A stretch of DNA of 41,308 bases from a virus. This document shows positions 1-41,308 of this stretch, in pieces. Made by a program: the position numbers and the translations under genes. Where the stretch lies: the IMG/VR virus record IMGVR_UViG_3300021964_000162, positions 1 through 41,308 of that record; one strand, given 5' to 3'. Position 1 is the stretch's first letter; every line of letters begins with the position of its first letter. The notes beneath the pieces are model-generated. The model was given only the letters and a program-made list of their open reading frames with translations. It was not told where the DNA came from and made no database searches.

Positions 1-13
1 ATGCGTCAGCCAT
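1..13 (-). CDS. Start of a gene cut by the window edge (next tail gene)
   Basis: On the minus strand a GGAG Shine-Dalgarno core just after the stop codon of the adaptor gene is followed, about 8 nt later, by ATG at position 13 and the codons for M-A-D-A. The gene then leaves the window. In T7-like gene order the next gene after the gp11-type adaptor is the large tail tube/nozzle protein (gp12-like), so that is the expected product, but only four codons are visible. Identity is inferred from position alone. Confidence 0.5.
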
Positions 14-25
14 AAGCTAAACTCC

Positions 26-748
26 CTACAGCCACGAAAATCCGTATCTACTTCCACCACCAGTATTTTGTGGAATCATGTAAGAACGTACATACCGTGT
101 TCTGTTAATCAGCATTGAACGCATATGTTTAATGCCCTCATCAAATTTTTCTTTTGCTACAAGTGCATCTTGCGTATTTCCACGAAACAGGTATGCATAG
201 TGCATAGCACCATCAGTTATGACGTGCTTGAATCTATCAGGAATAATAGCTGTATCTGTATTTAATACCAGATCAGCAGAAAAATTATAGTACTCATAAA
301 TCAATTCGTATGCTTTATCAGGTTCAGGCGTTAGAATAAATTCTAAGGATGGAGCTTGTACTACCTTAACAGGAACTCCTTGACCTGATGTTGAGTTATA
401 CTCTTGGCCTACATATTTATCTAAATACTCTTCATATGTAATGGAAGATAGTTTTGTAGTGGCATTTCCTATAGTAGCATCTTCACGTATTCTAAAACTG
501 TCAAAGTTAATTACTTTGCAGTCTGCAGGAAAAGGATAGCGACTTTGATTTGCTGTTAATGTAAGTGTTTGTAAATTGTGATTAAAAGGCCATTCAAATT
601 CAGATTGATTGATATATCTAATAGAAGCATTAACTGCATCTTTAGCGTGAGCATAAAAACCTGAAGACAAAGCAAAGTTAGAAGCTGTAAGTTCAACTTC
701 ATTCAACCTTCTATTTACTTCATTTACTAACTCTAAAAATGTAGCCAT
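26..748 (-). CDS. Head-tail adaptor / tail tubular protein A-like
   Basis: A 240-residue protein with no membrane segment. Its length, the N-terminal helix pattern (MATFLELVNEVNRRLNEVEL), the aromatic middle part and a C-terminal helix rich in Arg and Met resemble the T7 gp11 / SU10-type adaptor proteins that bind under the portal and start the tail. It lies directly downstream of the major capsid gene, as gp11 follows gp10 in T7, and is followed after 12 nt by another tail gene. A terminator-like hairpin (764-802) separates it from the capsid gene, so it is probably expressed at a lower level by read-through. The adaptor role is a family and position inference; no catalytic motif is expected. 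Confidence 0.7.
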   Translation of the reverse strand: MATFLELVNEVNRRLNEVELTASNFALSSGFYAHAKDAVNASIRYINQSEFEWPFNHNLQTLTLTANQSRYPFPADCKVINFDSFRIREDATIGNATTKLSSITYEEYLDKYVGQEYNSTSGQGVPVKVVQAPSLEFILTPEPDKAYELIYEYYNFSADLVLNTDTAIIPDRFKHVITDGAMHYAYLFRGNTQDALVAKEKFDEGIKHMRSMLINRTRYVRSYMIPQNTGGGSRYGFSWL

Positions 749-763
749 GTTAAATCCTTAAAG

Positions 764-802
764 AGAAAAATGTGAGGGGCGAGAACACTCCCGCCCACTC
801 AC
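764..802 (-). terminator. Terminator-like hairpin after the capsid gene
   Basis: Read on the minus strand, 802 to 772 folds into a stem in three blocks (GTGAG/CTCAC, GGGC/GCCC, GAG/CTC) with small bulges and a TGTT loop. It is followed at once by ATTTTT and more T-rich sequence. It starts 12 nt after the capsid stop codon. This fits a rho-independent, perhaps leaky, terminator that lowers expression of the adaptor gene relative to the capsid gene. Confidence 0.6.
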
Positions 803-813
803 TGTACCTATTA

Positions 814-1872
814 CTAGGCGAGGTTGTAAACAGCGTTCACAAGAGCCTCTGGACGCAAAATCTTGCGACCATAGAGGTGCATGCCACGAACAATGTCAGC
901 AAAGCTGTCAGGGTCACGGTATGTTTCGGTCTTGTTGATCTGCTCTGCAGTAGCAACCGCTGAGTCATGTCCAGCTACAATCACGCCAAAGTTGGTAGCG
1001 TTGGTGCCGCCAGTTGTGGCAGGACCAGTACCAAGGATCGGTAGATTGTTAGACACGTACACACGGAACCCATGCAAGTTGTTGAGGATCAAACCATTCT
1101 GCAAGCCTGAACCACCGAAGTCAGCGTCAAGGAGACGTGACTCTTCGTCCATCAGGATTTCTTTCAGAACTGGATCAATCACAATCCAACGTCCACGGCT
1201 ATCAACATCTTGCTCGTCTAGCTTACGTGCCATACGTGCAATGATCTGCAGTGGGTTAGCAGTACCAGTTGCTGAAGGTACGCCAGAAGTACCGGCACGA
1301 GGCACGATACCAATTGACTGAGCAGCAACACCGCCGTTGAAGTCAGATGCGTCCAGCTTGTTAGCTGCAAGCAATTCGTCTGAACCAGCAGTGGTATTTG
1401 CCTTTGTACCGTTAACAGTTGTGTTCACGGTGTCTGCATTTGTATGCAGGGCTGACTGCGAGTAACCTGACAAGTAACCAAGAACGTCTTGGTCAAACTG
1501 GTCAGCAAGACGGTACGCTGCACGATCAGAAGACAACTGCTGGAAGTTCACGTGTGAGTGTGCTTCTTCAATGTCGTCTACTTTAAATGCAAAGTAGTTA
1601 GCCTTGTCGATGGTCAGTGAGAAGTCATCGTCAGCAATCGCCTGTGGAACAATGGTTGTACCACGAAGATATGCATTAACTGAAATCTCAGGCTCTTTAA
1701 TGATCTTGACTGAATCGCCCATGTTAGCGATCTCGCCAAAGTAGTCGGAATTAGTAATCCCTTCACAAACAGCGGCCTTGCGGAATGCAAGCTGCACCTG
1801 TTTGGAGTAGATTACTGGTGAAAAGTTGCCGTTGGGGAGGTTAGTCCACCCGGCTGCGCTTCCAAATGCCAT
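814..1872 (-). CDS. Major capsid protein
   Basis: A 352-residue protein, close in length to T7-type major capsid proteins, beginning MAFGSAAGWTNLPNGNFSPV. The sequence is typical of marine podovirus capsid proteins: an N-terminal arm, then a mixed alpha/beta body with segments such as GDSVKIIKEPEISV and FAFKVDDIEEAHS that suit an HK97-fold P-domain and E-loop. It lies between the scaffold gene upstream and the adaptor gene downstream. It has a good Shine-Dalgarno (GGAG about 6 nt before ATG), a sigma70-type promoter about 200 nt upstream and a terminator directly downstream, as expected for the most abundant virion protein. The call rests on position, length and general resemblance. Confidence 0.85.
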   Translation of the reverse strand: MAFGSAAGWTNLPNGNFSPVIYSKQVQLAFRKAAVCEGITNSDYFGEIANMGDSVKIIKEPEISVNAYLRGTTIVPQAIADDDFSLTIDKANYFAFKVDDIEEAHSHVNFQQLSSDRAAYRLADQFDQDVLGYLSGYSQSALHTNADTVNTTVNGTKANTTAGSDELLAANKLDASDFNGGVAAQSIGIVPRAGTSGVPSATGTANPLQIIARMARKLDEQDVDSRGRWIVIDPVLKEILMDEESRLLDADFGGSGLQNGLILNNLHGFRVYVSNNLPILGTGPATTGGTNATNFGVIVAGHDSAVATAEQINKTETYRDPDSFADIVRGMHLYGRKILRPEALVNAVYNLA

Positions 1873-1888
1873 TGTAATTCTCCTATTA

Positions 1889-1924
1889 AAAGCATTTTGA
1901 CAGATGCAAACTATACAATGCTTT
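1889..1924 (-). other. Hairpin before the capsid ribosome binding site
   Basis: On the minus strand AAAGCAT and ATGCTTT form a 7-bp stem with a 22-nt loop, ending about 6 nt before the GGAG of the capsid gene. Being so close to the Shine-Dalgarno, it could affect ribosome loading. No comparative support is available here. Confidence 0.35.
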
Positions 1925-2036
1925 GCAGAGGCTAAGTCCTATGGGTGTGTATTCTAGCTAGGTGGCCGCCCAACTATTCAACAGGCCATATTTATTAGGT
2001 AATCCGAAAGGATATTGTTGTTTGCTGATGATTAGC

Positions 2037-2061
2037 GTAAGCTGGTAGCTATCCAACTTAC
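2037..2061 (-). other. 5' stem-loop of the capsid leader RNA
   Basis: The minus-strand RNA contains GTAAGTTGG and CCAGCTTAC, which pair over 9 positions (one G-U) around a 7-nt loop. The hairpin begins roughly 10 nt after the predicted start of the transcript from the 2077-2104 promoter. 5'-terminal stem-loops of this kind are known to stabilise abundant mRNAs. The pairing is seen in the sequence; the function is inferred. Confidence 0.45.
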
Positions 2062-2076
2062 ACTTATCTGACTCTA

Positions 2077-2104
2077 GTTATACTTAATGTAAACTAAATG
2101 TCAA
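2077..2104 (-). promoter_or_regulatory. Sigma70-type promoter for the capsid gene
   Basis: Minus strand: -35 TTGACA (2104-2099), 16-nt spacer, -10 TATAAC (2082-2077). It lies in a non-coding stretch of about 240 bp (1873-2111) between the scaffold stop and the capsid start. Transcription would start near 2070 and give a leader of about 200 nt. The same TTGACA/TATAAC form appears at 11450-11478. Confidence 0.7.
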
Positions 2105-2111
2105 CTCTTTT

Positions 2112-2987
2112 TTATCGGGCTGAACCCGAAACATCGTAGATAAACTTACCACTACGAATGGCTTCCATGATTTCATCAGACATTTTCTCGTACTCTTGAG
2201 GTGACATCTTCTGAACTGCGGATTCTTTTAGATATGTAGCATTGCCTTCATCTTGAGGTTTGCTACGACTATTCTTTGTAGACACTGACTTAGCTGCATC
2301 TTTATCTGACTTAGGCTTTTTACTTGTAATGCCCATGTCAGCTTTGTACAAGTCAATTGCCCGTGCAGCGGAACGTGCGTCATTGTCGTTGTCGTACAGT
2401 GCATCCTGTACCCACTTAGGTTGTTCTTCTGCCCAATCGTGGAATGAATCACTGTCACGGATTTCATCAAAGTCAGGATGAATGCGCATTAGTTCTGCTT
2501 CAGCTTTTTCTTTAGTAGCACTGTTCTGCATTTCATCAATTGCTTTGAGGCGTTCTTCCAGAGCAGTAGACTGCTCACGTGCTTTCTTCATTGCAATTGT
2601 TTCAACGATAGCTGCTACATCAGGGTAGTCTGCTGCCCACTGTTCAATGTCTTCATCAGACTTGGGTAGCTTCATTTCCTTTTGTGTGGCTTGCTCAAGC
2701 TGTCGCTTCATAGCATCTAGTTCAGCTTTAAACTCTTCAGCTTGTTTTTGTTGGTGTCGCCGTAGGTCTGAGTAACGCTTCTTAAATGTTTTTTCTTCAG
2801 CGGAAGTAGGTTCTTCTTCTTCTGGTTCAACAGCTTGCTTACCCTCTTTGGCTTGCTTCTGCTGTTCTAGCATCTCAGCTAGTTCTGCTTCTTCACGTTC
2901 ACGCTTTTCTTCATTAGTATATTTACGATTGGCAAATGCAACTTTCTTTTCTGTCTGCATTTCTTCTGCCATAATTGTATCGTTCAT
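2112..2987 (-). CDS. Capsid scaffolding protein
   Basis: A 291-residue, highly charged protein, mostly predicted helix and coiled coil: long Glu/Lys/Gln-rich stretches in the first half (for example EEKREREEAELAEMLEQQKQ) and further helices behind. A basic C-terminal tail (RSGKFIYDVSGSAR) is usual for podovirus scaffolds, which bind the capsid protein through a positively charged C-terminal helix. It is directly upstream of the major capsid gene, the standard place for scaffold. I chose the ATG at 2987 because AAGGAG lies about 9 nt before it; an upstream in-frame ATG at 3026 has no comparable site. Confidence 0.75.
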   Translation of the reverse strand: MNDTIMAEEMQTEKKVAFANRKYTNEEKREREEAELAEMLEQQKQAKEGKQAVEPEEEEPTSAEEKTFKKRYSDLRRHQQKQAEEFKAELDAMKRQLEQATQKEMKLPKSDEDIEQWAADYPDVAAIVETIAMKKAREQSTALEERLKAIDEMQNSATKEKAEAELMRIHPDFDEIRDSDSFHDWAEEQPKWVQDALYDNDNDARSAARAIDLYKADMGITSKKPKSDKDAAKSVSTKNSRSKPQDEGNATYLKESAVQKMSPQEYEKMSDEIMEAIRSGKFIYDVSGSAR

Positions 2988-3096
2988 TTGTGTAGTCTCC
3001 TTGTTGGGGCCACCGTAGCCATACACCTGTCGAGGGAGATGGGGAGTGAGTAGCCAACTGATTGTAAGATTTAAGTAAGCCTCTTACGCAGCTTGT

Positions 3097-4995
3097 TTAA
3101 TCGCCGCCGCCCCAGCCATCATCTTCACTTCCAAAGCCACCACCCATACCACCGCCGCTGCCGCTTTCGTTATTACTAGTGTCATTGCTTGGGCCGTCTT
3201 GCGAACCACCGCCGCCGCCGCCATCAAAGCCGGGGTCTTCTCCATAACCTGCGTACCCACCGGTAGGTGCCTTCTGTCCGGGGTCATCTTTTTCGCTATA
3301 ACCTCTTGATTCAAACGCTGCTGATACTGCGTCTCGTTTTGCTTTATCTGATAATGCTTTTGCAATAGTTTCTGCTTGTTTTTGTTTCGCTTCTGCAGCT
3401 TTAACTTTAGCTAAACCGTCTGCTGTAAATGCTCTTGATTTAGTCGGGTCTTGTATCCGTTGACCAGTTTTAGGGTCTATTACCGTGTTAACAGGAATGC
3501 CATTTGTAGTTGTAATACGTGCAGAACCATTAACAGGGTTAGCAAGGTCATTTACTTGACTTTTAAATTCAGCAGCATGTGATCTAGCAACATTAGCAGC
3601 TTCAGCAAAAGATATTCCTTTTGTATTGTTATAAGCTCTGGCATAAGAATCTCTAATATCTGTAAGTGTTTTATCTACGATAGCTTGGGCTTCCGGTGTG
3701 TTCATTACAGCATTATATGCTGCCTTTGGGTCTTTACCATCATAAACCGCTGCGTGTGCGGCTGACATAGCATTACCTACTAAAGATGCTTGAGCATTAT
3801 TCATAAGTTGGCCTCTGTTAATTAAACCCATAGAATTTAATGCGCCATTCATAGCAGTAAATCCTTCGAGACCAACATCCTTTAGAGCAAAGCCTTTGCC
3901 TGTTAGTTGTTTAGATATATCGCTTACCATACCAGCAAGACCTATTGTACCTAATTGTGCAGCACCTTGAGTGAAAGTTGCACCACGAAGTTCTTCATTA
4001 TTCCAGCCAAATGCTTTACTACCACCAAAATAACTATTTGTCTTTGCCGCAGTATCGTAGATATTTTCTATACCTACGGTTTTAGGTTTATCATCCTTTG
4101 ACCCAAATAAACTAGCCATTGTGCCTGAAATAGAACCTACGTTAGATAAACTTTCATTTCGTACATCATACCCATCTCTACCATCATCACCGCCGCCGCC
4201 GTATGTTTGACCGCCAGTAGTAGTCGTAGGGGTCGTAGGAGTTGTTGGAGTTGTTGGTTGTAATGTAAACCCTGTTGGAATAGGATACAAAGGCTTACCA
4301 TTCTGGAATGGAATTTGTTGTGTTTGACCCGCAGCATTTACGTATGTTTTATATGTGGTAGGAGTTGTTTGTGCGTTTCCTACTGTCTGACCAAAAGTAG
4401 GCAAGTTAGTTGTACCTGTTGCTGTGGTATAAGTTGGACCACCCATAGTTGGTGTGGTATACCCTAATGGAGTAGCACCAGTTGGTGCCGGAGTTCCACG
4501 AAATGCACTATAACCTGTTTGACCTGTAGTTGCAGGTGCTTGATAACTAAAGCCTGTACCCGGAGTCATAAACGTACCAGCAGCAGCATGTACTACACCA
4601 CCTCTAGCCATTTCCATAGTATCATTATACTCGTCTTCTTCGTCTATGTCAAGGTCTTCGATATCAAAAGGAAGATTGTCTGGCATAATAGCTTCTTCAC
4701 TATTACCCATCTGACCCATATCTTCCATACGCTGTAAGCCCATCTTAGCTTCTTGGCGCATCTCCATAAGTTTTTCTAAGCCAAAATAACGTACTACGTC
4801 TGCAGGAAAAACAAATTCACCTTCACTTAATTGTGCAGGAATGTCATCACGAACTTCTTCTTGAGTAGAACCGGGTGGTACATCATTACCAGAAATAGGG
4901 TCTACTGTACCGCCTTCGTCCATAAGACCGCCATCTTGAAAGCCACGTTCTACTGGCTCAAAAAGTTCCATTTGTTTTTCTACTGATTTAGCCAT
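3097..4995 (-). CDS. Large low-complexity virion-associated protein
   Basis: A 632-residue protein. The N-terminal part (about 1-120) has a folded-looking segment, DDIPAQLSEGEFVFPADVVR, followed by a helix and an acidic run, as seen in marine podovirus structural proteins located between portal and scaffold. Residues about 135-280 are rich in Thr, Pro and Gly with TTPTTPT-type repeats. The last 60 residues are Gly-, Ser- and Asp-rich. An RGGV motif at about 130 recalls the RGG motifs of other virion-region proteins here. Start ATG 4995 overlaps the upstream stop (TAATG). No enzymatic motif was recognised; function unknown. A perfect sigma70-type promoter match lies inside the gene. Confidence 0.65.
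   Translation of the reverse strand: MAKSVEKQMELFEPVERGFQDGGLMDEGGTVDPISGNDVPPGSTQEEVRDDIPAQLSEGEFVFPADVVRYFGLEKLMEMRQEAKMGLQRMEDMGQMGNSEEAIMPDNLPFDIEDLDIDEEDEYNDTMEMARGGVVHAAAGTFMTPGTGFSYQAPATTGQTGYSAFRGTPAPTGATPLGYTTPTMGGPTYTTATGTTNLPTFGQTVGNAQTTPTTYKTYVNAAGQTQQIPFQNGKPLYPIPTGFTLQPTTPTTPTTPTTTTGGQTYGGGGDDGRDGYDVRNESLSNVGSISGTMASLFGSKDDKPKTVGIENIYDTAAKTNSYFGGSKAFGWNNEELRGATFTQGAAQLGTIGLAGMVSDISKQLTGKGFALKDVGLEGFTAMNGALNSMGLINRGQLMNNAQASLVGNAMSAAHAAVYDGKDPKAAYNAVMNTPEAQAIVDKTLTDIRDSYARAYNNTKGISFAEAANVARSHAAEFKSQVNDLANPVNGSARITTTNGIPVNTVIDPKTGQRIQDPTKSRAFTADGLAKVKAAEAKQKQAETIAKALSDKAKRDAVSAAFESRGYSEKDDPGQKAPTGGYAGYGEDPGFDGGGGGGSQDGPSNDTSNNESGSGGGMGGGFGSEDDGWGGGD
4624..4652 (-). promoter_or_regulatory. 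Intragenic consensus sigma70-type promoter
   Basis: Minus strand: TTGACA (4652-4647), exactly 17 nt, TATAAT (4629-4624), a full match to both consensus hexamers inside the coding sequence of the 632-residue protein. The bases also encode an acidic Asp/Glu stretch, so the match may be accidental. If active it would transcribe the rest of that gene and then scaffold. Confidence 0.45.
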
Positions 4996-5204
4996 TACTG
5001 GTTTACCTCATCTCGTAAGTATTTCATTTTACGCATGATCGCTATTGCACCTTGTGATCTGTGTAGTACAATAGGGTCATCCGTTTGTTCCATCACTTTG
5101 TGATACTGCGTGATTGTATCAGTTAAGTAATTACTGAATGCCTCCCATTGCTGGGGGTTGTTGACCAGCGGCTTGAGGCTGCTGAGTATTTGTTTCCTGT
5201 CCAT
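4995..5204 (-). CDS. Small hypothetical protein overlapping the portal gene
   Basis: A 69-residue helical protein (MDRKQILSSLKPLVNNPQQW...) encoded in another frame over the last 74 nt of the portal gene, ending one base into the next start (TAATG). I chose ATG 5204, about 10 nt after AAGGA; GTG codons at 5210 and 5225 are alternatives. Small genes between portal and the next virion gene are common in marine podoviruses. Function unknown; its helical make-up and position would suit a portal- or assembly-related cofactor, which is only a guess. Confidence 0.6.
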   Translation of the reverse strand: MDRKQILSSLKPLVNNPQQWEAFSNYLTDTITQYHKVMEQTDDPIVLHRSQGAIAIMRKMKYLRDEVNQ

Positions 5205-7272
5205 TCGCACTAAATCCTTGTTCACCCGGCACAGGAGCCTGTCCTACGCCCATTGAGCCTCCTCCCGCACCAGTAGGGTCCATTGCATCAGCACCCGCTG
5301 GTGCGCCACCTACGCCCCCTTGTGGGCCTGCTGGCTGTTGGAACCCTTTCATAATCTCTGCTTGAAGGGCGGCTTCGTCCATATTGTTGGTTACTTTGTC
5401 GGGGTCTAAGTCCATTGACTTTGCAATCTCACGGATTACATATTGGAACTTAGCAAAAGGTGCAAGTGCTGGGCTGCTTGCAATCTGTAAGAATTGCATG
5501 AGCCGCTGACTACGTACTTCATTAGCCATTAGGCTTTCAGTACCACGTGCCTTAACTTCTAAGTCTCCTTTGATTTCTTTATCAAAGTCAAACTGCATGT
5601 TAAAGCGAAAGAAACCTTCGCCTAAAGGACGAAGAAGATAATCGTCTACGTTCTTAATGACAGTCTTGGTGCCACCTGTAGCTGCACCCATAAGCATAGA
5701 GATACCAGATGCTGTACGGCCTACACCTGATATACCTGTCTGTCCATGTGCAAATGATGGCAAGCCTGTGCTTTCGTCAGCAAGCTGTCGTGCTTTATCA
5801 AACAGCATCAAGTTCTCTTGCGATACGTTAGGAAACTTAGTACCAAAGATTGCCTGACCCGGTGCGCCACCCTGTCTACGGAATATCTTGCCCGGATACA
5901 GTGACAAGTCTTGACCCGGTACTAGATTAGTTTCATCTACTTCTACAATCAAGTTGCCTGACAGTACGGCGTTGTCTACTGCCATACGCATAAAGCCATT
6001 CATTAGTGTCTGTGTATCGTCCATGTTTTCAGCGATACCCACACCAAAGAATGAATAAGGGTTTAACTCATAAGGTGCAGCGTGATAAGGAATGCGGCTA
6101 GGCTTAAATGGGTTAAGTACCATGCGCAACAGTTTACCATTACATACCCACACATTAGCTTGTAGTTCGTCAAAATCTTGTAACTCCTTTGGGATACTTA
6201 CGCCCTGATCCTCAAGCATCTCGACATCAACCATGCCCCAATACTCAAGAACTTCAAAACGATCAATGCCATGCTCTGGTGCATAGTCAGATAGATCATC
6301 TTCCCAATACTTCTTCTCGTAGTTCTCACCCATCATAATGGCTTCATCAATAACTTGACCACGGAAGTATGGACGCTTCTTTAGGTTACGCAATTGTGTA
6401 CGAGACATCTTGTGACGCTCAATTACAAACTGTGCCTCATCCATATTGTTTGCATCTGGATCAGGGTAGAAGTTCCACACAGATACGTGGCTTACTTGTG
6501 GTACAGTTTTAAAGAGTGGGTCGTAATTACCTTCGTCATCCCAATTAGGATACTCTTTATCAATAGCAAAGGGGCCTTTCATTACACCAGTACCAAACAA
6601 CGCCATTTCAAAAGAAGAGTTACGTAGATGTTTATTAGCACCTGACTCTTCTAGTTGATCGTGAATTTTCTTTTGCATCTTTTTAGCTGCAATCATTGCA
6701 GGACTAAATGCAATAGCTGTTGGTGTTTTACCCGGACCCTCTTTCAGTTTATCTGAAATAGGCTCAAGTTTATTCTGCATAACACCAAGACGTTCTTGTA
6801 ATGTTTTAGCAGTAGCACCCGGCGGTAAGTCTTGACCATCACCAGAAAATCCATATGGACTTACGTTAGGATCACTCTGAATTTGCTCTGGTTCTTGCGG
6901 ATCAAAGTGTACATCCTCTACCACACCTTCTGGTAATTCAGTAGGCTCTACAGATAAAGGAAACTTGTGATTAGCAAATAACACATCAACAATAGAACCG
7001 TAGGCTGCTAGTGTTTTAGTTTTAGTTACCTTAATAAATACACGTGACTTTTCAGCCTCAGTAAATTGAACATCAGGACTGTATAAACCACGGTAGTTAC
7101 GATACGCACGTAGCCAACGCTCTTCGTCTTGATAACGATAGTCTTCGGAACGCTTATATCGTTCCATGATGAATGGGATAATAGATGATACATTAGCGTC
7201 AACTACCGTAGTGTCATCTGTATCTTCCAATGCAATTGCATCGTCTTCAATCATAATTTCATCATCAGCCAT
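5131..7272 (-). CDS. Portal (head-tail connector) protein
   Basis: A 713-residue protein directly downstream of the large terminase. The N-terminal half has the helical, aromatic pattern of podovirus portals (for example RYQDEERWLRAYRNYRGLYS, and MALFGTGVMKGPFA in the wing region), and the region around WNFYPDPDANNMDEAQFVIE is typical of marine portals. The last 75 residues are rich in Gly, Pro, Gln and Ala and are probably disordered. The portal forms the dodecameric ring through which DNA is packed and ejected. Larger than T7 gp8 (about 536 residues), in keeping with marine podovirus portals with extended N- and C-termini. The preceding gene ends 12 nt upstream. Confidence 0.85.
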   Translation of the reverse strand: MADDEIMIEDDAIALEDTDDTTVVDANVSSIIPFIMERYKRSEDYRYQDEERWLRAYRNYRGLYSPDVQFTEAEKSRVFIKVTKTKTLAAYGSIVDVLFANHKFPLSVEPTELPEGVVEDVHFDPQEPEQIQSDPNVSPYGFSGDGQDLPPGATAKTLQERLGVMQNKLEPISDKLKEGPGKTPTAIAFSPAMIAAKKMQKKIHDQLEESGANKHLRNSSFEMALFGTGVMKGPFAIDKEYPNWDDEGNYDPLFKTVPQVSHVSVWNFYPDPDANNMDEAQFVIERHKMSRTQLRNLKKRPYFRGQVIDEAIMMGENYEKKYWEDDLSDYAPEHGIDRFEVLEYWGMVDVEMLEDQGVSIPKELQDFDELQANVWVCNGKLLRMVLNPFKPSRIPYHAAPYELNPYSFFGVGIAENMDDTQTLMNGFMRMAVDNAVLSGNLIVEVDETNLVPGQDLSLYPGKIFRRQGGAPGQAIFGTKFPNVSQENLMLFDKARQLADESTGLPSFAHGQTGISGVGRTASGISMLMGAATGGTKTVIKNVDDYLLRPLGEGFFRFNMQFDFDKEIKGDLEVKARGTESLMANEVRSQRLMQFLQIASSPALAPFAKFQYVIREIAKSMDLDPDKVTNNMDEAALQAEIMKGFQQPAGPQGGVGGAPAGADAMDPTGAGGGSMGVGQAPVPGEQGFSANGQETNTQQPQAAGQQPPAMGGIQ

Positions 7273-7283
7273 ATTTCAGTTCC

Positions 7284-8852
7284 TTAATATCCAAATGTAC
7301 TGTCTGCTACTCGCATTCCGTTTTGTGGTCTACTCGTAGGATCATAGTCCCATATACTAAACCTTGGTCTTGACATTATACCATATCTTAGCGCATCATA
7401 CAAGTGATCTTCCGAATGCGTGTCAATGTCTTCTGGATTCTTTTTGTCAAGAGGAATGGACGGTAGCTGGGCAACGAGGTTTGTGCAGTTATTAAAGAAA
7501 ACAATTCTAGGCTCCTCAGTAAACTCGTCTACCTGTAAGCGTCTGTGTATTTCGTTTTTACCTGCTACACGACTGCCCTTACTTCTATCTGATGGTCGCC
7601 AACGGCAACCCTTCTGTATCATTTGTTCTGCAAGAGATGGACCAGTATCGCCACGCTTATGCCACAGACTGCTATCCAAAACACCGTACTTTATAGTACC
7701 GTCACCTGCTTCAGCCTCTAGGATTATATCTGCCAAATCTGAGGCAAGGACTTTAGATACGTAGAGTTCTCTATATACAATAAGTTGTTCATTAGGCGCA
7801 ACGGCAAACCAAACAACACCAGTGTAGCTACCGTAGCCATAATCGCAGGCACGAAACTTAACCCAATTATGAGGAATATCGAAAGGCTCAACAACGTGAA
7901 TAGCCCTATCAAACTCAGTAAAGGCAGCTCCTTCTTTAATGTCCCAGTCGCCTTCAAGAAGCTGTCGTCTTTGTTGTTCTGGCATTGAAAGAAGCATGGC
8001 TTCGTAGTCACCTGATTCCGCAAGGTACGGATTATCAGAAAGTCTTGCGGGTATGAATCTGCGTTTGAATAAAGCCTTTCCAGCTTTTGCATGTCCCGCT
8101 GGGTATCTAAGTACTTCTCCTGTTTCTGTATCTGTTGCATCGTAGGCTCTGTTGTAAGGGGCTGGGTCAATGAACATCTTCTTAACCCAATGATGACCTC
8201 TGCCGCCGGGGTTGGTCGTAGCCCTCATATAAATTGGCAAGTCTGGTGCGGTAGAACGTAAGCGAGAACGCATGTAGTTCCAAGCATAAGGGCTTGCCCA
8301 CTGTGTCAATTCGTCAAAGCCAATCCAACTAAACGCCAAACCCTGATAACGTAGTACATCGTCATCTCTATCTAGGTAAGACATCCATAGTCTAGCACCC
8401 GATGGTGCCGTCCATTGCATCTTTCTTTCTGACCACTTAATGCCGGGCCAAATCTTCGGATATAGTTCTTGTGATTTAAATACGAGTTCTCTTAGTTCTT
8501 CTGTCGTGTGTCGTAGGAGTAGCCCACTAAATGCAGGATGCCCCATATATCGTAGTGGGTCTGCAAGCATAGCGTAGGATTTACCACCGCCTGCTGACCC
8601 ACCATATAATACTTCTCGTTCTGCTGCAGCTAGAAAGTCAGTCTGTGGGCCGGGGTTAGGTTTGAATAGTACGTTAGCGTGTTCTTCAATATTACTAGTG
8701 TCGTATTCACGTGAAACGTACTCTTGTATCTCAACCTGCGGCTTTTGAACCTGTTCTTTCTTTTTCGATGGCTTCCGCTTTGGCGATTGCCTTTTCCGCA
8801 TATTCTGCCCACTTGCGGAGGCTTGCAGCTTGATTCTTACGTCTTCGCTCAT
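7284..8852 (-). CDS. terL: Terminase large subunit
   Basis: A 522-residue packaging motor. The ATPase domain shows a Walker A motif GGSAGGGKS (about 84-92) and a Walker B motif with catalytic pair WIGFDE (D180, E181). The C-terminal nuclease domain shows the acidic residues of an RNase H-like fold: ACDYG (D337), VLDSS (D393) and EDHLYDALRYG (D482/D486). It converts ATP energy to DNA translocation into the prohead and cuts the concatemer. The first 55 residues are very basic and lie over the end of the upstream gene in another frame for 122 nt, so the true start may be later; ATG 8852 has only a distant AAGGA. The portal gene follows after 11 nt. Confidence 0.93.
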   Translation of the reverse strand: MSEDVRIKLQASASGQNMRKRQSPKRKPSKKKEQVQKPQVEIQEYVSREYDTSNIEEHANVLFKPNPGPQTDFLAAAEREVLYGGSAGGGKSYAMLADPLRYMGHPAFSGLLLRHTTEELRELVFKSQELYPKIWPGIKWSERKMQWTAPSGARLWMSYLDRDDDVLRYQGLAFSWIGFDELTQWASPYAWNYMRSRLRSTAPDLPIYMRATTNPGGRGHHWVKKMFIDPAPYNRAYDATDTETGEVLRYPAGHAKAGKALFKRRFIPARLSDNPYLAESGDYEAMLLSMPEQQRRQLLEGDWDIKEGAAFTEFDRAIHVVEPFDIPHNWVKFRACDYGYGSYTGVVWFAVAPNEQLIVYRELYVSKVLASDLADIILEAEAGDGTIKYGVLDSSLWHKRGDTGPSLAEQMIQKGCRWRPSDRSKGSRVAGKNEIHRRLQVDEFTEEPRIVFFNNCTNLVAQLPSIPLDKKNPEDIDTHSEDHLYDALRYGIMSRPRFSIWDYDPTSRPQNGMRVADSTFGY

Positions 8853-9132
8853 TACTTAACCGTTTCCTTAAACCTACGTGAGATATGTAGCGTCCTGTCT
8901 GCGTACTTAGCCAATTAGCTACTTCACGATAACTGTATTGATTTACGTGGCTACGTGCCTTCTCTAGTAAATCTAATTGTGTTGGTATAGGTTGTAATAG
9001 GTCGGGGTCTGCTTCGTCTTGTTCATACCCGAATGGTACTGTACGTGCAATACGTGGAATAGGTACCCACTCGTTCTCATCTTTAATGTCTGTTGGCTGT
9101 GGAAGTTTCCACTTGCCTATGCTGCGTGTCAT
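8731..9132 (-). CDS. Hypothetical protein, helix-turn-helix-like, before terL
   Basis: A 133-residue protein. Residues about 65-90 (YSYREVANWLSTQTGRYISH) look like a helix-turn-helix with a resolvase-like pattern, followed by a basic Arg/Lys helix, so DNA binding is plausible. It sits between the small terminase candidate and the large terminase and overlaps the start of terL by 122 nt in a different frame. It could be the DNA-recognition part of the packaging machine (a terminase small subunit), an alternative to the 9344-9718 gene. The start ATG overlaps the stop of the upstream gene by 4 nt (ATGA). Confidence 0.6.
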   Translation of the reverse strand: MTRSIGKWKLPQPTDIKDENEWVPIPRIARTVPFGYEQDEADPDLLQPIPTQLDLLEKARSHVNQYSYREVANWLSTQTGRYISHVGLRKRLSNERRRKNQAASLRKWAEYAEKAIAKAEAIEKERTGSKAAG

Positions 9133-9344
9133 TTGTTTTTACGATTGTCTAGTGTAGATATAACCATACCACCTACACGCATATCTGTTGCACCTTTATT
9201 TTTATTTTTAGCTGCCTCTAGTTCTGCACGTTTTTTTGCAACGTATCTACTACGATGCATAGTTAAGTTTTTAGAAAGCTTATCACCATTTTTCCAAGCA
9301 TCCATAGCTTCTTGTTGCAGTGCTTGTATTTCTTGCGAGGTCAT
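9129..9344 (-). CDS. Small basic hypothetical protein
   Basis: A 71-residue, Lys/Asn-rich helical protein (MTSQEIQALQQEAMDAWKNG...) ending in KNK. Its start overlaps the stop of the small terminase candidate (TAATG-type junction at 9344) and its end overlaps the next start by 4 nt, so it is translationally coupled within the packaging group. It contains RVGGMV, a weak likeness to the RGG motifs elsewhere. Function unknown. Confidence 0.6.
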   Translation of the reverse strand: MTSQEIQALQQEAMDAWKNGDKLSKNLTMHRSRYVAKKRAELEAAKNKNKGATDMRVGGMVISTLDNRKNK

Positions 9345-9718
9345 TAGTCATCATCCTCTACAATAGCTTTAGGTGGCATAAGCATGACACCGCCTGATGC
9401 TTCTACCTGCATCTTCTCAGTCTTAACCAAACCTGTGCGGTCAAGCAGTTCTTTAGCTGCAGCCATCTTGTCACGAATACCTAGTTCAGTTGGGTCATGC
9501 AACCCACCTACCATAGCCATCGCAGCTTTCGGCGCATTACGTGCCATATACATTTGAGTAGCCTCAAGTATTTCTTCTTTAAGACCCTTAACAATTTCAG
9601 CAGTACCAGAAGTGTCAGCATATCCCGCCAGTTTCTTTGCTTGCACAATATCACCGCCTGCTTCATCAAACAGTACGTCTAATAGTCGTTGTTGTTTCTC
9701 AGTTAGTTGTCTAGCCAT
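9344..9718 (-). CDS. Terminase small subunit candidate
   Basis: A 124-residue protein with an N-terminal helix-turn-helix pattern (TEKQQRLLDVLFDEAGGDIV, then AKKLAGYAD), as in many small terminases, a central oligomerisation-like helix (RDKMAAAKELLDRTGLVK) and an acidic tail (IVEDDD). Small terminases bind the packaging site and load the large subunit. The segment MAMVGGLHDPTELGIRDKMAAAKE is common in the small terminases of marine phages. It stands two small genes before terL. Confidence 0.7.
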   Translation of the reverse strand: MARQLTEKQQRLLDVLFDEAGGDIVQAKKLAGYADTSGTAEIVKGLKEEILEATQMYMARNAPKAAMAMVGGLHDPTELGIRDKMAAAKELLDRTGLVKTEKMQVEASGGVMLMPPKAIVEDDD

Positions 9719-9802
9719 TTACTTGCCTTTGTTTTGACATGCGCCTACTGCTTTACAGTTAGTAGGAGTAGGACATCCTTTGCACGTTTTAAATTCTTTC
9801 AT
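9719..9802 (-). CDS. Cysteine-rich mini-protein
   Basis: A 27-residue ORF, MKEFKTCKGCPTPTNCKAVG and so on, with a CxxC pair and two further Cys, so probably a single small metal-binding knuckle. The start ATG overlaps the stop of the upstream gene (TAATG at 9802-9804) and its stop lies directly before the small terminase start, leaving no spare bases on either side. That tight coupling and the regular Cys spacing argue that it is real. Function unknown. Confidence 0.55.
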   Translation of the reverse strand: MKEFKTCKGCPTPTNCKAVGACQNKGK

Positions 9803-9975
9803 TAGTCTATTGCTTTCTTTATCGTATTAACAATCATATCTAAAAAACCGCCAGATTGTTTATTGCCTTTACCCGTACCAAAACTAATGCGTTCTGCAAT
9901 AGATTGTTTTCTAGGGTTAGAACCGCTATAATACGTCTGGCCTTTAGTACCTTTTTTGTGTTCTATATATCCCAT
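9802..9975 (-). CDS. Small basic hypothetical protein
   Basis: A 57-residue protein, MGYIEHKKGTKGQTYYSGSN..., with a basic N-terminal half, a Gly-rich middle and an amphipathic C-terminal helix (GGFLDMIVNTIKKAID). A GGAG lies 9 nt before the ATG, and the stop overlaps the next start. No family recognised. It stands between lysozyme and the packaging genes; a role in lysis or packaging cannot be told apart. Confidence 0.6.
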   Translation of the reverse strand: MGYIEHKKGTKGQTYYSGSNPRKQSIAERISFGTGKGNKQSGGFLDMIVNTIKKAID

Positions 9976-9976
9976 A

Positions 9977-10567
9977 TTAAAATTCTCCGTTATGCATTGC
10001 GTTAGCTAACTTCACTGCACGTGATTTTACCTGATTTGCCCACCTGCTGTCAAGCATTTCTTTTGCTGCAACGTCATATTTTTCTTCGTGGATAGCATTC
10101 CACATTTTGACAAACTTACACAAACGTGGTACGCCCATGTTAAATGCCATATCCATTACGATAAGCTGACGTACACTGTCTAATCTGTCTACGCAAGGGT
10201 GCGCACGTAACAGTTCTTCTTCGACAATCTGCACGTCATTGGTTGCTAGATAGACCGCATCCGCTTCTGTAATGCCATATTCATATACATGGTCAATAGT
10301 TGGGATATCTAAATCATCTAGTTCTTCTTTAGATATGCCACGGTCTTCTAGGTTTCGTCCGATACCGATGGTATCAATTCCTAGTGTATCTTGATATACC
10401 TGTAACTTTAAGCCTTCATGCTTGATAAGTTCTTCAATAAAATGTTCTCTACGATACTTCATTTTATTTTTGCCCCAATTAGTAATTTGTTCTATGGTGC
10501 GATTACAACCAATACATCTAATACGTTCTTTATCTAGTACGCATATTCCCTTACAGGGGCTTTTCAT
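9977..10567 (-). CDS. DUF1289-like / T4-type lysozyme fusion (endolysin)
   Basis: A 196-residue protein in two parts. Residues 1-33 (MKSPCKGICVLDKERIRCIG then CNRTIEQITNW) carry the C-x3-C...C-x2-C pattern and W of the small DUF1289 metal-binding family. From about residue 36 a T4-type lysozyme follows: E51 (KHEG), D60 (YQDT) and T66 (DTIGIG) keep the exact spacing of the T4 catalytic residues E11/D20/T26, with later segments MDMAFNMGV and WANQVKSRA also typical. It would cut the peptidoglycan glycan strand at lysis. An internal ATG at residue 36 could start a lysozyme without the Cys domain. Two holin-like genes lie just upstream. Confidence 0.85.
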   Translation of the reverse strand: MKSPCKGICVLDKERIRCIGCNRTIEQITNWGKNKMKYRREHFIEELIKHEGLKLQVYQDTLGIDTIGIGRNLEDRGISKEELDDLDIPTIDHVYEYGITEADAVYLATNDVQIVEEELLRAHPCVDRLDSVRQLIVMDMAFNMGVPRLCKFVKMWNAIHEEKYDVAAKEMLDSRWANQVKSRAVKLANAMHNGEF

Positions 10568-10809
10568 TTACTGGAACGTGACTCAGAAATTCTATGATTA
10601 GACTGACCCGGATGTTTACCTTCGTGGTTCATCCACACGGCAAAGGCTCCTGTCATTGCGCCAGTTACCACAGATACTAAACCAGCCTGTGCTGCACTGG
10701 GTTCTGGTAAGGACATGAACCACTCGACTACACGCCAACTCATAAGCGTCATTACCAGCATCATAAATCTTGGTAGGAGTTTCCACTCAAGTATCTTCTC
10801 TGCAGCCAT
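10564..10809 (-). CDS. Small membrane protein, possible second holin or antiholin
   Basis: An 81-residue protein with two predicted membrane segments (about 11-33 and 40-60, for example VVTGAMTGAFAVW) and a polar C-terminus. It overlaps the holin-like gene upstream and the lysozyme gene downstream by a few bases (ATGA-type junctions), so all three form one lysis cassette. A holin, pinholin or antiholin role is inferred from topology and context. Confidence 0.65.
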   Translation of the reverse strand: MAAEKILEWKLLPRFMMLVMTLMSWRVVEWFMSLPEPSAAQAGLVSVVTGAMTGAFAVWMNHEGKHPGQSNHRISESRSSK

Positions 10810-11192
10810 TATTTCTTTCCAAAGAATTTAGTCGCTGAACGAACTCCAAAAGAAGCTGCAACGATAACTCCAAGTGAGTACTGATACCATTCAGGCATTT
10901 CGTTGAGTCTTGCGAATCCATTTGCAACTACGTCCTCCATTCCCGGCACGAATGCTAGGATAAGTGGGATACTAAATAGAATAGTCAGCCACTCGTCTTT
11001 CCACGAGTTAGCTGATCCTCTAGCCATTTCCAAGTCCCAATCAATCTCGCCAGTAGCTTTCTTCTGCATGACTACAGCTTCAGCTTGTGCTTTAGCTACC
11101 TTAGTCTGGGCATTGGCTTTTGTCTGTTCGACTTTGCCTGACATCCATGTGCCAGCAATCTCTGCAAGTGGTCCTATGAGTAGGTTAAGCAT
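10809..11192 (-). CDS. Holin-like membrane protein (GTA 3-TM holin type)
   Basis: A 127-residue protein. An N-terminal hydrophobic helix (MLNLLIGPLAEIAGTW) is followed by a coiled-coil-like stretch rich in Ala, Lys and Gln, then WKDEWLTILFSIPLILAFVP and a last segment near YSLGVIVAASFG. The W-x-DE before the second membrane segment and this arrangement match the three-TM holin family first named in gene transfer agents. It would permit the lysozyme to reach the cell wall. Junctions with both neighbours overlap. Confidence 0.75.
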   Translation of the reverse strand: MLNLLIGPLAEIAGTWMSGKVEQTKANAQTKVAKAQAEAVVMQKKATGEIDWDLEMARGSANSWKDEWLTILFSIPLILAFVPGMEDVVANGFARLNEMPEWYQYSLGVIVAASFGVRSATKFFGKK

Positions 11193-11443
11193 TATCGTCC
11201 TCGTCTGAACTGTGCAGTTTTCTTTTGTATCTTTTTAGGCTGCTGGACGAACTGCTGACCAGCACGAGTTCCTTCTCTTTTAGCACGGGTGGTAGCGGCG
11301 TATTCAGATGGCGATAACGCCTTGATAGCAGCCGCTGGAAGGTAACGCTCACCGGTTTGTCCTGACGGTTTACCACTCTTGGTTCTCCAGTCTTGATTAG
11401 TCCAATTAGATAAACTTTTTTGTGATGGCTTACGTATAGACAT
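11192..11443 (-). CDS. Small basic virion-type protein
   Basis: An 83-residue, Arg/Lys/Gln-rich protein with NWTNQDWRTKSGKPSGQTGE near the N-terminus and IKALSPSEYAATTRAKREGT in the middle, a pattern I associate with small conserved proteins of marine podoviruses and cyanophages. It is strongly positive and so may bind DNA. The nearby promoter (11450-11478) would begin transcription at or almost at this ATG, and no Shine-Dalgarno is visible, so the mRNA could be leaderless. Function unknown. Confidence 0.65.
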   Translation of the reverse strand: MSIRKPSQKSLSNWTNQDWRTKSGKPSGQTGERYLPAAAIKALSPSEYAATTRAKREGTRAGQQFVQQPKKIQKKTAQFRRGR

Positions 11444-11449
11444 AGATAA

Positions 11450-11478
11450 GTTATACCACTTCTATTTTACTTTGTCAA
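11450..11478 (-). promoter_or_regulatory. Sigma70-type promoter upstream of the lysis region
   Basis: Minus strand: TTGACA (11478-11473), exactly 17 nt, TATAAC (11455-11450), in a 40-bp non-coding gap. Start of transcription would fall near 11443, the ATG of the next gene. It would drive the holin, lysozyme and packaging genes. Confidence 0.7.
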
Positions 11479-11483
11479 GTTAA

Positions 11484-11963
11484 TTATTTAGGTAGGAACA
11501 CAAATGCTAATAAGATTAGACCCATAGCTACACCAGCTACTATACTCACTATTCCTGTCATCCTTACGTTTTCCATGAACTCTTCTTGCGCACGTTTAGC
11601 TTCTCGCCTAGCTTGCGCCTGTGCTTCTTTAGCTTCCTGTATTCGCTTGGCTCTTTCATCCACGATAGTCTTCCACGTGCCGGGGCCAAACCGTAAGTCA
11701 ACTAGCTGCCGCATTTCTGCAATCTTCTCTTGTGCTAGTTTAGCATCAATCATTTCCTGTGCTACAGTTTTGATGCCGAACTGATCACCTATACCAGCAC
11801 CCGACTTCTTAGCACGTTTTTGTTGTACCTGCTTTTCACCTTCAAAGAGGTTGTCTATATGACTAGCAATCTCACCGATATCGTTAGCTGTCCCTATGGC
11901 ACTTTTAATGCCATCTACTGCACTCTTTACAAGTGCTATGCCTGCTAGGGTTTCGGCAATCAT
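11484..11963 (-). CDS. Coiled-coil protein with C-terminal membrane anchor
   Basis: A 159-residue protein. The N-terminal part (MIAETLAGIALVKSAVDGIK) is an amphipathic helix; residues about 65-130 form a long charged coiled coil rich in Ala, Gln, Glu and Arg; the C-terminus holds one membrane segment (IVSIVAGVAMGLILLAFVFL) and a short basic end. Similar proteins occur beside the virion genes of marine podoviruses and cyanophages. Possible roles are in the cell envelope at lysis (spanin-like) or in the virion; neither is shown. Confidence 0.65.
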   Translation of the reverse strand: MIAETLAGIALVKSAVDGIKSAIGTANDIGEIASHIDNLFEGEKQVQQKRAKKSGAGIGDQFGIKTVAQEMIDAKLAQEKIAEMRQLVDLRFGPGTWKTIVDERAKRIQEAKEAQAQARREAKRAQEEFMENVRMTGIVSIVAGVAMGLILLAFVFLPK

Positions 11964-11975
11964 GTTGGTTGGTTC

Positions 11976-12155
11976 CTACTTCGGTTCAGGTCTACATACT
12001 GCAGTTATATTTAATCTTCTACCATCCCCCACTGGAACAGATTGTTGTCGGGACAATCTTTCAGCAAAGTATAGGCATCTATCCATGTCTACAAACTTCT
12101 GTGTTCTATCTATTATATTTGCACCTAAGTACACGTATAGTACAAATACAATCAC
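11976..12155 (-). CDS. Small protein with N-terminal membrane segment (GTG start)
   Basis: A 59-residue ORF starting with GTG at 12155, overlapping the upstream stop (GTGA). The first 15 residues (MIVFVLYVYLGANII) are hydrophobic, followed by a charged part (FVDMDRCLYFAERLSRQQ) and a C-terminal AVCRPEPK. It fills what would be an otherwise empty gap of about 190 bp. The hydrophobic start followed by a Cys-containing soluble part recalls small periplasmic or lipoprotein-like lysis proteins, but no lipobox is clear. Confidence 0.55.
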   Translation of the reverse strand: MIVFVLYVYLGANIIDRTQKFVDMDRCLYFAERLSRQQSVPVGDGRRLNITAVCRPEPK

Positions 12156-12463
12156 TTGCCGCCTGTTAGATACTTCATCTCAGTTTCAAGAACAGACACA
12201 CGCCGTAGTAAATCTACAATCTTATCCATGTGCATACTATTGCTATTAGCTGCTTCAAACAAACCTTCAATAGCTTCGTTATTACGCATGATGTCACGCT
12301 TCATGTTTACATTCTCTTCAATAGCCATACGGCTAGACATCTGCTTAACTGTTTCGTCAAGCTGTGCAATAGTCTGTGCTTGTTGGCTAACCCACCAAAC
12401 ACCGCCAGAGATTTGTAACACCATTGCGACTACAAGGGCTATAGGCAATTTAAGATTTTCCAT
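12152..12463 (-). CDS. Membrane-anchored coiled-coil protein (spanin-like topology)
   Basis: A 103-residue protein with one N-terminal membrane segment (LPIALVVAMVLQISGGVWWV) and then a long helical, heptad-like region (IAQLDETVKQMSSRMAIEEN; VDLLRRVSVLETEMKYL). This type II topology with a periplasmic coiled coil is that of inner-membrane spanins (Rz type). The small GTG-started gene overlapping its end could be a partner. No sequence family is recognised, so the lysis role is an inference. Confidence 0.6.
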   Translation of the reverse strand: MENLKLPIALVVAMVLQISGGVWWVSQQAQTIAQLDETVKQMSSRMAIEENVNMKRDIMRNNEAIEGLFEAANSNSMHMDKIVDLLRRVSVLETEMKYLTGGK

Positions 12464-12747
12464 TAGTCTTTGTATCCACCGCCTGCGGCTTTATATTCAC
12501 GTGCTAACATCTGTGCCTTACGTGCTGACCACTGACCCGGTTTACCACCTTTGCTGCCAGCTTTAATCTTCTCAAACAAACGCTTTCTTAGGGCTGGCTT
12601 AGTGTAGTTGCCAGCCTCATTAACTCTACTTTTGCTTTTCGCTTTACCGCCCTTTGCATAGCCAATCGCTCCAGCCTGTTTCGCTTTCGTTCTAGTTTGT
12701 GTGGCTTTCTTTTTATCGGCGGTGTTAGTTGTTGAGACACGTGGCAT
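12463..12747 (-). CDS. DUF5872-like small basic protein
   Basis: A 94-residue, Lys/Gly/Ala-rich protein. The C-terminal half, NYTKPALRKRLFEKIKAGSK with GKPGQWSARKAQML and an end of AGGGYK, matches the pattern I know as DUF5872, found in phages and some bacteria. Strongly basic, so binding to nucleic acid is plausible. The first 40 residues are a low-complexity Lys/Thr/Ala tail. Stop overlaps the next start. Confidence 0.65.
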   Translation of the reverse strand: MPRVSTTNTADKKKATQTRTKAKQAGAIGYAKGGKAKSKSRVNEAGNYTKPALRKRLFEKIKAGSKGGKPGQWSARKAQMLAREYKAAGGGYKD

Positions 12748-12757
12748 CTCCTATCTC

Positions 12758-13117
12758 CTATCGGGTCGGATCAAAAAATTCTTCAGCAGCAACGACTACA
12801 GTAAGAGTATCTACTGTATCTGCTGTGACAATAAGTTTATCACCTTGGTGAATATACAGAGGTTTATCAATAGTAAACACAGACTCTGAACCCTTACCTG
12901 CTACGGCATGAGAAGAAAATAAAGTATATGTTATTGCTGAGTCAGCCTGATAAAACTTTAACGTGTAATTACGATTGCTGCTATCACTGTTCGTAATCAG
13001 TAAATGTTCTACATGAGATGAGAAGTTATTAGGCACGGTGTACACATCAGTGTCACTAGTTGTAGTTAGTGCTACAGCATGTGTTACAAATTTAGAGCCA
13101 CTTGAAAGTACGGGCAT
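12758..13117 (-). CDS. Probable beta-sandwich virion protein
   Basis: A 119-residue protein with alternating hydrophobic/polar strands throughout (FVTHAVALTTTSDTDVYTVP; HVEHLLITNSDSSNRNYTLK; DKLIVTADTVDTLTVVVAAE) and many Thr and Ser, as in small beta-sandwich decoration, head-fibre or tail proteins of phages. No signal peptide or membrane segment. It stands among small virion-region genes. Function inferred only from fold-like pattern and place. Confidence 0.6.
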   Translation of the reverse strand: MPVLSSGSKFVTHAVALTTTSDTDVYTVPNNFSSHVEHLLITNSDSSNRNYTLKFYQADSAITYTLFSSHAVAGKGSESVFTIDKPLYIHQGDKLIVTADTVDTLTVVVAAEEFFDPTR

Positions 13118-13119
13118 AG

Positions 13120-13239
13120 CTACTCATTCCAGTCTAGCACATCTCTGTGCTTTTTCCAAAACCAGTTACCAATACGAGTAAAGGGCTTGCCAATATTAAG
13201 CAGGACTATCGCAAAATGATGAACTAGTTTCTTCCTCAT
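13120..13239 (-). CDS. Very small hypothetical protein
   Basis: A 39-residue ORF, MRKKLVHHFAIVLLNIGKPF and so on, ending WFWKKHRDVLDWNE. The start overlaps the stop of the RGG-repeat gene by 4 nt (ATGA) and the stop lies two bases before the next gene. A short hydrophobic N-terminal helix followed by aromatic and basic residues suggests membrane contact. It accounts for a stretch that would otherwise be empty. Confidence 0.5.
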   Translation of the reverse strand: MRKKLVHHFAIVLLNIGKPFTRIGNWFWKKHRDVLDWNE

Positions 13240-13397
13240 TTCTTTTTTGCCATTCCGCCACGCATCATCTTCTTAGCTACAGCACCACCACGCATCATTT
13301 TCTTCTGTGCCATCTTAGCCATGCCACCGCCACGCATACGCTTTGGCACTGCACCACCACGCATCATCTTCTTTGCTACTTTAGTTTTACCCTTCAT
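13236..13397 (-). CDS. RGG-repeat mini-protein (KKMMRGG repeats)
   Basis: A 53-residue protein made almost only of Lys, Met, Arg, Gly and Ala. It holds four copies of a short repeat around MRGG (KKMMRGGAV, KRMRGGGMA, KKMMRGGAV, KKMMRGGMA), strongly basic and with no aromatic residue. The start ATG (13397) lies inside the last codons of the upstream gene in another frame. Likely binds nucleic acid or membranes by charge. Related RGG(M/V) motifs occur singly in at least three neighbouring virion-region proteins. Function unknown. Confidence 0.6.
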   Translation of the reverse strand: MKGKTKVAKKMMRGGAVPKRMRGGGMAKMAQKKMMRGGAVAKKMMRGGMAKKK

Positions 13398-13917
13398 TTC
13401 TTAATCTCCGTCTGTCTATAACTAGCGATTGATACACATCCTTTGGGAAGTGTTTGTAGTATCCTGACTTCTCCAGACTTAATGCTGCATCGTCTAGGGT
13501 AGATAGCCTTTGTACAAATACCATGCAGTAGACTAGGCTTTCATCTACTACACCATCTTCAGCAACTAAAAAGTCCAGACCTGCCTTCTCAGCATCGTAG
13601 TCTGGGTGGAACACCATGAGGTGCATATCTTTACCTGCAATAGATAGTGCTTCGTTTACGCCATCACACCATCCGTCTAGGTATTCCATGTCTGGTAGAT
13701 ACTGACTAGCCCACACAACTATATCATAATTGTGTTGATCAAAGTCTGCGACTTCTTTAGCTAGTCCATCCACCCCTGTGTTTATGCTGAATACAACCTT
13801 TTTGTCTAGCCATGCTTGTTTAGCGTAGGGGCAGGGCGGTAATCCATTAAGCTTCTTGTTAGGTATCTCAAGGAACTCGTTAGACCACTTACGTATGTCA
13901 GCTTCAACAGGGTGCAT
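13387..13917 (-). CDS. Hypothetical protein with CPYA motif
   Basis: A 176-residue soluble protein. Near the N-terminus it has LNGLPPCPYAKQAW, a conserved-looking CP-Y/F-A-K motif also seen in some small bacterial and marine-phage proteins of unknown role. Mixed alpha/beta composition with several Asp-rich loops (HPDYDAEKAGLDF) follows. It overlaps the next gene by about 10 nt and starts at the stop of the preceding one. No confident function; the single conserved Cys may be catalytic or metal-binding. Confidence 0.6.
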   Translation of the reverse strand: MHPVEADIRKWSNEFLEIPNKKLNGLPPCPYAKQAWLDKKVVFSINTGVDGLAKEVADFDQHNYDIVVWASQYLPDMEYLDGWCDGVNEALSIAGKDMHLMVFHPDYDAEKAGLDFLVAEDGVVDESLVYCMVFVQRLSTLDDAALSLEKSGYYKHFPKDVYQSLVIDRRRLRNEG

Positions 13918-14285
13918 TACGACTTTGTGATTTTGTTATACGCTTCTGGGCTTGCAGCCTTCAATGCCTTCAGGCCGGGGTTATCCTTAACCATACCACC
14001 TGCTGCATACATATGTTCCTTTTTATTTGACATACCACCACGCATCATTTTAGCTTTCTTCTGCCCCTTTGGCATCTCAGCCATGCCTACAGAGATAGCA
14101 ATTACAGGCACCTTATCTTTTTTGTTCTTGCTGGGTGTGTCACCACCCTTACTACGTTTGAGTGGGGCAGTTTTATCCTGTCCTAAAGAACCTACTTTAG
14201 CTAATACTTTCTTAGCATCTTTACGTTCTTGTACGGTGTAGTCTTTAGGGTTCTCAGTAACCCGCATTGCTTCACTAGGTGTCAT
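13917..14285 (-). CDS. Small basic virion-region protein with RGGM motif
   Basis: A 122-residue Lys-rich protein. The N-terminal 45 residues look helical (AMRVTENPKDYTVQERKDAK), followed by a disordered basic part and KKAKMMRGGMSNKKE at about 80. The C-terminal end (GLKALKAASPEAYNKITKS) is helical again. The MMRGGM motif is the same as in the mini-protein at 13236-13397. Probably DNA-binding or packed in the virion; this is inference from charge and location. Confidence 0.6.
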   Translation of the reverse strand: MTPSEAMRVTENPKDYTVQERKDAKKVLAKVGSLGQDKTAPLKRSKGGDTPSKNKKDKVPVIAISVGMAEMPKGQKKAKMMRGGMSNKKEHMYAAGGMVKDNPGLKALKAASPEAYNKITKS

Positions 14286-14286
14286 G

Positions 14287-14781
14287 TTACTTCTTCTTTC
14301 TGTTGTCTACAATCTTAACAGGGTTCACGTAGTTTTTAGTAGCCATGCCGCCCCTAGACATTTGAGTTTTCTTTTTACCCGGATTAGCTACAATGTCCAT
14401 GATTTTCTGCTCTGGAGTTTTACGTGCAGGCTTTGCTTCTGTAGGCCGCTTTGCTACAACGTCTTTCATCGCTTTTGGCTTAATTGGATTGTTTACTTCC
14501 ATATCTTTAAGAGATTGCCTACGTGCTGCAATACTTTCAGCAGCACCATCATTTTCTCTTAGCCATTTTAATTCGGCTTGAATATTATCATAAGCTTTTT
14601 GAATCTGTGGCTTCGCTTGTAGCTTCTTACCAATACGACCTCTTTCTTGCCGAATGGGATCAGCAGGTGCAGCAGTACTAGTATTACCAGTTTCTTTATT
14701 TACTTTTTGGGTAGGCTTCTTAACAGCTTTTGTTTTTCTACCTGTTACATTCTTAGCAATTCTTCTTGATACTTGTGTCAT
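14287..14781 (-). CDS. Basic virion-region protein with RGGM motif
   Basis: A 164-residue protein rich in Lys, Arg, Ala and Pro. A helix lies at about 55-95 (IQKAYDNIQAELKWLRENDG), flanked by disordered basic regions. Near the C-terminus is KKTQMSRGGMATKNY, another copy of the RGGM motif. Stop and start of neighbours are within a few bases. No known domain recognised. Confidence 0.6.
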   Translation of the reverse strand: MTQVSRRIAKNVTGRKTKAVKKPTQKVNKETGNTSTAAPADPIRQERGRIGKKLQAKPQIQKAYDNIQAELKWLRENDGAAESIAARRQSLKDMEVNNPIKPKAMKDVVAKRPTEAKPARKTPEQKIMDIVANPGKKKTQMSRGGMATKNYVNPVKIVDNRKKK

Positions 14782-14790
14782 TGTTTTCCC

Positions 14791-15444
14791 CTATGCCTTA
14801 TCTTTGCGGCCTGTACGCCGACTTTGTTTAGCTGCAGTCTTAACCTGCTTCTCTATTGCCTTGGCCTTTAATGCTTTAGCTTTAGCCATAGCTGTTGCAG
14901 ATAAAGAACTACCAGTTTTAGTTGCTTTAGCTGTAGGTTTTTTATCCGGTGCATTTTTAAGTGCCTTTGCTTTAGCCATAGCTGTTGCAGATAAAGAACT
15001 ACCAGTTTTACTTGATACAGGTGTAGGCTTCTTCTTAGGCTTTGGCTTAGGCAATGGCATTGCATTCTTTTTTGCTTTAGCTTTAGCTGCTGGAGACAAA
15101 GAACTACCTACAAGTTTATCACCAAGCTTTGCTTTTTCTTTAGGTGTAGCTGAAGTCTCTGCCCCTGCGTTCATTTTAGCACGAACACCAGTAGCGTACT
15201 CTTTACCATCTCTACGTAGCTTATTCATCTCAACCTGTGATACACGACCATATGGCCCACCCTTTGCACCGGGCATCTTCTTTGTATCTGGAATATTAAT
15301 AGATTGGTTCATCCTAATTAAGTTCGCATCTTTAATCTTTGGATTAGCTGCCAGTAGTGCCTGTAAGGTCACACCCTGCTTCTTTGCAATCTGAGACAAA
15401 GTTTTAGGTGTTCCATCTTTGCCTACATAAACTTTTTTAGCCAT
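14791..15444 (-). CDS. LysM-domain protein with basic repeat tail
   Basis: A 217-residue protein. Residues about 10-50 (TLSQIAKKQGVTLQALLAAN then LIRMNQSINIP) fit a LysM peptidoglycan-binding domain. The rest is a basic low-complexity tail with repeats of the type GSSLSATAMAKAKALK: two nearly identical copies and a diverged third (GSSLSPAAKAKAKK). The copies are visible in the DNA as a 42-bp identical repeat 90 bp apart. I chose ATG 15444; an upstream extension lies over another gene. It may hold a virion or lytic protein to the cell wall. Confidence 0.7.
   Translation of the reverse strand: MAKKVYVGKDGTPKTLSQIAKKQGVTLQALLAANPKIKDANLIRMNQSINIPDTKKMPGAKGGPYGRVSQVEMNKLRRDGKEYATGVRAKMNAGAETSATPKEKAKLGDKLVGSSLSPAAKAKAKKNAMPLPKPKPKKKPTPVSSKTGSSLSATAMAKAKALKNAPDKKPTAKATKTGSSLSATAMAKAKALKAKAIEKQVKTAAKQSRRTGRKDKA
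14879..15010 (-). repeat. 42-bp direct repeat inside the LysM protein gene
   Basis: The 42 bases at 14879-14920 recur without change at 14969-15010, with the start points 90 bp apart. They encode the TGSSLSATAMAKAKA units of the tail. A perfect repeat in coding DNA points to a recent duplication or to ongoing unit gain and loss. Confidence 0.85.
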
Positions 15445-15460
15445 CGGTATATCTCCTATA

Positions 15461-15754
15461 TTACCATTTAACTTTATGTGACCAATACTTCGCTGACAGC
15501 TTGCTGGTCGGTTTCCCCTGTGCATTATGACGTGCATAGTAGGATTTCTTACGTGCCTTATCCTTTGCGGATGTAGGGTTCTTCCCAGCACCGGATACGC
15601 CTTGCTGTCCAAAGCGAATAAATTTATATGTGTCACCTTCTTTAGCCATTACGCAGTGTGACTTAGTTTTATGATTAGGAGTACGCTTCGGCTTGTTAAC
15701 GCCAGACAGCCCCTCTTCCTTCATCTTAGTTTTTACTCGTTCAGGTATAGCCAT
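15461..15754 (-). CDS. Small basic conserved-type phage protein
   Basis: A 97-residue, Lys/Ser/Gly-rich protein with HCVMAKEGDTYKFIRFGQQG followed by a segment with many Lys and Arg (AKDKARKKSYYARHNAQGK) and a C-terminal YWSHKVKW. This pattern is one I associate with small proteins of many T7-like marine phages. DNA binding or virion association is plausible from charge. The ATG is two bases from the stop of the preceding gene. Confidence 0.6.
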   Translation of the reverse strand: MAIPERVKTKMKEEGLSGVNKPKRTPNHKTKSHCVMAKEGDTYKFIRFGQQGVSGAGKNPTSAKDKARKKSYYARHNAQGKPTSKLSAKYWSHKVKW

Positions 15755-15755
15755 G

Positions 15756-15971
15756 TTACGTCTTCAATCCTTTTGGTACGGTTAGCTGTACTTCTGTGCT
15801 ACTACATCTGGCTGTCCAGTCAACTATCTCACCTGTATCCATCATACGCTGGTGCATAGATATTACCATTTCAGTAGAGGGACACTCATTAACTGTAGCA
15901 GTGTAAGTCTTCAGTTCGCCATCAGGCATAACGATTACGGATAGGTAGACTAGTATGGTATAGAGTTCCAT
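15756..15971 (-). CDS. Small protein with hydrophobic N-terminus
   Basis: A 71-residue protein whose first 15 residues (MELYTILVYLSVIVM) form a hydrophobic helix that may act as a signal or membrane anchor. The remainder is soluble and holds two Cys (NECPSTE and ARCSSTE) that could form a disulfide if exported. ATG 15971 overlaps the upstream stop (TGATG); a GTG one codon earlier is possible. Function unknown. Confidence 0.55.
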   Translation of the reverse strand: MELYTILVYLSVIVMPDGELKTYTATVNECPSTEMVISMHQRMMDTGEIVDWTARCSSTEVQLTVPKGLKT

Positions 15972-16183
15972 CACTCATTTCTTTCAGTCCAGCCTTCAGC
16001 CCTCATTGCTTCTTCTACGTGCTTTAACGTAAATGACCGCCCATAGTGTGCCTCAACTGCCTGCCTTACGTAGAAGACATCACTGTGAGGGATATGTAAG
16101 CGGTCTAATGAGTTGGTACGGATAGCATCATAGAATGCATCAAGTACATTATCTGTATATAGTTTTACAGATTTCTTTGCCAT
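15971..16183 (-). CDS. First leftward gene; small hypothetical protein
   Basis: A 70-residue protein, MAKKSVKLYTDNVLDAFYDA..., with a helical middle (SDVFYVRQAVEAHYGRSFTL) reminiscent of a small helix-turn-helix. It is the first gene of the leftward transcript, about 170 nt after the predicted start site of the consensus promoter at 16364-16392. A regulator would be natural in that place, but there is no family match. ATG 16183 was chosen; an in-frame TTG two codons earlier is possible. Confidence 0.55.
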   Translation of the reverse strand: MAKKSVKLYTDNVLDAFYDAIRTNSLDRLHIPHSDVFYVRQAVEAHYGRSFTLKHVEEAMRAEGWTERNE

Positions 16184-16247
16184 TGTCAAGAACTTTCTTA
16201 TGTAATATACGGATATAACTTTATAGGGTACATTTAAAGTGTTACAG

Positions 16248-16346
16248 TTAAGTGAGTTAACAAAGAAAATATATAATACATTTAAGTGTTCATTTAAGTG
16301 TATTTATAATTTAACTATATAGTAGTTAAGTGATACACTTTAAGTG
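16248..16346. repeat. TTAAGTG repeat cluster
   Basis: The heptamer TTAAGTG occurs five times on the plus strand (16248, 16282, 16294, 16326, 16340), with near copies at 16234 (TTAAAGTG) and 16350 (TTTAAGTT). Two of them form a tandem pair of CATTTAAGTGT units (16279-16302). An inverted repeat TTAACTA-N5-TAGTTAA lies among them (16311-16329). The cluster sits just downstream of the leftward promoter and so inside its leader; it looks like an operator array or iterons. Confidence 0.65.
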
Positions 16347-16363
16347 TGTTTAAGTTATACATA

Positions 16364-16392
16364 ATTATACCAGATTTTTCACAGCCTGTCAA
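16364..16392 (-). promoter_or_regulatory. Consensus leftward promoter
   Basis: Minus strand: TTGACA (16392-16387), exactly 17 nt, TATAAT (16369-16364), a full match to both sigma70 consensus hexamers in a non-coding region. The start site would be near 16357, upstream of all leftward genes from 16183. The TTAAGTG cluster lies directly downstream, well placed for repression or other control. Confidence 0.8.
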
Positions 16393-16438
16393 GTCATTTA
16401 TTATGAATAGGCGAAATGGTCCGTAGGGGGTGTATAGT

Positions 16439-16455
16439 TGCCTATTATTTAGGCA
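16439..16455. other. Short hairpin in the control region
   Basis: TGCCTA-TTATT-TAGGCA is a perfect 6-bp inverted repeat with a 5-nt loop. The upstream AATAGGC (16406-16412) can pair with GCCTATT (16440-16446) instead, so two mutually exclusive foldings are possible. Role unknown. Confidence 0.4.
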
Positions 16456-16595
16456 GTGTTGCACAATCCTTGAGCATATACAGTTGACAGTTGCTACTGT
16501 GGTTAACAGTGAATTTACCTGATCTGTGTATTTATACATGCATACGTACGCCCACACCCCCACTGGCTCCTGCCCGCCCCCAAGCTAGGTGCCTC

Positions 16596-16694
16596 ATGTG
16601 CGCCTATATGTGCCTATGTCTGCCCGCATAATGCGCATCATGTGCTTGTGACGCTGCATAATGTGCCTGTAATGCGCTGTGAGTCTAGATGTGC
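16596..16694. repeat. ATGTGC/ATGCGC repeat cluster
   Basis: ATGTGC occurs five times (16596, 16608, 16640, 16661, 16689) and ATGCGC twice (16631, 16672) within about 100 bp, next to an unusually C-rich stretch (about 16548-16585). The composition is unlike the AT-rich neighbourhood. Candidate iterons or protein-binding sites; not coding. Confidence 0.5.
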
Positions 16695-16797
16695 GAGGCA
16701 TTGGACTACTGTTATGGTATCAGTTGCCATGCCAACATTGACCATGAGCCATAGCCTATGGAAAATCACATACCGTAGCAATGTCGGAGCATACTAT

Positions 16798-16812
16798 ACC
16801 CCCATAGGGGGT
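16798..16812. other. ACCCCC/GGGGGT hairpin
   Basis: ACCCCC-ATA-GGGGGT is a perfect 6-bp inverted repeat with a 3-nt loop, and G+C-rich. It has no T-run behind it, so it is not an evident terminator. It lies 16 bp before the first, imperfect copy of the dispersed palindrome. Confidence 0.45.
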
Positions 16813-16827
16813 GGTGGTCATTCAACA

Positions 16828-16843
16828 AGTCCCACATTGGACT
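16828..16843. repeat. Dispersed palindrome, copy 1 (imperfect)
   Basis: AGTCCCACATTGGACT: same right arm and frame as the four exact copies of AGTCCAATGTTGGACT, with one mismatch in the left arm and a changed centre. Lies in the control region upstream of the first early gene. Confidence 0.55.
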
Positions 16844-16878
16844 AGTCACCGGAACCTCACACGAGTTTAGCGCACGTA

Positions 16879-16942
16879 CTTCGCTATCGAAGATAGCTGC
16901 AGTCACCTGCGAAACGGCAGGCGCAGAGGATCACATGCGAAG
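16879..16942 (+). ncRNA. Possible branched RNA structure in the early leader
   Basis: CTTCGC (16879-16884) can pair with GCGAAG (16937-16942) to enclose two local hairpins: TATC-GAA-GATA (16885-16895) and CCTGC-GAAACG-GCAGG (16906-16921). An alternative first hairpin is GCTATC-GAA-GATAGC (16883-16897). It resembles a multi-helix junction such as found in riboswitches or small RNAs, but I do not recognise a known class, and there is no evidence of expression. Confidence 0.3.
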
Positions 16943-16962
16943 CCCCAACCCAAAAGTTATAT

Positions 16963-17042
16963 CTATCTTCTTACGGTTTTACGGGATATAAACCCCTTGA
17001 ACGTAGTGAAAGGGGATATATCCCTATAAAACCTAAAGATAG
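16963..17042 (+). promoter_or_regulatory. Long foldback just before the first early gene
   Basis: Two arms pair over three blocks: CTATCTT/AAGATAG, GGTTTTA/TAAAACC and GGGATATA/TATATCCC, continued by CCCCTT/AAGGGG, with small internal loops and an 11-nt loop (16999-17009). The foldback of about 80 nt ends some 16 nt before the ATG of the first rightward gene and just before its AAAGGA site. It has no T-run, so control of translation or mRNA stability, or a protein-binding site, is more likely than termination. Confidence 0.6.
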
Positions 17043-17058
17043 TATAAAGGATGCCGAA

Positions 17059-17703
17059 ATGGAAAATTCATCAACTCAAATCATTCCTGTTGTAAACAAC
17101 ACTCTGGAAGCTGAAGGCTTTGCCTTGGCTAAAGAATGGAAGTCAATCACCAAAGGTGATAAGGCTCGTTTCACCAAGTCAACGAAGGCTGATGGCTTTG
17201 ACACACGGCTTGGAAAGCTGATGCTAAAGCTGAAGGCTGAAGGTGGTGATCGTATCGCTTCAGCTAGGCTGAAAGATTGTGGCATTGCCGGTATCGACAA
17301 ACGCCGTAGAAGCGAAGCCATGTGGTTTGCTGCGAATGAGACAGCTTGTCGTGACTTCATTGCTAAAAGCAAAAAGGGTTTCACTAGCCTTACAGCTTTA
17401 CAAGCTGCTATGAAGCCTAAAGCTGATCCAAAGCCAAAGGCTGATACAGAGACACCTGTAGAGCCAAAGGCTGATGAGAAGTCCAATGTTGGACTAAACA
17501 GCGAAGCTGATAAGACTGATCCAAAGTCTGCTTCAGACATTGCATTGGAAGCGTTAGTTCAGTGTGAACTGAACGGTGTATCCAAAGCCAAGTTCATAGC
17601 TGCTCTTAAAGAGCAATTGGAAATGCTAGATGACTCTACTGACAAGTCAGTAATCAAGGATGATGCTGGAAATGTTTATGTTGCTGCAGCTTACGCTGCC
17701 TAG
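17059..17703 (+). CDS. First early gene; two-part protein with Lys/Ala/Pro linker
   Basis: A 214-residue protein. Residues 1-115 look folded and basic (for example KLMLKLKAEGGDRIASARLK; KRRRSEAMWFAANE), residues about 118-155 form a linker with KADPKPKAD-type repeats, and the C-terminal 60 residues are acidic and helical. It is the first product of the rightward transcript, so a host-takeover or regulatory role is likely. One exact copy of the dispersed palindrome lies in the linker and is read as KSNVGLN. No family recognised. Start supported by AAAGGA about 9 nt before ATG. Confidence 0.7.
   Translation: MENSSTQIIPVVNNTLEAEGFALAKEWKSITKGDKARFTKSTKADGFDTRLGKLMLKLKAEGGDRIASARLKDCGIAGIDKRRRSEAMWFAANETACRDFIAKSKKGFTSLTALQAAMKPKADPKPKADTETPVEPKADEKSNVGLNSEADKTDPKSASDIALEALVQCELNGVSKAKFIAALKEQLEMLDDSTDKSVIKDDAGNVYVAAAYAA
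17480..17495. repeat. Dispersed palindrome, copy 2 (in coding sequence)
   Basis: Exact AGTCCAATGTTGGACT (7-bp arms, TG centre) inside the first early gene, in frame as SNVGL. The copy at 20353 is read in the same frame with the same flanks. Confidence 0.75.
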
Positions 17704-17714
17704 GAGATATTCAA

Positions 17715-17909
17715 ATGAAATTTGAAATGTTAGATTTGTTCTTGATAGCTATGCTAATGGTCGCTATATTCTTTGGATTAGCTATCCTATCGCTTTATGG
17801 CATTGGCTACATGACTTGGCTGTCATGGACAATGCTTGGTTGCAGTGCATGGTGCTTGATATGTGGCTGGGGAATTGTAGCATACAATTTGGAGAATCGT
17901 AATGGCTAA
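17715..17909 (+). CDS. Small membrane protein
   Basis: A 64-residue protein with two membrane segments (about 6-29, LFLIAMLMVAIFFGLAILSL, and 33-57, with several Trp and Cys). It is translated from ATG with TAGGAGATA a few bases upstream; the stop of the first early gene is part of that site. Early phage membrane proteins often protect against superinfection or change the host envelope; here this is conjecture. It overlaps the next gene by 8 nt. Confidence 0.65.
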   Translation: MKFEMLDLFLIAMLMVAIFFGLAILSLYGIGYMTWLSWTMLGCSAWCLICGWGIVAYNLENRNG

Positions 17910-18120
17910 ACGTGGTGCAATCATTGACATGGGTCGTCACAAAGCCGTAGGCTCTAGCTGGAAGGCTATGGATACACTGGCTTTCAGCCGTAGCTATGAG
18001 CCTGAGACACGGCCTGAGTTTCGTGTCTATGTGACAGGTCAAGCTGATGCTATGCTTGAGCAGTACAAAAAAGATGTTGACAAGGCTGATGCCTTGGCTA
18101 TACTAGATAGCATGATGTAA
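17902..18120 (+). CDS. Hypothetical early protein
   Basis: A 72-residue soluble protein, MAKRGAIIDMGRHKAVGSSW..., with a C-terminal helix rich in Asp, Lys and Ala (YKKDVDKADALAILDSMM). The ATG overlaps the end of the membrane protein gene. A TTGACA-N16-TATACT promoter match lies in its last 45 bases and would serve the next gene. Function unknown. Confidence 0.6.
   Translation: MAKRGAIIDMGRHKAVGSSWKAMDTLAFSRSYEPETRPEFRVYVTGQADAMLEQYKKDVDKADALAILDSMM
18077..18104 (+). promoter_or_regulatory. Promoter match inside the end of an early gene
   Basis: TTGACA (18077-18082), 16-nt spacer, TATACT (18099-18104). Transcription would start near 18112, about 28 nt before the next ATG. The hexamers also encode protein (VDKA and AILD), so chance is possible, but position and fit are good. 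Confidence 0.5.
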
Positions 18121-18138
18121 CACAAACGGAGTTTGAAT
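18118..18138 (+). promoter_or_regulatory. Repeated ribosome-binding leader, copy 1
   Basis: A 21-bp sequence beginning with the stop TAA and containing CAAACGGAGTTTG recurs exactly at 18478-18498. CAAAC and GTTTG can pair and would hold the Shine-Dalgarno GGAG at the tip and edge of a tight hairpin, 8-9 nt before the ATG. Sequestered or displayed ribosome binding sites of this sort can be targets of translational control. Confidence 0.55.
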
Positions 18139-18139
18139 T

Positions 18140-18397
18140 ATGGCTTACTACACTCATACAAAAAATCCTATAGGTGCTTTCAAAGAAAAAAGCGTAGGGA
18201 ATATCTTCGAGTTTTCAGTAAACATGGGTGATAACAAGGATGAATACCCTCATTTAATATGGGTAGGTGATACTATCGGGTGGCCTTATCGCTATGGTAA
18301 AGTGCAAAAAACTGTGGTCTATGTGGCTACGGATGAGGATGAAAGCGGCGATATCATAGAAAAATGGCTGCTAAAAAAATGTTGGCTATATCAATAA
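18140..18397 (+). CDS. Hypothetical early protein
   Basis: An 85-residue protein, MAYYTHTKNPIGAFKEKSVG..., with many aromatic residues and a beta-rich middle (EYPHLIWVGDTIGWPYRYGK), then an acidic turn and a Trp/Cys-containing end (KWLLKKCWLYQ). The strong Shine-Dalgarno is part of a repeated leader shared with the gene at 18499. Followed by a hairpin and a copy of the palindrome. Function unknown. Confidence 0.6.
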   Translation: MAYYTHTKNPIGAFKEKSVGNIFEFSVNMGDNKDEYPHLIWVGDTIGWPYRYGKVQKTVVYVATDEDESGDIIEKWLLKKCWLYQ

Positions 18398-18407
18398 TGT
18401 GTATAAC

Positions 18408-18444
18408 GTAATACATACTGATACTTTAGTGAAGTATGTATTAC
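18408..18444 (+). other. Hairpin with conserved 13-nt loop, copy 1
   Basis: GTAATACATACT and AGTATGTATTAC form a perfect 12-bp stem around the loop GATACTTTAGTGA. The same loop tops a different stem at 19505-19546. A palindrome copy starts 17 nt downstream. No T-run follows. A possible promoter overlaps it: TTAGTG, 16 nt, TATAAC (18448-18453). Confidence 0.7.
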
Positions 18445-18461
18445 TTATATAACACTTAACT

Positions 18462-18477
18462 AGTCCAATGTTGGACT
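18462..18477. repeat. Dispersed palindrome, copy 3
   Basis: Exact AGTCCAATGTTGGACT in a non-coding gap, 17 nt after a conserved-loop hairpin and 21 nt before an ATG. TATAAC ends 8 nt before it, so the palindrome would cover a transcription start if that -10 is used, as operators do. Confidence 0.75.
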
Positions 18478-18498
18478 TAACACAAACGGAGTTTGAAT
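18478..18498 (+). promoter_or_regulatory. Repeated ribosome-binding leader, copy 2
   Basis: Identical over 21 bp to 18118-18138, with the GGAG enclosed in the CAAAC/GTTTG inverted repeat. It follows the palindrome without a gap and ends at the ATG of the next gene. Confidence 0.55.
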
Positions 18499-18774
18499 AT
18501 GGCTAGAAAATGTGCTTGTTGTGATGTGCCGCATACTCACATTGACCTGTTCTATGTGGATAGTGCGGATGATTATTATTGCGGTTTTTGTCATGCTGAA
18601 ACCTTTTACTTTGCCGATTATGATGAAGGCTATCAAATGGCAAGGCGTGACATTGATTACAACATATATGATGCTGAAGCATCCGTGATGTCATTTGAAG
18701 GTGATCCACCGGATTGCCCTAGGCATTGGGGATATTTGCAAGCCTGTATTCACGAAGTGGAGAAAACACAATGA
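18499..18774 (+). CDS. Cysteine-rich hypothetical protein (zinc-binding likely)
   Basis: A 91-residue acidic, Tyr- and Asp-rich protein. The N-terminal part has CACC (residues 4-7) and CGFC (29-32), the usual two halves of a zinc ribbon, with His residues between (PHTHID). The C-terminal half has two more Cys. I chose ATG 18499 over an in-frame TTG at 18493 because it lies at the right distance from GGAG. Stop overlaps the next start (ATGA). Confidence 0.6.
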   Translation: MARKCACCDVPHTHIDLFYVDSADDYYCGFCHAETFYFADYDEGYQMARRDIDYNIYDAEASVMSFEGDPPDCPRHWGYLQACIHEVEKTQ

Positions 18775-19484
18775 CTTACCAAATCTTAGGCGTTGGCAAT
18801 AATGCCAAGACAATCAAGGGTGATGGCTCTGAGTATGTAACAGCTATTCGCTATCTCAAGCCATTCAAAACCATGTTCAAGGGCAAGGTGCATAACCTAT
18901 GTGCTATGGCTGAGACAGCCAAGTGCCATGAAGGCTGCCTGTTTACGGCAGGGCGTGGTGCTATGAGTACAGTACAGCGTGGTCGTGAACGCAAGACTAT
19001 GTGGCTCTTGTCTGATGCCATTGGCTTTTATGATGCCTTGAACAAAGACATTGAGACATTCATTCGCCGCCAACTAAAGAAGGGCATCAAGCCGTGTATC
19101 CGTCTGGGTGGCACGGATGACAAGGGTGACGCTATGAAGCTGGCACCACTCTATCCTGATGCACAATTCTATGATTACACAAAGGTAATCAAACGTGCTT
19201 ATCAGGAATTGCCTGACAACTATCACATCACCTTGTCATACAGCGAAGCTGATATGAAGTATGCTGATGAGGTGGTCATGGCTGTAGTCAAGACAGGTGT
19301 AAACATGGCGGTTGTATTCCGTAACAAGCTGCCTGAGACATTCCGTGGCTTGCAGGTAATTGATGGCGACAAGGATGACCTACGATTCCTTGACCCGAAA
19401 GGTGTAGTCGTTGGCTTGATTGCCAAAGGCAGAGCCAAGCACGATGACAGTGGGTTTGTAATCGACACTGATGGACGGTTCTAA
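18771..19484 (+). CDS. Gp88/DUF7227-like phage protein
   Basis: A 237-residue protein. The stretch LCAMAETAKCHEGCLFTAGR, then GAMSTVQRGRERKTMWLLSD, holds a C...C...C cluster followed by GRG and a conserved Arg-rich helix, which I associate with the Gp88/DUF7227 group of phage proteins. The later part has IRLGGTDD and mixed alpha/beta pattern (ITLSYSEADMKYADEVVMAV), suggesting a barrel-like fold. The Cys triplet could bind iron-sulfur or zinc. The family assignment is from memory of the pattern. Start 18771 overlaps the previous stop. Confidence 0.6.
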   Translation: MTYQILGVGNNAKTIKGDGSEYVTAIRYLKPFKTMFKGKVHNLCAMAETAKCHEGCLFTAGRGAMSTVQRGRERKTMWLLSDAIGFYDALNKDIETFIRRQLKKGIKPCIRLGGTDDKGDAMKLAPLYPDAQFYDYTKVIKRAYQELPDNYHITLSYSEADMKYADEVVMAVVKTGVNMAVVFRNKLPETFRGLQVIDGDKDDLRFLDPKGVVVGLIAKGRAKHDDSGFVIDTDGRF

Positions 19485-19504
19485 ACCTCTTATGTATATC
19501 TTAT

Positions 19505-19546
19505 GTAAAATATTACTTGATACTTTAGTGAAAGTAATATATTTAC
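19505..19546 (+). other. Hairpin with conserved 13-nt loop, copy 2
   Basis: ATATTACTT and AAGTAATAT pair around the same loop GATACTTTAGTGA as at 18408-18444. With one bulged A (19541) the stem continues through GTAAA/TTTAC. The stem sequence differs from copy 1 on both sides while pairing is kept. A palindrome copy follows 16 nt later and a gene start 46 nt later. Confidence 0.7.
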
Positions 19547-19562
19547 TTAGATATACTAGACA

Positions 19563-19578
19563 AGTCCAATGTTGGACT
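19563..19578. repeat. Dispersed palindrome, copy 4
   Basis: Exact AGTCCAATGTTGGACT between the conserved-loop hairpin and the ATG at 19593. TATACT (19552-19557) lies 5 nt before it, so again the palindrome would cover a transcription start if that -10 is used. Confidence 0.75.
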
Positions 19579-19592
19579 AACGGAGATTTAAA

Positions 19593-19760
19593 ATGGACGT
19601 TAAGATTTACAAAGATTTATCCATGTATGATTTTGCAATGGATGTGTATCAGAAGGCAATGCACATGAAGCATGACCATAACGTAGAACACTACGATGTG
19701 CAGGAAATAATTACTTATCTTCAGTTCATCCACGATTCGGAGAAAGGCAATGAGAATTAA
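19593..19760 (+). CDS. Small hypothetical protein
   Basis: A 55-residue helical protein, MDVKIYKDLSMYDFAMDVYQ..., rich in Met, His and Asp. CGGAGA lies about 7 nt before the ATG. The end overlaps the next start (ATG at 19750) by 11 nt. It is the first gene after the second hairpin-palindrome leader. Function unknown. Confidence 0.55.
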   Translation: MDVKIYKDLSMYDFAMDVYQKAMHMKHDHNVEHYDVQEIITYLQFIHDSEKGNEN

Positions 19761-19920
19761 ACCTATCAACCCTGTGGCGAAGGCAATGGCACAGTCACGC
19801 CGCAGGACACAAGCTGTGCCAGATAAAACCAAGTACAATCGTAATAAGGACAAAGACAATGCAAATAAAAGTCGAGAAAATGAAGTCACTCAAAACGAAA
19901 CCCCGCAAAGCAAAGCGTGA
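19750..19920 (+). CDS. Small basic hypothetical protein
   Basis: A 56-residue, Lys/Arg/Asn/Gln-rich protein beginning MRIKPINPVAKAMAQSRRRT, a pattern (NPVAKA...VPDKTKYNR) I have seen as a small conserved protein in many marine podoviruses. No fold is evident; probably binds nucleic acid. AAAGGCA stands before the start. It overlaps the next gene by 62 nt in another frame. Confidence 0.6.
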   Translation: MRIKPINPVAKAMAQSRRRTQAVPDKTKYNRNKDKDNANKSRENEVTQNETPQSKA

Positions 19921-19993
19921 TGATTGGAAGCGTAACCGCAAGGCTATGCGTAATGCAAAGCGTATGGTACAGGAGAAAAGCTATGCAGCGTAA
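19859..19993 (+). CDS. Very basic mini-protein overlapping its neighbour
   Basis: A 44-residue ORF, MQIKVEKMKSLKTKPRKAKR and so on, almost half Lys and Arg. It has a proper AAGGA site 8-9 nt before the ATG, overlaps the previous gene by 62 nt in another frame and the next by 11 nt. Both frames of the overlap are Lys-rich, which the A-rich DNA makes easy, so this call is less sure than its neighbours. Confidence 0.5.
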   Translation: MQIKVEKMKSLKTKPRKAKRDDWKRNRKAMRNAKRMVQEKSYAA

Positions 19994-20390
19994 AGTTCGT
20001 ATGTATTGGAACCTTCACAGGAGTATTTGGTCTGTGCAGGACTGTAAGACAGGCCGTGTAACTAATCACGTTCCGGCCTTGACATTAGCTGATGCCAAGT
20101 TTGTAGTGCGTCCTGCTGGTCGTGCCAAGGTATTGCGTGAAGGCAAGAAGAATGTTCATGCCTTTGCTGTAGGTTATATTGGCCTGAAAAATGGTATTGC
20201 TACTTGCATGACCAAAGGTAGCAGGCCAGTAACGTATAACCCATACAAGAATGATACGTTTGTATTCGCTGATACTGGTGAGCCAGTGACGGATGCTGAC
20301 GTTATCTCGATGTATATATGGCAGGGTAAACCTAAAGTATATGCAATCCCTAAGTCCAATGTTGGACTAAACACTAACCCGACTAACTAA
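19983..20390 (+). CDS. Conserved-type phage protein of unknown function
   Basis: A 135-residue protein beginning MQRKVRMYWNLHRSIWSVQD, then a Val/Arg-rich part with FVVRPAGRAKVLREGKKNVH, a pattern I know from small early proteins in many phages of marine and other proteobacteria; function there is also unknown. AGGAG lies 8 nt before the chosen ATG 19983. The C-terminal end KSNVGLNTNPTN is encoded by an exact palindrome copy, which looks like an insertion at the end of the gene. Confidence 0.7.
   Translation: MQRKVRMYWNLHRSIWSVQDCKTGRVTNHVPALTLADAKFVVRPAGRAKVLREGKKNVHAFAVGYIGLKNGIATCMTKGSRPVTYNPYKNDTFVFADTGEPVTDADVISMYIWQGKPKVYAIPKSNVGLNTNPTN
20353..20368. repeat. Dispersed palindrome, copy 5 (in coding sequence)
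   Basis: Exact AGTCCAATGTTGGACT in the last codons of the 135-residue protein gene, in the same frame (KSNVGLN) as the copy at 17480. It precedes the ATG of the next gene by 45 nt. Confidence 0.75.
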
Positions 20391-20413
20391 ACCAACCATA
20401 AGGAGATTATATC

Positions 20414-20794
20414 ATGGCTATCAAAACTGTAACATTTCACCAGCGTTCAACAGGCATGACAGGACAGGTGCTTGCATCACCACAGGTAGAAACAAAGCTG
20501 TCTAAGGTAGAGGCATTGTATGCTCAGTATCACGGCGTTAAACTAGGCCGCTACAAGTTATACAAAGAGGTGCTATCACTATCACGTCAGGTCAAAGCTG
20601 AAAGCGGTGGCTATCTACAGTATGACGCACAAGCTATTGCTGGCAAGCTTCTCGACACTATGCACAAGCAACTGGGTGCAGCCATCCGTGCTAAGTCAGA
20701 TACCCCTATCGGTATCAAGCTTGGCTCATATGAGGTAGGCAATCTGCGTGACCTTGCTCGTCAGGGTCGTGGCAAAGCACGGAAGGCTGCTTAA
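20414..20794 (+). CDS. Hypothetical early protein
   Basis: A 126-residue, basic, mainly helical protein, MAIKTVTFHQRSTGMTGQVL..., ending in a Gly/Arg/Lys-rich tail (QGRGKARKAA) that could bind nucleic acid. AAGGAGATT lies about 8 nt before the ATG. No family recognised. Confidence 0.65.
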   Translation: MAIKTVTFHQRSTGMTGQVLASPQVETKLSKVEALYAQYHGVKLGRYKLYKEVLSLSRQVKAESGGYLQYDAQAIAGKLLDTMHKQLGAAIRAKSDTPIGIKLGSYEVGNLRDLARQGRGKARKAA

Positions 20795-20795
20795 C

Positions 20796-20975
20796 ATGAC
20801 AACATGGCACGTTGGAATGACCGTAAGCGGTGAAACAGCAACTCTGAGTGTGGATACGTCCATGCTCAGAGACAATGCAACATGGGAAGATGCAGTCACT
20901 ACCTGCTTTGATATGGCACAGGTGTTACATCCTGATGCTGAACTTGAGTTTAATTTCATTAAGGAGTTCGATTGA
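20796..20975 (+). CDS. Small acidic hypothetical protein
   Basis: A 59-residue protein, MTTWHVGMTVSGETATLSVD..., with a beta-like start and an acidic helix at the end. The ATG follows the previous stop by one base, so translation is probably coupled. Its N-terminal strand plus helix pattern recalls the three paralogs that follow, but the likeness is weak. Confidence 0.55.
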   Translation: MTTWHVGMTVSGETATLSVDTSMLRDNATWEDAVTTCFDMAQVLHPDAELEFNFIKEFD

Positions 20976-20976
20976 T

Positions 20977-21180
20977 ATGTCTGCTAGAGGTAAGTACACA
21001 GTATGTGTATCGGTAAGTGTACAACGTGAAGTGGTTGTATTAGCTGATGATTTTGATGAGGCTGAACAGGCAGCAATGCGTGAGGTAGTCAACCTAGTTG
21101 GTGGCACTAACCCTCGTGTCGTGTCAGCTATGGAAGGCACAACCGACTGGCCTATGGATAAGGAGATTGATGATGCCTAA
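20977..21180 (+). CDS. Paralog 1 of a small tandem family
   Basis: A 67-residue protein: a start KYTVCVSVSVQREVVVLADD, an amphipathic helix EAEQAAMREVVNLVGG and an end VVSAMEG. It shares order and spacing with the next two genes (strand - strand - helix - strand). This resembles the DpnD/PcfM-type mini-fold of some small phage and plasmid proteins, but that is a tentative link. AAGGAG lies before the ATG; the stop overlaps the next start. Confidence 0.6.
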   Translation: MSARGKYTVCVSVSVQREVVVLADDFDEAEQAAMREVVNLVGGTNPRVVSAMEGTTDWPMDKEIDDA

Positions 21181-21337
21181 GTATGAAGTAAAAGTTGAAG
21201 CAACAACGCAGCGTGACATCATTGTCGATGCGGTATCAGAGTATGAAGCATGGGTGCTGGCACAGATAGAGATGCGTGGTTTAGTGGGTGGCGAAAACAC
21301 CCAAGTAATATCATCAAAGGAGATTAATGATGCCTAA
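21173..21337 (+). CDS. Paralog 2 of a small tandem family
   Basis: A 54-residue protein, MPKYEVKVEATTQRDIIVDA..., then a helix and GGENTQVISSKEINDA. It shares strand-strand-helix-GG-strand with the gene before it and begins with MPKYEV like the gene after it. Two ATGs stand in a row; the second (21173) is 7 nt from GGAG and was chosen. The start region is almost the same in DNA as that at 21330, evidence of tandem duplication. Confidence 0.6.
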   Translation: MPKYEVKVEATTQRDIIVDAVSEYEAWVLAQIEMRGLVGGENTQVISSKEINDA

Positions 21338-21503
21338 GTACGAAGTAACCCGAAGCTATACAGTGGCTTGTGTTGCCACCATTGAAGCTGAATCTGCTGA
21401 CCAAGCAAAGATTATAGCCTTTAACTTTGATGGCATACACTGGAAAGAATATGATGGTGACTATGACGCAGAGATTACAGTAGAGGAGATCGATAATGTT
21501 TGA
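21330..21503 (+). CDS. Paralog 3 of a small tandem family
   Basis: A 57-residue protein, MPKYEVTRSYTVACVATIEA..., sharing the first six residues and the leader AAGGAGATTAATGATGCC with the preceding gene, but then diverged, with an acidic end (YDAEITVEEIDNV). The second ATG was chosen on spacing. The stop overlaps the next start by 8 nt. Confidence 0.6.
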   Translation: MPKYEVTRSYTVACVATIEAESADQAKIIAFNFDGIHWKEYDGDYDAEITVEEIDNV

Positions 21504-21699
21504 CCCAGATAAAACCTATGGCACACTTGTATGGGATATGACTGTAGCTGTATGGGATGATGATGCAGATGACTATGTTCGTAATGAAGATGGCAGCATC
21601 AAGCTGTTCGACATACCAAACTATGACTACTCATACATCTGTGATGGCATAGATGTAGATGACTTACATGAACGTGATGAAGGGGGTACTTACACATGA
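21496..21699 (+). CDS. Small very acidic protein
   Basis: A 67-residue protein with nearly a third Asp and Glu (DDDADDYVRNEDG; DGIDVDDLHERDEGG) and many Tyr. Strong negative charge is typical of DNA-mimic or host-enzyme inhibitors such as T7 Ocr, though small acidic proteins are also common without that role. GAGGAG stands before the ATG. Overlaps both neighbours. Confidence 0.6.
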   Translation: MFDPDKTYGTLVWDMTVAVWDDDADDYVRNEDGSIKLFDIPNYDYSYICDGIDVDDLHERDEGGTYT

Positions 21700-21854
21700 A
21701 CTGCTGGCACTGCAAGGATACAGAACTAATATGGGGCAATGACCATGATATCAACCCGGATGACCATCGTGGTGATGAGTTTAGCATGGTCACGATACTG
21801 ACTTGCCCTAAGTGTGATAGCATGGTAGAAGTGTTCTACCCTGTAGAATGGTAA
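21696..21854 (+). CDS. Zinc-ribbon mini-protein
   Basis: A 52-residue protein with MNCWHCKDTELIWGNDHDIN at the start and LTCPKCDSMVEV near the end: two CxxC pairs about 33 residues apart, with His and Asp residues between, as in zinc ribbons. Overlaps the previous stop (ATGA). Probably structural zinc; the partner is unknown. Confidence 0.65.
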   Translation: MNCWHCKDTELIWGNDHDINPDDHRGDEFSMVTILTCPKCDSMVEVFYPVEW

Positions 21855-21866
21855 AGGAGATTGATG

Positions 21867-22094
21867 ATGACTGAACAACAGATATTTGCTAGACTGTCTG
21901 GGCATTTCCTGTGCCAACACCTGCCTGATGATTGGGCAGACTGGCCTGAAGAAAAACTTGATAAGTTTTTTGAAGACAACGCATGGGAACCGCTAGAGTA
22001 TTGGCCTGTCAATGATGTTTATGAATTGATTGACAGCCTGACTAGGGATGTGATGAACCTGATGGGCGTTGATGGTACTGACCAACTACTGTAA
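21867..22094 (+). CDS. Hypothetical acidic protein
   Basis: A 75-residue protein, MTEQQIFARLSGHFLCQHLP..., rich in Trp, Asp, Glu and Leu with a helical end. The AAAGGAGATTGATGATG start region repeats that of neighbouring genes; the second ATG was chosen on spacing. Function unknown. Confidence 0.6.
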   Translation: MTEQQIFARLSGHFLCQHLPDDWADWPEEKLDKFFEDNAWEPLEYWPVNDVYELIDSLTRDVMNLMGVDGTDQLL

Positions 22095-22106
22095 AGGAGA
22101 TTAATG

Positions 22107-22310
22107 ATGGCTAAAACAGACACAATATGGATACAACTGACACGCACAGAAGCCAATGCCCTGATGGTGATGCTAGATGCTGAGATGGAGAACACTCACG
22201 ATGTTGCTGGCATTGACCTCAACGAATGGGAAACGCTAGACCTAGAAGCATACAAGCTGTTAGCTTTCCATAAGTTCAAGACATGGTATTGGGATAATTT
22301 TAATGAATAG
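22107..22310 (+). CDS. Hypothetical acidic protein
   Basis: A 67-residue helical protein, MAKTDTIWIQLTRTEANALM..., with a conserved-looking TxxEAxALMxxLDAE helix as found in small phage proteins of unknown role. AAAGGAGATTAATG leader, second ATG chosen. The stop lies inside the next gene's start. Confidence 0.6.
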   Translation: MAKTDTIWIQLTRTEANALMVMLDAEMENTHDVAGIDLNEWETLDLEAYKLLAFHKFKTWYWDNFNE

Positions 22311-22473
22311 TAATGAAATCAAAGGGATACAGTTATCCCAAGCAGTCAAGTGGAGTGGACAGGATATCTTTGAGGTAGCGTCTGCTGCCTTTGAGGATGC
22401 CAACTACCACAGTTTCAACGAGGTATTTTATGCCGCATGGACTGAGTTCCAGAAGGAGTACAACGATGGCTAA
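22303..22473 (+). CDS. Small hypothetical protein
   Basis: A 56-residue ORF, MNSNEIKGIQLSQAVKWSGQ..., with a helix ending YAAWTEFQKEYNDG. It overlaps the preceding and following genes by 8 nt each, which fits the gap of 155 bp exactly. No family recognised; aromatic-rich helix only. Confidence 0.5.
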   Translation: MNSNEIKGIQLSQAVKWSGQDIFEVASAAFEDANYHSFNEVFYAAWTEFQKEYNDG

Positions 22474-22735
22474 AAAATATGAGAACATGACAGAAAAAGA
22501 ACGTAGGGCTTATTGGGAAAAGCAACACGCTGCTGAGAAGAAGAAGCGCAAGCAGTTAGCAGATCAAGTGCCTGCATCCTTACTGGCTCTAGTGAAAGAG
22601 TTGGAAAGTGTAGCACAGGACATGGCACGGCAAGGCTTGTATGAGGGCGGTGTACGTTACATATACTGTGACACCTTCCATGAACTAGAACGCAAGGCTG
22701 ATTCGGTTCGGCGGGAGTTCTGCTTAGATGACTAG
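22466..22735 (+). CDS. Hypothetical charged helical protein
   Basis: An 89-residue, Lys/Glu-rich helical protein (MAKKYENMTEKERRAYWEKQ...). A coiled-coil-like first half is followed by a part with two Cys. GAAGGAG lies about 10 nt before the chosen ATG. The stop overlaps the start of the glutaredoxin gene. Function unknown. Confidence 0.6.
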   Translation: MAKKYENMTEKERRAYWEKQHAAEKKKRKQLADQVPASLLALVKELESVAQDMARQGLYEGGVRYIYCDTFHELERKADSVRREFCLDD

Positions 22736-22967
22736 CCAATACCAGATAATCGGACAGCATAGCTGTGTCTATTGTGAGTTGGCCTGTGCTAGACTAGAGG
22801 ACTTAGACATTCCCTATAAGTACAGGTCACTCAACCCAAGGCTCAAGCGGTTTCTGCGTAGGCGTGGATACACTACAGTGCCACAGATATGGCGTGACGG
22901 TATACACATTGGGGGATACAATGAATTGGTAAAACATCTTGACAAACTATATAGTAAAGGAGTATAA
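22728..22967 (+). CDS. Glutaredoxin-like protein
   Basis: A 79-residue thioredoxin-fold protein with the active site C13-V-Y-C16 near the end of the first strand (IIGQHSCVYC), the cis-Pro motif TVPQIW (P52) and the glutathione-site GGYNEL (62-67). It can supply electrons for disulfide exchange; in phages such genes usually accompany ribonucleotide reductase, and a class II reductase with a C-terminal Cys pair is encoded at 32624-34555. Length is normal for phage glutaredoxins. The start overlaps the previous stop. Confidence 0.85.
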   Translation: MTSQYQIIGQHSCVYCELACARLEDLDIPYKYRSLNPRLKRFLRRRGYTTVPQIWRDGIHIGGYNELVKHLDKLYSKGV

Positions 22968-22968
22968 C
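22939..22968 (+). promoter_or_regulatory. Promoter candidate before the DUF932-like gene
   Basis: TTGACA (22939-22944), 18-nt spacer, TATAAC (22963-22968), at the end of the glutaredoxin gene. Start would be near 22976, about 60 nt before the gene at 23036 and just inside the 17-codon ORF at 22970. TATAACTATG is shared with the promoter at 29532-29560. Confidence 0.45.
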
Positions 22969-22969
22969 T

Positions 22970-23023
22970 ATGGACTTACTAACATGGTTACTTGTACTAC
23001 CACTTATCCTAATCATATTATAA
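22970..23023 (+). CDS. Possible 17-residue hydrophobic peptide
   Basis: MDLLTWLLVLPLILIIL: a single membrane helix and nothing more, with AAAGGAG 7 nt before the ATG and the next gene's AAAGGAG right after the stop. The good ribosome site favours translation, but if the promoter at 22939 is used the ORF start would be left out of that transcript. Confidence 0.4.
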   Translation: MDLLTWLLVLPLILIIL

Positions 23024-23035
23024 AGGAGAATTGAT

Positions 23036-23860
23036 ATGCTAGAATATATCCCTGAGAACTTAGACTTTGATGTGACCTTCGAGCCTACTCGTGTAGCTGA
23101 CAAGAAGTATGTCATTGACAATAACACTGGCGAACCTATCGCTATCGTTGGCAAAGACTTTAAGTGTGCCTCACATGGTGACTTCTTCCGTGATGTAATG
23201 GATGCTGTCACAAATCACCTGACTGATGCTGAGTATGCTGATGCTAGTATTGTCTGGCGTGATGCTCATAACAATGGCTGGGCTATGATGGACATGACCC
23301 TGCCTAATATGAAGCACACTATCGTCACACCAAAGCATGAGACTGAGATTGCACAGCGTATCATTGCTTTGCATGGTGTTGATGGTACATGCTCTAACAC
23401 TGTACTGTTTGGGGCTATCGACTTCTTCTGCACCAACGGCATGGTGCGTGGTGAGCATGACAAAGTACGCCGTAAGAACACTAGTGGCTTTAGCCTTGAC
23501 AGGTTCATTCAAAAGCTGGGCAAAGCTAACGATGATTTCACTGACTATCACAAGCAGATACAAGCATGGGCTAACAAGAGCCTGTATGTAGGTGACGTGA
23601 AAGCTATGCTTGAATCACTTGACAAGGGCAAGTCTGATGGATTGTTTCAGTTGTATAATCAAGAGGCTGGTGTTCGTGGTAATAATGCTTTTGCTCTGTA
23701 CTCTGCCTTCACAAACTATGCAAGCTATGCTGATGAGCGTAACGGTTTCAAGTTGCGTAACACTGGCAAGGATACAGCAGCAAAGAATATGTGGGAGCGT
23801 GAAGAGAAGGTTTCACGTTGGATTGAAAGCAAGCAGTTTAAGGAGTTGATTGCAGCATGA
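23036..23860 (+). CDS. DUF932-like phage/plasmid protein
   Basis: A 274-residue protein with the general pattern of DUF932 (phage/plasmid-like, TIGR03299-type) proteins: an N-terminal part ending in DVMDAVTNHL, a central beta-rich segment (TLFGAIDFFCTNGMVRG-like, here TVLFGAIDFFCTNGMVRGEH) and a C-terminal helical part (YADERNGFKLRNTG; SRWIESKQFKELIAA). Such proteins are common in phages and plasmids of many bacteria but their role is not established. AAAGGAGAA lies before the ATG. Confidence 0.65.
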   Translation: MLEYIPENLDFDVTFEPTRVADKKYVIDNNTGEPIAIVGKDFKCASHGDFFRDVMDAVTNHLTDAEYADASIVWRDAHNNGWAMMDMTLPNMKHTIVTPKHETEIAQRIIALHGVDGTCSNTVLFGAIDFFCTNGMVRGEHDKVRRKNTSGFSLDRFIQKLGKANDDFTDYHKQIQAWANKSLYVGDVKAMLESLDKGKSDGLFQLYNQEAGVRGNNAFALYSAFTNYASYADERNGFKLRNTGKDTAAKNMWEREEKVSRWIESKQFKELIAA

Positions 23861-24219
23861 CTGATGCGGGTTGGCCTTACACAAAACGTCTGCACGAGGA
23901 TGATAAACCAAATACATTAAATGGGGCGTGGTTTTTACCACGCTTCAACTACTGGCTGGTAGAGTGTTTTGTTCCAGATTGGTCAGATAAAACTAAGGGT
24001 AAACAATGGAAGCACTACAAGACATATAAGTTTGCTTATGAACGAGGCGAAAATCCAGAAGACTATGTGCATTGTTCCTTCAATAAATCAAACATACACT
24101 TGGGAGATGGTGTGTATGTACATGACAGAACTAGCCAGTATTATAAGCTATGTAACTATCGCTTTATAGAAAGTGAAAAGGAATATAACGAGTTGGATGT
24201 GGAAAGGTTAAGTGTATGA
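23857..24219 (+). CDS. Hypothetical protein before integrase
   Basis: A 120-residue, Tyr/Trp/Lys-rich protein, MTDAGWPYTKRLHEDDKPNT..., with no membrane segment or known motif. The ATG overlaps the previous stop (ATGA) and its own stop overlaps the integrase start (ATGA). AAGGAG lies upstream within the previous gene. Function unknown. Confidence 0.6.
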   Translation: MTDAGWPYTKRLHEDDKPNTLNGAWFLPRFNYWLVECFVPDWSDKTKGKQWKHYKTYKFAYERGENPEDYVHCSFNKSNIHLGDGVYVHDRTSQYYKLCNYRFIESEKEYNELDVERLSV

Positions 24220-25094
24220 AAACAGTACAGCAACTAGTTGACAAGTATTATACTTCCAATGATTACAGTATGTTACGAGACAAGTCTAAGAAAGACTATC
24301 AATATTTCTTGGGCATAATGTGTGACAAATTTGGTGACGTTGAGTATAAGAAACTCACTAGCAAACAAGCTAAACATGCCTATGAAGAGTGGGTTGTGCG
24401 GGGCATCAGCTTCGCCAACCACATCTGCACTGTGTCATCTATTGTGTATCGTCATGCCATTGACATGGAGTACACTGCTGTCAATCCATTCGCTAGTGTC
24501 AGACGTAAAACACCACCACAACGCAAGATTGTGTGGACAGAAGATGATGTGCGTCATTTTCTTGACACTGCATACAGTGAGTTTCAGTGGCGTAGCCTTG
24601 GCTTGATAGTACACATGGCATATGATTGGTGCCAGCGACTAGGTGACATGCGGTTACTGACATGGGATAACATAGACTTGGATGAACGTAAGCTGTATCT
24701 TGAGCAGTCTAAGCGTAGGGCAGACGTAACTTTGCCCATCGAAGATGACTTGCTTGAGATGTTGACACAGCAAGAGCAAGACTTTGGCTTTCAACAGTAC
24801 GTTGTTCCCCGTACAACGCCCGTACACGGCGAGTACCACCCTTATAGTATGCAGAGACTATCTAAAGCTGGAAGGGCTGTCATGCGGCAAGCTGGGCTGG
24901 CTGAAGAACTAAGGCTGATGGACTTACGCCGCACTGGTACGACACAGATGGTTGAAGCTGGTGTTCCTATGGGACAAATCATGTCGGTTACAGGACACAG
25001 TAACCCACAGTCAGTTAAACCTTACATGAAAAATACCTACTCATCTGCAAATTCTGCATTGACAATGAGGAAATCACATGGTAAAAGCACTTAA
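24216..25094 (+). CDS. int: Tyrosine recombinase (phage integrase)
   Basis: A 292-residue site-specific recombinase. The N-terminal SAM-like core-binding domain (about 1-100) precedes the catalytic domain with R141 (WCQRLGDMRLLTWDNID), a Lys in the QSKRRADVTLPI hairpin (about 171), R238 (LMDLRRTGTTQMVEAG), H261 (TGHSNPQ) and the nucleophile Y270 (KPYMKN). The usual HxxR position reads M235-D-L-R238, so the first His is replaced, and the following RH reads RR; other catalytic residues are present. It implies the capacity to integrate, or resolve, DNA. No tRNA-like attP was found in this window. TTAAGTGT lies directly before the start codon. Confidence 0.88.
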   Translation: MKTVQQLVDKYYTSNDYSMLRDKSKKDYQYFLGIMCDKFGDVEYKKLTSKQAKHAYEEWVVRGISFANHICTVSSIVYRHAIDMEYTAVNPFASVRRKTPPQRKIVWTEDDVRHFLDTAYSEFQWRSLGLIVHMAYDWCQRLGDMRLLTWDNIDLDERKLYLEQSKRRADVTLPIEDDLLEMLTQQEQDFGFQQYVVPRTTPVHGEYHPYSMQRLSKAGRAVMRQAGLAEELRLMDLRRTGTTQMVEAGVPMGQIMSVTGHSNPQSVKPYMKNTYSSANSALTMRKSHGKST

Positions 25095-25122
25095 CTGCCG
25101 ACAACGAAAGTGAGTATTACAT

Positions 25123-25890
25123 ATGAGTATATATAACATTATAAGTGATATAGATGTACCTAACGGACACACGAAACGCATGGACTGCCCTAACTGTGGC
25201 GGTGCTAAGACGTTTACTATCACAAACAATATGGGTTCCCTTGTATGGAATTGCTACAAGGCATCTTGCGGTATCAAGGGTGGCAATCGTGTGCATCTTA
25301 CAGTCGATGACATTAGGTCAGGCTTCAAGGGTGCAGAGGAGTTTGCTACCAGTACATTTGAATTGCCTACCTACATCATACCGCATCGTGACAATGTGTA
25401 TATGAACAGGTGGTGTCACACATGGGGATTAGACATAGATGAATTAGGTTTGATGTATGATGTGAAGGAAAGCCGTGTGGTATTCCCTGTCATACATGAT
25501 GGAGTTATGGTAGATGCGACAGGCCGTGCGCTTGGTAATCGCCTACCTAAATGGAAACGATATGGAAAAAGTGGCTTGCCTTACACCGCTGGGTGTGGTA
25601 ATGTCGCAGTAGTTGTTGAGGACTGTGTGAGTGCAGCCGTTGTTGGTTACGGTTCCTTTGTCGGGGTTGCGCTTCTTGGCACATCATTGCAAGAGTCGCA
25701 TAAAGGGTATCTTGCACAGTTCTCAACAGCAGTTATAGCGTTAGACCCCGATGCGCTACCCAAGACTTTGCAGATGGCAAAGGAATTACGTGGTCACGTA
25801 AACGATGTTCGTGTACTACGACTGACTGACGATTTGAAATATCGTAACCCGACAGATATGGAGAACTTAAATGGAATTATCAATCATTAG
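25123..25890 (+). CDS. DNA primase (zinc ribbon plus TOPRIM)
   Basis: A 255-residue protein matching the primase half of T7 gp4. Residues about 22-55 form a zinc-binding domain (DCPNCGG ... WNCYKASCG). The TOPRIM domain shows E166 in VVVEDCVSA, LGTS in the middle and the D208-x-D210 pair in IALDPDA. It makes RNA primers for lagging-strand synthesis. In T7 primase and helicase are one chain; here the helicase is a separate gene that overlaps the last 20 bases. The start has only a weak ribosome site. Confidence 0.85.
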   Translation: MSIYNIISDIDVPNGHTKRMDCPNCGGAKTFTITNNMGSLVWNCYKASCGIKGGNRVHLTVDDIRSGFKGAEEFATSTFELPTYIIPHRDNVYMNRWCHTWGLDIDELGLMYDVKESRVVFPVIHDGVMVDATGRALGNRLPKWKRYGKSGLPYTAGCGNVAVVVEDCVSAAVVGYGSFVGVALLGTSLQESHKGYLAQFSTAVIALDPDALPKTLQMAKELRGHVNDVRVLRLTDDLKYRNPTDMENLNGIINH

Positions 25891-27094
25891 AAGCCTTATG
25901 GATAAGTCCTTCTACGATGATCACCGTGGTAGCAAATGCCCACAGCGATTGTTCAGCAAGGATGCTCGTAAGATTAAAGAAGCTATCGACACAGCTATGG
26001 ATAGGTACGAGCGTACTGTAACACCAGATGAGATTGAGGCATTGTTTATGTCTAACAATCCCACCTTGACTACAGCACAGAAGCAAGCCTACTCAAGCCT
26101 GTTTGCACAGATCAAACGTGAGCAGCCGATGGGTAGTGACGTAGCACAAGAGGTACTATCAAAACTGTTCCAGCAGGTAGTGGGTGAGGATGTTGCTAAC
26201 ATTGGCTTTGATATGGTCAATGGTGATGCAGCTACCCTTGAGAAGCTACGCAATCTGCTAGAGCGTTATGGTGATGACTTCATTCCCAACCTCAACATTG
26301 AGTGGGATGACATTAGTGTCGAAACACTCATGGCTAAAGCTGAACTGGAAGCACGTTGGTCATTCAACATACCTAGCGTAGCACGTAAGGTTGAGGGTGT
26401 GTCCGGTGGTCAGCTTATCGAAGTAGGTGCTAGACCTAACACTGGTAAGACATCCTTCCACGCCAGCTTGATTGCATCACCGGGTGGGTTTGCACATCAG
26501 GGTGCTAAGTGTATCATCCTATGTAATGAGGAACCTACCCACCGTGTCGGTGCTAGATACCTGACTGCTGCTGCCGGTATGACAGCACGTGAGGTGCGTG
26601 ACAACATTGGTGCAGCCAAGGCTAAGTACGAACCAGTGATGAACAACATCAAGATCAAAGATGCTGGTGGTCGTGACATGGCATGGGTCGAGTCTGTATG
26701 TAAGACACACAAGCCTGACATACTTGTACTAGACATGGGTGACAAGTTCGGTGTGGCTGGTTCATACTCAAGACCTGATGAAGCACTCAAGGCTTGTGCT
26801 ATCTATGCACGACAGATTGCTAAGACATACGACTGTGCTGTATTCTATATGTCACAGTTGTCTGCTGAAGCTGAAGGCCGTGCGCAGCTTAATCAATCTA
26901 TGATGGAAGGCTCACGTACTGGTAAGGCTGCTGAAGCTGACTTGATGGTGTTGATTGGTAAATCACCTAGCGTAGAGGGTCAAGAAGAAGAAAGCCCATT
27001 GCGTCACATCAACATCGTTAAGAACAAGCTTAATGGCTGGCACGGTATGGTGAACTGTGAACTTAACTACCAGACTGCGAGGTATGAGGGATGA
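25871..27094 (+). CDS. Replicative DNA helicase (DnaB/T7 gp4-type)
   Basis: A 407-residue RecA-fold helicase. Residues 1-120 are a helical N-terminal domain; Walker A is GARPNTGKTS (186-195) and Walker B PDILVLDMGD (about 284-290, D288). MSQLSAEAEGRAQ and MEGSRTGKAAEADLM fit the helicase H3 and H4 motifs. It forms the hexameric ring at the fork and acts with the primase encoded just upstream; the genes overlap, so expression is coupled. The stop overlaps the next start. Confidence 0.88.
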   Translation: MELSIIRSLMDKSFYDDHRGSKCPQRLFSKDARKIKEAIDTAMDRYERTVTPDEIEALFMSNNPTLTTAQKQAYSSLFAQIKREQPMGSDVAQEVLSKLFQQVVGEDVANIGFDMVNGDAATLEKLRNLLERYGDDFIPNLNIEWDDISVETLMAKAELEARWSFNIPSVARKVEGVSGGQLIEVGARPNTGKTSFHASLIASPGGFAHQGAKCIILCNEEPTHRVGARYLTAAAGMTAREVRDNIGAAKAKYEPVMNNIKIKDAGGRDMAWVESVCKTHKPDILVLDMGDKFGVAGSYSRPDEALKACAIYARQIAKTYDCAVFYMSQLSAEAEGRAQLNQSMMEGSRTGKAAEADLMVLIGKSPSVEGQEEESPLRHINIVKNKLNGWHGMVNCELNYQTARYEG

Positions 27095-27528
27095 GGAAAC
27101 AATTTAGTGAAGCACTACATGGTAAGCATGACAAGCCAGCACGTATCCGTACTATGGAATACATGCAGGTCAAGGGCTATGAGATATGGGAGAACCCTAA
27201 CATCTACGGTCAAGACTTGATTGCTGAAGGTAGCAAGGGCAAGTTCTATGTCGAGTGTGAGGTCAAGACTGTATGGGATACAGACAAGTTCCCATTCGAT
27301 ACAGTGCAGCTACCAGAACGCAAGAGTAAGTTCTTTACTTCACCTACGTTGTTCTTCATCTGGAATAAACCTTTGTCTTCTGCAATTATGTTTAAGTCAA
27401 ACGACATTAAAGACTTGACACCAGTTGAGGTATCGAATAAATATATAACGTCCGGTGAGTTATTCTATCAGATACCACTAGACATGACAGGAACAGTAAG
27501 GATGGGCAGATATGAAACTAACACTTGA
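27091..27528 (+). CDS. PD-(D/E)XK-type nuclease candidate
   Basis: A 145-residue protein with Y-G-Q-D42-L-I-A-E followed by FYVECEVKTVW (E57-V-K59), which is the D-x(n)-ExK signature of the PD-(D/E)XK nuclease fold, and a helix before it (RIRTMEYMQVKGYEIW). It stands between helicase and DNA polymerase and overlaps the polymerase start by 17 nt. It may be a resolvase-like or host-DNA-degrading enzyme. Family-level call from a short motif. Confidence 0.6.
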   Translation: MRKQFSEALHGKHDKPARIRTMEYMQVKGYEIWENPNIYGQDLIAEGSKGKFYVECEVKTVWDTDKFPFDTVQLPERKSKFFTSPTLFFIWNKPLSSAIMFKSNDIKDLTPVEVSNKYITSGELFYQIPLDMTGTVRMGRYETNT

Positions 27529-29554
27529 CGTAGAGAACACAACGACTAAGCGGGATGGTAAGCTACACCTTGATCCATTTGAGCCAGACAATTCACTGAC
27601 TATGGTTGGTATGCTGTCTGATCAGGGCGAGGAACTTATCGTCACGTTTGATCACAGTGATGTGCCAGCGGATGTTGATGGGCATACCATCGTACAAGAC
27701 TGGCTAGACAAGACAACCTTACTAATCTGCCACAATGTAGCACATGATTTGCTATGGCTGTGGGAGTCAGGCTTCAAGTATGATGGTGCGGTATTCGATA
27801 CAATGCTTGTCGAGTATGTACTGCAGCGTGGTATCAAAGAACCATTGTCACTTGAGGCTTGTGCTGAACGCTATGAGTTGGACACTAAGAAGCAAGACAC
27901 CCTTAAAGAATACTTCAAGAAGGGTTACAACACTCGTGACATTCCTCACGCTGAGTTGTCTGAGTATCTTAGTGCTGACTTACATGCTACTCAGCAGCTA
28001 TCTGATAAGCTATGGTACAGACTTAACACTGTAGCTGACATTGGTTTGCTATCTACTGCACGACTGACTAATCGTGTAGCCAAATGCTTGACTGCTATCT
28101 ACCAGCGTGGCTTTGCTGTAGACATCAGCAAGCTAGACGAAGTGCGTACAGAGTTTGAGCAAGAGAAGAAGCAGCTAGTCTCTGACTTGCAGTCTCATGT
28201 TCGTACTCTTATGGGTGATACACCTATCAACCTTAACAGCCCAGAGCAATTGTCTTGGGTTATCTATAGCCGCAAGGTTATTGACAAGCCATATTGGGGT
28301 AATGCTATTGACCCATATATGAGTGATGCAGACTTCCGTAGTCTCATTGCTGGTGGTACTGAACGTATCTATAAGACAGTAGCAGAACAGTGCCGTACTT
28401 GTAACGGCAGTGGTGCTATTAGAAAGGTAAAGAAAGATGGAACACCATTTGCCAATACTAATAAATGTACGTCCTGTAGTGGGGCTGGCTATCTGCTTAC
28501 TGATTCTGTGGATGTGGCGGGGCTGAAGTTCAAGCCACCATCAGCTAAGTGGGCATCAGCCAACGGCTTCTCCACTAGCAAGCAGAACCTAGAGGTACTT
28601 GAGGCCGCAGCTAAGTCACGAGGTATGACTGACGCTGTTGACTTCTTGTCTAAGGTACGGCGGCTATCTGCTGTCGATACCTACTTGTCATCATTCGTTG
28701 ATGGCATTGGAACATACACCAAGCAAGATGGTAGGTTGCATGTCCGGTTGCTACAGCATCGTACATCAACAGGCCGCTTCTCTGGTGCTGATCCTAACAT
28801 GCAGAACATGCCACGTGGCGGTACGTTCCCTGTAAAGAAAGTATTCGTGTCACGATTTGATGGTGGTAAGATACTTGAGGCTGACTTTGCACAGCTTGAG
28901 TTTCGTGCTGCCGCTTACTTATCACAAGATGAGGTAGCCATTGAAGAAGTATCTACTGGCTTTGATGTACATGCATACACCGCTAAAGTTATTACCGATG
29001 CTGGTCAGCCTACGAGTAGGCAGGATGCGAAAGCGCATACCTTCGCCCCACTCTACGGCGCAACAGGATATGGTAGAAGCAAAGCGGAAGCAGCCTACTA
29101 CGAACACTTCAACAGCAAGTACAAAGGAGTCGCCGCTTGGCATTCCCGACTGGCTAAAGAGGCTGTAACAACACAAAAGATAACCACGCCTAGTGGTCGT
29201 GAGTTTGCGTTCCCTGATGTGGTGCGTAAATCTACCGGGCGTGTCTCACACTTTACACAGATTAAGAATTACCCTGTGCAATCATTCGCTACGGCAGACA
29301 TTGTACCTATTGCATTGCTGCATATTGATGAGTTGCTAAAGGGTATGCAATCATGTATAGTGAACTCAGTGCATGATAGTATTGTCATTGACGTACACCC
29401 TGACGAAGAAGCGCAGGTAATCAACGTCATAGAGGCTACTAATAAAGCACTGCCTGAACTCATCACATTACGGTGGGGAGTTGACTTCAACGTACCTCTA
29501 TTATTAGAGGCAAAGATTGGTCCGAATTGGCTTGACGTTAAGGACGTAATCTGA
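27512..29554 (+). CDS. DNA polymerase I (family A) with DnaJ-type zinc insert
   Basis: A 680-residue polymerase. The 3'-5' exonuclease domain has D6-x-E8 (LTLDVENT), N75...D79 (HNVAHDLLW) and Y152...D156 (YLSADLHATQ). The polymerase domain has motif A DFAQLEFR (D458), motif B RQDAKAHTFAPLYGATGYG (R503, K507) and motif C VHDS (H621, D622). Between the domains lies a DnaJ-like cluster, CRTCNGSG (294-301) and CTSCSGAG (319-326): a zinc module not found in T7 or E. coli Pol I but known from HMO-2011-type phages. It would be the replicative polymerase with proofreading. Its function in the insert is unknown. Confidence 0.93.
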   Translation: MKLTLDVENTTTKRDGKLHLDPFEPDNSLTMVGMLSDQGEELIVTFDHSDVPADVDGHTIVQDWLDKTTLLICHNVAHDLLWLWESGFKYDGAVFDTMLVEYVLQRGIKEPLSLEACAERYELDTKKQDTLKEYFKKGYNTRDIPHAELSEYLSADLHATQQLSDKLWYRLNTVADIGLLSTARLTNRVAKCLTAIYQRGFAVDISKLDEVRTEFEQEKKQLVSDLQSHVRTLMGDTPINLNSPEQLSWVIYSRKVIDKPYWGNAIDPYMSDADFRSLIAGGTERIYKTVAEQCRTCNGSGAIRKVKKDGTPFANTNKCTSCSGAGYLLTDSVDVAGLKFKPPSAKWASANGFSTSKQNLEVLEAAAKSRGMTDAVDFLSKVRRLSAVDTYLSSFVDGIGTYTKQDGRLHVRLLQHRTSTGRFSGADPNMQNMPRGGTFPVKKVFVSRFDGGKILEADFAQLEFRAAAYLSQDEVAIEEVSTGFDVHAYTAKVITDAGQPTSRQDAKAHTFAPLYGATGYGRSKAEAAYYEHFNSKYKGVAAWHSRLAKEAVTTQKITTPSGREFAFPDVVRKSTGRVSHFTQIKNYPVQSFATADIVPIALLHIDELLKGMQSCIVNSVHDSIVIDVHPDEEAQVINVIEATNKALPELITLRWGVDFNVPLLLEAKIGPNWLDVKDVI

Positions 29555-29560
29555 TATAAC
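29532..29560 (+). promoter_or_regulatory. Promoter before the putative ssDNA-binding protein gene
   Basis: TTGACG (29532-29537), exactly 17 nt, TATAAC (29555-29560), at the end of the polymerase gene and reaching into the 42-bp gap. Start near 29567, 30 nt before ATG 29597. It would raise expression of the ssDNA-binding candidate relative to the polymerase. Confidence 0.6.
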
Positions 29561-29596
29561 TATGAATCTTACACAACTGAAAAGGAGTTAATAAAC

Positions 29597-30505
29597 ATGA
29601 CTGAAATCGCAACAATTGATACGAATAATTTCGCAGCTATGGCTAAAGCAATGGGCATCGCTAATGAAGGTGGCAGCAGCAGCAAGAAGTCTGCAAGCAC
29701 ACTGGCTCGTCTACGTATTCACCACACACCAATCATGGGTGAGGCTGAAGTAAACGGTAAGCGTGTTAATATGGAAGTTGTCTCCGGTGGTATGTACAAG
29801 CTGGAAATTCCAGATGGGCCTACCTACTACGCTGCATCTGTTAAGCTGCGTCCATACCTACAGCGTTTCATGTACAAGAAGTTTGTCATGGCTACAGGTA
29901 AATCACCTAACCGTTATGTTAAGACAGTGATGGCAGACAATCTGAACACTGATCTTAAAGATAATGATGGTGGCTTTAACTGTGGTAAGCCTGCTGGTTA
30001 CATTGCTGACTGGAAGTCACTACCTGAAAAGACACAGGAACTAATCCGTCAGATCAAGCGTGTACGAGTAATGCTTGGCACCGTAGAGATGATTGATCCT
30101 GTTGATGCAAGCGGTAATCCTGTAGAGGTGGACACAACACCATTCATCTGGGAGATTGAGAACCGTGATGCATTCAAAGAGTTCGGCAATGTCTTTGCTA
30201 AACTCAATAAGATGAAGCGTCTGCCAGTGCAGCACAACATCGTTTCAGCTACAGAAGAACGTAAGCTGCCTAACGGTAGTAGCTTCTACCTACCAGTGAC
30301 AACGCTTGACGTTACTAAGACACTGGAACTTACTCAAGAAGATCAGGATCGCTTCGGTGACTTCATGGCTTGGGTGACGAACTACAATGAGTACATCATC
30401 AATACCTACACTGAGAAGGCAACGAGCCAGAACGATGCTGACTTAGATGAAGTAGACATTGACGGTGTGATTGATGTTGAATTTGAAGAAGAAGAGGTGG
30501 CATAA
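29597..30505 (+). CDS. Putative single-stranded DNA-binding protein
   Basis: A 302-residue protein with a folded core (about 35-270; segments TLARLRIHHTPIMGEAEVNG and VRVMLGTVEMIDPVDASGNP suggest beta strands as in OB folds) and a very acidic C-terminal tail (DLDEVDIDGVIDVEFEEEEV). Acidic tails of this type are the protein-interaction ends of ssDNA-binding proteins such as T7 gp2.5 and E. coli SSB. It stands directly after the DNA polymerase and has its own promoter candidate and AAAGGAG site, as expected for an abundant protein. No classical SSB was found elsewhere in the window. Family unproven. Confidence 0.6.
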   Translation: MTEIATIDTNNFAAMAKAMGIANEGGSSSKKSASTLARLRIHHTPIMGEAEVNGKRVNMEVVSGGMYKLEIPDGPTYYAASVKLRPYLQRFMYKKFVMATGKSPNRYVKTVMADNLNTDLKDNDGGFNCGKPAGYIADWKSLPEKTQELIRQIKRVRVMLGTVEMIDPVDASGNPVEVDTTPFIWEIENRDAFKEFGNVFAKLNKMKRLPVQHNIVSATEERKLPNGSSFYLPVTTLDVTKTLELTQEDQDRFGDFMAWVTNYNEYIINTYTEKATSQNDADLDEVDIDGVIDVEFEEEEVA

Positions 30506-31356
30506 TGAATCATCCCGCCGAACTAGCATTGCATCAGTACATGGAGAATGCTGTCAAAGGCACATCCACTATGTCAGACGCTACCATCAAGCAGGTAGCT
30601 GATGACGTAGCTGATGCAATTACTCGTCAGTTCGGGAGTGGTAAGACAAGGGGTGACTTTCGTTTGCGTATGTCAAATGTTGGTCGCCCTACTTGCCAGC
30701 TTTGGTACGAGAAGAATAAACCAGAGGTGGCCTTGCCCTTCCCAACTACATTTGTAATGAACATGATGATCGGAGACATCGTTGAGGCGGTGTTCAAAGG
30801 TCTTCTCAAAGAAGCAGGAGTAAAATACAATGATACTGAAAAAGTCACTCTTGACCTTGGTACTACTCGTATTAATGGGTCATATGATATTGTCATTAAC
30901 GATGCAGTTGATGATATTAAATCAGCTTCAGACTGGTCTTACAGAAACAAGTTTGAATCTTACGATACCCTTGCAGCAGGAGACGGGTTTGGTTACGTTG
31001 GACAGCTTGCGGGTTACGCCAAAGCTTCCGGCAAACGTGCTGGCGGTTGGTGGGTAGTCAATAAAGCCAACGGTCAATTCAAGTATGTCCCTGCCGATAA
31101 CCTAGACATGGACAAAGAGTTAGAAAAGATCAACAAGACAGTAGCTACAGTAGAGGAGAACAAGTTTGAAAGATGCTTTCAACCAGTACCAGAGAAGTTT
31201 AGAGGTAAGGAGACAGGTAATAAGATACTTAATGATGGGTGTCGCTTTTGTTCTTACCGCTTTGATTGTTGGTCTGATCTAACAGAACGTCCGGCAGTCA
31301 AGTCACAAGCTAAGAATCCACCTACAGTGAGTTACATTGGAGATGTCATTGGCTAA
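30505..31356 (+). CDS. Cas4/AddB-like PD-(D/E)XK exonuclease with Fe-S Cys set
   Basis: A 283-residue nuclease. Nuclease residues: GSYD128 and VDDIK (D137, K139), with Q167 in YVGQLAGYA, in the order of RecB/Cas4-type enzymes. One Cys early (C64, RPTCQLWYEK) and three at the end (C246, C249, C255 in GCRFCSYRFDCW) match the four-Cys iron-sulfur cluster layout of Cas4 and AddB. Likely a 5'-3' or processive exonuclease used in recombination or host DNA breakdown, as T7 gp6. Not linked to CRISPR here. Start overlaps the previous stop. Confidence 0.8.
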   Translation: MNHPAELALHQYMENAVKGTSTMSDATIKQVADDVADAITRQFGSGKTRGDFRLRMSNVGRPTCQLWYEKNKPEVALPFPTTFVMNMMIGDIVEAVFKGLLKEAGVKYNDTEKVTLDLGTTRINGSYDIVINDAVDDIKSASDWSYRNKFESYDTLAAGDGFGYVGQLAGYAKASGKRAGGWWVVNKANGQFKYVPADNLDMDKELEKINKTVATVEENKFERCFQPVPEKFRGKETGNKILNDGCRFCSYRFDCWSDLTERPAVKSQAKNPPTVSYIGDVIG

Positions 31357-31804
31357 CGCAAAGCGATTTGCTGCAGCCAAGAAGTATGGGTATCGCAGTG
31401 GGCTAGAACTTAAAGTCTCAGAGTATCTTAAAGAACGTAACATTAACTATGGTTACGAATGTATTAAGATCGAATGGGAAGACCTAGCCTACCGCACCTA
31501 TACCCCAGACTTCGTGCTAGACAACGGCATCATTATCGAAACGAAAGGATTGTTTACTGCAGCAGATAGACGTAAACACATAGCTATCAAGAAGCAGCAT
31601 CCTAAACTTGACATTCGTTTCGTATTCACTAATAGTAATAGTAAGCTGCGTAAGGGTGCTAAGAGTACCTACGCTGAATGGTGTATCAAACAAGGCTTTC
31701 GATACTATGACCGCATCATTCCAGAGGATTGGCTGAAGGAGAAAGGTAAGAAGAAACACGAAGCATTCATTAAATACACTGGAGCTAAAGTGAAAAGGAG
31801 ATAA
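31343..31804 (+). CDS. T7 endonuclease I-like Holliday junction resolvase
   Basis: A 153-residue protein that aligns over nearly its whole length with T7 gp3: YRSGLE (E22), YTPDFVLDNG (D56), IETKG (E66, K68), then RRKHIAIKKQHPKLDIRFVF and SKLRKGAKSTYAEWC. The four catalytic residues keep the spacing of T7 E20, D55, E65, K67. It cuts branched DNA before packaging. Starts at ATG 31343 (overlap of 14 nt with the previous gene) or at TTG 31349, which has the better distance from GGAG (6 nt) and gives MANAKRF, as in relatives. Confidence 0.9.
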   Translation: MSLANAKRFAAAKKYGYRSGLELKVSEYLKERNINYGYECIKIEWEDLAYRTYTPDFVLDNGIIIETKGLFTAADRRKHIAIKKQHPKLDIRFVFTNSNSKLRKGAKSTYAEWCIKQGFRYYDRIIPEDWLKEKGKKKHEAFIKYTGAKVKRR

Positions 31805-31807
31805 CAT

Positions 31808-32176
31808 ATGGATATGGACAAACTTAAAGAAGAACTTAACAACGAGGATTATCTGATACGAGTGCGTCCTTTTCCAAATGATGAAGGCGGTTGGTCAGGT
31901 GAGGTAGACATATCTATTATTGCTTCACCTGATAACCCACTAGAAGATGATGACTACTATCAGCTAATGCACTTCTGTAAGATGATGTGTGCTACCATCC
32001 CTATCATGGAAGAGTCAGAAGAAATTCGTAATATTGTACACGAATATGTGATGCAAGTACTTGACACAGAGATGGAGATTGATGTAGAACTAGAGGAAGA
32101 AGCTGGTGTAGAGAAAACCTATGATGGTAATGTAGTACACTTACACTTCAACACAAAGACAGGAGGTTCAGCATGA
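31808..32176 (+). CDS. Acidic hypothetical protein
   Basis: A 122-residue, very acidic protein (DLIRVRP-like start, then many Asp and Glu, for example EMEIDVELEEEAGVE near the end), with an MxxFCKMMC helix in the middle. AAAAGGAG lies about 9 nt before the ATG. The end overlaps the next gene (ATGA). A nucleic acid-mimicking or protein-binding role is possible from charge. No family recognised. Confidence 0.6.
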   Translation: MDMDKLKEELNNEDYLIRVRPFPNDEGGWSGEVDISIIASPDNPLEDDDYYQLMHFCKMMCATIPIMEESEEIRNIVHEYVMQVLDTEMEIDVELEEEAGVEKTYDGNVVHLHFNTKTGGSA

Positions 32177-32469
32177 GACATGATGCATTTATGAAAGCAA
32201 AGATGATGGAAGAGAAAGAACAAGCAGGTAAAGTAGCTTGGGGTAATGTTGATATGGTCAACAGCCCACCCCACTACAACCAGACAGGCATCGAATGTAT
32301 TCATGCTATCTCTGCTGCCACTGGTGATGGGTTCAAGTATTATCTGCAAGGTAACATTATGAAATACCTATGGCGTTTCGATTACAAAGAGAAGCCTGTA
32401 GAAGACTTAGAGAAAGCCAGATGGTATCTGGATAAGTTGATTGAAGAGGTGATGGCAGATGCGAGTTAA
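32173..32469 (+). CDS. DUF3310-domain protein (T7 gp1.7-like)
   Basis: A 98-residue protein with the DUF3310 signature: VNSPPHYNQTGIECIHAISA, then GNIMKYLWRFDYKEKPVEDL and EKARWYLDKL. T7 gp1.7, a nucleotide kinase, carries the same domain, so a role in nucleotide metabolism is possible, in keeping with RNR and MazG nearby. About the usual length of stand-alone DUF3310 proteins plus a 25-residue N-terminal extension. Overlaps neighbours at both ends. Confidence 0.8.
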   Translation: MRHDAFMKAKMMEEKEQAGKVAWGNVDMVNSPPHYNQTGIECIHAISAATGDGFKYYLQGNIMKYLWRFDYKEKPVEDLEKARWYLDKLIEEVMADAS

Positions 32470-32617
32470 GATGTTTATCACCATTGATGTTGACGAAGAA
32501 GACTATCCAGTGCCAGCCGATGGACAGGTAGGTGAGGAATTAGAAGATGGCATACAAGAATATTTCTATGATATAGATGGTGCCAGTATCAAAACAATTA
32601 GAACAATAATGGAGTAA
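32459..32617 (+). CDS. Small acidic hypothetical protein
   Basis: A 52-residue ORF, MRVKMFITIDVDEEDYPVPA..., with two strands and an acidic middle. It overlaps the end of the DUF3310 gene by 11 nt and ends 6 nt before the reductase start, filling the gap of 155 bp. Function unknown. Confidence 0.55.
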   Translation: MRVKMFITIDVDEEDYPVPADGQVGEELEDGIQEYFYDIDGASIKTIRTIME

Positions 32618-32623
32618 CGACAC

Positions 32624-34555
32624 ATGATTAGTAACCAATTACCAACAGACTACCAGAACTTCATTGCGCTATCTAGGTATGCACGATGGAAAGAAGATGA
32701 ACAACGAAGGGAAACATGGGGTGAAACTGTATCAAGATATTTTGATTACATGGCTAGTCACTTGTCTAGCAATCACGGCTATAAGCTTTCTGATTCACTA
32801 AGGGGTGAACTAGAGGAAGCCGTATTTACACAACAGATCATGCCTAGCATGAGGGCTATGATGACAGCAGGCCCAGCACTAGATCGCTGTCACGTAGGTG
32901 GATACAACTGTTCTTATGTACCTGTGGATAGCCCACGTGCGTTTGACGAGACAATGTACATCCTAATGTGCGGTACAGGTGTAGGGTTCTCTGTTGAGCG
33001 TCACATCATTGAGAAGTTGCCAGTCGTTAATGAAGACTTCCATCCTACAGACACAGTAATCAAGGTAGGTGATAGCCGCCCCGGATGGGCTAAGTCACTG
33101 AAGGAACTAATTGCTATGTTGTACACTGGACAGATTCCTAAGTTCGATGTCAGCGAAGTACGTCCTGCAGGTGCAAGGCTCAAGACATTTGGTGGCAGGG
33201 CATCAGGCCCACAGCCATTGGTTGAGTTATTTGAGTTTGTCATCCAGAAGTTCAAGGGTGCTGCAGGACGTAGACTTTATCCAATTGAATGCCATGACAT
33301 CATGTGTAAGATTGGTGAGGTTGTCGTTGTAGGTGGTGTACGCCGCAGTGCATTGATCAGCTTGTCTAACTTGAACGATGACCAGATGGCACATGCTAAG
33401 TCAGGTATGTGGTGGGAGAATGAGGGTCAACGTGCATTGGCTAATAACTCTGTAGCATACAAAGAGAAGCCTGAGATGGGTACATTCATGCGTGAGTGGT
33501 TGTCCTTGTATGACAGCAAGTCAGGTGAGCGTGGCATCTTCAATCGTAAGTCAGCACGAGTACAGGCCGCTAAGAATGGTCGGCGTGAAACTGATCACGA
33601 CTTTGGTTGTAACCCTTGCAGTGAAATCATCCTACGTCCATACCAGTTCTGTAACTTGTCAGAGGTAGTGGTACGTGAGAACGATTCAATAGAAACACTG
33701 AAAGAGAAGGTACGCCTAGCTACTATCTTAGGTACATTCCAGTCTACGTTGACTAGCTTCAAGTACCTACGTAACATCTGGAAGAAGAATACAGAGGAAG
33801 AACGCTTGCTTGGTGTATCACTGACAGGCATCATGGACAACAGCCTGACTTCTACAACAGGGGATAAGCTTGAGGTATTACTTGAGGTACTGAAAGATAC
33901 TGCAGTAATAGCTAACGAGACTATGGCTAAACGACTTAACATTCCACAGTCAGCAGCCATTACTTGTGTCAAGCCTAGTGGTACAGTGTCACAGCTATGT
34001 GATACAGCATCAGGCATTCATGCACGGCATAACCCATACTACATCCGTACTGTACGTGGTGATAACAAAGACCCACTGACACAGTTCTTGGTTAGTCAGG
34101 GCATCCCTGCAGAGCCTGATGTAATGAAGCCAGATAGCACTACCGTGTTTAGCTTCCCAATGAAGTCACCTAAAGGTGCGGTAACACGTACTGGTATGAC
34201 TGCCATTGAACAGCTTGACTTGTGGCTAGTGTACCAGCGTCACTGGTGTGAACATAAGCCTAGCGTAACAATTTCTGTGAAGGAATCAGAATGGATGGAC
34301 GTTGGTGCTTGGGTGTATGAACATTTCGATGAGGTGAGTGGCATCAGCTTCCTACCATTCAGCGAACACACATACCAGCAAGCACCTTATCAGGACATTG
34401 ATGAGGCACAGTACAAAGAAGCTGTTAAGAAGATGCCTAAGTCAGTGGACTGGTCTAAGCTACAGGACTTTGAGAAAGAAGATACAACGTCAGGTGGCAG
34501 GGAGTTGGCATGTTCTGCTGGTGCATGTGAGATTGTGGACTTAACAGCAGCATAA
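32624..34555 (+). CDS. nrdJ: Class II (adenosylcobalamin-dependent) ribonucleotide reductase
   Basis: A 643-residue monomeric-type B12 reductase. The active-site set is complete: C96 (GGYNCSYVP), N330-P-C332-S-E334 and C343 (RPYQFCNL), which keep the spacing of the Lactobacillus enzyme's N406, C408, E410, C419, and a C-terminal electron-transfer pair C630-x4-C635 (ACSAGACE). KPSGTVSQLCDTASG fits the substrate loop. It turns ribonucleoside (tri)phosphates into deoxynucleotides for phage DNA and depends on host cobalamin. Shorter than the 739-residue Lactobacillus enzyme but typical for marine phages. Start ATG 32624. Confidence 0.93.
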   Translation: MISNQLPTDYQNFIALSRYARWKEDEQRRETWGETVSRYFDYMASHLSSNHGYKLSDSLRGELEEAVFTQQIMPSMRAMMTAGPALDRCHVGGYNCSYVPVDSPRAFDETMYILMCGTGVGFSVERHIIEKLPVVNEDFHPTDTVIKVGDSRPGWAKSLKELIAMLYTGQIPKFDVSEVRPAGARLKTFGGRASGPQPLVELFEFVIQKFKGAAGRRLYPIECHDIMCKIGEVVVVGGVRRSALISLSNLNDDQMAHAKSGMWWENEGQRALANNSVAYKEKPEMGTFMREWLSLYDSKSGERGIFNRKSARVQAAKNGRRETDHDFGCNPCSEIILRPYQFCNLSEVVVRENDSIETLKEKVRLATILGTFQSTLTSFKYLRNIWKKNTEEERLLGVSLTGIMDNSLTSTTGDKLEVLLEVLKDTAVIANETMAKRLNIPQSAAITCVKPSGTVSQLCDTASGIHARHNPYYIRTVRGDNKDPLTQFLVSQGIPAEPDVMKPDSTTVFSFPMKSPKGAVTRTGMTAIEQLDLWLVYQRHWCEHKPSVTISVKESEWMDVGAWVYEHFDEVSGISFLPFSEHTYQQAPYQDIDEAQYKEAVKKMPKSVDWSKLQDFEKEDTTSGGRELACSAGACEIVDLTAA

Positions 34556-34566
34556 AGGAGAATGAT

Positions 34567-34713
34567 TTGGATGGGATTCAATTATTATTGCTTGCCTTAT
34601 GGCTAATGACCGTGTTAATATACTGGGATATTAGAGTGATGGTTAAGAGACTTAATCATCCTCTAGTCCTTATACAAAGAATAGTAACAACAGATGAGGA
34701 GACAAACACATGA
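34567..34713 (+). CDS. Small membrane protein with TTG start
   Basis: A 48-residue ORF starting with TTG at 34567, with AAAGGAG 6 nt upstream and the stop overlapping the next ATG (ATGA). Residues 4-20 (IQLLLLALWLMTVLIYW) form one membrane helix, followed by a basic part (VMVKRLNHP) and an acidic end. The perfect ribosome site spacing and coupling make it more credible than the 14-codon ATG frame in the same place. Function unknown. Confidence 0.55.
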   Translation: MDGIQLLLLALWLMTVLIYWDIRVMVKRLNHPLVLIQRIVTTDEETNT

Positions 34714-35264
34714 CAAAGAAAAGTGTTTTGACTACAGCTAAAACAGTTTATGAGGATGGGGAATGGTGGTACATTCCTACTGAGGGTAAACGAGAACGTC
34801 TTTCACAGTACCAAACAAAGAATGCTAGACGCATGTGGGTCAATGGTAAGTACATACCACGTTCACATCCTTTGTGGAAGGCAGGTAGATACAAATCACT
34901 TGATGATGTGTGGTCACATGATCAGATTGAAAGCACTAAAGAAGGTGAGGTTTACGTGATTGTTAATCCAGCCTTCACTGATTGGGTTAAGGTAGGCAAG
35001 GCAGTTGACTCTGATGATAGATGCAAAGGCTACCAAACCTCATCACCGTTTCGTGATTACAAAGTAATCGCTAGACTAAGCACTGATAATAGACACGAGA
35101 AAGAAGCTGAGATGCACAAGGTCTTTGAACATTTTGCAGAAGAACGATTAGGCGAATGGTTTAAGATTGATAAGGTCACAGCAATTAAGATAATGAACTA
35201 CCACGCAACAACACAGAAGCTACCCTTCAACCAGTTAAACAAAGGAGATACAATTGCGGCGTAA
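34710..35264 (+). CDS. GIY-YIG superfamily protein (T5orf172/MUG113 type)
   Basis: A 184-residue protein. The C-terminal half fits the T5orf172-type GIY-YIG fold: GEVYVIVNPAFTDWVKVGKA (strand-strand with the VYVI...VKVG motif), then RCKGYQTSSPFRDYKVIARL and an EAEMHKVFEHFAEERLGEWF helix with the conserved Glu/Trp. The N-terminal 70 residues are Trp/Arg/Lys-rich, maybe DNA-binding. Possible DNA nicking or host DNA degradation, but catalytic activity of this branch is not certain. The start overlaps the small membrane gene. Confidence 0.8.
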   Translation: MTKKSVLTTAKTVYEDGEWWYIPTEGKRERLSQYQTKNARRMWVNGKYIPRSHPLWKAGRYKSLDDVWSHDQIESTKEGEVYVIVNPAFTDWVKVGKAVDSDDRCKGYQTSSPFRDYKVIARLSTDNRHEKEAEMHKVFEHFAEERLGEWFKIDKVTAIKIMNYHATTQKLPFNQLNKGDTIAA

Positions 35265-35460
35265 TGGATTGAGCAAGTATGATGCCCCACTCAGAATACA
35301 GTATGAGTGGGGTCAAGAGGCATTCAAGAGGGGCAAACTAAACTGTCCCATTGATGCTAACACAATGCAAGCACGTGAGTGGCATAGAGGATGGAATGAC
35401 GCTTACCATGTGAATCTACAGAAGGTACAACGGAATGAACAAGCTAGAGCAAGAAGCTAA
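35254..35460 (+). CDS. Ribosome modulation factor (RMF)-like protein, TTG start
   Basis: A 68-residue basic protein: YEWGQEAFKRGKLNCPIDAN, then REWHRGWNDAY. The arrangement A-x2-G ... C-P ... R-x-W-x2-G-W-x2-A is that of the RMF/CrpP family, whose bacterial member silences ribosomes in 100S dimers. Start is TTG 35254 with AAAGGAG 6 nt before it; no usable ATG exists in frame. Overlaps both neighbours. Whether it acts on ribosomes is not known. Confidence 0.65.
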   Translation: MRRNGLSKYDAPLRIQYEWGQEAFKRGKLNCPIDANTMQAREWHRGWNDAYHVNLQKVQRNEQARARS

Positions 35461-35482
35461 ACAGTGGATGAAGGAGAAACAA

Positions 35483-35809
35483 ATGAGTGGGATAACAGCA
35501 TCAGACTATCAGAACAGAGCCTGTACTACAGCCATCTTCCCAAAAGAAACAGCCCTAGCGTACTTGACGTTAGGACTGGCGGGTGAGGCAGGTGAGATTG
35601 CTAACAAGGCTAAGAAGCTAATACGTGATGGTGATAACCCTGCTAAACGTGCAGAGATTACGAAGGAGTTAGGTGATGTCTGTTGGTATATCGCTGTACT
35701 ATCAAAAGAGTTAGGAGTAAACCTAGGCAAAGTCATGGAAGATAACCTTGAAAAACTGGCTGACCGCAAATCTAGGGGGCAGCTTCAGGGTTCTGGTGAT
35801 AATCGTTAA
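35483..35809 (+). CDS. mazG: MazG-like nucleotide pyrophosphohydrolase
   Basis: A 108-residue all-alpha NTP pyrophosphatase with EAGE (35-38) in GLAGEAGEIANKAKKL and ELGD (62-65) in KELGDVCWYIAVL, the Mg2+-binding pairs of the MazG family. Phage MazG enzymes hydrolyse (d)NTPs or alter alarmone-linked signals in the host. I chose ATG 35483, which has GGAG 6 nt before it; an in-frame ATG at 35435 would add 16 residues. It is the last gene of the rightward operon, with the terminator 20 nt downstream. Confidence 0.85.
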   Translation: MSGITASDYQNRACTTAIFPKETALAYLTLGLAGEAGEIANKAKKLIRDGDNPAKRAEITKELGDVCWYIAVLSKELGVNLGKVMEDNLEKLADRKSRGQLQGSGDNR

Positions 35810-35829
35810 GGAGTGACACATATGAAAGA

Positions 35830-35854
35830 GGGGGCAATTAAGCCCCCTTTTTTT
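35830..35854 (+). terminator. Rho-independent terminator of the rightward operon
   Basis: GGGGGC-AATTAA-GCCCCC is a perfect 6-bp GC stem followed by seven T (35848-35854). It lies between the stop of mazG and the stop of the convergent leftward gene. The T-run is only on the plus-strand side, so it acts on rightward transcripts. Confidence 0.92.
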
Positions 35855-38800
35855 ATTGCATTACTCTATTAAGAATCTGCCCTATCTTTTTACCTGTAAG
35901 GAAGTGATTGACATTAGGTTCTTCTGCCTGCTTATCTAACACAGATTTACCATAGCGTTCCATGTAATACTCATCTGCTAGTTTACGTGCGCCTTTGCTT
36001 AACTTAGCCCACTGTGCACGATCAAATGGAGTAAATGCCTTACCATCTTTTCTTGCTCCTCGTGACGCTTCAGCCTTACCCACTTTAGTAGCTATATCCC
36101 GATATCTCTTTAGCTTATTTCGCATAGACGCTTTCTTTTTAGCGTCACTAAGCTTCTTATACCCCGGAGATGCTATCTCCCTAGCTAAGTTATCTTCCAC
36201 AAATCTTCCCATAGCTTTCTTTACGAAGGCATCAGCAGTCTTATCACCTGTACTTGGCACAATCTCGTAGTCCTCATAGCCTAAGTCAATTAGTTCCTTC
36301 TGTACATCTGTCCTACGTTTCTGTGGACGGACACCAGTAAGCTGACCTAGCAATGGGCTTTGCTTAACCATTGGGTCTGTTTGAGTAGGGCTTTCTTTAA
36401 CAGGTAACTCATCACTCAGCCCCGGTACAGCACGTAGTGCAGCCTTTTCAAAAGCATCTACCCCACGTTCAGCAGCACCGATGCCTTCTATCTGTCTAGC
36501 ATCTCGTATTAAAGCTTCATCTTTATCGAACTGCGCCATAACATCCCCAACCATCTTGGCTGGTGTAGTGAAAGCACCTACTAATTCCCCCAGATAACCA
36601 CCGATATATTCAGCCATCTTCTCTGTCTTGATGTCGCCTACTCCACCACCACCTGTAACAGAGTCTAAGTTCTCAAAGAACGAATCAATCATGTAAGAAC
36701 TAGCACCACTACGTAGCTGCGCACCTGTCAAGCCTTCAAACACTTGCTTGATACCTGCCTCATCTAGTTCATCATTCTTCAGCTTAACAATAAAGTCAGC
36801 TACTGCAAGGTAAGGTGATATAGGGAAGAAAGCACGTGTGTCTACAGGTCTTCCTTCACTGTCTGTTACCTCGTACCACTTAGTATCTTGGTTCTCTTCA
36901 CGATGCTTGATAGCAGCGAATAGTGCAGCAGTTCCTACAGTAGCTTTACCTACTTGCTCACGTGCTTTAGCCAACTGTCGTTCTGTTTTAGCATCACTGA
37001 TACCCCGCACATATTTATTAAACATACCCTTGCTGCCGTTAGTTATGGCACCTACAGTACTTAATGGGCTATAGTCTAGCTGGAACTGCATAGCATTGAC
37101 CATGAATCTAGCAAAGGGGAATGCACCAGTACCAACAGGCGCACCCACTACTCCGGGCAGTGGACCTAGTGCTTCATTAAAACGAACAAAATGATATCCA
37201 ATAGTGTCACCAAGTTTATCTCCACCACGTTTAGGCATACGTGCGAAGGTAAAGGATAGAGCATCATCAACTGCACGTTCCATAACCTGGCTTGGTAATG
37301 CCTTACCTGTAAGCAAGAACTCATCTAAGTCTACACCAGTAGCACGTAACTGTTTAGCTACTGACTCATTGAATACAGCCCGTCTAAAATATGTATCCTG
37401 TAGCATGTTCAGTGTATTAACAAGTCTAGCAGGCTTTGAAAGTGTCTGGTCAACATCTACTTCTTGTAATGACCTGTCCATAATACGAGCAAGTCTTGGA
37501 TTATGTTTCAACAAAGTGTCTGCTAGTTGTTTTGACCCACCTGCGTCTGCTAAGTAGGCAAGTGTACCGAAGCCATCTACAGCAATCTGTCTTAGTCCAC
37601 GTTGAACACCAGCGACACTAGCTTCACCACGAACAACAGAACTAGCAGCTTTACCTAGATGATAAAGGCTAGACTCCATAGTCTTAGCTGCACTTTCCAT
37701 GCCCAACCGCATACCTGCAGTCGCTACGTTACGTGCTGTTGTAGCTATCTGTGATACCATAAAGGCACGGCGTTCACGGTCAAGCCTCATCATAAAGTCG
37801 TGTGCTTTACTTAGTGAACTTACTGTAGCATTCTCTGCACCAAAAGCATCTTCAATCTTTTTAGCTGCAGCAGGGTCTAGTTCATTAGTACGCTTAATAA
37901 GCTTACCCATGTTACTATAGGATGCCATAGTTTTGGCAGCATCAGTTAAGCTAACGCCACTGACATCAAGGAAGTCTTCTACACTCAAGCCTGCACGTTT
38001 AAGCGCACCACTGAGTAAGTCAGAGTCAATGTCCTCATTGCTTAGTACAGTACGAGCAATCTCAGAGGCTTTATTGCCATCATCAATCATCTTCTGGACA
38101 GCAGGTACGATCTCACCACGTTCCATCATGTCAGCTACGATTTCAGTAGCTGCTTTAGCTATACGTTGTGTAATCTCTACCTGTAACTGGCCTTCAGTTA
38201 ACTCGCCGCCTTCTACTTGGCTACGTAAACTCTTTAAATCAATCTCTTCTAGTACTTCATATCCATTGACAGGATCAAAGACATATCCGCTGTCTTGTTG
38301 TTCAGCAGTCTCTTTAGCAGCAGCACGTTCTGCTATCTTAGTACTAATAGATTCAACTTCTTCTACAATTTCTTTAGCACCTTTACGTGCTGTACCCGCA
38401 GTTAAACCTACAGTTAATACACCACCAGCAACTGCCTGAATACCACCGACAAGCATAGCTTCACCTAGACTGACATCATCTGCCATGCCGACTTCAGCTT
38501 CAATAGCTTGTCTACCTAAATCTTCTACCGTACCTGCAGTTAAATCAAACCCAGCTTCTACAGCAAGAGGTTTCTTAGCAGCCTGAAGAGATAGCTTACT
38601 TGCTTCTTTGATGGCAGCTTCCTTACCTTTTTGTTTAAAGGTTTGAAGAATAGCAGCCTTTGCACCAGAAGCAGCAACCCTGCCAGCACCGAAGCCAACA
38701 AGGTTTATAGGATCAGATATAAAGGAACCAAGATAATCTACTACAGCACTAGCAGTGGAGCCACCACCTTCAGATAGAAAGCCGGGCATCTTATCTAGTT

Positions 38801-39344
38801 GACTATAGATGAAACCAAAGTTTTGTTTTTCTTCTTCACTAGCACCTCTAACATAGTCGAGCATACTAGATAAGTTAAGCGAGTTAGTTTCAAAGGCACG
38901 TACCTCTGTAAGAAATAACTCTAGTATTTCTTCATTAGACTTGTCATCTAATTCAGCAGCTTGCTCTGCACCATAGCGAGACACAGCATATTCTTTAATG
39001 CTATCAATATACCCTTGGTCAGTAGAAAACTCATCAAATGTTTTCTCTACATCAAGGTCATACTCTGTAGAGTCTTCTGTTGGTAGTGGTGAAGGTGCAT
39101 CAGGTTGATCTACCGTAAGAAAAGAAAATTCATCTTTGTCTTCAGTAGCAGAGATTTCTTCAATGTTTCTTACTTCTTGTACTTCGTCATCAGTAGGAGT
39201 AGACAAGAAGTCAAACTCGTCAACCTCTTGAGATGTGTCTACAGCTACAGGCTCTGAGGAAAAAGAAGAGATAGACTGAACTTCTGCGTCATCTTTGTCT
39301 TCCTCTTCTTCCTCTAGTGTAAGAAAAGAAAAATCATCAGCCAT
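35853..39344 (-). CDS. Large internal virion (ejection) protein candidate
   Basis: A 1163-residue protein in the position of T7 gp16. The N-terminal 110 residues are very acidic and carry three copies of a short motif (DDFSFLTLEEE, DEFDFLSTPTDDE, DEFSFLTVDQPD). A long helical, Ala/Lys-rich body follows, with a possible membrane-active stretch (LVGGIQAVAGGVLTVGLTAG at about 300) and a basic C-terminal end (KKASMRNKLKRYRDIATKVG). T7 gp16 forms part of the DNA-ejection conduit; a lytic transglycosylase motif as in gp16 was not recognised. Its stop overlaps the early terminator region; its start overlaps the upstream stop (TAATG). Confidence 0.65.
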   Translation of the reverse strand: MADDFSFLTLEEEEEDKDDAEVQSISSFSSEPVAVDTSQEVDEFDFLSTPTDDEVQEVRNIEEISATEDKDEFSFLTVDQPDAPSPLPTEDSTEYDLDVEKTFDEFSTDQGYIDSIKEYAVSRYGAEQAAELDDKSNEEILELFLTEVRAFETNSLNLSSMLDYVRGASEEEKQNFGFIYSQLDKMPGFLSEGGGSTASAVVDYLGSFISDPINLVGFGAGRVAASGAKAAILQTFKQKGKEAAIKEASKLSLQAAKKPLAVEAGFDLTAGTVEDLGRQAIEAEVGMADDVSLGEAMLVGGIQAVAGGVLTVGLTAGTARKGAKEIVEEVESISTKIAERAAAKETAEQQDSGYVFDPVNGYEVLEEIDLKSLRSQVEGGELTEGQLQVEITQRIAKAATEIVADMMERGEIVPAVQKMIDDGNKASEIARTVLSNEDIDSDLLSGALKRAGLSVEDFLDVSGVSLTDAAKTMASYSNMGKLIKRTNELDPAAAKKIEDAFGAENATVSSLSKAHDFMMRLDRERRAFMVSQIATTARNVATAGMRLGMESAAKTMESSLYHLGKAASSVVRGEASVAGVQRGLRQIAVDGFGTLAYLADAGGSKQLADTLLKHNPRLARIMDRSLQEVDVDQTLSKPARLVNTLNMLQDTYFRRAVFNESVAKQLRATGVDLDEFLLTGKALPSQVMERAVDDALSFTFARMPKRGGDKLGDTIGYHFVRFNEALGPLPGVVGAPVGTGAFPFARFMVNAMQFQLDYSPLSTVGAITNGSKGMFNKYVRGISDAKTERQLAKAREQVGKATVGTAALFAAIKHREENQDTKWYEVTDSEGRPVDTRAFFPISPYLAVADFIVKLKNDELDEAGIKQVFEGLTGAQLRSGASSYMIDSFFENLDSVTGGGGVGDIKTEKMAEYIGGYLGELVGAFTTPAKMVGDVMAQFDKDEALIRDARQIEGIGAAERGVDAFEKAALRAVPGLSDELPVKESPTQTDPMVKQSPLLGQLTGVRPQKRRTDVQKELIDLGYEDYEIVPSTGDKTADAFVKKAMGRFVEDNLAREIASPGYKKLSDAKKKASMRNKLKRYRDIATKVGKAEASRGARKDGKAFTPFDRAQWAKLSKGARKLADEYYMERYGKSVLDKQAEEPNVNHFLTGKKIGQILNRVMQ

Positions 39345-40831
39345 TATTTAGGTGTCCCATCAGGATTATGTGTATTGCCATATGTAGCTAACCATTCACT
39401 ATACGCTTTAGTACCTTGCGTTAGATCATTTAAAGCTATAGGCGCATTATCTTTAGCCTTAACTTGTGTATTCGTAAGGTCTGCAAAGCTAGGTTTTTTA
39501 GGTGTAGTTTCTTTCTGTTTCATAGCCTCTTGGATAAGCCCTACTGCTTCATTATCAGCATACTCATATTTTCTAAGCAGGTTAAGCATAGCATCCGGAG
39601 TTGCCTTATCTCCTTGGCTATTCATAAAACTACGTAAAGCACCCATTGGGTTTGCTTGTACCTTGGCTTTCTGATCCTCAAAAGATATAGTAGTAACTGG
39701 TGGTTTACTACCATCACTTTCAGATTCAGGTTTATCTTCTTTGCCTGTTAGTCTGTTAGAAGCAAGAGTAAGCTTTGGATTATTTTGAATCAGCCCAAGA
39801 GCAGAAGGACCGAAACTACCATCGTCACGTTGTAGTGTTGCTACAAATGTGTCATTAAAAGAAGCAGTAGCGGCGTTAACCGCATCTGTAAACTCCATAC
39901 CACCTACCTGTATATTACCATCCTTATCTATGAATGTTTGATCCTTAGTGTTTATTCCTTTAGCAACTAGGTTAGCAGTCAACTGTTGATTATACATAGT
40001 ATTCAAAGTACTAGTAGTGACACCACCAGTAGTACCTGTGTCTTTTGCTTGCGCTACCTTACCCATAGCATCTAAGTAAATATCTCGTTTATCCATAAGA
40101 GCAGCAGACTTAGAAGCAAAATCATCTGCTGTAGGATCAAGTGCCATAAGTTCTTGTACAATAGCATCATTACCTTGTGCTAATGTAGGTGTTAACTGTA
40201 TAGCAAGTAACTTCTGATCGTTCGCATACTTTTCAGCATCAATCATATTAGACATATCAAGTGTTGCTCTAGGTATACCCGTTAGTTTTTCTACTGTTTC
40301 TGGTGGTATCATAGCATTAACACTTTTTGCAACACTTTCCGCTGCACCTCCACGCAAACCTAAACCATACTTGTTAAGAGGATCATCAATCTTAATGTTA
40401 GATGACTCAACACCTTTCATTTGCATACGCACAGATTTAAGAGCATCCTGTAATCCTATAGTACTTTCACCCGGAGTAAGAGGTTTTCCATCTGCAGTTC
40501 TTAAAGAGTCTAATAAATTATACTTACCTTTATTTGCACGAGTGTCATCTATACGTTTAATTAAAGCTTCTACTGAATCAGCATCACCGCCTGCTGCATT
40601 AAATGCTGCCAGTCCTAATGTAGTATCATCACCAGCTTCTCTAATCATACGTTGCAATGCTTTTTCAGCACGTGCATCATATGCTTCTTTTTGGTCAAGC
40701 TTCTGTGCCTGCCGTGTTTGCCAAAATGTTTTAGCACGTGACAATTCATCATCCCGTTTATCCATAGCTTTTTTTAAGCCTTGATCAACACTCTTAGCTA
40801 ATCCTGTTGCGAAGCCAGTCCAGAAAGTCAT
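39344..40831 (-). CDS. Internal virion protein candidate (T7 gp15-like position)
   Basis: A 495-residue, mostly helical protein beginning MTFWTGFATGLAKSVDQGLK and followed by a charged coiled-coil-like stretch (KRDDELSRAKTFWQTRQAQK). Similar starts are seen in internal virion proteins of marine podoviruses, where the hydrophobic/amphipathic N-terminus may touch the membrane. No enzymatic motif. It lies between the partial gene at the window edge and the large gp16-like gene, with overlapping start and stop codons on both sides, in agreement with a gp14-gp15-gp16-like order. Confidence 0.65.
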   Translation of the reverse strand: MTFWTGFATGLAKSVDQGLKKAMDKRDDELSRAKTFWQTRQAQKLDQKEAYDARAEKALQRMIREAGDDTTLGLAAFNAAGGDADSVEALIKRIDDTRANKGKYNLLDSLRTADGKPLTPGESTIGLQDALKSVRMQMKGVESSNIKIDDPLNKYGLGLRGGAAESVAKSVNAMIPPETVEKLTGIPRATLDMSNMIDAEKYANDQKLLAIQLTPTLAQGNDAIVQELMALDPTADDFASKSAALMDKRDIYLDAMGKVAQAKDTGTTGGVTTSTLNTMYNQQLTANLVAKGINTKDQTFIDKDGNIQVGGMEFTDAVNAATASFNDTFVATLQRDDGSFGPSALGLIQNNPKLTLASNRLTGKEDKPESESDGSKPPVTTISFEDQKAKVQANPMGALRSFMNSQGDKATPDAMLNLLRKYEYADNEAVGLIQEAMKQKETTPKKPSFADLTNTQVKAKDNAPIALNDLTQGTKAYSEWLATYGNTHNPDGTPK

Positions 40832-41308
40832 TTAGTTCTCCGTGCCATTAAACCTTTTTGCATATTATCTTCTTGTGTTACTTCTACATTTTGTTCTTCT
40901 TCAGCAGAAAAATTAACATCTTCTAATTCTTTACTGTAATTGTTAATAACTTTAGCAATTAAACTTCCACGAGTTTTTTCTGCATTCGGGTCTTCTAATC
41001 CCTTATCATACTCAATCTTAGCACTGTCCCCAATCATCATAATCATTTCCATAAGCATAGGAAGTACTAACATCCCCACATCTACAGTATGAATACCCTC
41101 CATCACACTGCCCATTTGAATAATATTAGCCAAGGTAGTTACAGGAACACCAGACTCAAGTACATCAGCAAGCTGAACCATGAACTCTTCGCTGCTCATG
41201 CGTTCCATGTAATAATCAATAGCCTCATCTACCGTAGTAAACTGAGGTGTTGACTGCCAAGGACGTGCGCCTAGTTCAGCAGTAAGTGACTGACCCGGAA
41301 TGGGTGCA
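40828..41308 (-). CDS. Virion protein, N-terminus outside the window
   Basis: The reading frame is open through the right edge; 159 residues are visible, from APIPGQSLTAELGARPWQST to the end MQKGLMARRTK. The first ATG in the window (41208) is therefore internal. PIPGQSLT and a P-W-x2-P-P/T-Q-F pattern followed by DEAIDYYMERM are typical of a structural protein I know from marine podo- and myoviruses. The middle has a Met-rich hydrophobic segment (VDVGMLVLPMLMEMIMMIGD), possibly membrane-active, as would suit an ejection protein of gp14 type. Role inferred from context. Confidence 0.6.
   Translation of the reverse strand, partial: APIPGQSLTAELGARPWQSTPQFTTVDEAIDYYMERMSSEEFMVQLADVLESGVPVTTLANIIQMGSVMEGIHTVDVGMLVLPMLMEMIMMIGDSAKIEYDKGLEDPNAEKTRGSLIAKVINNYSKELEDVNFSAEEEQNVEVTQEDNMQKGLMARRTK

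Follow-up and report, generated by a model that had tools for sequence, protein, structure and literature searches.

The 16-bp palindromes dispersed through the early region of this marine phage genome are probably, at roughly two chances in three, operators of gene1, whose product would read them as a dimer and repress the early operon, gene1 included, as a roadblock to polymerase. The window, 41,308 nucleotides long, comes from a marine phage of the HMO-2011 group. The original prediction had offered an operator for a phage-coded repressor or activator, an idea that is now strongly supported, and the regulator is identifiable as gene1 because, among relatives, the site letters have repeatedly changed along with residue 112 of gene1. 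Since the palindrome changes in step with this protein, gene1 probably encodes the switch protein responsible for reading it. Our computational comparisons show that the repeats occupy fixed places, that they accompany a partner gene, and that site and residue have changed together repeatedly. We strongly infer from these patterns that gene1 encodes a DNA-binding protein reading the 16-mers; it is most likely a repressor of early genes whose operators are dispersed and stoperator-like. Repression itself and a role in lysogeny are suggested less firmly. A dimer, a polymerase roadblock, and a role in immunity are what we infer beyond this, and it is plausible that, as first proposed, the 16-mers form the core of the early gene switch.

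As predicted, AGTCCAATGTTGGACT occurs exactly on the plus strand at 17480..17495, 18462..18477, 19563..19578, and 20353..20368, and a further copy at 16828..16843, AGTCCCACATTGGACT, has one arm mismatch and CA in place of TG at its centre. Allowing up to three mismatches, a search of the window returned 10 matches, corresponding to five places on both strands and all within 16828-20368 (100 shuffles gave a mean of 0.50 and a maximum of 3), and GTCC-N6-GGAC had no further occurrence across the whole record. The 16-mer is thus confined to the early region of this record, as had been claimed; the claim does not extend to related phages, where the identical palindrome or a variant is found. We also checked whether the 16-mer is randomly scattered and whether relatives lack it in the corresponding gaps; neither was the case.

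The imperfect copy is a control-region site ~215 bp ahead of gene1 (17059..17703, plus strand, 214 aa), the putative regulator, an uncharacterized gene whose orthologues accompany the palindromes. Both in-gene copies encode KSNVGLN, as noted originally: the one at 17480 in the gene1 linker, and the one at 20353 near the 3′ end of ORF 19917-20390 (PF25735, L5 gp82 family), ~45 bp before ORF 20414-20794. The remaining two copies lie in gaps before ORFs 18499-18774 and 19593-19760, and the hexamers reported ahead of them are present on the plus strand: a -10-like TATAAC (18448..18453) 8 nt before its palindrome, and a -10-like TATACT (19552..19557) 5 nt before the other, where a 9/12 promoter-like match ends at 19557. 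An AT-rich hairpin with the loop GATACTTTAGTGA (18410..18442, plus strand) precedes the first hexamer, and its loop recurs at 19519-19531. Two early-operon genes other than gene1 belong to L5 families, gp88 (PF17338) and gp82 (PF25735). The GC skew turns at ~16.3 kb, close to the palindrome region.

Among relatives, palindromes of the same type occupy the same early-region places, with letters that are lineage-specific and vary in step with gene1 residue 112. HMO-2011, like the window, has five sites, all in the early region: the place matching 18462 holds AGTCCGCTGTCGGACT, position 1261 has a context much like that of the 19563 site with its own palindrome, and position 1926 has a context matching the 20353 site. 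A cassette near-identical to the hairpin/promoter unit of the window was found in HMO-2011 and in L409; between these two, the 70 nt upstream are identical and the site core is GCTGTC vs AAGGTT. Gene1 is accompanied by palindromes in HMO-2011, CRP-1, and CRP-345, the only gene1-bearing isolates among 50,697 phage records, and neither was found in CRP-2 or HTVC033P, both searched whole. At least three copies of one palindrome lie near 74 of 87 distinct gene1 proteins, compared with 1/87 for a mirror-repeat control. A host operator was also considered; in genome contigs, AGTCCAANNTTGGACT occurred at scattered single places in unrelated phyla in all of the matches listed (80 of at least 120 stretches), so no host regulon is indicated and this reading was dropped.

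Evidence for gene1 as the reader comes from the sixth base of the palindrome, which is A with Thr112 and G with Ser112 plus Lys116. For Thr112 proteins with GTCC-type sites (n = 57, L456 set aside), 54 had no G half-site and three had G fractions of 0.07-0.20. The G fraction was 1.0 in 12 of 15 Ser112/Lys116 proteins (0.8, 0.5, and 0.5 in the rest), and both palindrome halves switch together in these genomes; the nine Ser112/Arg116 proteins were mixed, at 0.08-0.75. The class cutoff for the G fraction, 0.25, was our own choice. Residue 112 was the gene1 column that best matched base 6, with a normalized mutual information of 0.72 (n = 81), compared with peaks of 0.08-0.17 for control proteins with adequate samples; those with fewer than 32 rows (gp88, prim, g20414, g19750, int, and others) are too few to be read, some being high by chance. 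On a tree of gene1 itself, built without the contact columns, 11 supported independent pairs gave nine changes in the same direction, none opposite, and two without difference (p = 0.0039). In a hold-out set drawn later, the Thr/Ser rule was right for 42 of 43 proteins, two truncated ones (L502 and L525) being unscored. L495, with Ser112 and Arg116, has all-A sites.

Several proteins bear on how these counts are read. Because the helix cannot be aligned safely in L456, where it is HMO-like, or in HMO-2011, neither entered the tree and column tests; counted naively both are exceptions, L456 having Thr aligned at 112 yet G-type sites. In L382 and L401, the copy ahead of gene1 stays GTCCAA and does not follow the switch. 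The extracted frames of L396 (SLSALQK, G fraction 0.88), L315 (same contig as L416), L342, and L369 lack residue 112. L326 (IDSQRR) carries K81S and R82Q, lacks GTCC-N6-GGAC, and has sites of the ACCCCAANNTTGGGG type, which links these substitutions with CC at positions 2-3 in this one protein only; L455, from the same contig, has no GTCC-type site and is unscored. We had also proposed that the outer base follows residue 81 (A for K81, C or T for R81). This pairing initially gave a signal equal to that of residue 112, mostly from one clade and with exceptions in L356 and L363; it failed in the hold-out set (L522, L524, and L527) and was dropped as a rule.

Structure models of gene1 place a helical domain at residues ~14-120, a disordered linker at ~122-154, and C-terminal helices at 158-197. 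The protein in the window matched no Pfam or PHROGs family, no helix-turn-helix (HTH) family, and neither HTH_3 nor peptidase S24 at Pfam E <= 1; the latter two were absent as well from 63 gene1 domain sequences, which cover the DNA-binding part only. Neither the whole protein nor the domain alone had a Foldseek match at E <= 0.001, and a profile search of PDB sequences found none up to E 5. The VIA-align results were too weak to use: 9g28 was best (Z 3.1, 47 residues, rmsd 2.9), and 4bhk, LEAFY bound to DNA, gave Z 2.9 over 84 residues (rmsd 4.1).

These models and the co-change are consistent with the following mechanism. Gene1 is the first gene of the rightward early operon, and two subunits of its product would bind the two half-sites of AGTCCAA-NN-TTGGACT. 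A predicted helix starting at about residue 111 (LTALQAAM, codons 111-118, 17389..17412, plus strand), with the residues that track base 6, here Thr112 and Ala116, would read the inner bases, Thr112 pairing with A:T and Ser112 plus Lys116 with G:C. A second predicted helix with a conserved basic start (KRRRSEAMWFAA, codons 81-92, 17299..17334, plus strand; domain residues 69-80 in the model) probably reads the outer GTCC. Besides sites upstream of and within gene1 and one at the 3′ end of the gp82-family gene, the protein would occupy two internal promoters at about +1; it most likely blocks promoter clearance and passing polymerase in a stoperator-like manner, so that the early operon, including gene1's own expression, would be repressed.

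Of 415 sites in the comparison set, 187 are in gaps or 3′ ends with a Shine-Dalgarno sequence and ATG within 70 nt, 79 are upstream of gene1, 70 inside gene1, 22 inside other ORFs, and 57 unclassified; all 61 distinct in-gene1 sites are in one reading frame. Hexamers resembling a -10 peak 5-8 nt upstream of gap sites, where 26 of 141 distinct gap sites have one and most have none adjoining. The concentration at gene starts, sometimes beside such hexamers, would also suit an activator or anti-repressor of middle promoters; since sites at +1 and within genes are unusual for activation and lie downstream, not upstream, of the hexamers, we consider this role for gene1 quite unlikely.

Polarity raises a second alternative, that the element acts as RNA, with AGUCCA-NNNN-UGGACU hairpins bound by gene1 in the manner of N/nut antitermination or mRNA protection. 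In-operon sites keep a single polarity (centre TG 162 : CA 28; outer A..C 91 : G..T 8; CA 45 : TG 3), counts that include inherited sites and so are not independent. An RNA element would further accord with gene1 being the first early-operon gene, with hexamers that would place the hairpin at the 5′ end of the transcript, and with mixed sites at position 6 (G..T 23 vs A..C 2). However, noncomplementary outer pairs are A..C/C..A, unpairable in RNA, in 157 cases vs G..T/T..G in 27, polarity is mixed upstream of gene1 (centre TG 26 : CA 20), sites lie within translated genes, and Rfam gave no match in 15,900-21,000. Taken together, this makes an RNA element unlikely.

The original prediction had also raised a mobile mini-palindrome, which is mostly unsupported: among 495 orthologous 16-bp intervals with matching flanks, 494 are occupied by a site, and just one locus (L372 vs L374 and L422) shows a precise empty site of 16 bp. 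Mobile palindromes without any regulatory role, which that empty site would favor, are extremely improbable given the occupied intervals and letters that switch in concert with residue 112. It is equally improbable that the phage tyrosine integrase (24216-25094) uses the palindromes as core sites: the gene accompanies gene1 in every record tested and the central bases are constant within HMO-2011, but the centre can differ between sites of one genome, repeated copies among early genes would be prone to deletion, and no such sites occur in CRP-2, which carries an integrase and also a relative of g15971; on this last ground the integrase was rejected as the main idea. A centromere-like or genome-organizing function, as for ParB/KorB-like partition or a replication organizer, could account for several 16-bp palindromes per genome near the GC-skew turn, but no ParB/KorB family match was found, and one would expect neither a polarity that follows transcription nor a location at gene starts, making it very unlikely.

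Gene1 operators would share features with known systems. Lambda-type CI/Cro proteins use dyad operators near early promoters, clustered in OL/OR, and the family has HTH_3 and peptidase S24 domains; the dyads here also lie near early promoters and are probably dimer-read, but they are single sites dispersed over the operon and within its genes, and gene1 has no recognized HTH_3 or peptidase S24. T4-type PeSL are mobile regulatory cassettes, which the window resembles in that hairpin, promoter, and start signal form a single near-identical unit ahead of different genes (18410-18498); unlike PeSL, this cassette includes an operator palindrome that changes with the phage regulator. As described in two reports (PMC6550527, PMC9283540), the Cluster A (L5) repressor blocks transcription elongation from 20-30 genome-wide stoperators of 13-14 bp, asymmetric and monomer-bound, which are dispersed in promoters and short intergenic gaps, follow transcription in polarity, and drift in motif with the repressor between phages. 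The sites described here are likewise dispersed in promoters and short gaps, apparently for one phage protein, follow transcription within the operon but not upstream of gene1, and change along with the candidate regulator. They differ in being 16-bp dyads and in numbering 5 to 8 in one region of a few kb. Searches of PDB sequences (to E 5) and with Foldseek (E <= 0.001) gave no match that would relate gene1 to the L5 gp71 or TipsytheTRex repressor.

The abstract of PMC9038755 describes phages of the HMO-2011 type as dominant in the ocean and broadly distributed there, and CRP-3, which lacks gene1, integrates according to PMC6918029; the word "repressor" is absent from the text of both. A partial literature search found no published mention of the palindrome in this group, and one may still be in print. 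All 24 of the gene1-bearing records chosen, the window included, have an integrase (PF00589, 24537-25040 in the window), and a search without a positive control found gene1 prophages in 0 of 292 Rhodobacterales genomes. With gene1 as a candidate regulator and its operator code, lysogeny, superinfection immunity, and early-gene timing become testable in these phages, and immunity type may become readable from metagenomic sequence. Repeated one-residue switches followed by nearly all sites would be a rare natural record of co-evolution between a protein and its dispersed sites. More tentatively, and at less than even odds, gene1 may represent a new DNA-binding family with two base-reading helices per fold and dispersed polar palindromic roadblocks over HMO-2011-type early genes, its specificity having flipped about nine times via one main residue (Thr112/Ser) with nearly all of a genome's sites following, which would give marine phages a natural series of heteroimmune repressor-operator pairs.

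Lastly, we observed a palindrome lookalike within the integrase gene, at 6867 in CRP-1 and 7078 in CRP-345 (its place judged from the annotation of these two only), which we take to be a coding coincidence. Its version in L375, TGTCCAAGGTTGGACG, is unswitched, and the five other sites of L375 are GTCCGA.

The original prediction that a 16-bp palindrome occurs exactly at 17480, 18462, 19563 and 20353, imperfectly at 16828, and nowhere else was borne out when the whole 41,308-bp IMG/VR contig was searched. Transcription diverges at ~16.3 kb in the window, and the palindromes span the initial part of the rightward operon. The odd copy is the upstream one (base 6 = C, centre CA); the same off-consensus upstream copy was seen again in several other lineages. 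When viral contigs were scanned with AGTCCAAYRTTGGACT, we obtained 107 stretches, and among the matches listed 29 of 80 carried it in at least two places. The closest named relative of the window is Puniceispirillum phage HMO-2011, followed by roseophages CRP-1 and CRP-345. HMO-2011 lacks the window 16-mer and carries five copies of AGTCCGACAGCGGACT, one of them reversed, beyond which it has no match to GTCC-N6-GGAC. Matched by context, four of these copies appear to correspond to window 16828, 18462, 19563 and 20353, and the fifth is located after gene1 (17059-17703), the first gene of the rightward operon. CRP-1 and CRP-345 share the palindrome NGTCCAANNTTGGACN. Since relatives have copies at matching places with other letters, site positions have been retained while the letters were altered genome-wide. 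HMO-2011 and locus L409 have a cassette with 70 identical nt upstream of the site and the next 28 nt after it in common, yet the six central site bases differ, an especially telling case of site change between fixed flanks. A flank-anchored comparison found a switched inner base in 128 orthologous site pairs. Separately, between L372:2205 and loci L374 and L422 one 16-bp palindrome is precisely present or absent with flanks otherwise near-identical, which is one gain or loss event.

To identify the partner of the palindrome, we compared window genes against palindrome-bearing loci, which singled out gene1. Its relatives were gathered by protein search, including two profile scans (best 80 of 196 and best 80 of 197), giving 164 loci with 87 distinct proteins. 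Locus L104 entered through the palindrome scan, as did L053, though the contig of the latter was also recovered by protein. In a search free of site class, at least three copies of a repeated 16-bp palindrome lay near gene1 in 74 of the 87 distinct proteins; mirror repeats, sought identically as a control, did so in 1/87. A search of 50,697 phage records recovered gene1 from HMO-2011 (represented by two records), CRP-1 and CRP-345 alone. The whole genome of CRP-2 contains no gene1 and no dispersed palindromes and does contain an integrase and a relative of g15971, another window-gene family. Both gene1 and GTCC-N6-GGAC sites are absent from the whole genome of HTVC033P, and neither gene1 nor palindromes were found in the first 12 kb of CRP-603, CRP-207, CRP-235 and CRP-3, or in 6.9 kb from the genome end of CRP-207. 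For the gene1 protein of the window, PHROGs gave nothing at E <= 0.01, and no Pfam hit came close to a cut-off.

We observed that residue 112 of gene1 tracks palindrome base 6, the inner half-site base mirrored at base 11. Thr112 goes with A at base 6 and T at base 11 (G fraction zero in 54 of 57 rows, 0.07-0.20 in three), and Ser112 with Lys116 goes with G and C (1.0 in 12 of 15 rows; the remainder 0.8, 0.5 and 0.5). Ser112 with Arg116 accompanies mixed sites with G mostly in the left half (nine rows, 0.08 to 0.75). Because A is retained when Thr112 is paired with Lys116 or Arg116, the switch resides in residue 112. When all gene1 columns were compared with site class, residue 112 ranked first (0.72), followed by residue 143, itself within the palindrome, and residue 116. 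The best columns of the control proteins, limited to those with usable samples, reached 0.08 (g15971, n = 67), 0.15 (gp82, n = 32) and 0.17 (DUF932, n = 42). A maximum-likelihood gene1 tree built on residues up to about 102, with 76-90 excluded, placed 14 changes of site class and 13 of residue 112, with many forks unsettled given the few columns. On supported branches, 11 independent pairs gave nine in the same direction, none opposite and two without difference (sign test p = 0.0039). Lastly, with the rule fixed beforehand, later-found loci served as a hold-out: Thr112 predicted A in 13/13 and Ser112 with Lys116 predicted G in 2/2 of a first batch, whose single Ser112-Arg116 protein had A, and Thr112 predicted A in 27/27 of a further batch. 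The simple Thr/Ser rule was thus correct for 42 of 43 hold-out proteins.

AlphaFold predicts a helical domain in gene1, then a disordered linker holding the in-gene palindrome, and C-terminal helices. Residues 13-123 modelled alone gave a mean pLDDT of 86 (pTM 0.70), reached by the best of five models only, the others ranging from 76 to 57. Residue 81 is predicted to start one helix and residue 112 to be the second position of another, a usual location for residues that read bases. Searches turned up no solved relative. The gene1 proteins of HMO-2011 and L456 carry VAKQRR with a diverged second helix, and their sites read AGTCCGCTG(T/A)CGGACT. In locus L326 the protein reads IDSQRR, the four sites are of the ACCCCAANNTTGGGG type, two of them with one arm mismatch, and GTCC-N6-GGAC is absent; its in-gene copy encodes NPNVGAN instead of KSNVGLN. 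The L062 and HMO-2011 gene1 proteins differ in their DNA-binding parts and are almost alike in their C-terminal parts, a pattern that suggests a domain swap.

We sorted 415 sites from 88 loci by location: 79 are found upstream of gene1, 70 fall within the gene, 187 occupy gaps or 3' ends that have a start signal no more than 70 nt away and 22 are well inside other ORFs, which leaves 57 unclassified. A TATAAT-like hexamer ends 5-8 nt ahead of 26 of 141 distinct gap sites, and none occurs within 45 nt of the 70 in-gene1 sites. Site polarity matches transcription inside the operon, not upstream of gene1, in counts that are not independent, since orthologous sites are inherited, and with letters constrained by the coding frame within gene1. 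An integrase accompanies gene1 in 24/24 records tested. From the +1 placement, the presence of sites both within gene1 and ahead of it, the polarity and this constant company, we infer that gene1 encodes a repressor. The literature describes some integrase-bearing HMO-2011-type phages as likely temperate and CRP-3 as integrating (PMC9038755; PMC6918029). The nearest working parallel is the L5 stoperator system of dispersed repressor sites (PMC6550527; PMC9283540), from which the present one differs in site symmetry, site number and protein; we therefore do not count it as a member. Two early genes in the window are members of families from mycobacteriophage L5 (18771-19484, gp88, PF17338; 19917-20390, gp82, PF25735), and the operon holding them also seems to work somewhat like that of L5.

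Window 16392-16364 (minus strand) holds a leftward promoter, a perfect TTGACA-17-TATAAT with TG ahead of the -10 and no palindrome nearby. TTAAGTG occurs five times at 16248-16346, with a record-wide count not above chance. The stretch at about 16829-16941 shares 77-80% DNA identity with CRP-345 and CRP-1 and has no annotated feature and no Rfam match. AT-rich hairpins at 18410-18442 and 19510-19540 have different stems and a common loop, GATACTTTAGTGA; in another, before gene1 (16993-17015), the stem is richer in G+C and the loop is the related GAACGTAGTGA. All three lie immediately upstream of palindromes or gene1, and the cassette may include an RNA or DNA element with a conserved loop. The hairpin-promoter-palindrome-SD cassette is near-identical at window 18400-18500, HMO-2011 1-100, L409 and L425 with different genes downstream, as would be seen for a shuffled regulatory module.

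What the first reader, a model, noticed from the sequence alone, without database searches (positions are those of the whole stretch)
18408..19578. Two hairpins with an identical 13-nt loop but different, still paired stems
The loop GATACTTTAGTGA is the same at 18420-18432 and 19519-19531. The stems differ (GTAATACATACT versus ATATTACTT with an extension) yet both are fully complementary. That pattern, constant loop with compensating stem changes, is what a selected RNA structure gives. Each is followed after 16-17 nt by an exact palindrome copy and then by a ribosome site and a gene. So the unit hairpin - palindrome - Shine-Dalgarno - ATG is repeated as a cassette. I know of no described element with this loop.
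Basis: partly seen in the sequence, partly recalled or inferred. Interest (0 to 1): 0.8.

Follow-up and report, generated by a model that had tools for sequence, protein, structure and literature searches.

The report
Repeated RNA-like hairpin in marine phages
Between the early genes of this ocean phage, and of several other marine phage lineages, sits a hairpin whose loop is strictly conserved while its stem changes letters freely but stays paired; it matches no catalogued RNA family and is probably a control element on phage messenger RNA.

Summary
Loop GATACTTTAGTGA occurs twice (18420-18432, 19519-19531) on differently lettered, fully paired stems; shuffles never give such a pair. A third copy with a variant loop lies at 16983-17024. 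The window is a relative of Puniceispirillum phage HMO-2011, which has all three at matching places.

Over 100 copies in viral contigs define one motif: an 8-20 bp stem, a GA/GA mismatch, 2 bp (A-U, then C-G or U-A), a 2-5 nt loop. In 89 distinct copies stem letters covary strongly (95.9% paired, 324 double changes versus 101 in shuffles), while the second A of GA and the closing UGA are invariant. Copies sit between genes, behind a stop codon and 10-90 nt before a ribosome site and start; all 106 hits in loci picked by a neighbouring protein lie on the sense strand. No Rfam match; no real copy in ~85,000 bacterial/archaeal species genomes.

Best reading: an intercistronic cis-acting RNA hairpin whose apical loop is bound by a protein. 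Unexplained: G-U pairs are almost absent, so a DNA-hairpin role stays possible. An unannotated ~200-aa first-gene protein co-occurs (58 of 60 loci) and is a candidate partner.

The parts
18398..18454 (+). hairpin copy 1: outer helix plus perfect inner stem 18408-18444, conserved loop 18420-18432
   Evidence: R1 covariance hit 18409-18443, 47.2 bits
19494..19556 (+). hairpin copy 2: outer helix plus perfect inner stem 19510-19540, conserved loop 19519-19531
   Evidence: R1 hit 19508-19542, 53.1 bits
16983..17024 (+). hairpin copy 3 (not in the finding): GC-richer stem, variant loop GAACGTAGTGA at 16999-17009, upstream of the first rightward early gene
   Evidence: fold z -4.17; weak R1 hit (18.3 bits, E 3.9), but its HMO-2011 counterpart scores E 2e-4 with R2 and relatives carry it 42-50 nt before the same gene
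18462..18477 (.). palindrome AGTCCAATGTTGGACT behind copy 1
19563..19578 (.). palindrome AGTCCAATGTTGGACT behind copy 2
18499..18774 (+). 91-aa gene behind copy 1 (SD ACGGAG at 18486)
   Evidence: no family hit below E 0.03
18774..19484 (+). phage Gp37/Gp68-like gene (phrog_1617) between the two hairpins; used as anchor to collect relatives
19593..19760 (+). 55-aa gene behind copy 2 (SD ACGGAG at 19580)
17059..17703 (+). 'p200' gene, 214 aa, unannotated all-helical protein; candidate partner by co-occurrence

Best explanation
It is a cis-acting structured element in the intercistronic regions of phage early transcripts, most likely acting as RNA. SHOWN: a stem of free sequence but kept pairing, capped by an apical motif GA-(N)-AY-N2..5-RU-GA; repeated 2-5 times per phage; placed between a stop codon and the next SD/start in the sense direction; shared by several unrelated marine phage lineages. 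INFERRED: once transcribed it folds into a ~25-bp imperfect hairpin; the conserved cap (probably a tandem sheared G.A, two pairs and a small loop) is the docking site of an RNA-binding protein or RNase, the stem being a sequence-free handle; binding or cleavage there sets processing, stability or translation of the gene pair on either side, so that all genes carrying the element form one post-transcriptional group. The partner may be the phage's own first early protein (p200) in HMO-2011-type phages, or a host factor, since other lineages lack p200.
For: Covariation: 89 distinct copies 95.9% paired, 324 double-changed cells versus 101 in shuffles, register-slid controls 34-55% paired; again in copies collected through a neighbouring protein rather than the motif (97.2%, 0/500 shuffles reach it). 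The inner pair also covaries C-G/U-A/U-G. Orthologous sites: L165 and L167 differ over ~110 nt essentially only at two pairs, both compensated; related copies show 157 two-sided Watson-Crick changes versus 32 broken cells (pairs not independent). Cap conservation: second A, closing U, G, A in 89/89 distinct copies, first G 85/89, across 37 loop variants. Position: 117 of 138 copies have an SD-preceded start within 120 nt in the sense direction, 21 antisense, 28% at random places; 13% inside long ORFs versus 74%; most lie within 25 nt of the preceding stop. Strand: 25/25 and 106/106 hits in protein-selected loci on the gene strand.
Against: Almost no G-U pairs (5 of ~1,100 cells, no A-C), unusual for an RNA helix and more like a DNA constraint or templated repair of the palindrome. 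No transcript data. Genes behind the element fall into 42 unrelated clusters of 110, so no shared function points to a specific regulation. p200 is missing from the distant lineages that have the hairpin.
Confidence: 0.55

Rival explanations
1. DNA-level hairpin: the element works as an extruded or single-stranded DNA hairpin (replication, or a structure-recognised recombination site that lets early-gene cassettes be exchanged, in the manner of integron attC sites).
For: Near-absence of G-U pairs; base pairs exchanged whole, including transversions; position directly behind stop codons; small genes differ on the downstream side of otherwise conserved hairpins between the window and HMO-2011.
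Against: Strict sense orientation relative to genes and fixed place before the SD are not needed by such a site; no attC-type boxes were recognised by eye; integrases also occur in relatives that lack the motif.
Confidence: 0.2
2. RNase III-type processing site of early mRNA, as between the early genes of T7: a long irregular duplex is cut, and the loop is incidental.
For: Intercistronic position in the early region, ~25-bp imperfect duplex with internal bulge, several per genome.
Against: Bacterial RNase III is not known to need a particular apical loop (own knowledge), yet the cap is the most conserved part; the model finds nothing in T7.
Confidence: 0.15
3. Antitermination or elongation-control RNA, working on RNA polymerase directly (like HK022 put) or through a phage protein (like lambda nut/boxB).
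For: Early-region position; in HMO-2011-type phages a second palindrome follows, giving a two-hairpin unit; put RNAs are ~70 nt with two stem-loops (PMC9378689).
Against: One copy before each of several genes rather than one behind each early promoter; the second hairpin is missing in other lineages and looks like a DNA operator; no model hit in HK022 or lambda.
Confidence: 0.08
4. Promoter of a single-subunit phage RNA polymerase on the other strand: the reverse complement reads TAATAC...TCACTAAAG, close to T7/T3 promoters.
For: Sequence resemblance only.
Against: No PF00940 polymerase in 31 motif-bearing records while the same search finds it in autographiviruses; it would point against the genes; a promoter does not explain covarying arms.
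Confidence: 0.01

Closest known systems
SAS/ESAS repeats of Cluster K mycobacteriophages (PMC3203893)
   Same: Repeated in the non-structural half of a phage genome, just upstream of start codons of a subset of genes; half of them carry imperfect inverted repeats; function unknown.
   Different: There the arms (17 bp) have a consensus sequence and the spacer varies; here the arms vary and the spacer (loop) is conserved. Model R2 has no hit in TM4.
RNase III processing sites of T7 early mRNA
   Same: Irregular hairpins between early genes.
   Different: No conserved apical loop is known for them (own knowledge); no sequence/structure match in T7.
HK022 put and lambda nut/boxB antitermination RNAs
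   Same: Structured RNA in early phage transcripts; boxB also has a G.A-closed loop (own knowledge).
   Different: put is a two-hairpin unit near PL/PR, boxB a 5-nt loop beside boxA; here a longer cap, repeated before many genes; no model hit in HK022 or lambda.
Integron attC sites
   Same: Intergenic hairpins behind stop codons, recognised by structure more than sequence.
   Different: No conserved R boxes recognised, strict sense orientation to the SD, conserved apical cap instead of base-of-stem boxes (comparison from own knowledge, not run).

Membership tests
Any Rfam 15 family | score above or near a family's gathering threshold at the hairpins | tested here: not met
   window 16500-21000 and eight loci holding diverse copies: no hit on copies in the window; only chance sub-threshold miRNA-type hits on one copy of L243
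T7-like phage RNAP promoter | phage encodes a single-subunit RNA polymerase (PF00940) | tested here: not met
   0 of 31 motif-bearing records; positive control 3 of 3 autographiviruses
Cluster K SAS/ESAS | 13-bp asymmetric SAS at the start codon plus sequence-conserved 17-bp arms | tested here: not met
   arms vary freely, loop conserved; R2 finds nothing in TM4
T7-type RNase III site | cleavage by RNase III in an intercistronic irregular duplex | not testable with these tools
   position and duplex fit; cleavage needs an experiment
HK022 put RNA | two-stem RNA of ~70 nt near the early promoters acting on RNAP | tested here: inconclusive
   one hairpin per gene; second hairpin only in one lineage; no R2 match in HK022; activity not testable
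Cis-acting structured RNA (as a kind) | covarying helix, conserved unpaired motif, sense strand, untranslated position | tested here: met
Cis-acting structured RNA (as a kind) | G-U pairs tolerated as in ordinary RNA helices | tested here: not met
   5 G-U of ~1,100 cells, although G-U was allowed when copies were chosen
Integron attC site | R and L boxes at the base of the stem, recombination by an integrase | not tested
   compared by eye only

The most novel reading that the evidence does not exclude
A new class of phage RNA element, shared by several otherwise unrelated marine phage lineages, that ties scattered early genes into one post-transcriptional group; in HMO-2011-type phages the unannotated first early protein (p200, 17059-17703) is its cognate RNA-binding regulator.
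Probability: 0.25. Interest if true: 0.8.

Novelty: new variant of a known kind. Interest (0 to 1): 0.62.

Why it matters
HMO-2011-type phages are described as a dominant, broadly distributed marine viral group (PMC9038755), and nothing about their gene control was found in the papers read. A compact, strongly covarying element repeated before early genes gives a direct handle on it, and it comes with isolates (HMO-2011, CRP-1, CRP-345) and a candidate partner protein, so it can be tested.

Tried and rejected
T7/T3-like promoter on the reverse strand: rejected, no polymerase gene. Sigma-70 promoter TTGATA-17-TATAAC seen in a few copies: no constant -10 by inspection of the copies; promoter-like hits near the chance level. 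Intrinsic terminator: no T-run, none predicted at the hairpins. Cellular element: the only two exact matches in ~85,000 bacterial and archaeal species genomes lack paired stems. Known protein domain for p200: none in Pfam, PHROGs or PDB sequences, no PDB fold match; one BFVD match below 1e-3, unnamed. The search for related loci with the p200 alignment failed for lack of a conserved stretch. Searches for named relatives of the distant lineages gave only weak matches. Literature searches found no description of the element.

Full report
CHECK OF THE OBSERVATION. The two loops are at 18420-18432 and 19519-19531, with perfect stems of 12 and 9 bp. These are the only stems of at least 9 bp around a 13-nt loop in the window; dinucleotide shuffles of the whole window give 0.3 on average and never two with one loop. 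The outer arms continue as an imperfect helix (I1: 25-nt arms, 80% complementary), and the RNA folds have z-scores of -4.7 and -4.2.

WHERE THE WINDOW COMES FROM. It is a 41,308-base virus record, relative of Puniceispirillum phage HMO-2011 (75% DNA identity in this region; DNA polymerase 84% protein identity). HMO-2011 has three copies at the matching places (4-42, 1208-1238, 54102-54133): the same loop in the first two, the variant GAACATAGTGA in the third, and different stems.

THE MOTIF. A second, looser scan and the Gp37/Gp68-like gene between the hairpins brought loop variants. The shared pattern is stem - GA - (N) - AY - N2..5 - RU - GA - stem. In 89 distinct aligned copies the second A and the closing U, G, A never vary, the first G is 85/89, and 37 loop sequences occur. 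The second inner pair is C-G in 71, U-A in 15, U-G in 2. The likely reading is a tandem G.A mismatch topped by two pairs and a small loop, GNRA-like in some copies (GUAA, GCAA); the sheared geometry is inferred.

COVARIATION. Model R1 was built from 35 copies chosen for long stems, so its own counts are biased. The hits of R1 over motif loci give 95.9% paired cells, 324 double-changed cells against 101 in shuffles, and 34-55% pairing when arms are slid. Less biased: copies found in loci fetched only through the neighbouring p200 protein give 97.2% and no shuffle reaches it. At orthologous sites, flanks stay nearly identical while inner stems change on both arms, including coordinated loss of a base pair. 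Sequences are related and contigs partly redundant, so counts are not independent events.

POSITION AND STRAND. Of 138 copies, 117 have an SD-preceded start within 120 nt downstream in the sense direction, against 21 antisense and 28% at random places; 13% lie within long ORFs against 74%. Most begin within 25 nt of the preceding stop and 10-90 nt before the next start. In loci chosen through a protein, 25 of 25 and 106 of 106 hits are on the gene strand. The downstream proteins fall into 42 clusters of 110.

DISTRIBUTION. Among isolates: HMO-2011, CRP-1 and CRP-345; not CRP-2, -3, -207, -212, -235, -603, -738, HTVC033P, nor the tested autographiviruses. Several uncultured lineages without a close cultured relative carry 3-5 copies each, with other stems and loops. 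In the species-representative collection of bacterial and archaeal genomes there are two exact matches, both without paired stems. No Rfam family matches.

MECHANISM. Sense orientation, untranslated intercistronic position and a conserved apical cap on a sequence-free stem fit an RNA hairpin recognised at its cap. Whether the outcome is processing, stability or translation is not shown. Against a plain RNA reading stands the near-absence of G-U pairs (5 of about 1,100 cells), although G-U was allowed when copies were chosen. DNA-level pairing or templated correction of the palindrome would explain that. I keep a DNA hairpin as the first rival. The T7-like promoter reading is rejected.

CANDIDATE PARTNER. 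Comparing motif-bearing and motif-less HMO-2011-type genomes, the first early gene (p200; 17059-17703) is among the families found only in motif-bearing ones. An HMM finds it in most motif-bearing contigs of that type. Of 60 p200 loci with at least 1.5 kb downstream, 58 have the hairpin. The reverse fails: distant lineages have the hairpin and no recognisable p200. It is predicted all-helical (mean pLDDT 74) with no known fold or domain. Co-occurrence within one lineage is weak evidence; p200 could equally bind the GTCC palindrome, which lies inside its own gene in 66 of 88 cases.

COMPARISON. The nearest described thing found is the ESAS of Cluster K mycobacteriophages (PMC3203893): inverted repeats before start codons, function unknown, but with conserved arms and variable spacer, the mirror image of this element. 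T7 RNase III sites and put/nut RNAs are functional analogues, not family matches.

Noticed in passing
16828-16843, 17480-17495, 18462-18477, 19563-19578, 20353-20368: Palindrome GTCC-N6-GGAC, five per genome here and in HMO-2011. Its core is uniform within a genome (79% identical pairs within contigs, 35% at random) but differs between genomes (AATGTT here, GACAGC in HMO-2011, once in the reverse orientation) and it also lies in coding sequence: it looks like a DNA operator of an unknown protein.
   Followed up: partly
17059-17703: p200, an unannotated ~200-aa first early gene product of HMO-2011-type phages, with a conserved core around GFDTRLGKL...IDKRRRSEALWF; no Pfam, PHROG or PDB match.
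   Followed up: partly
18118-18138 and 18478-18498: Identical 21-nt ribosome-site leader TAACACAAACGGAGTTTGAAT before two different genes.
   Followed up: no
18077-18104: Strong sigma-70-like match TTGACA-16-TATACT (11 of 12) inside the end of the gene at 17902-18120.
   Followed up: no
L214:1479-1560 (-): Sub-threshold tmRNA match (42.9 bits, E 8e-14) in a motif-bearing viral contig.
   Followed up: no
L367:3640-3720 (+): In one of the two p200 loci without the motif, the place behind p200 holds a different hairpin-like repeat followed by the same palindrome.
   Followed up: no
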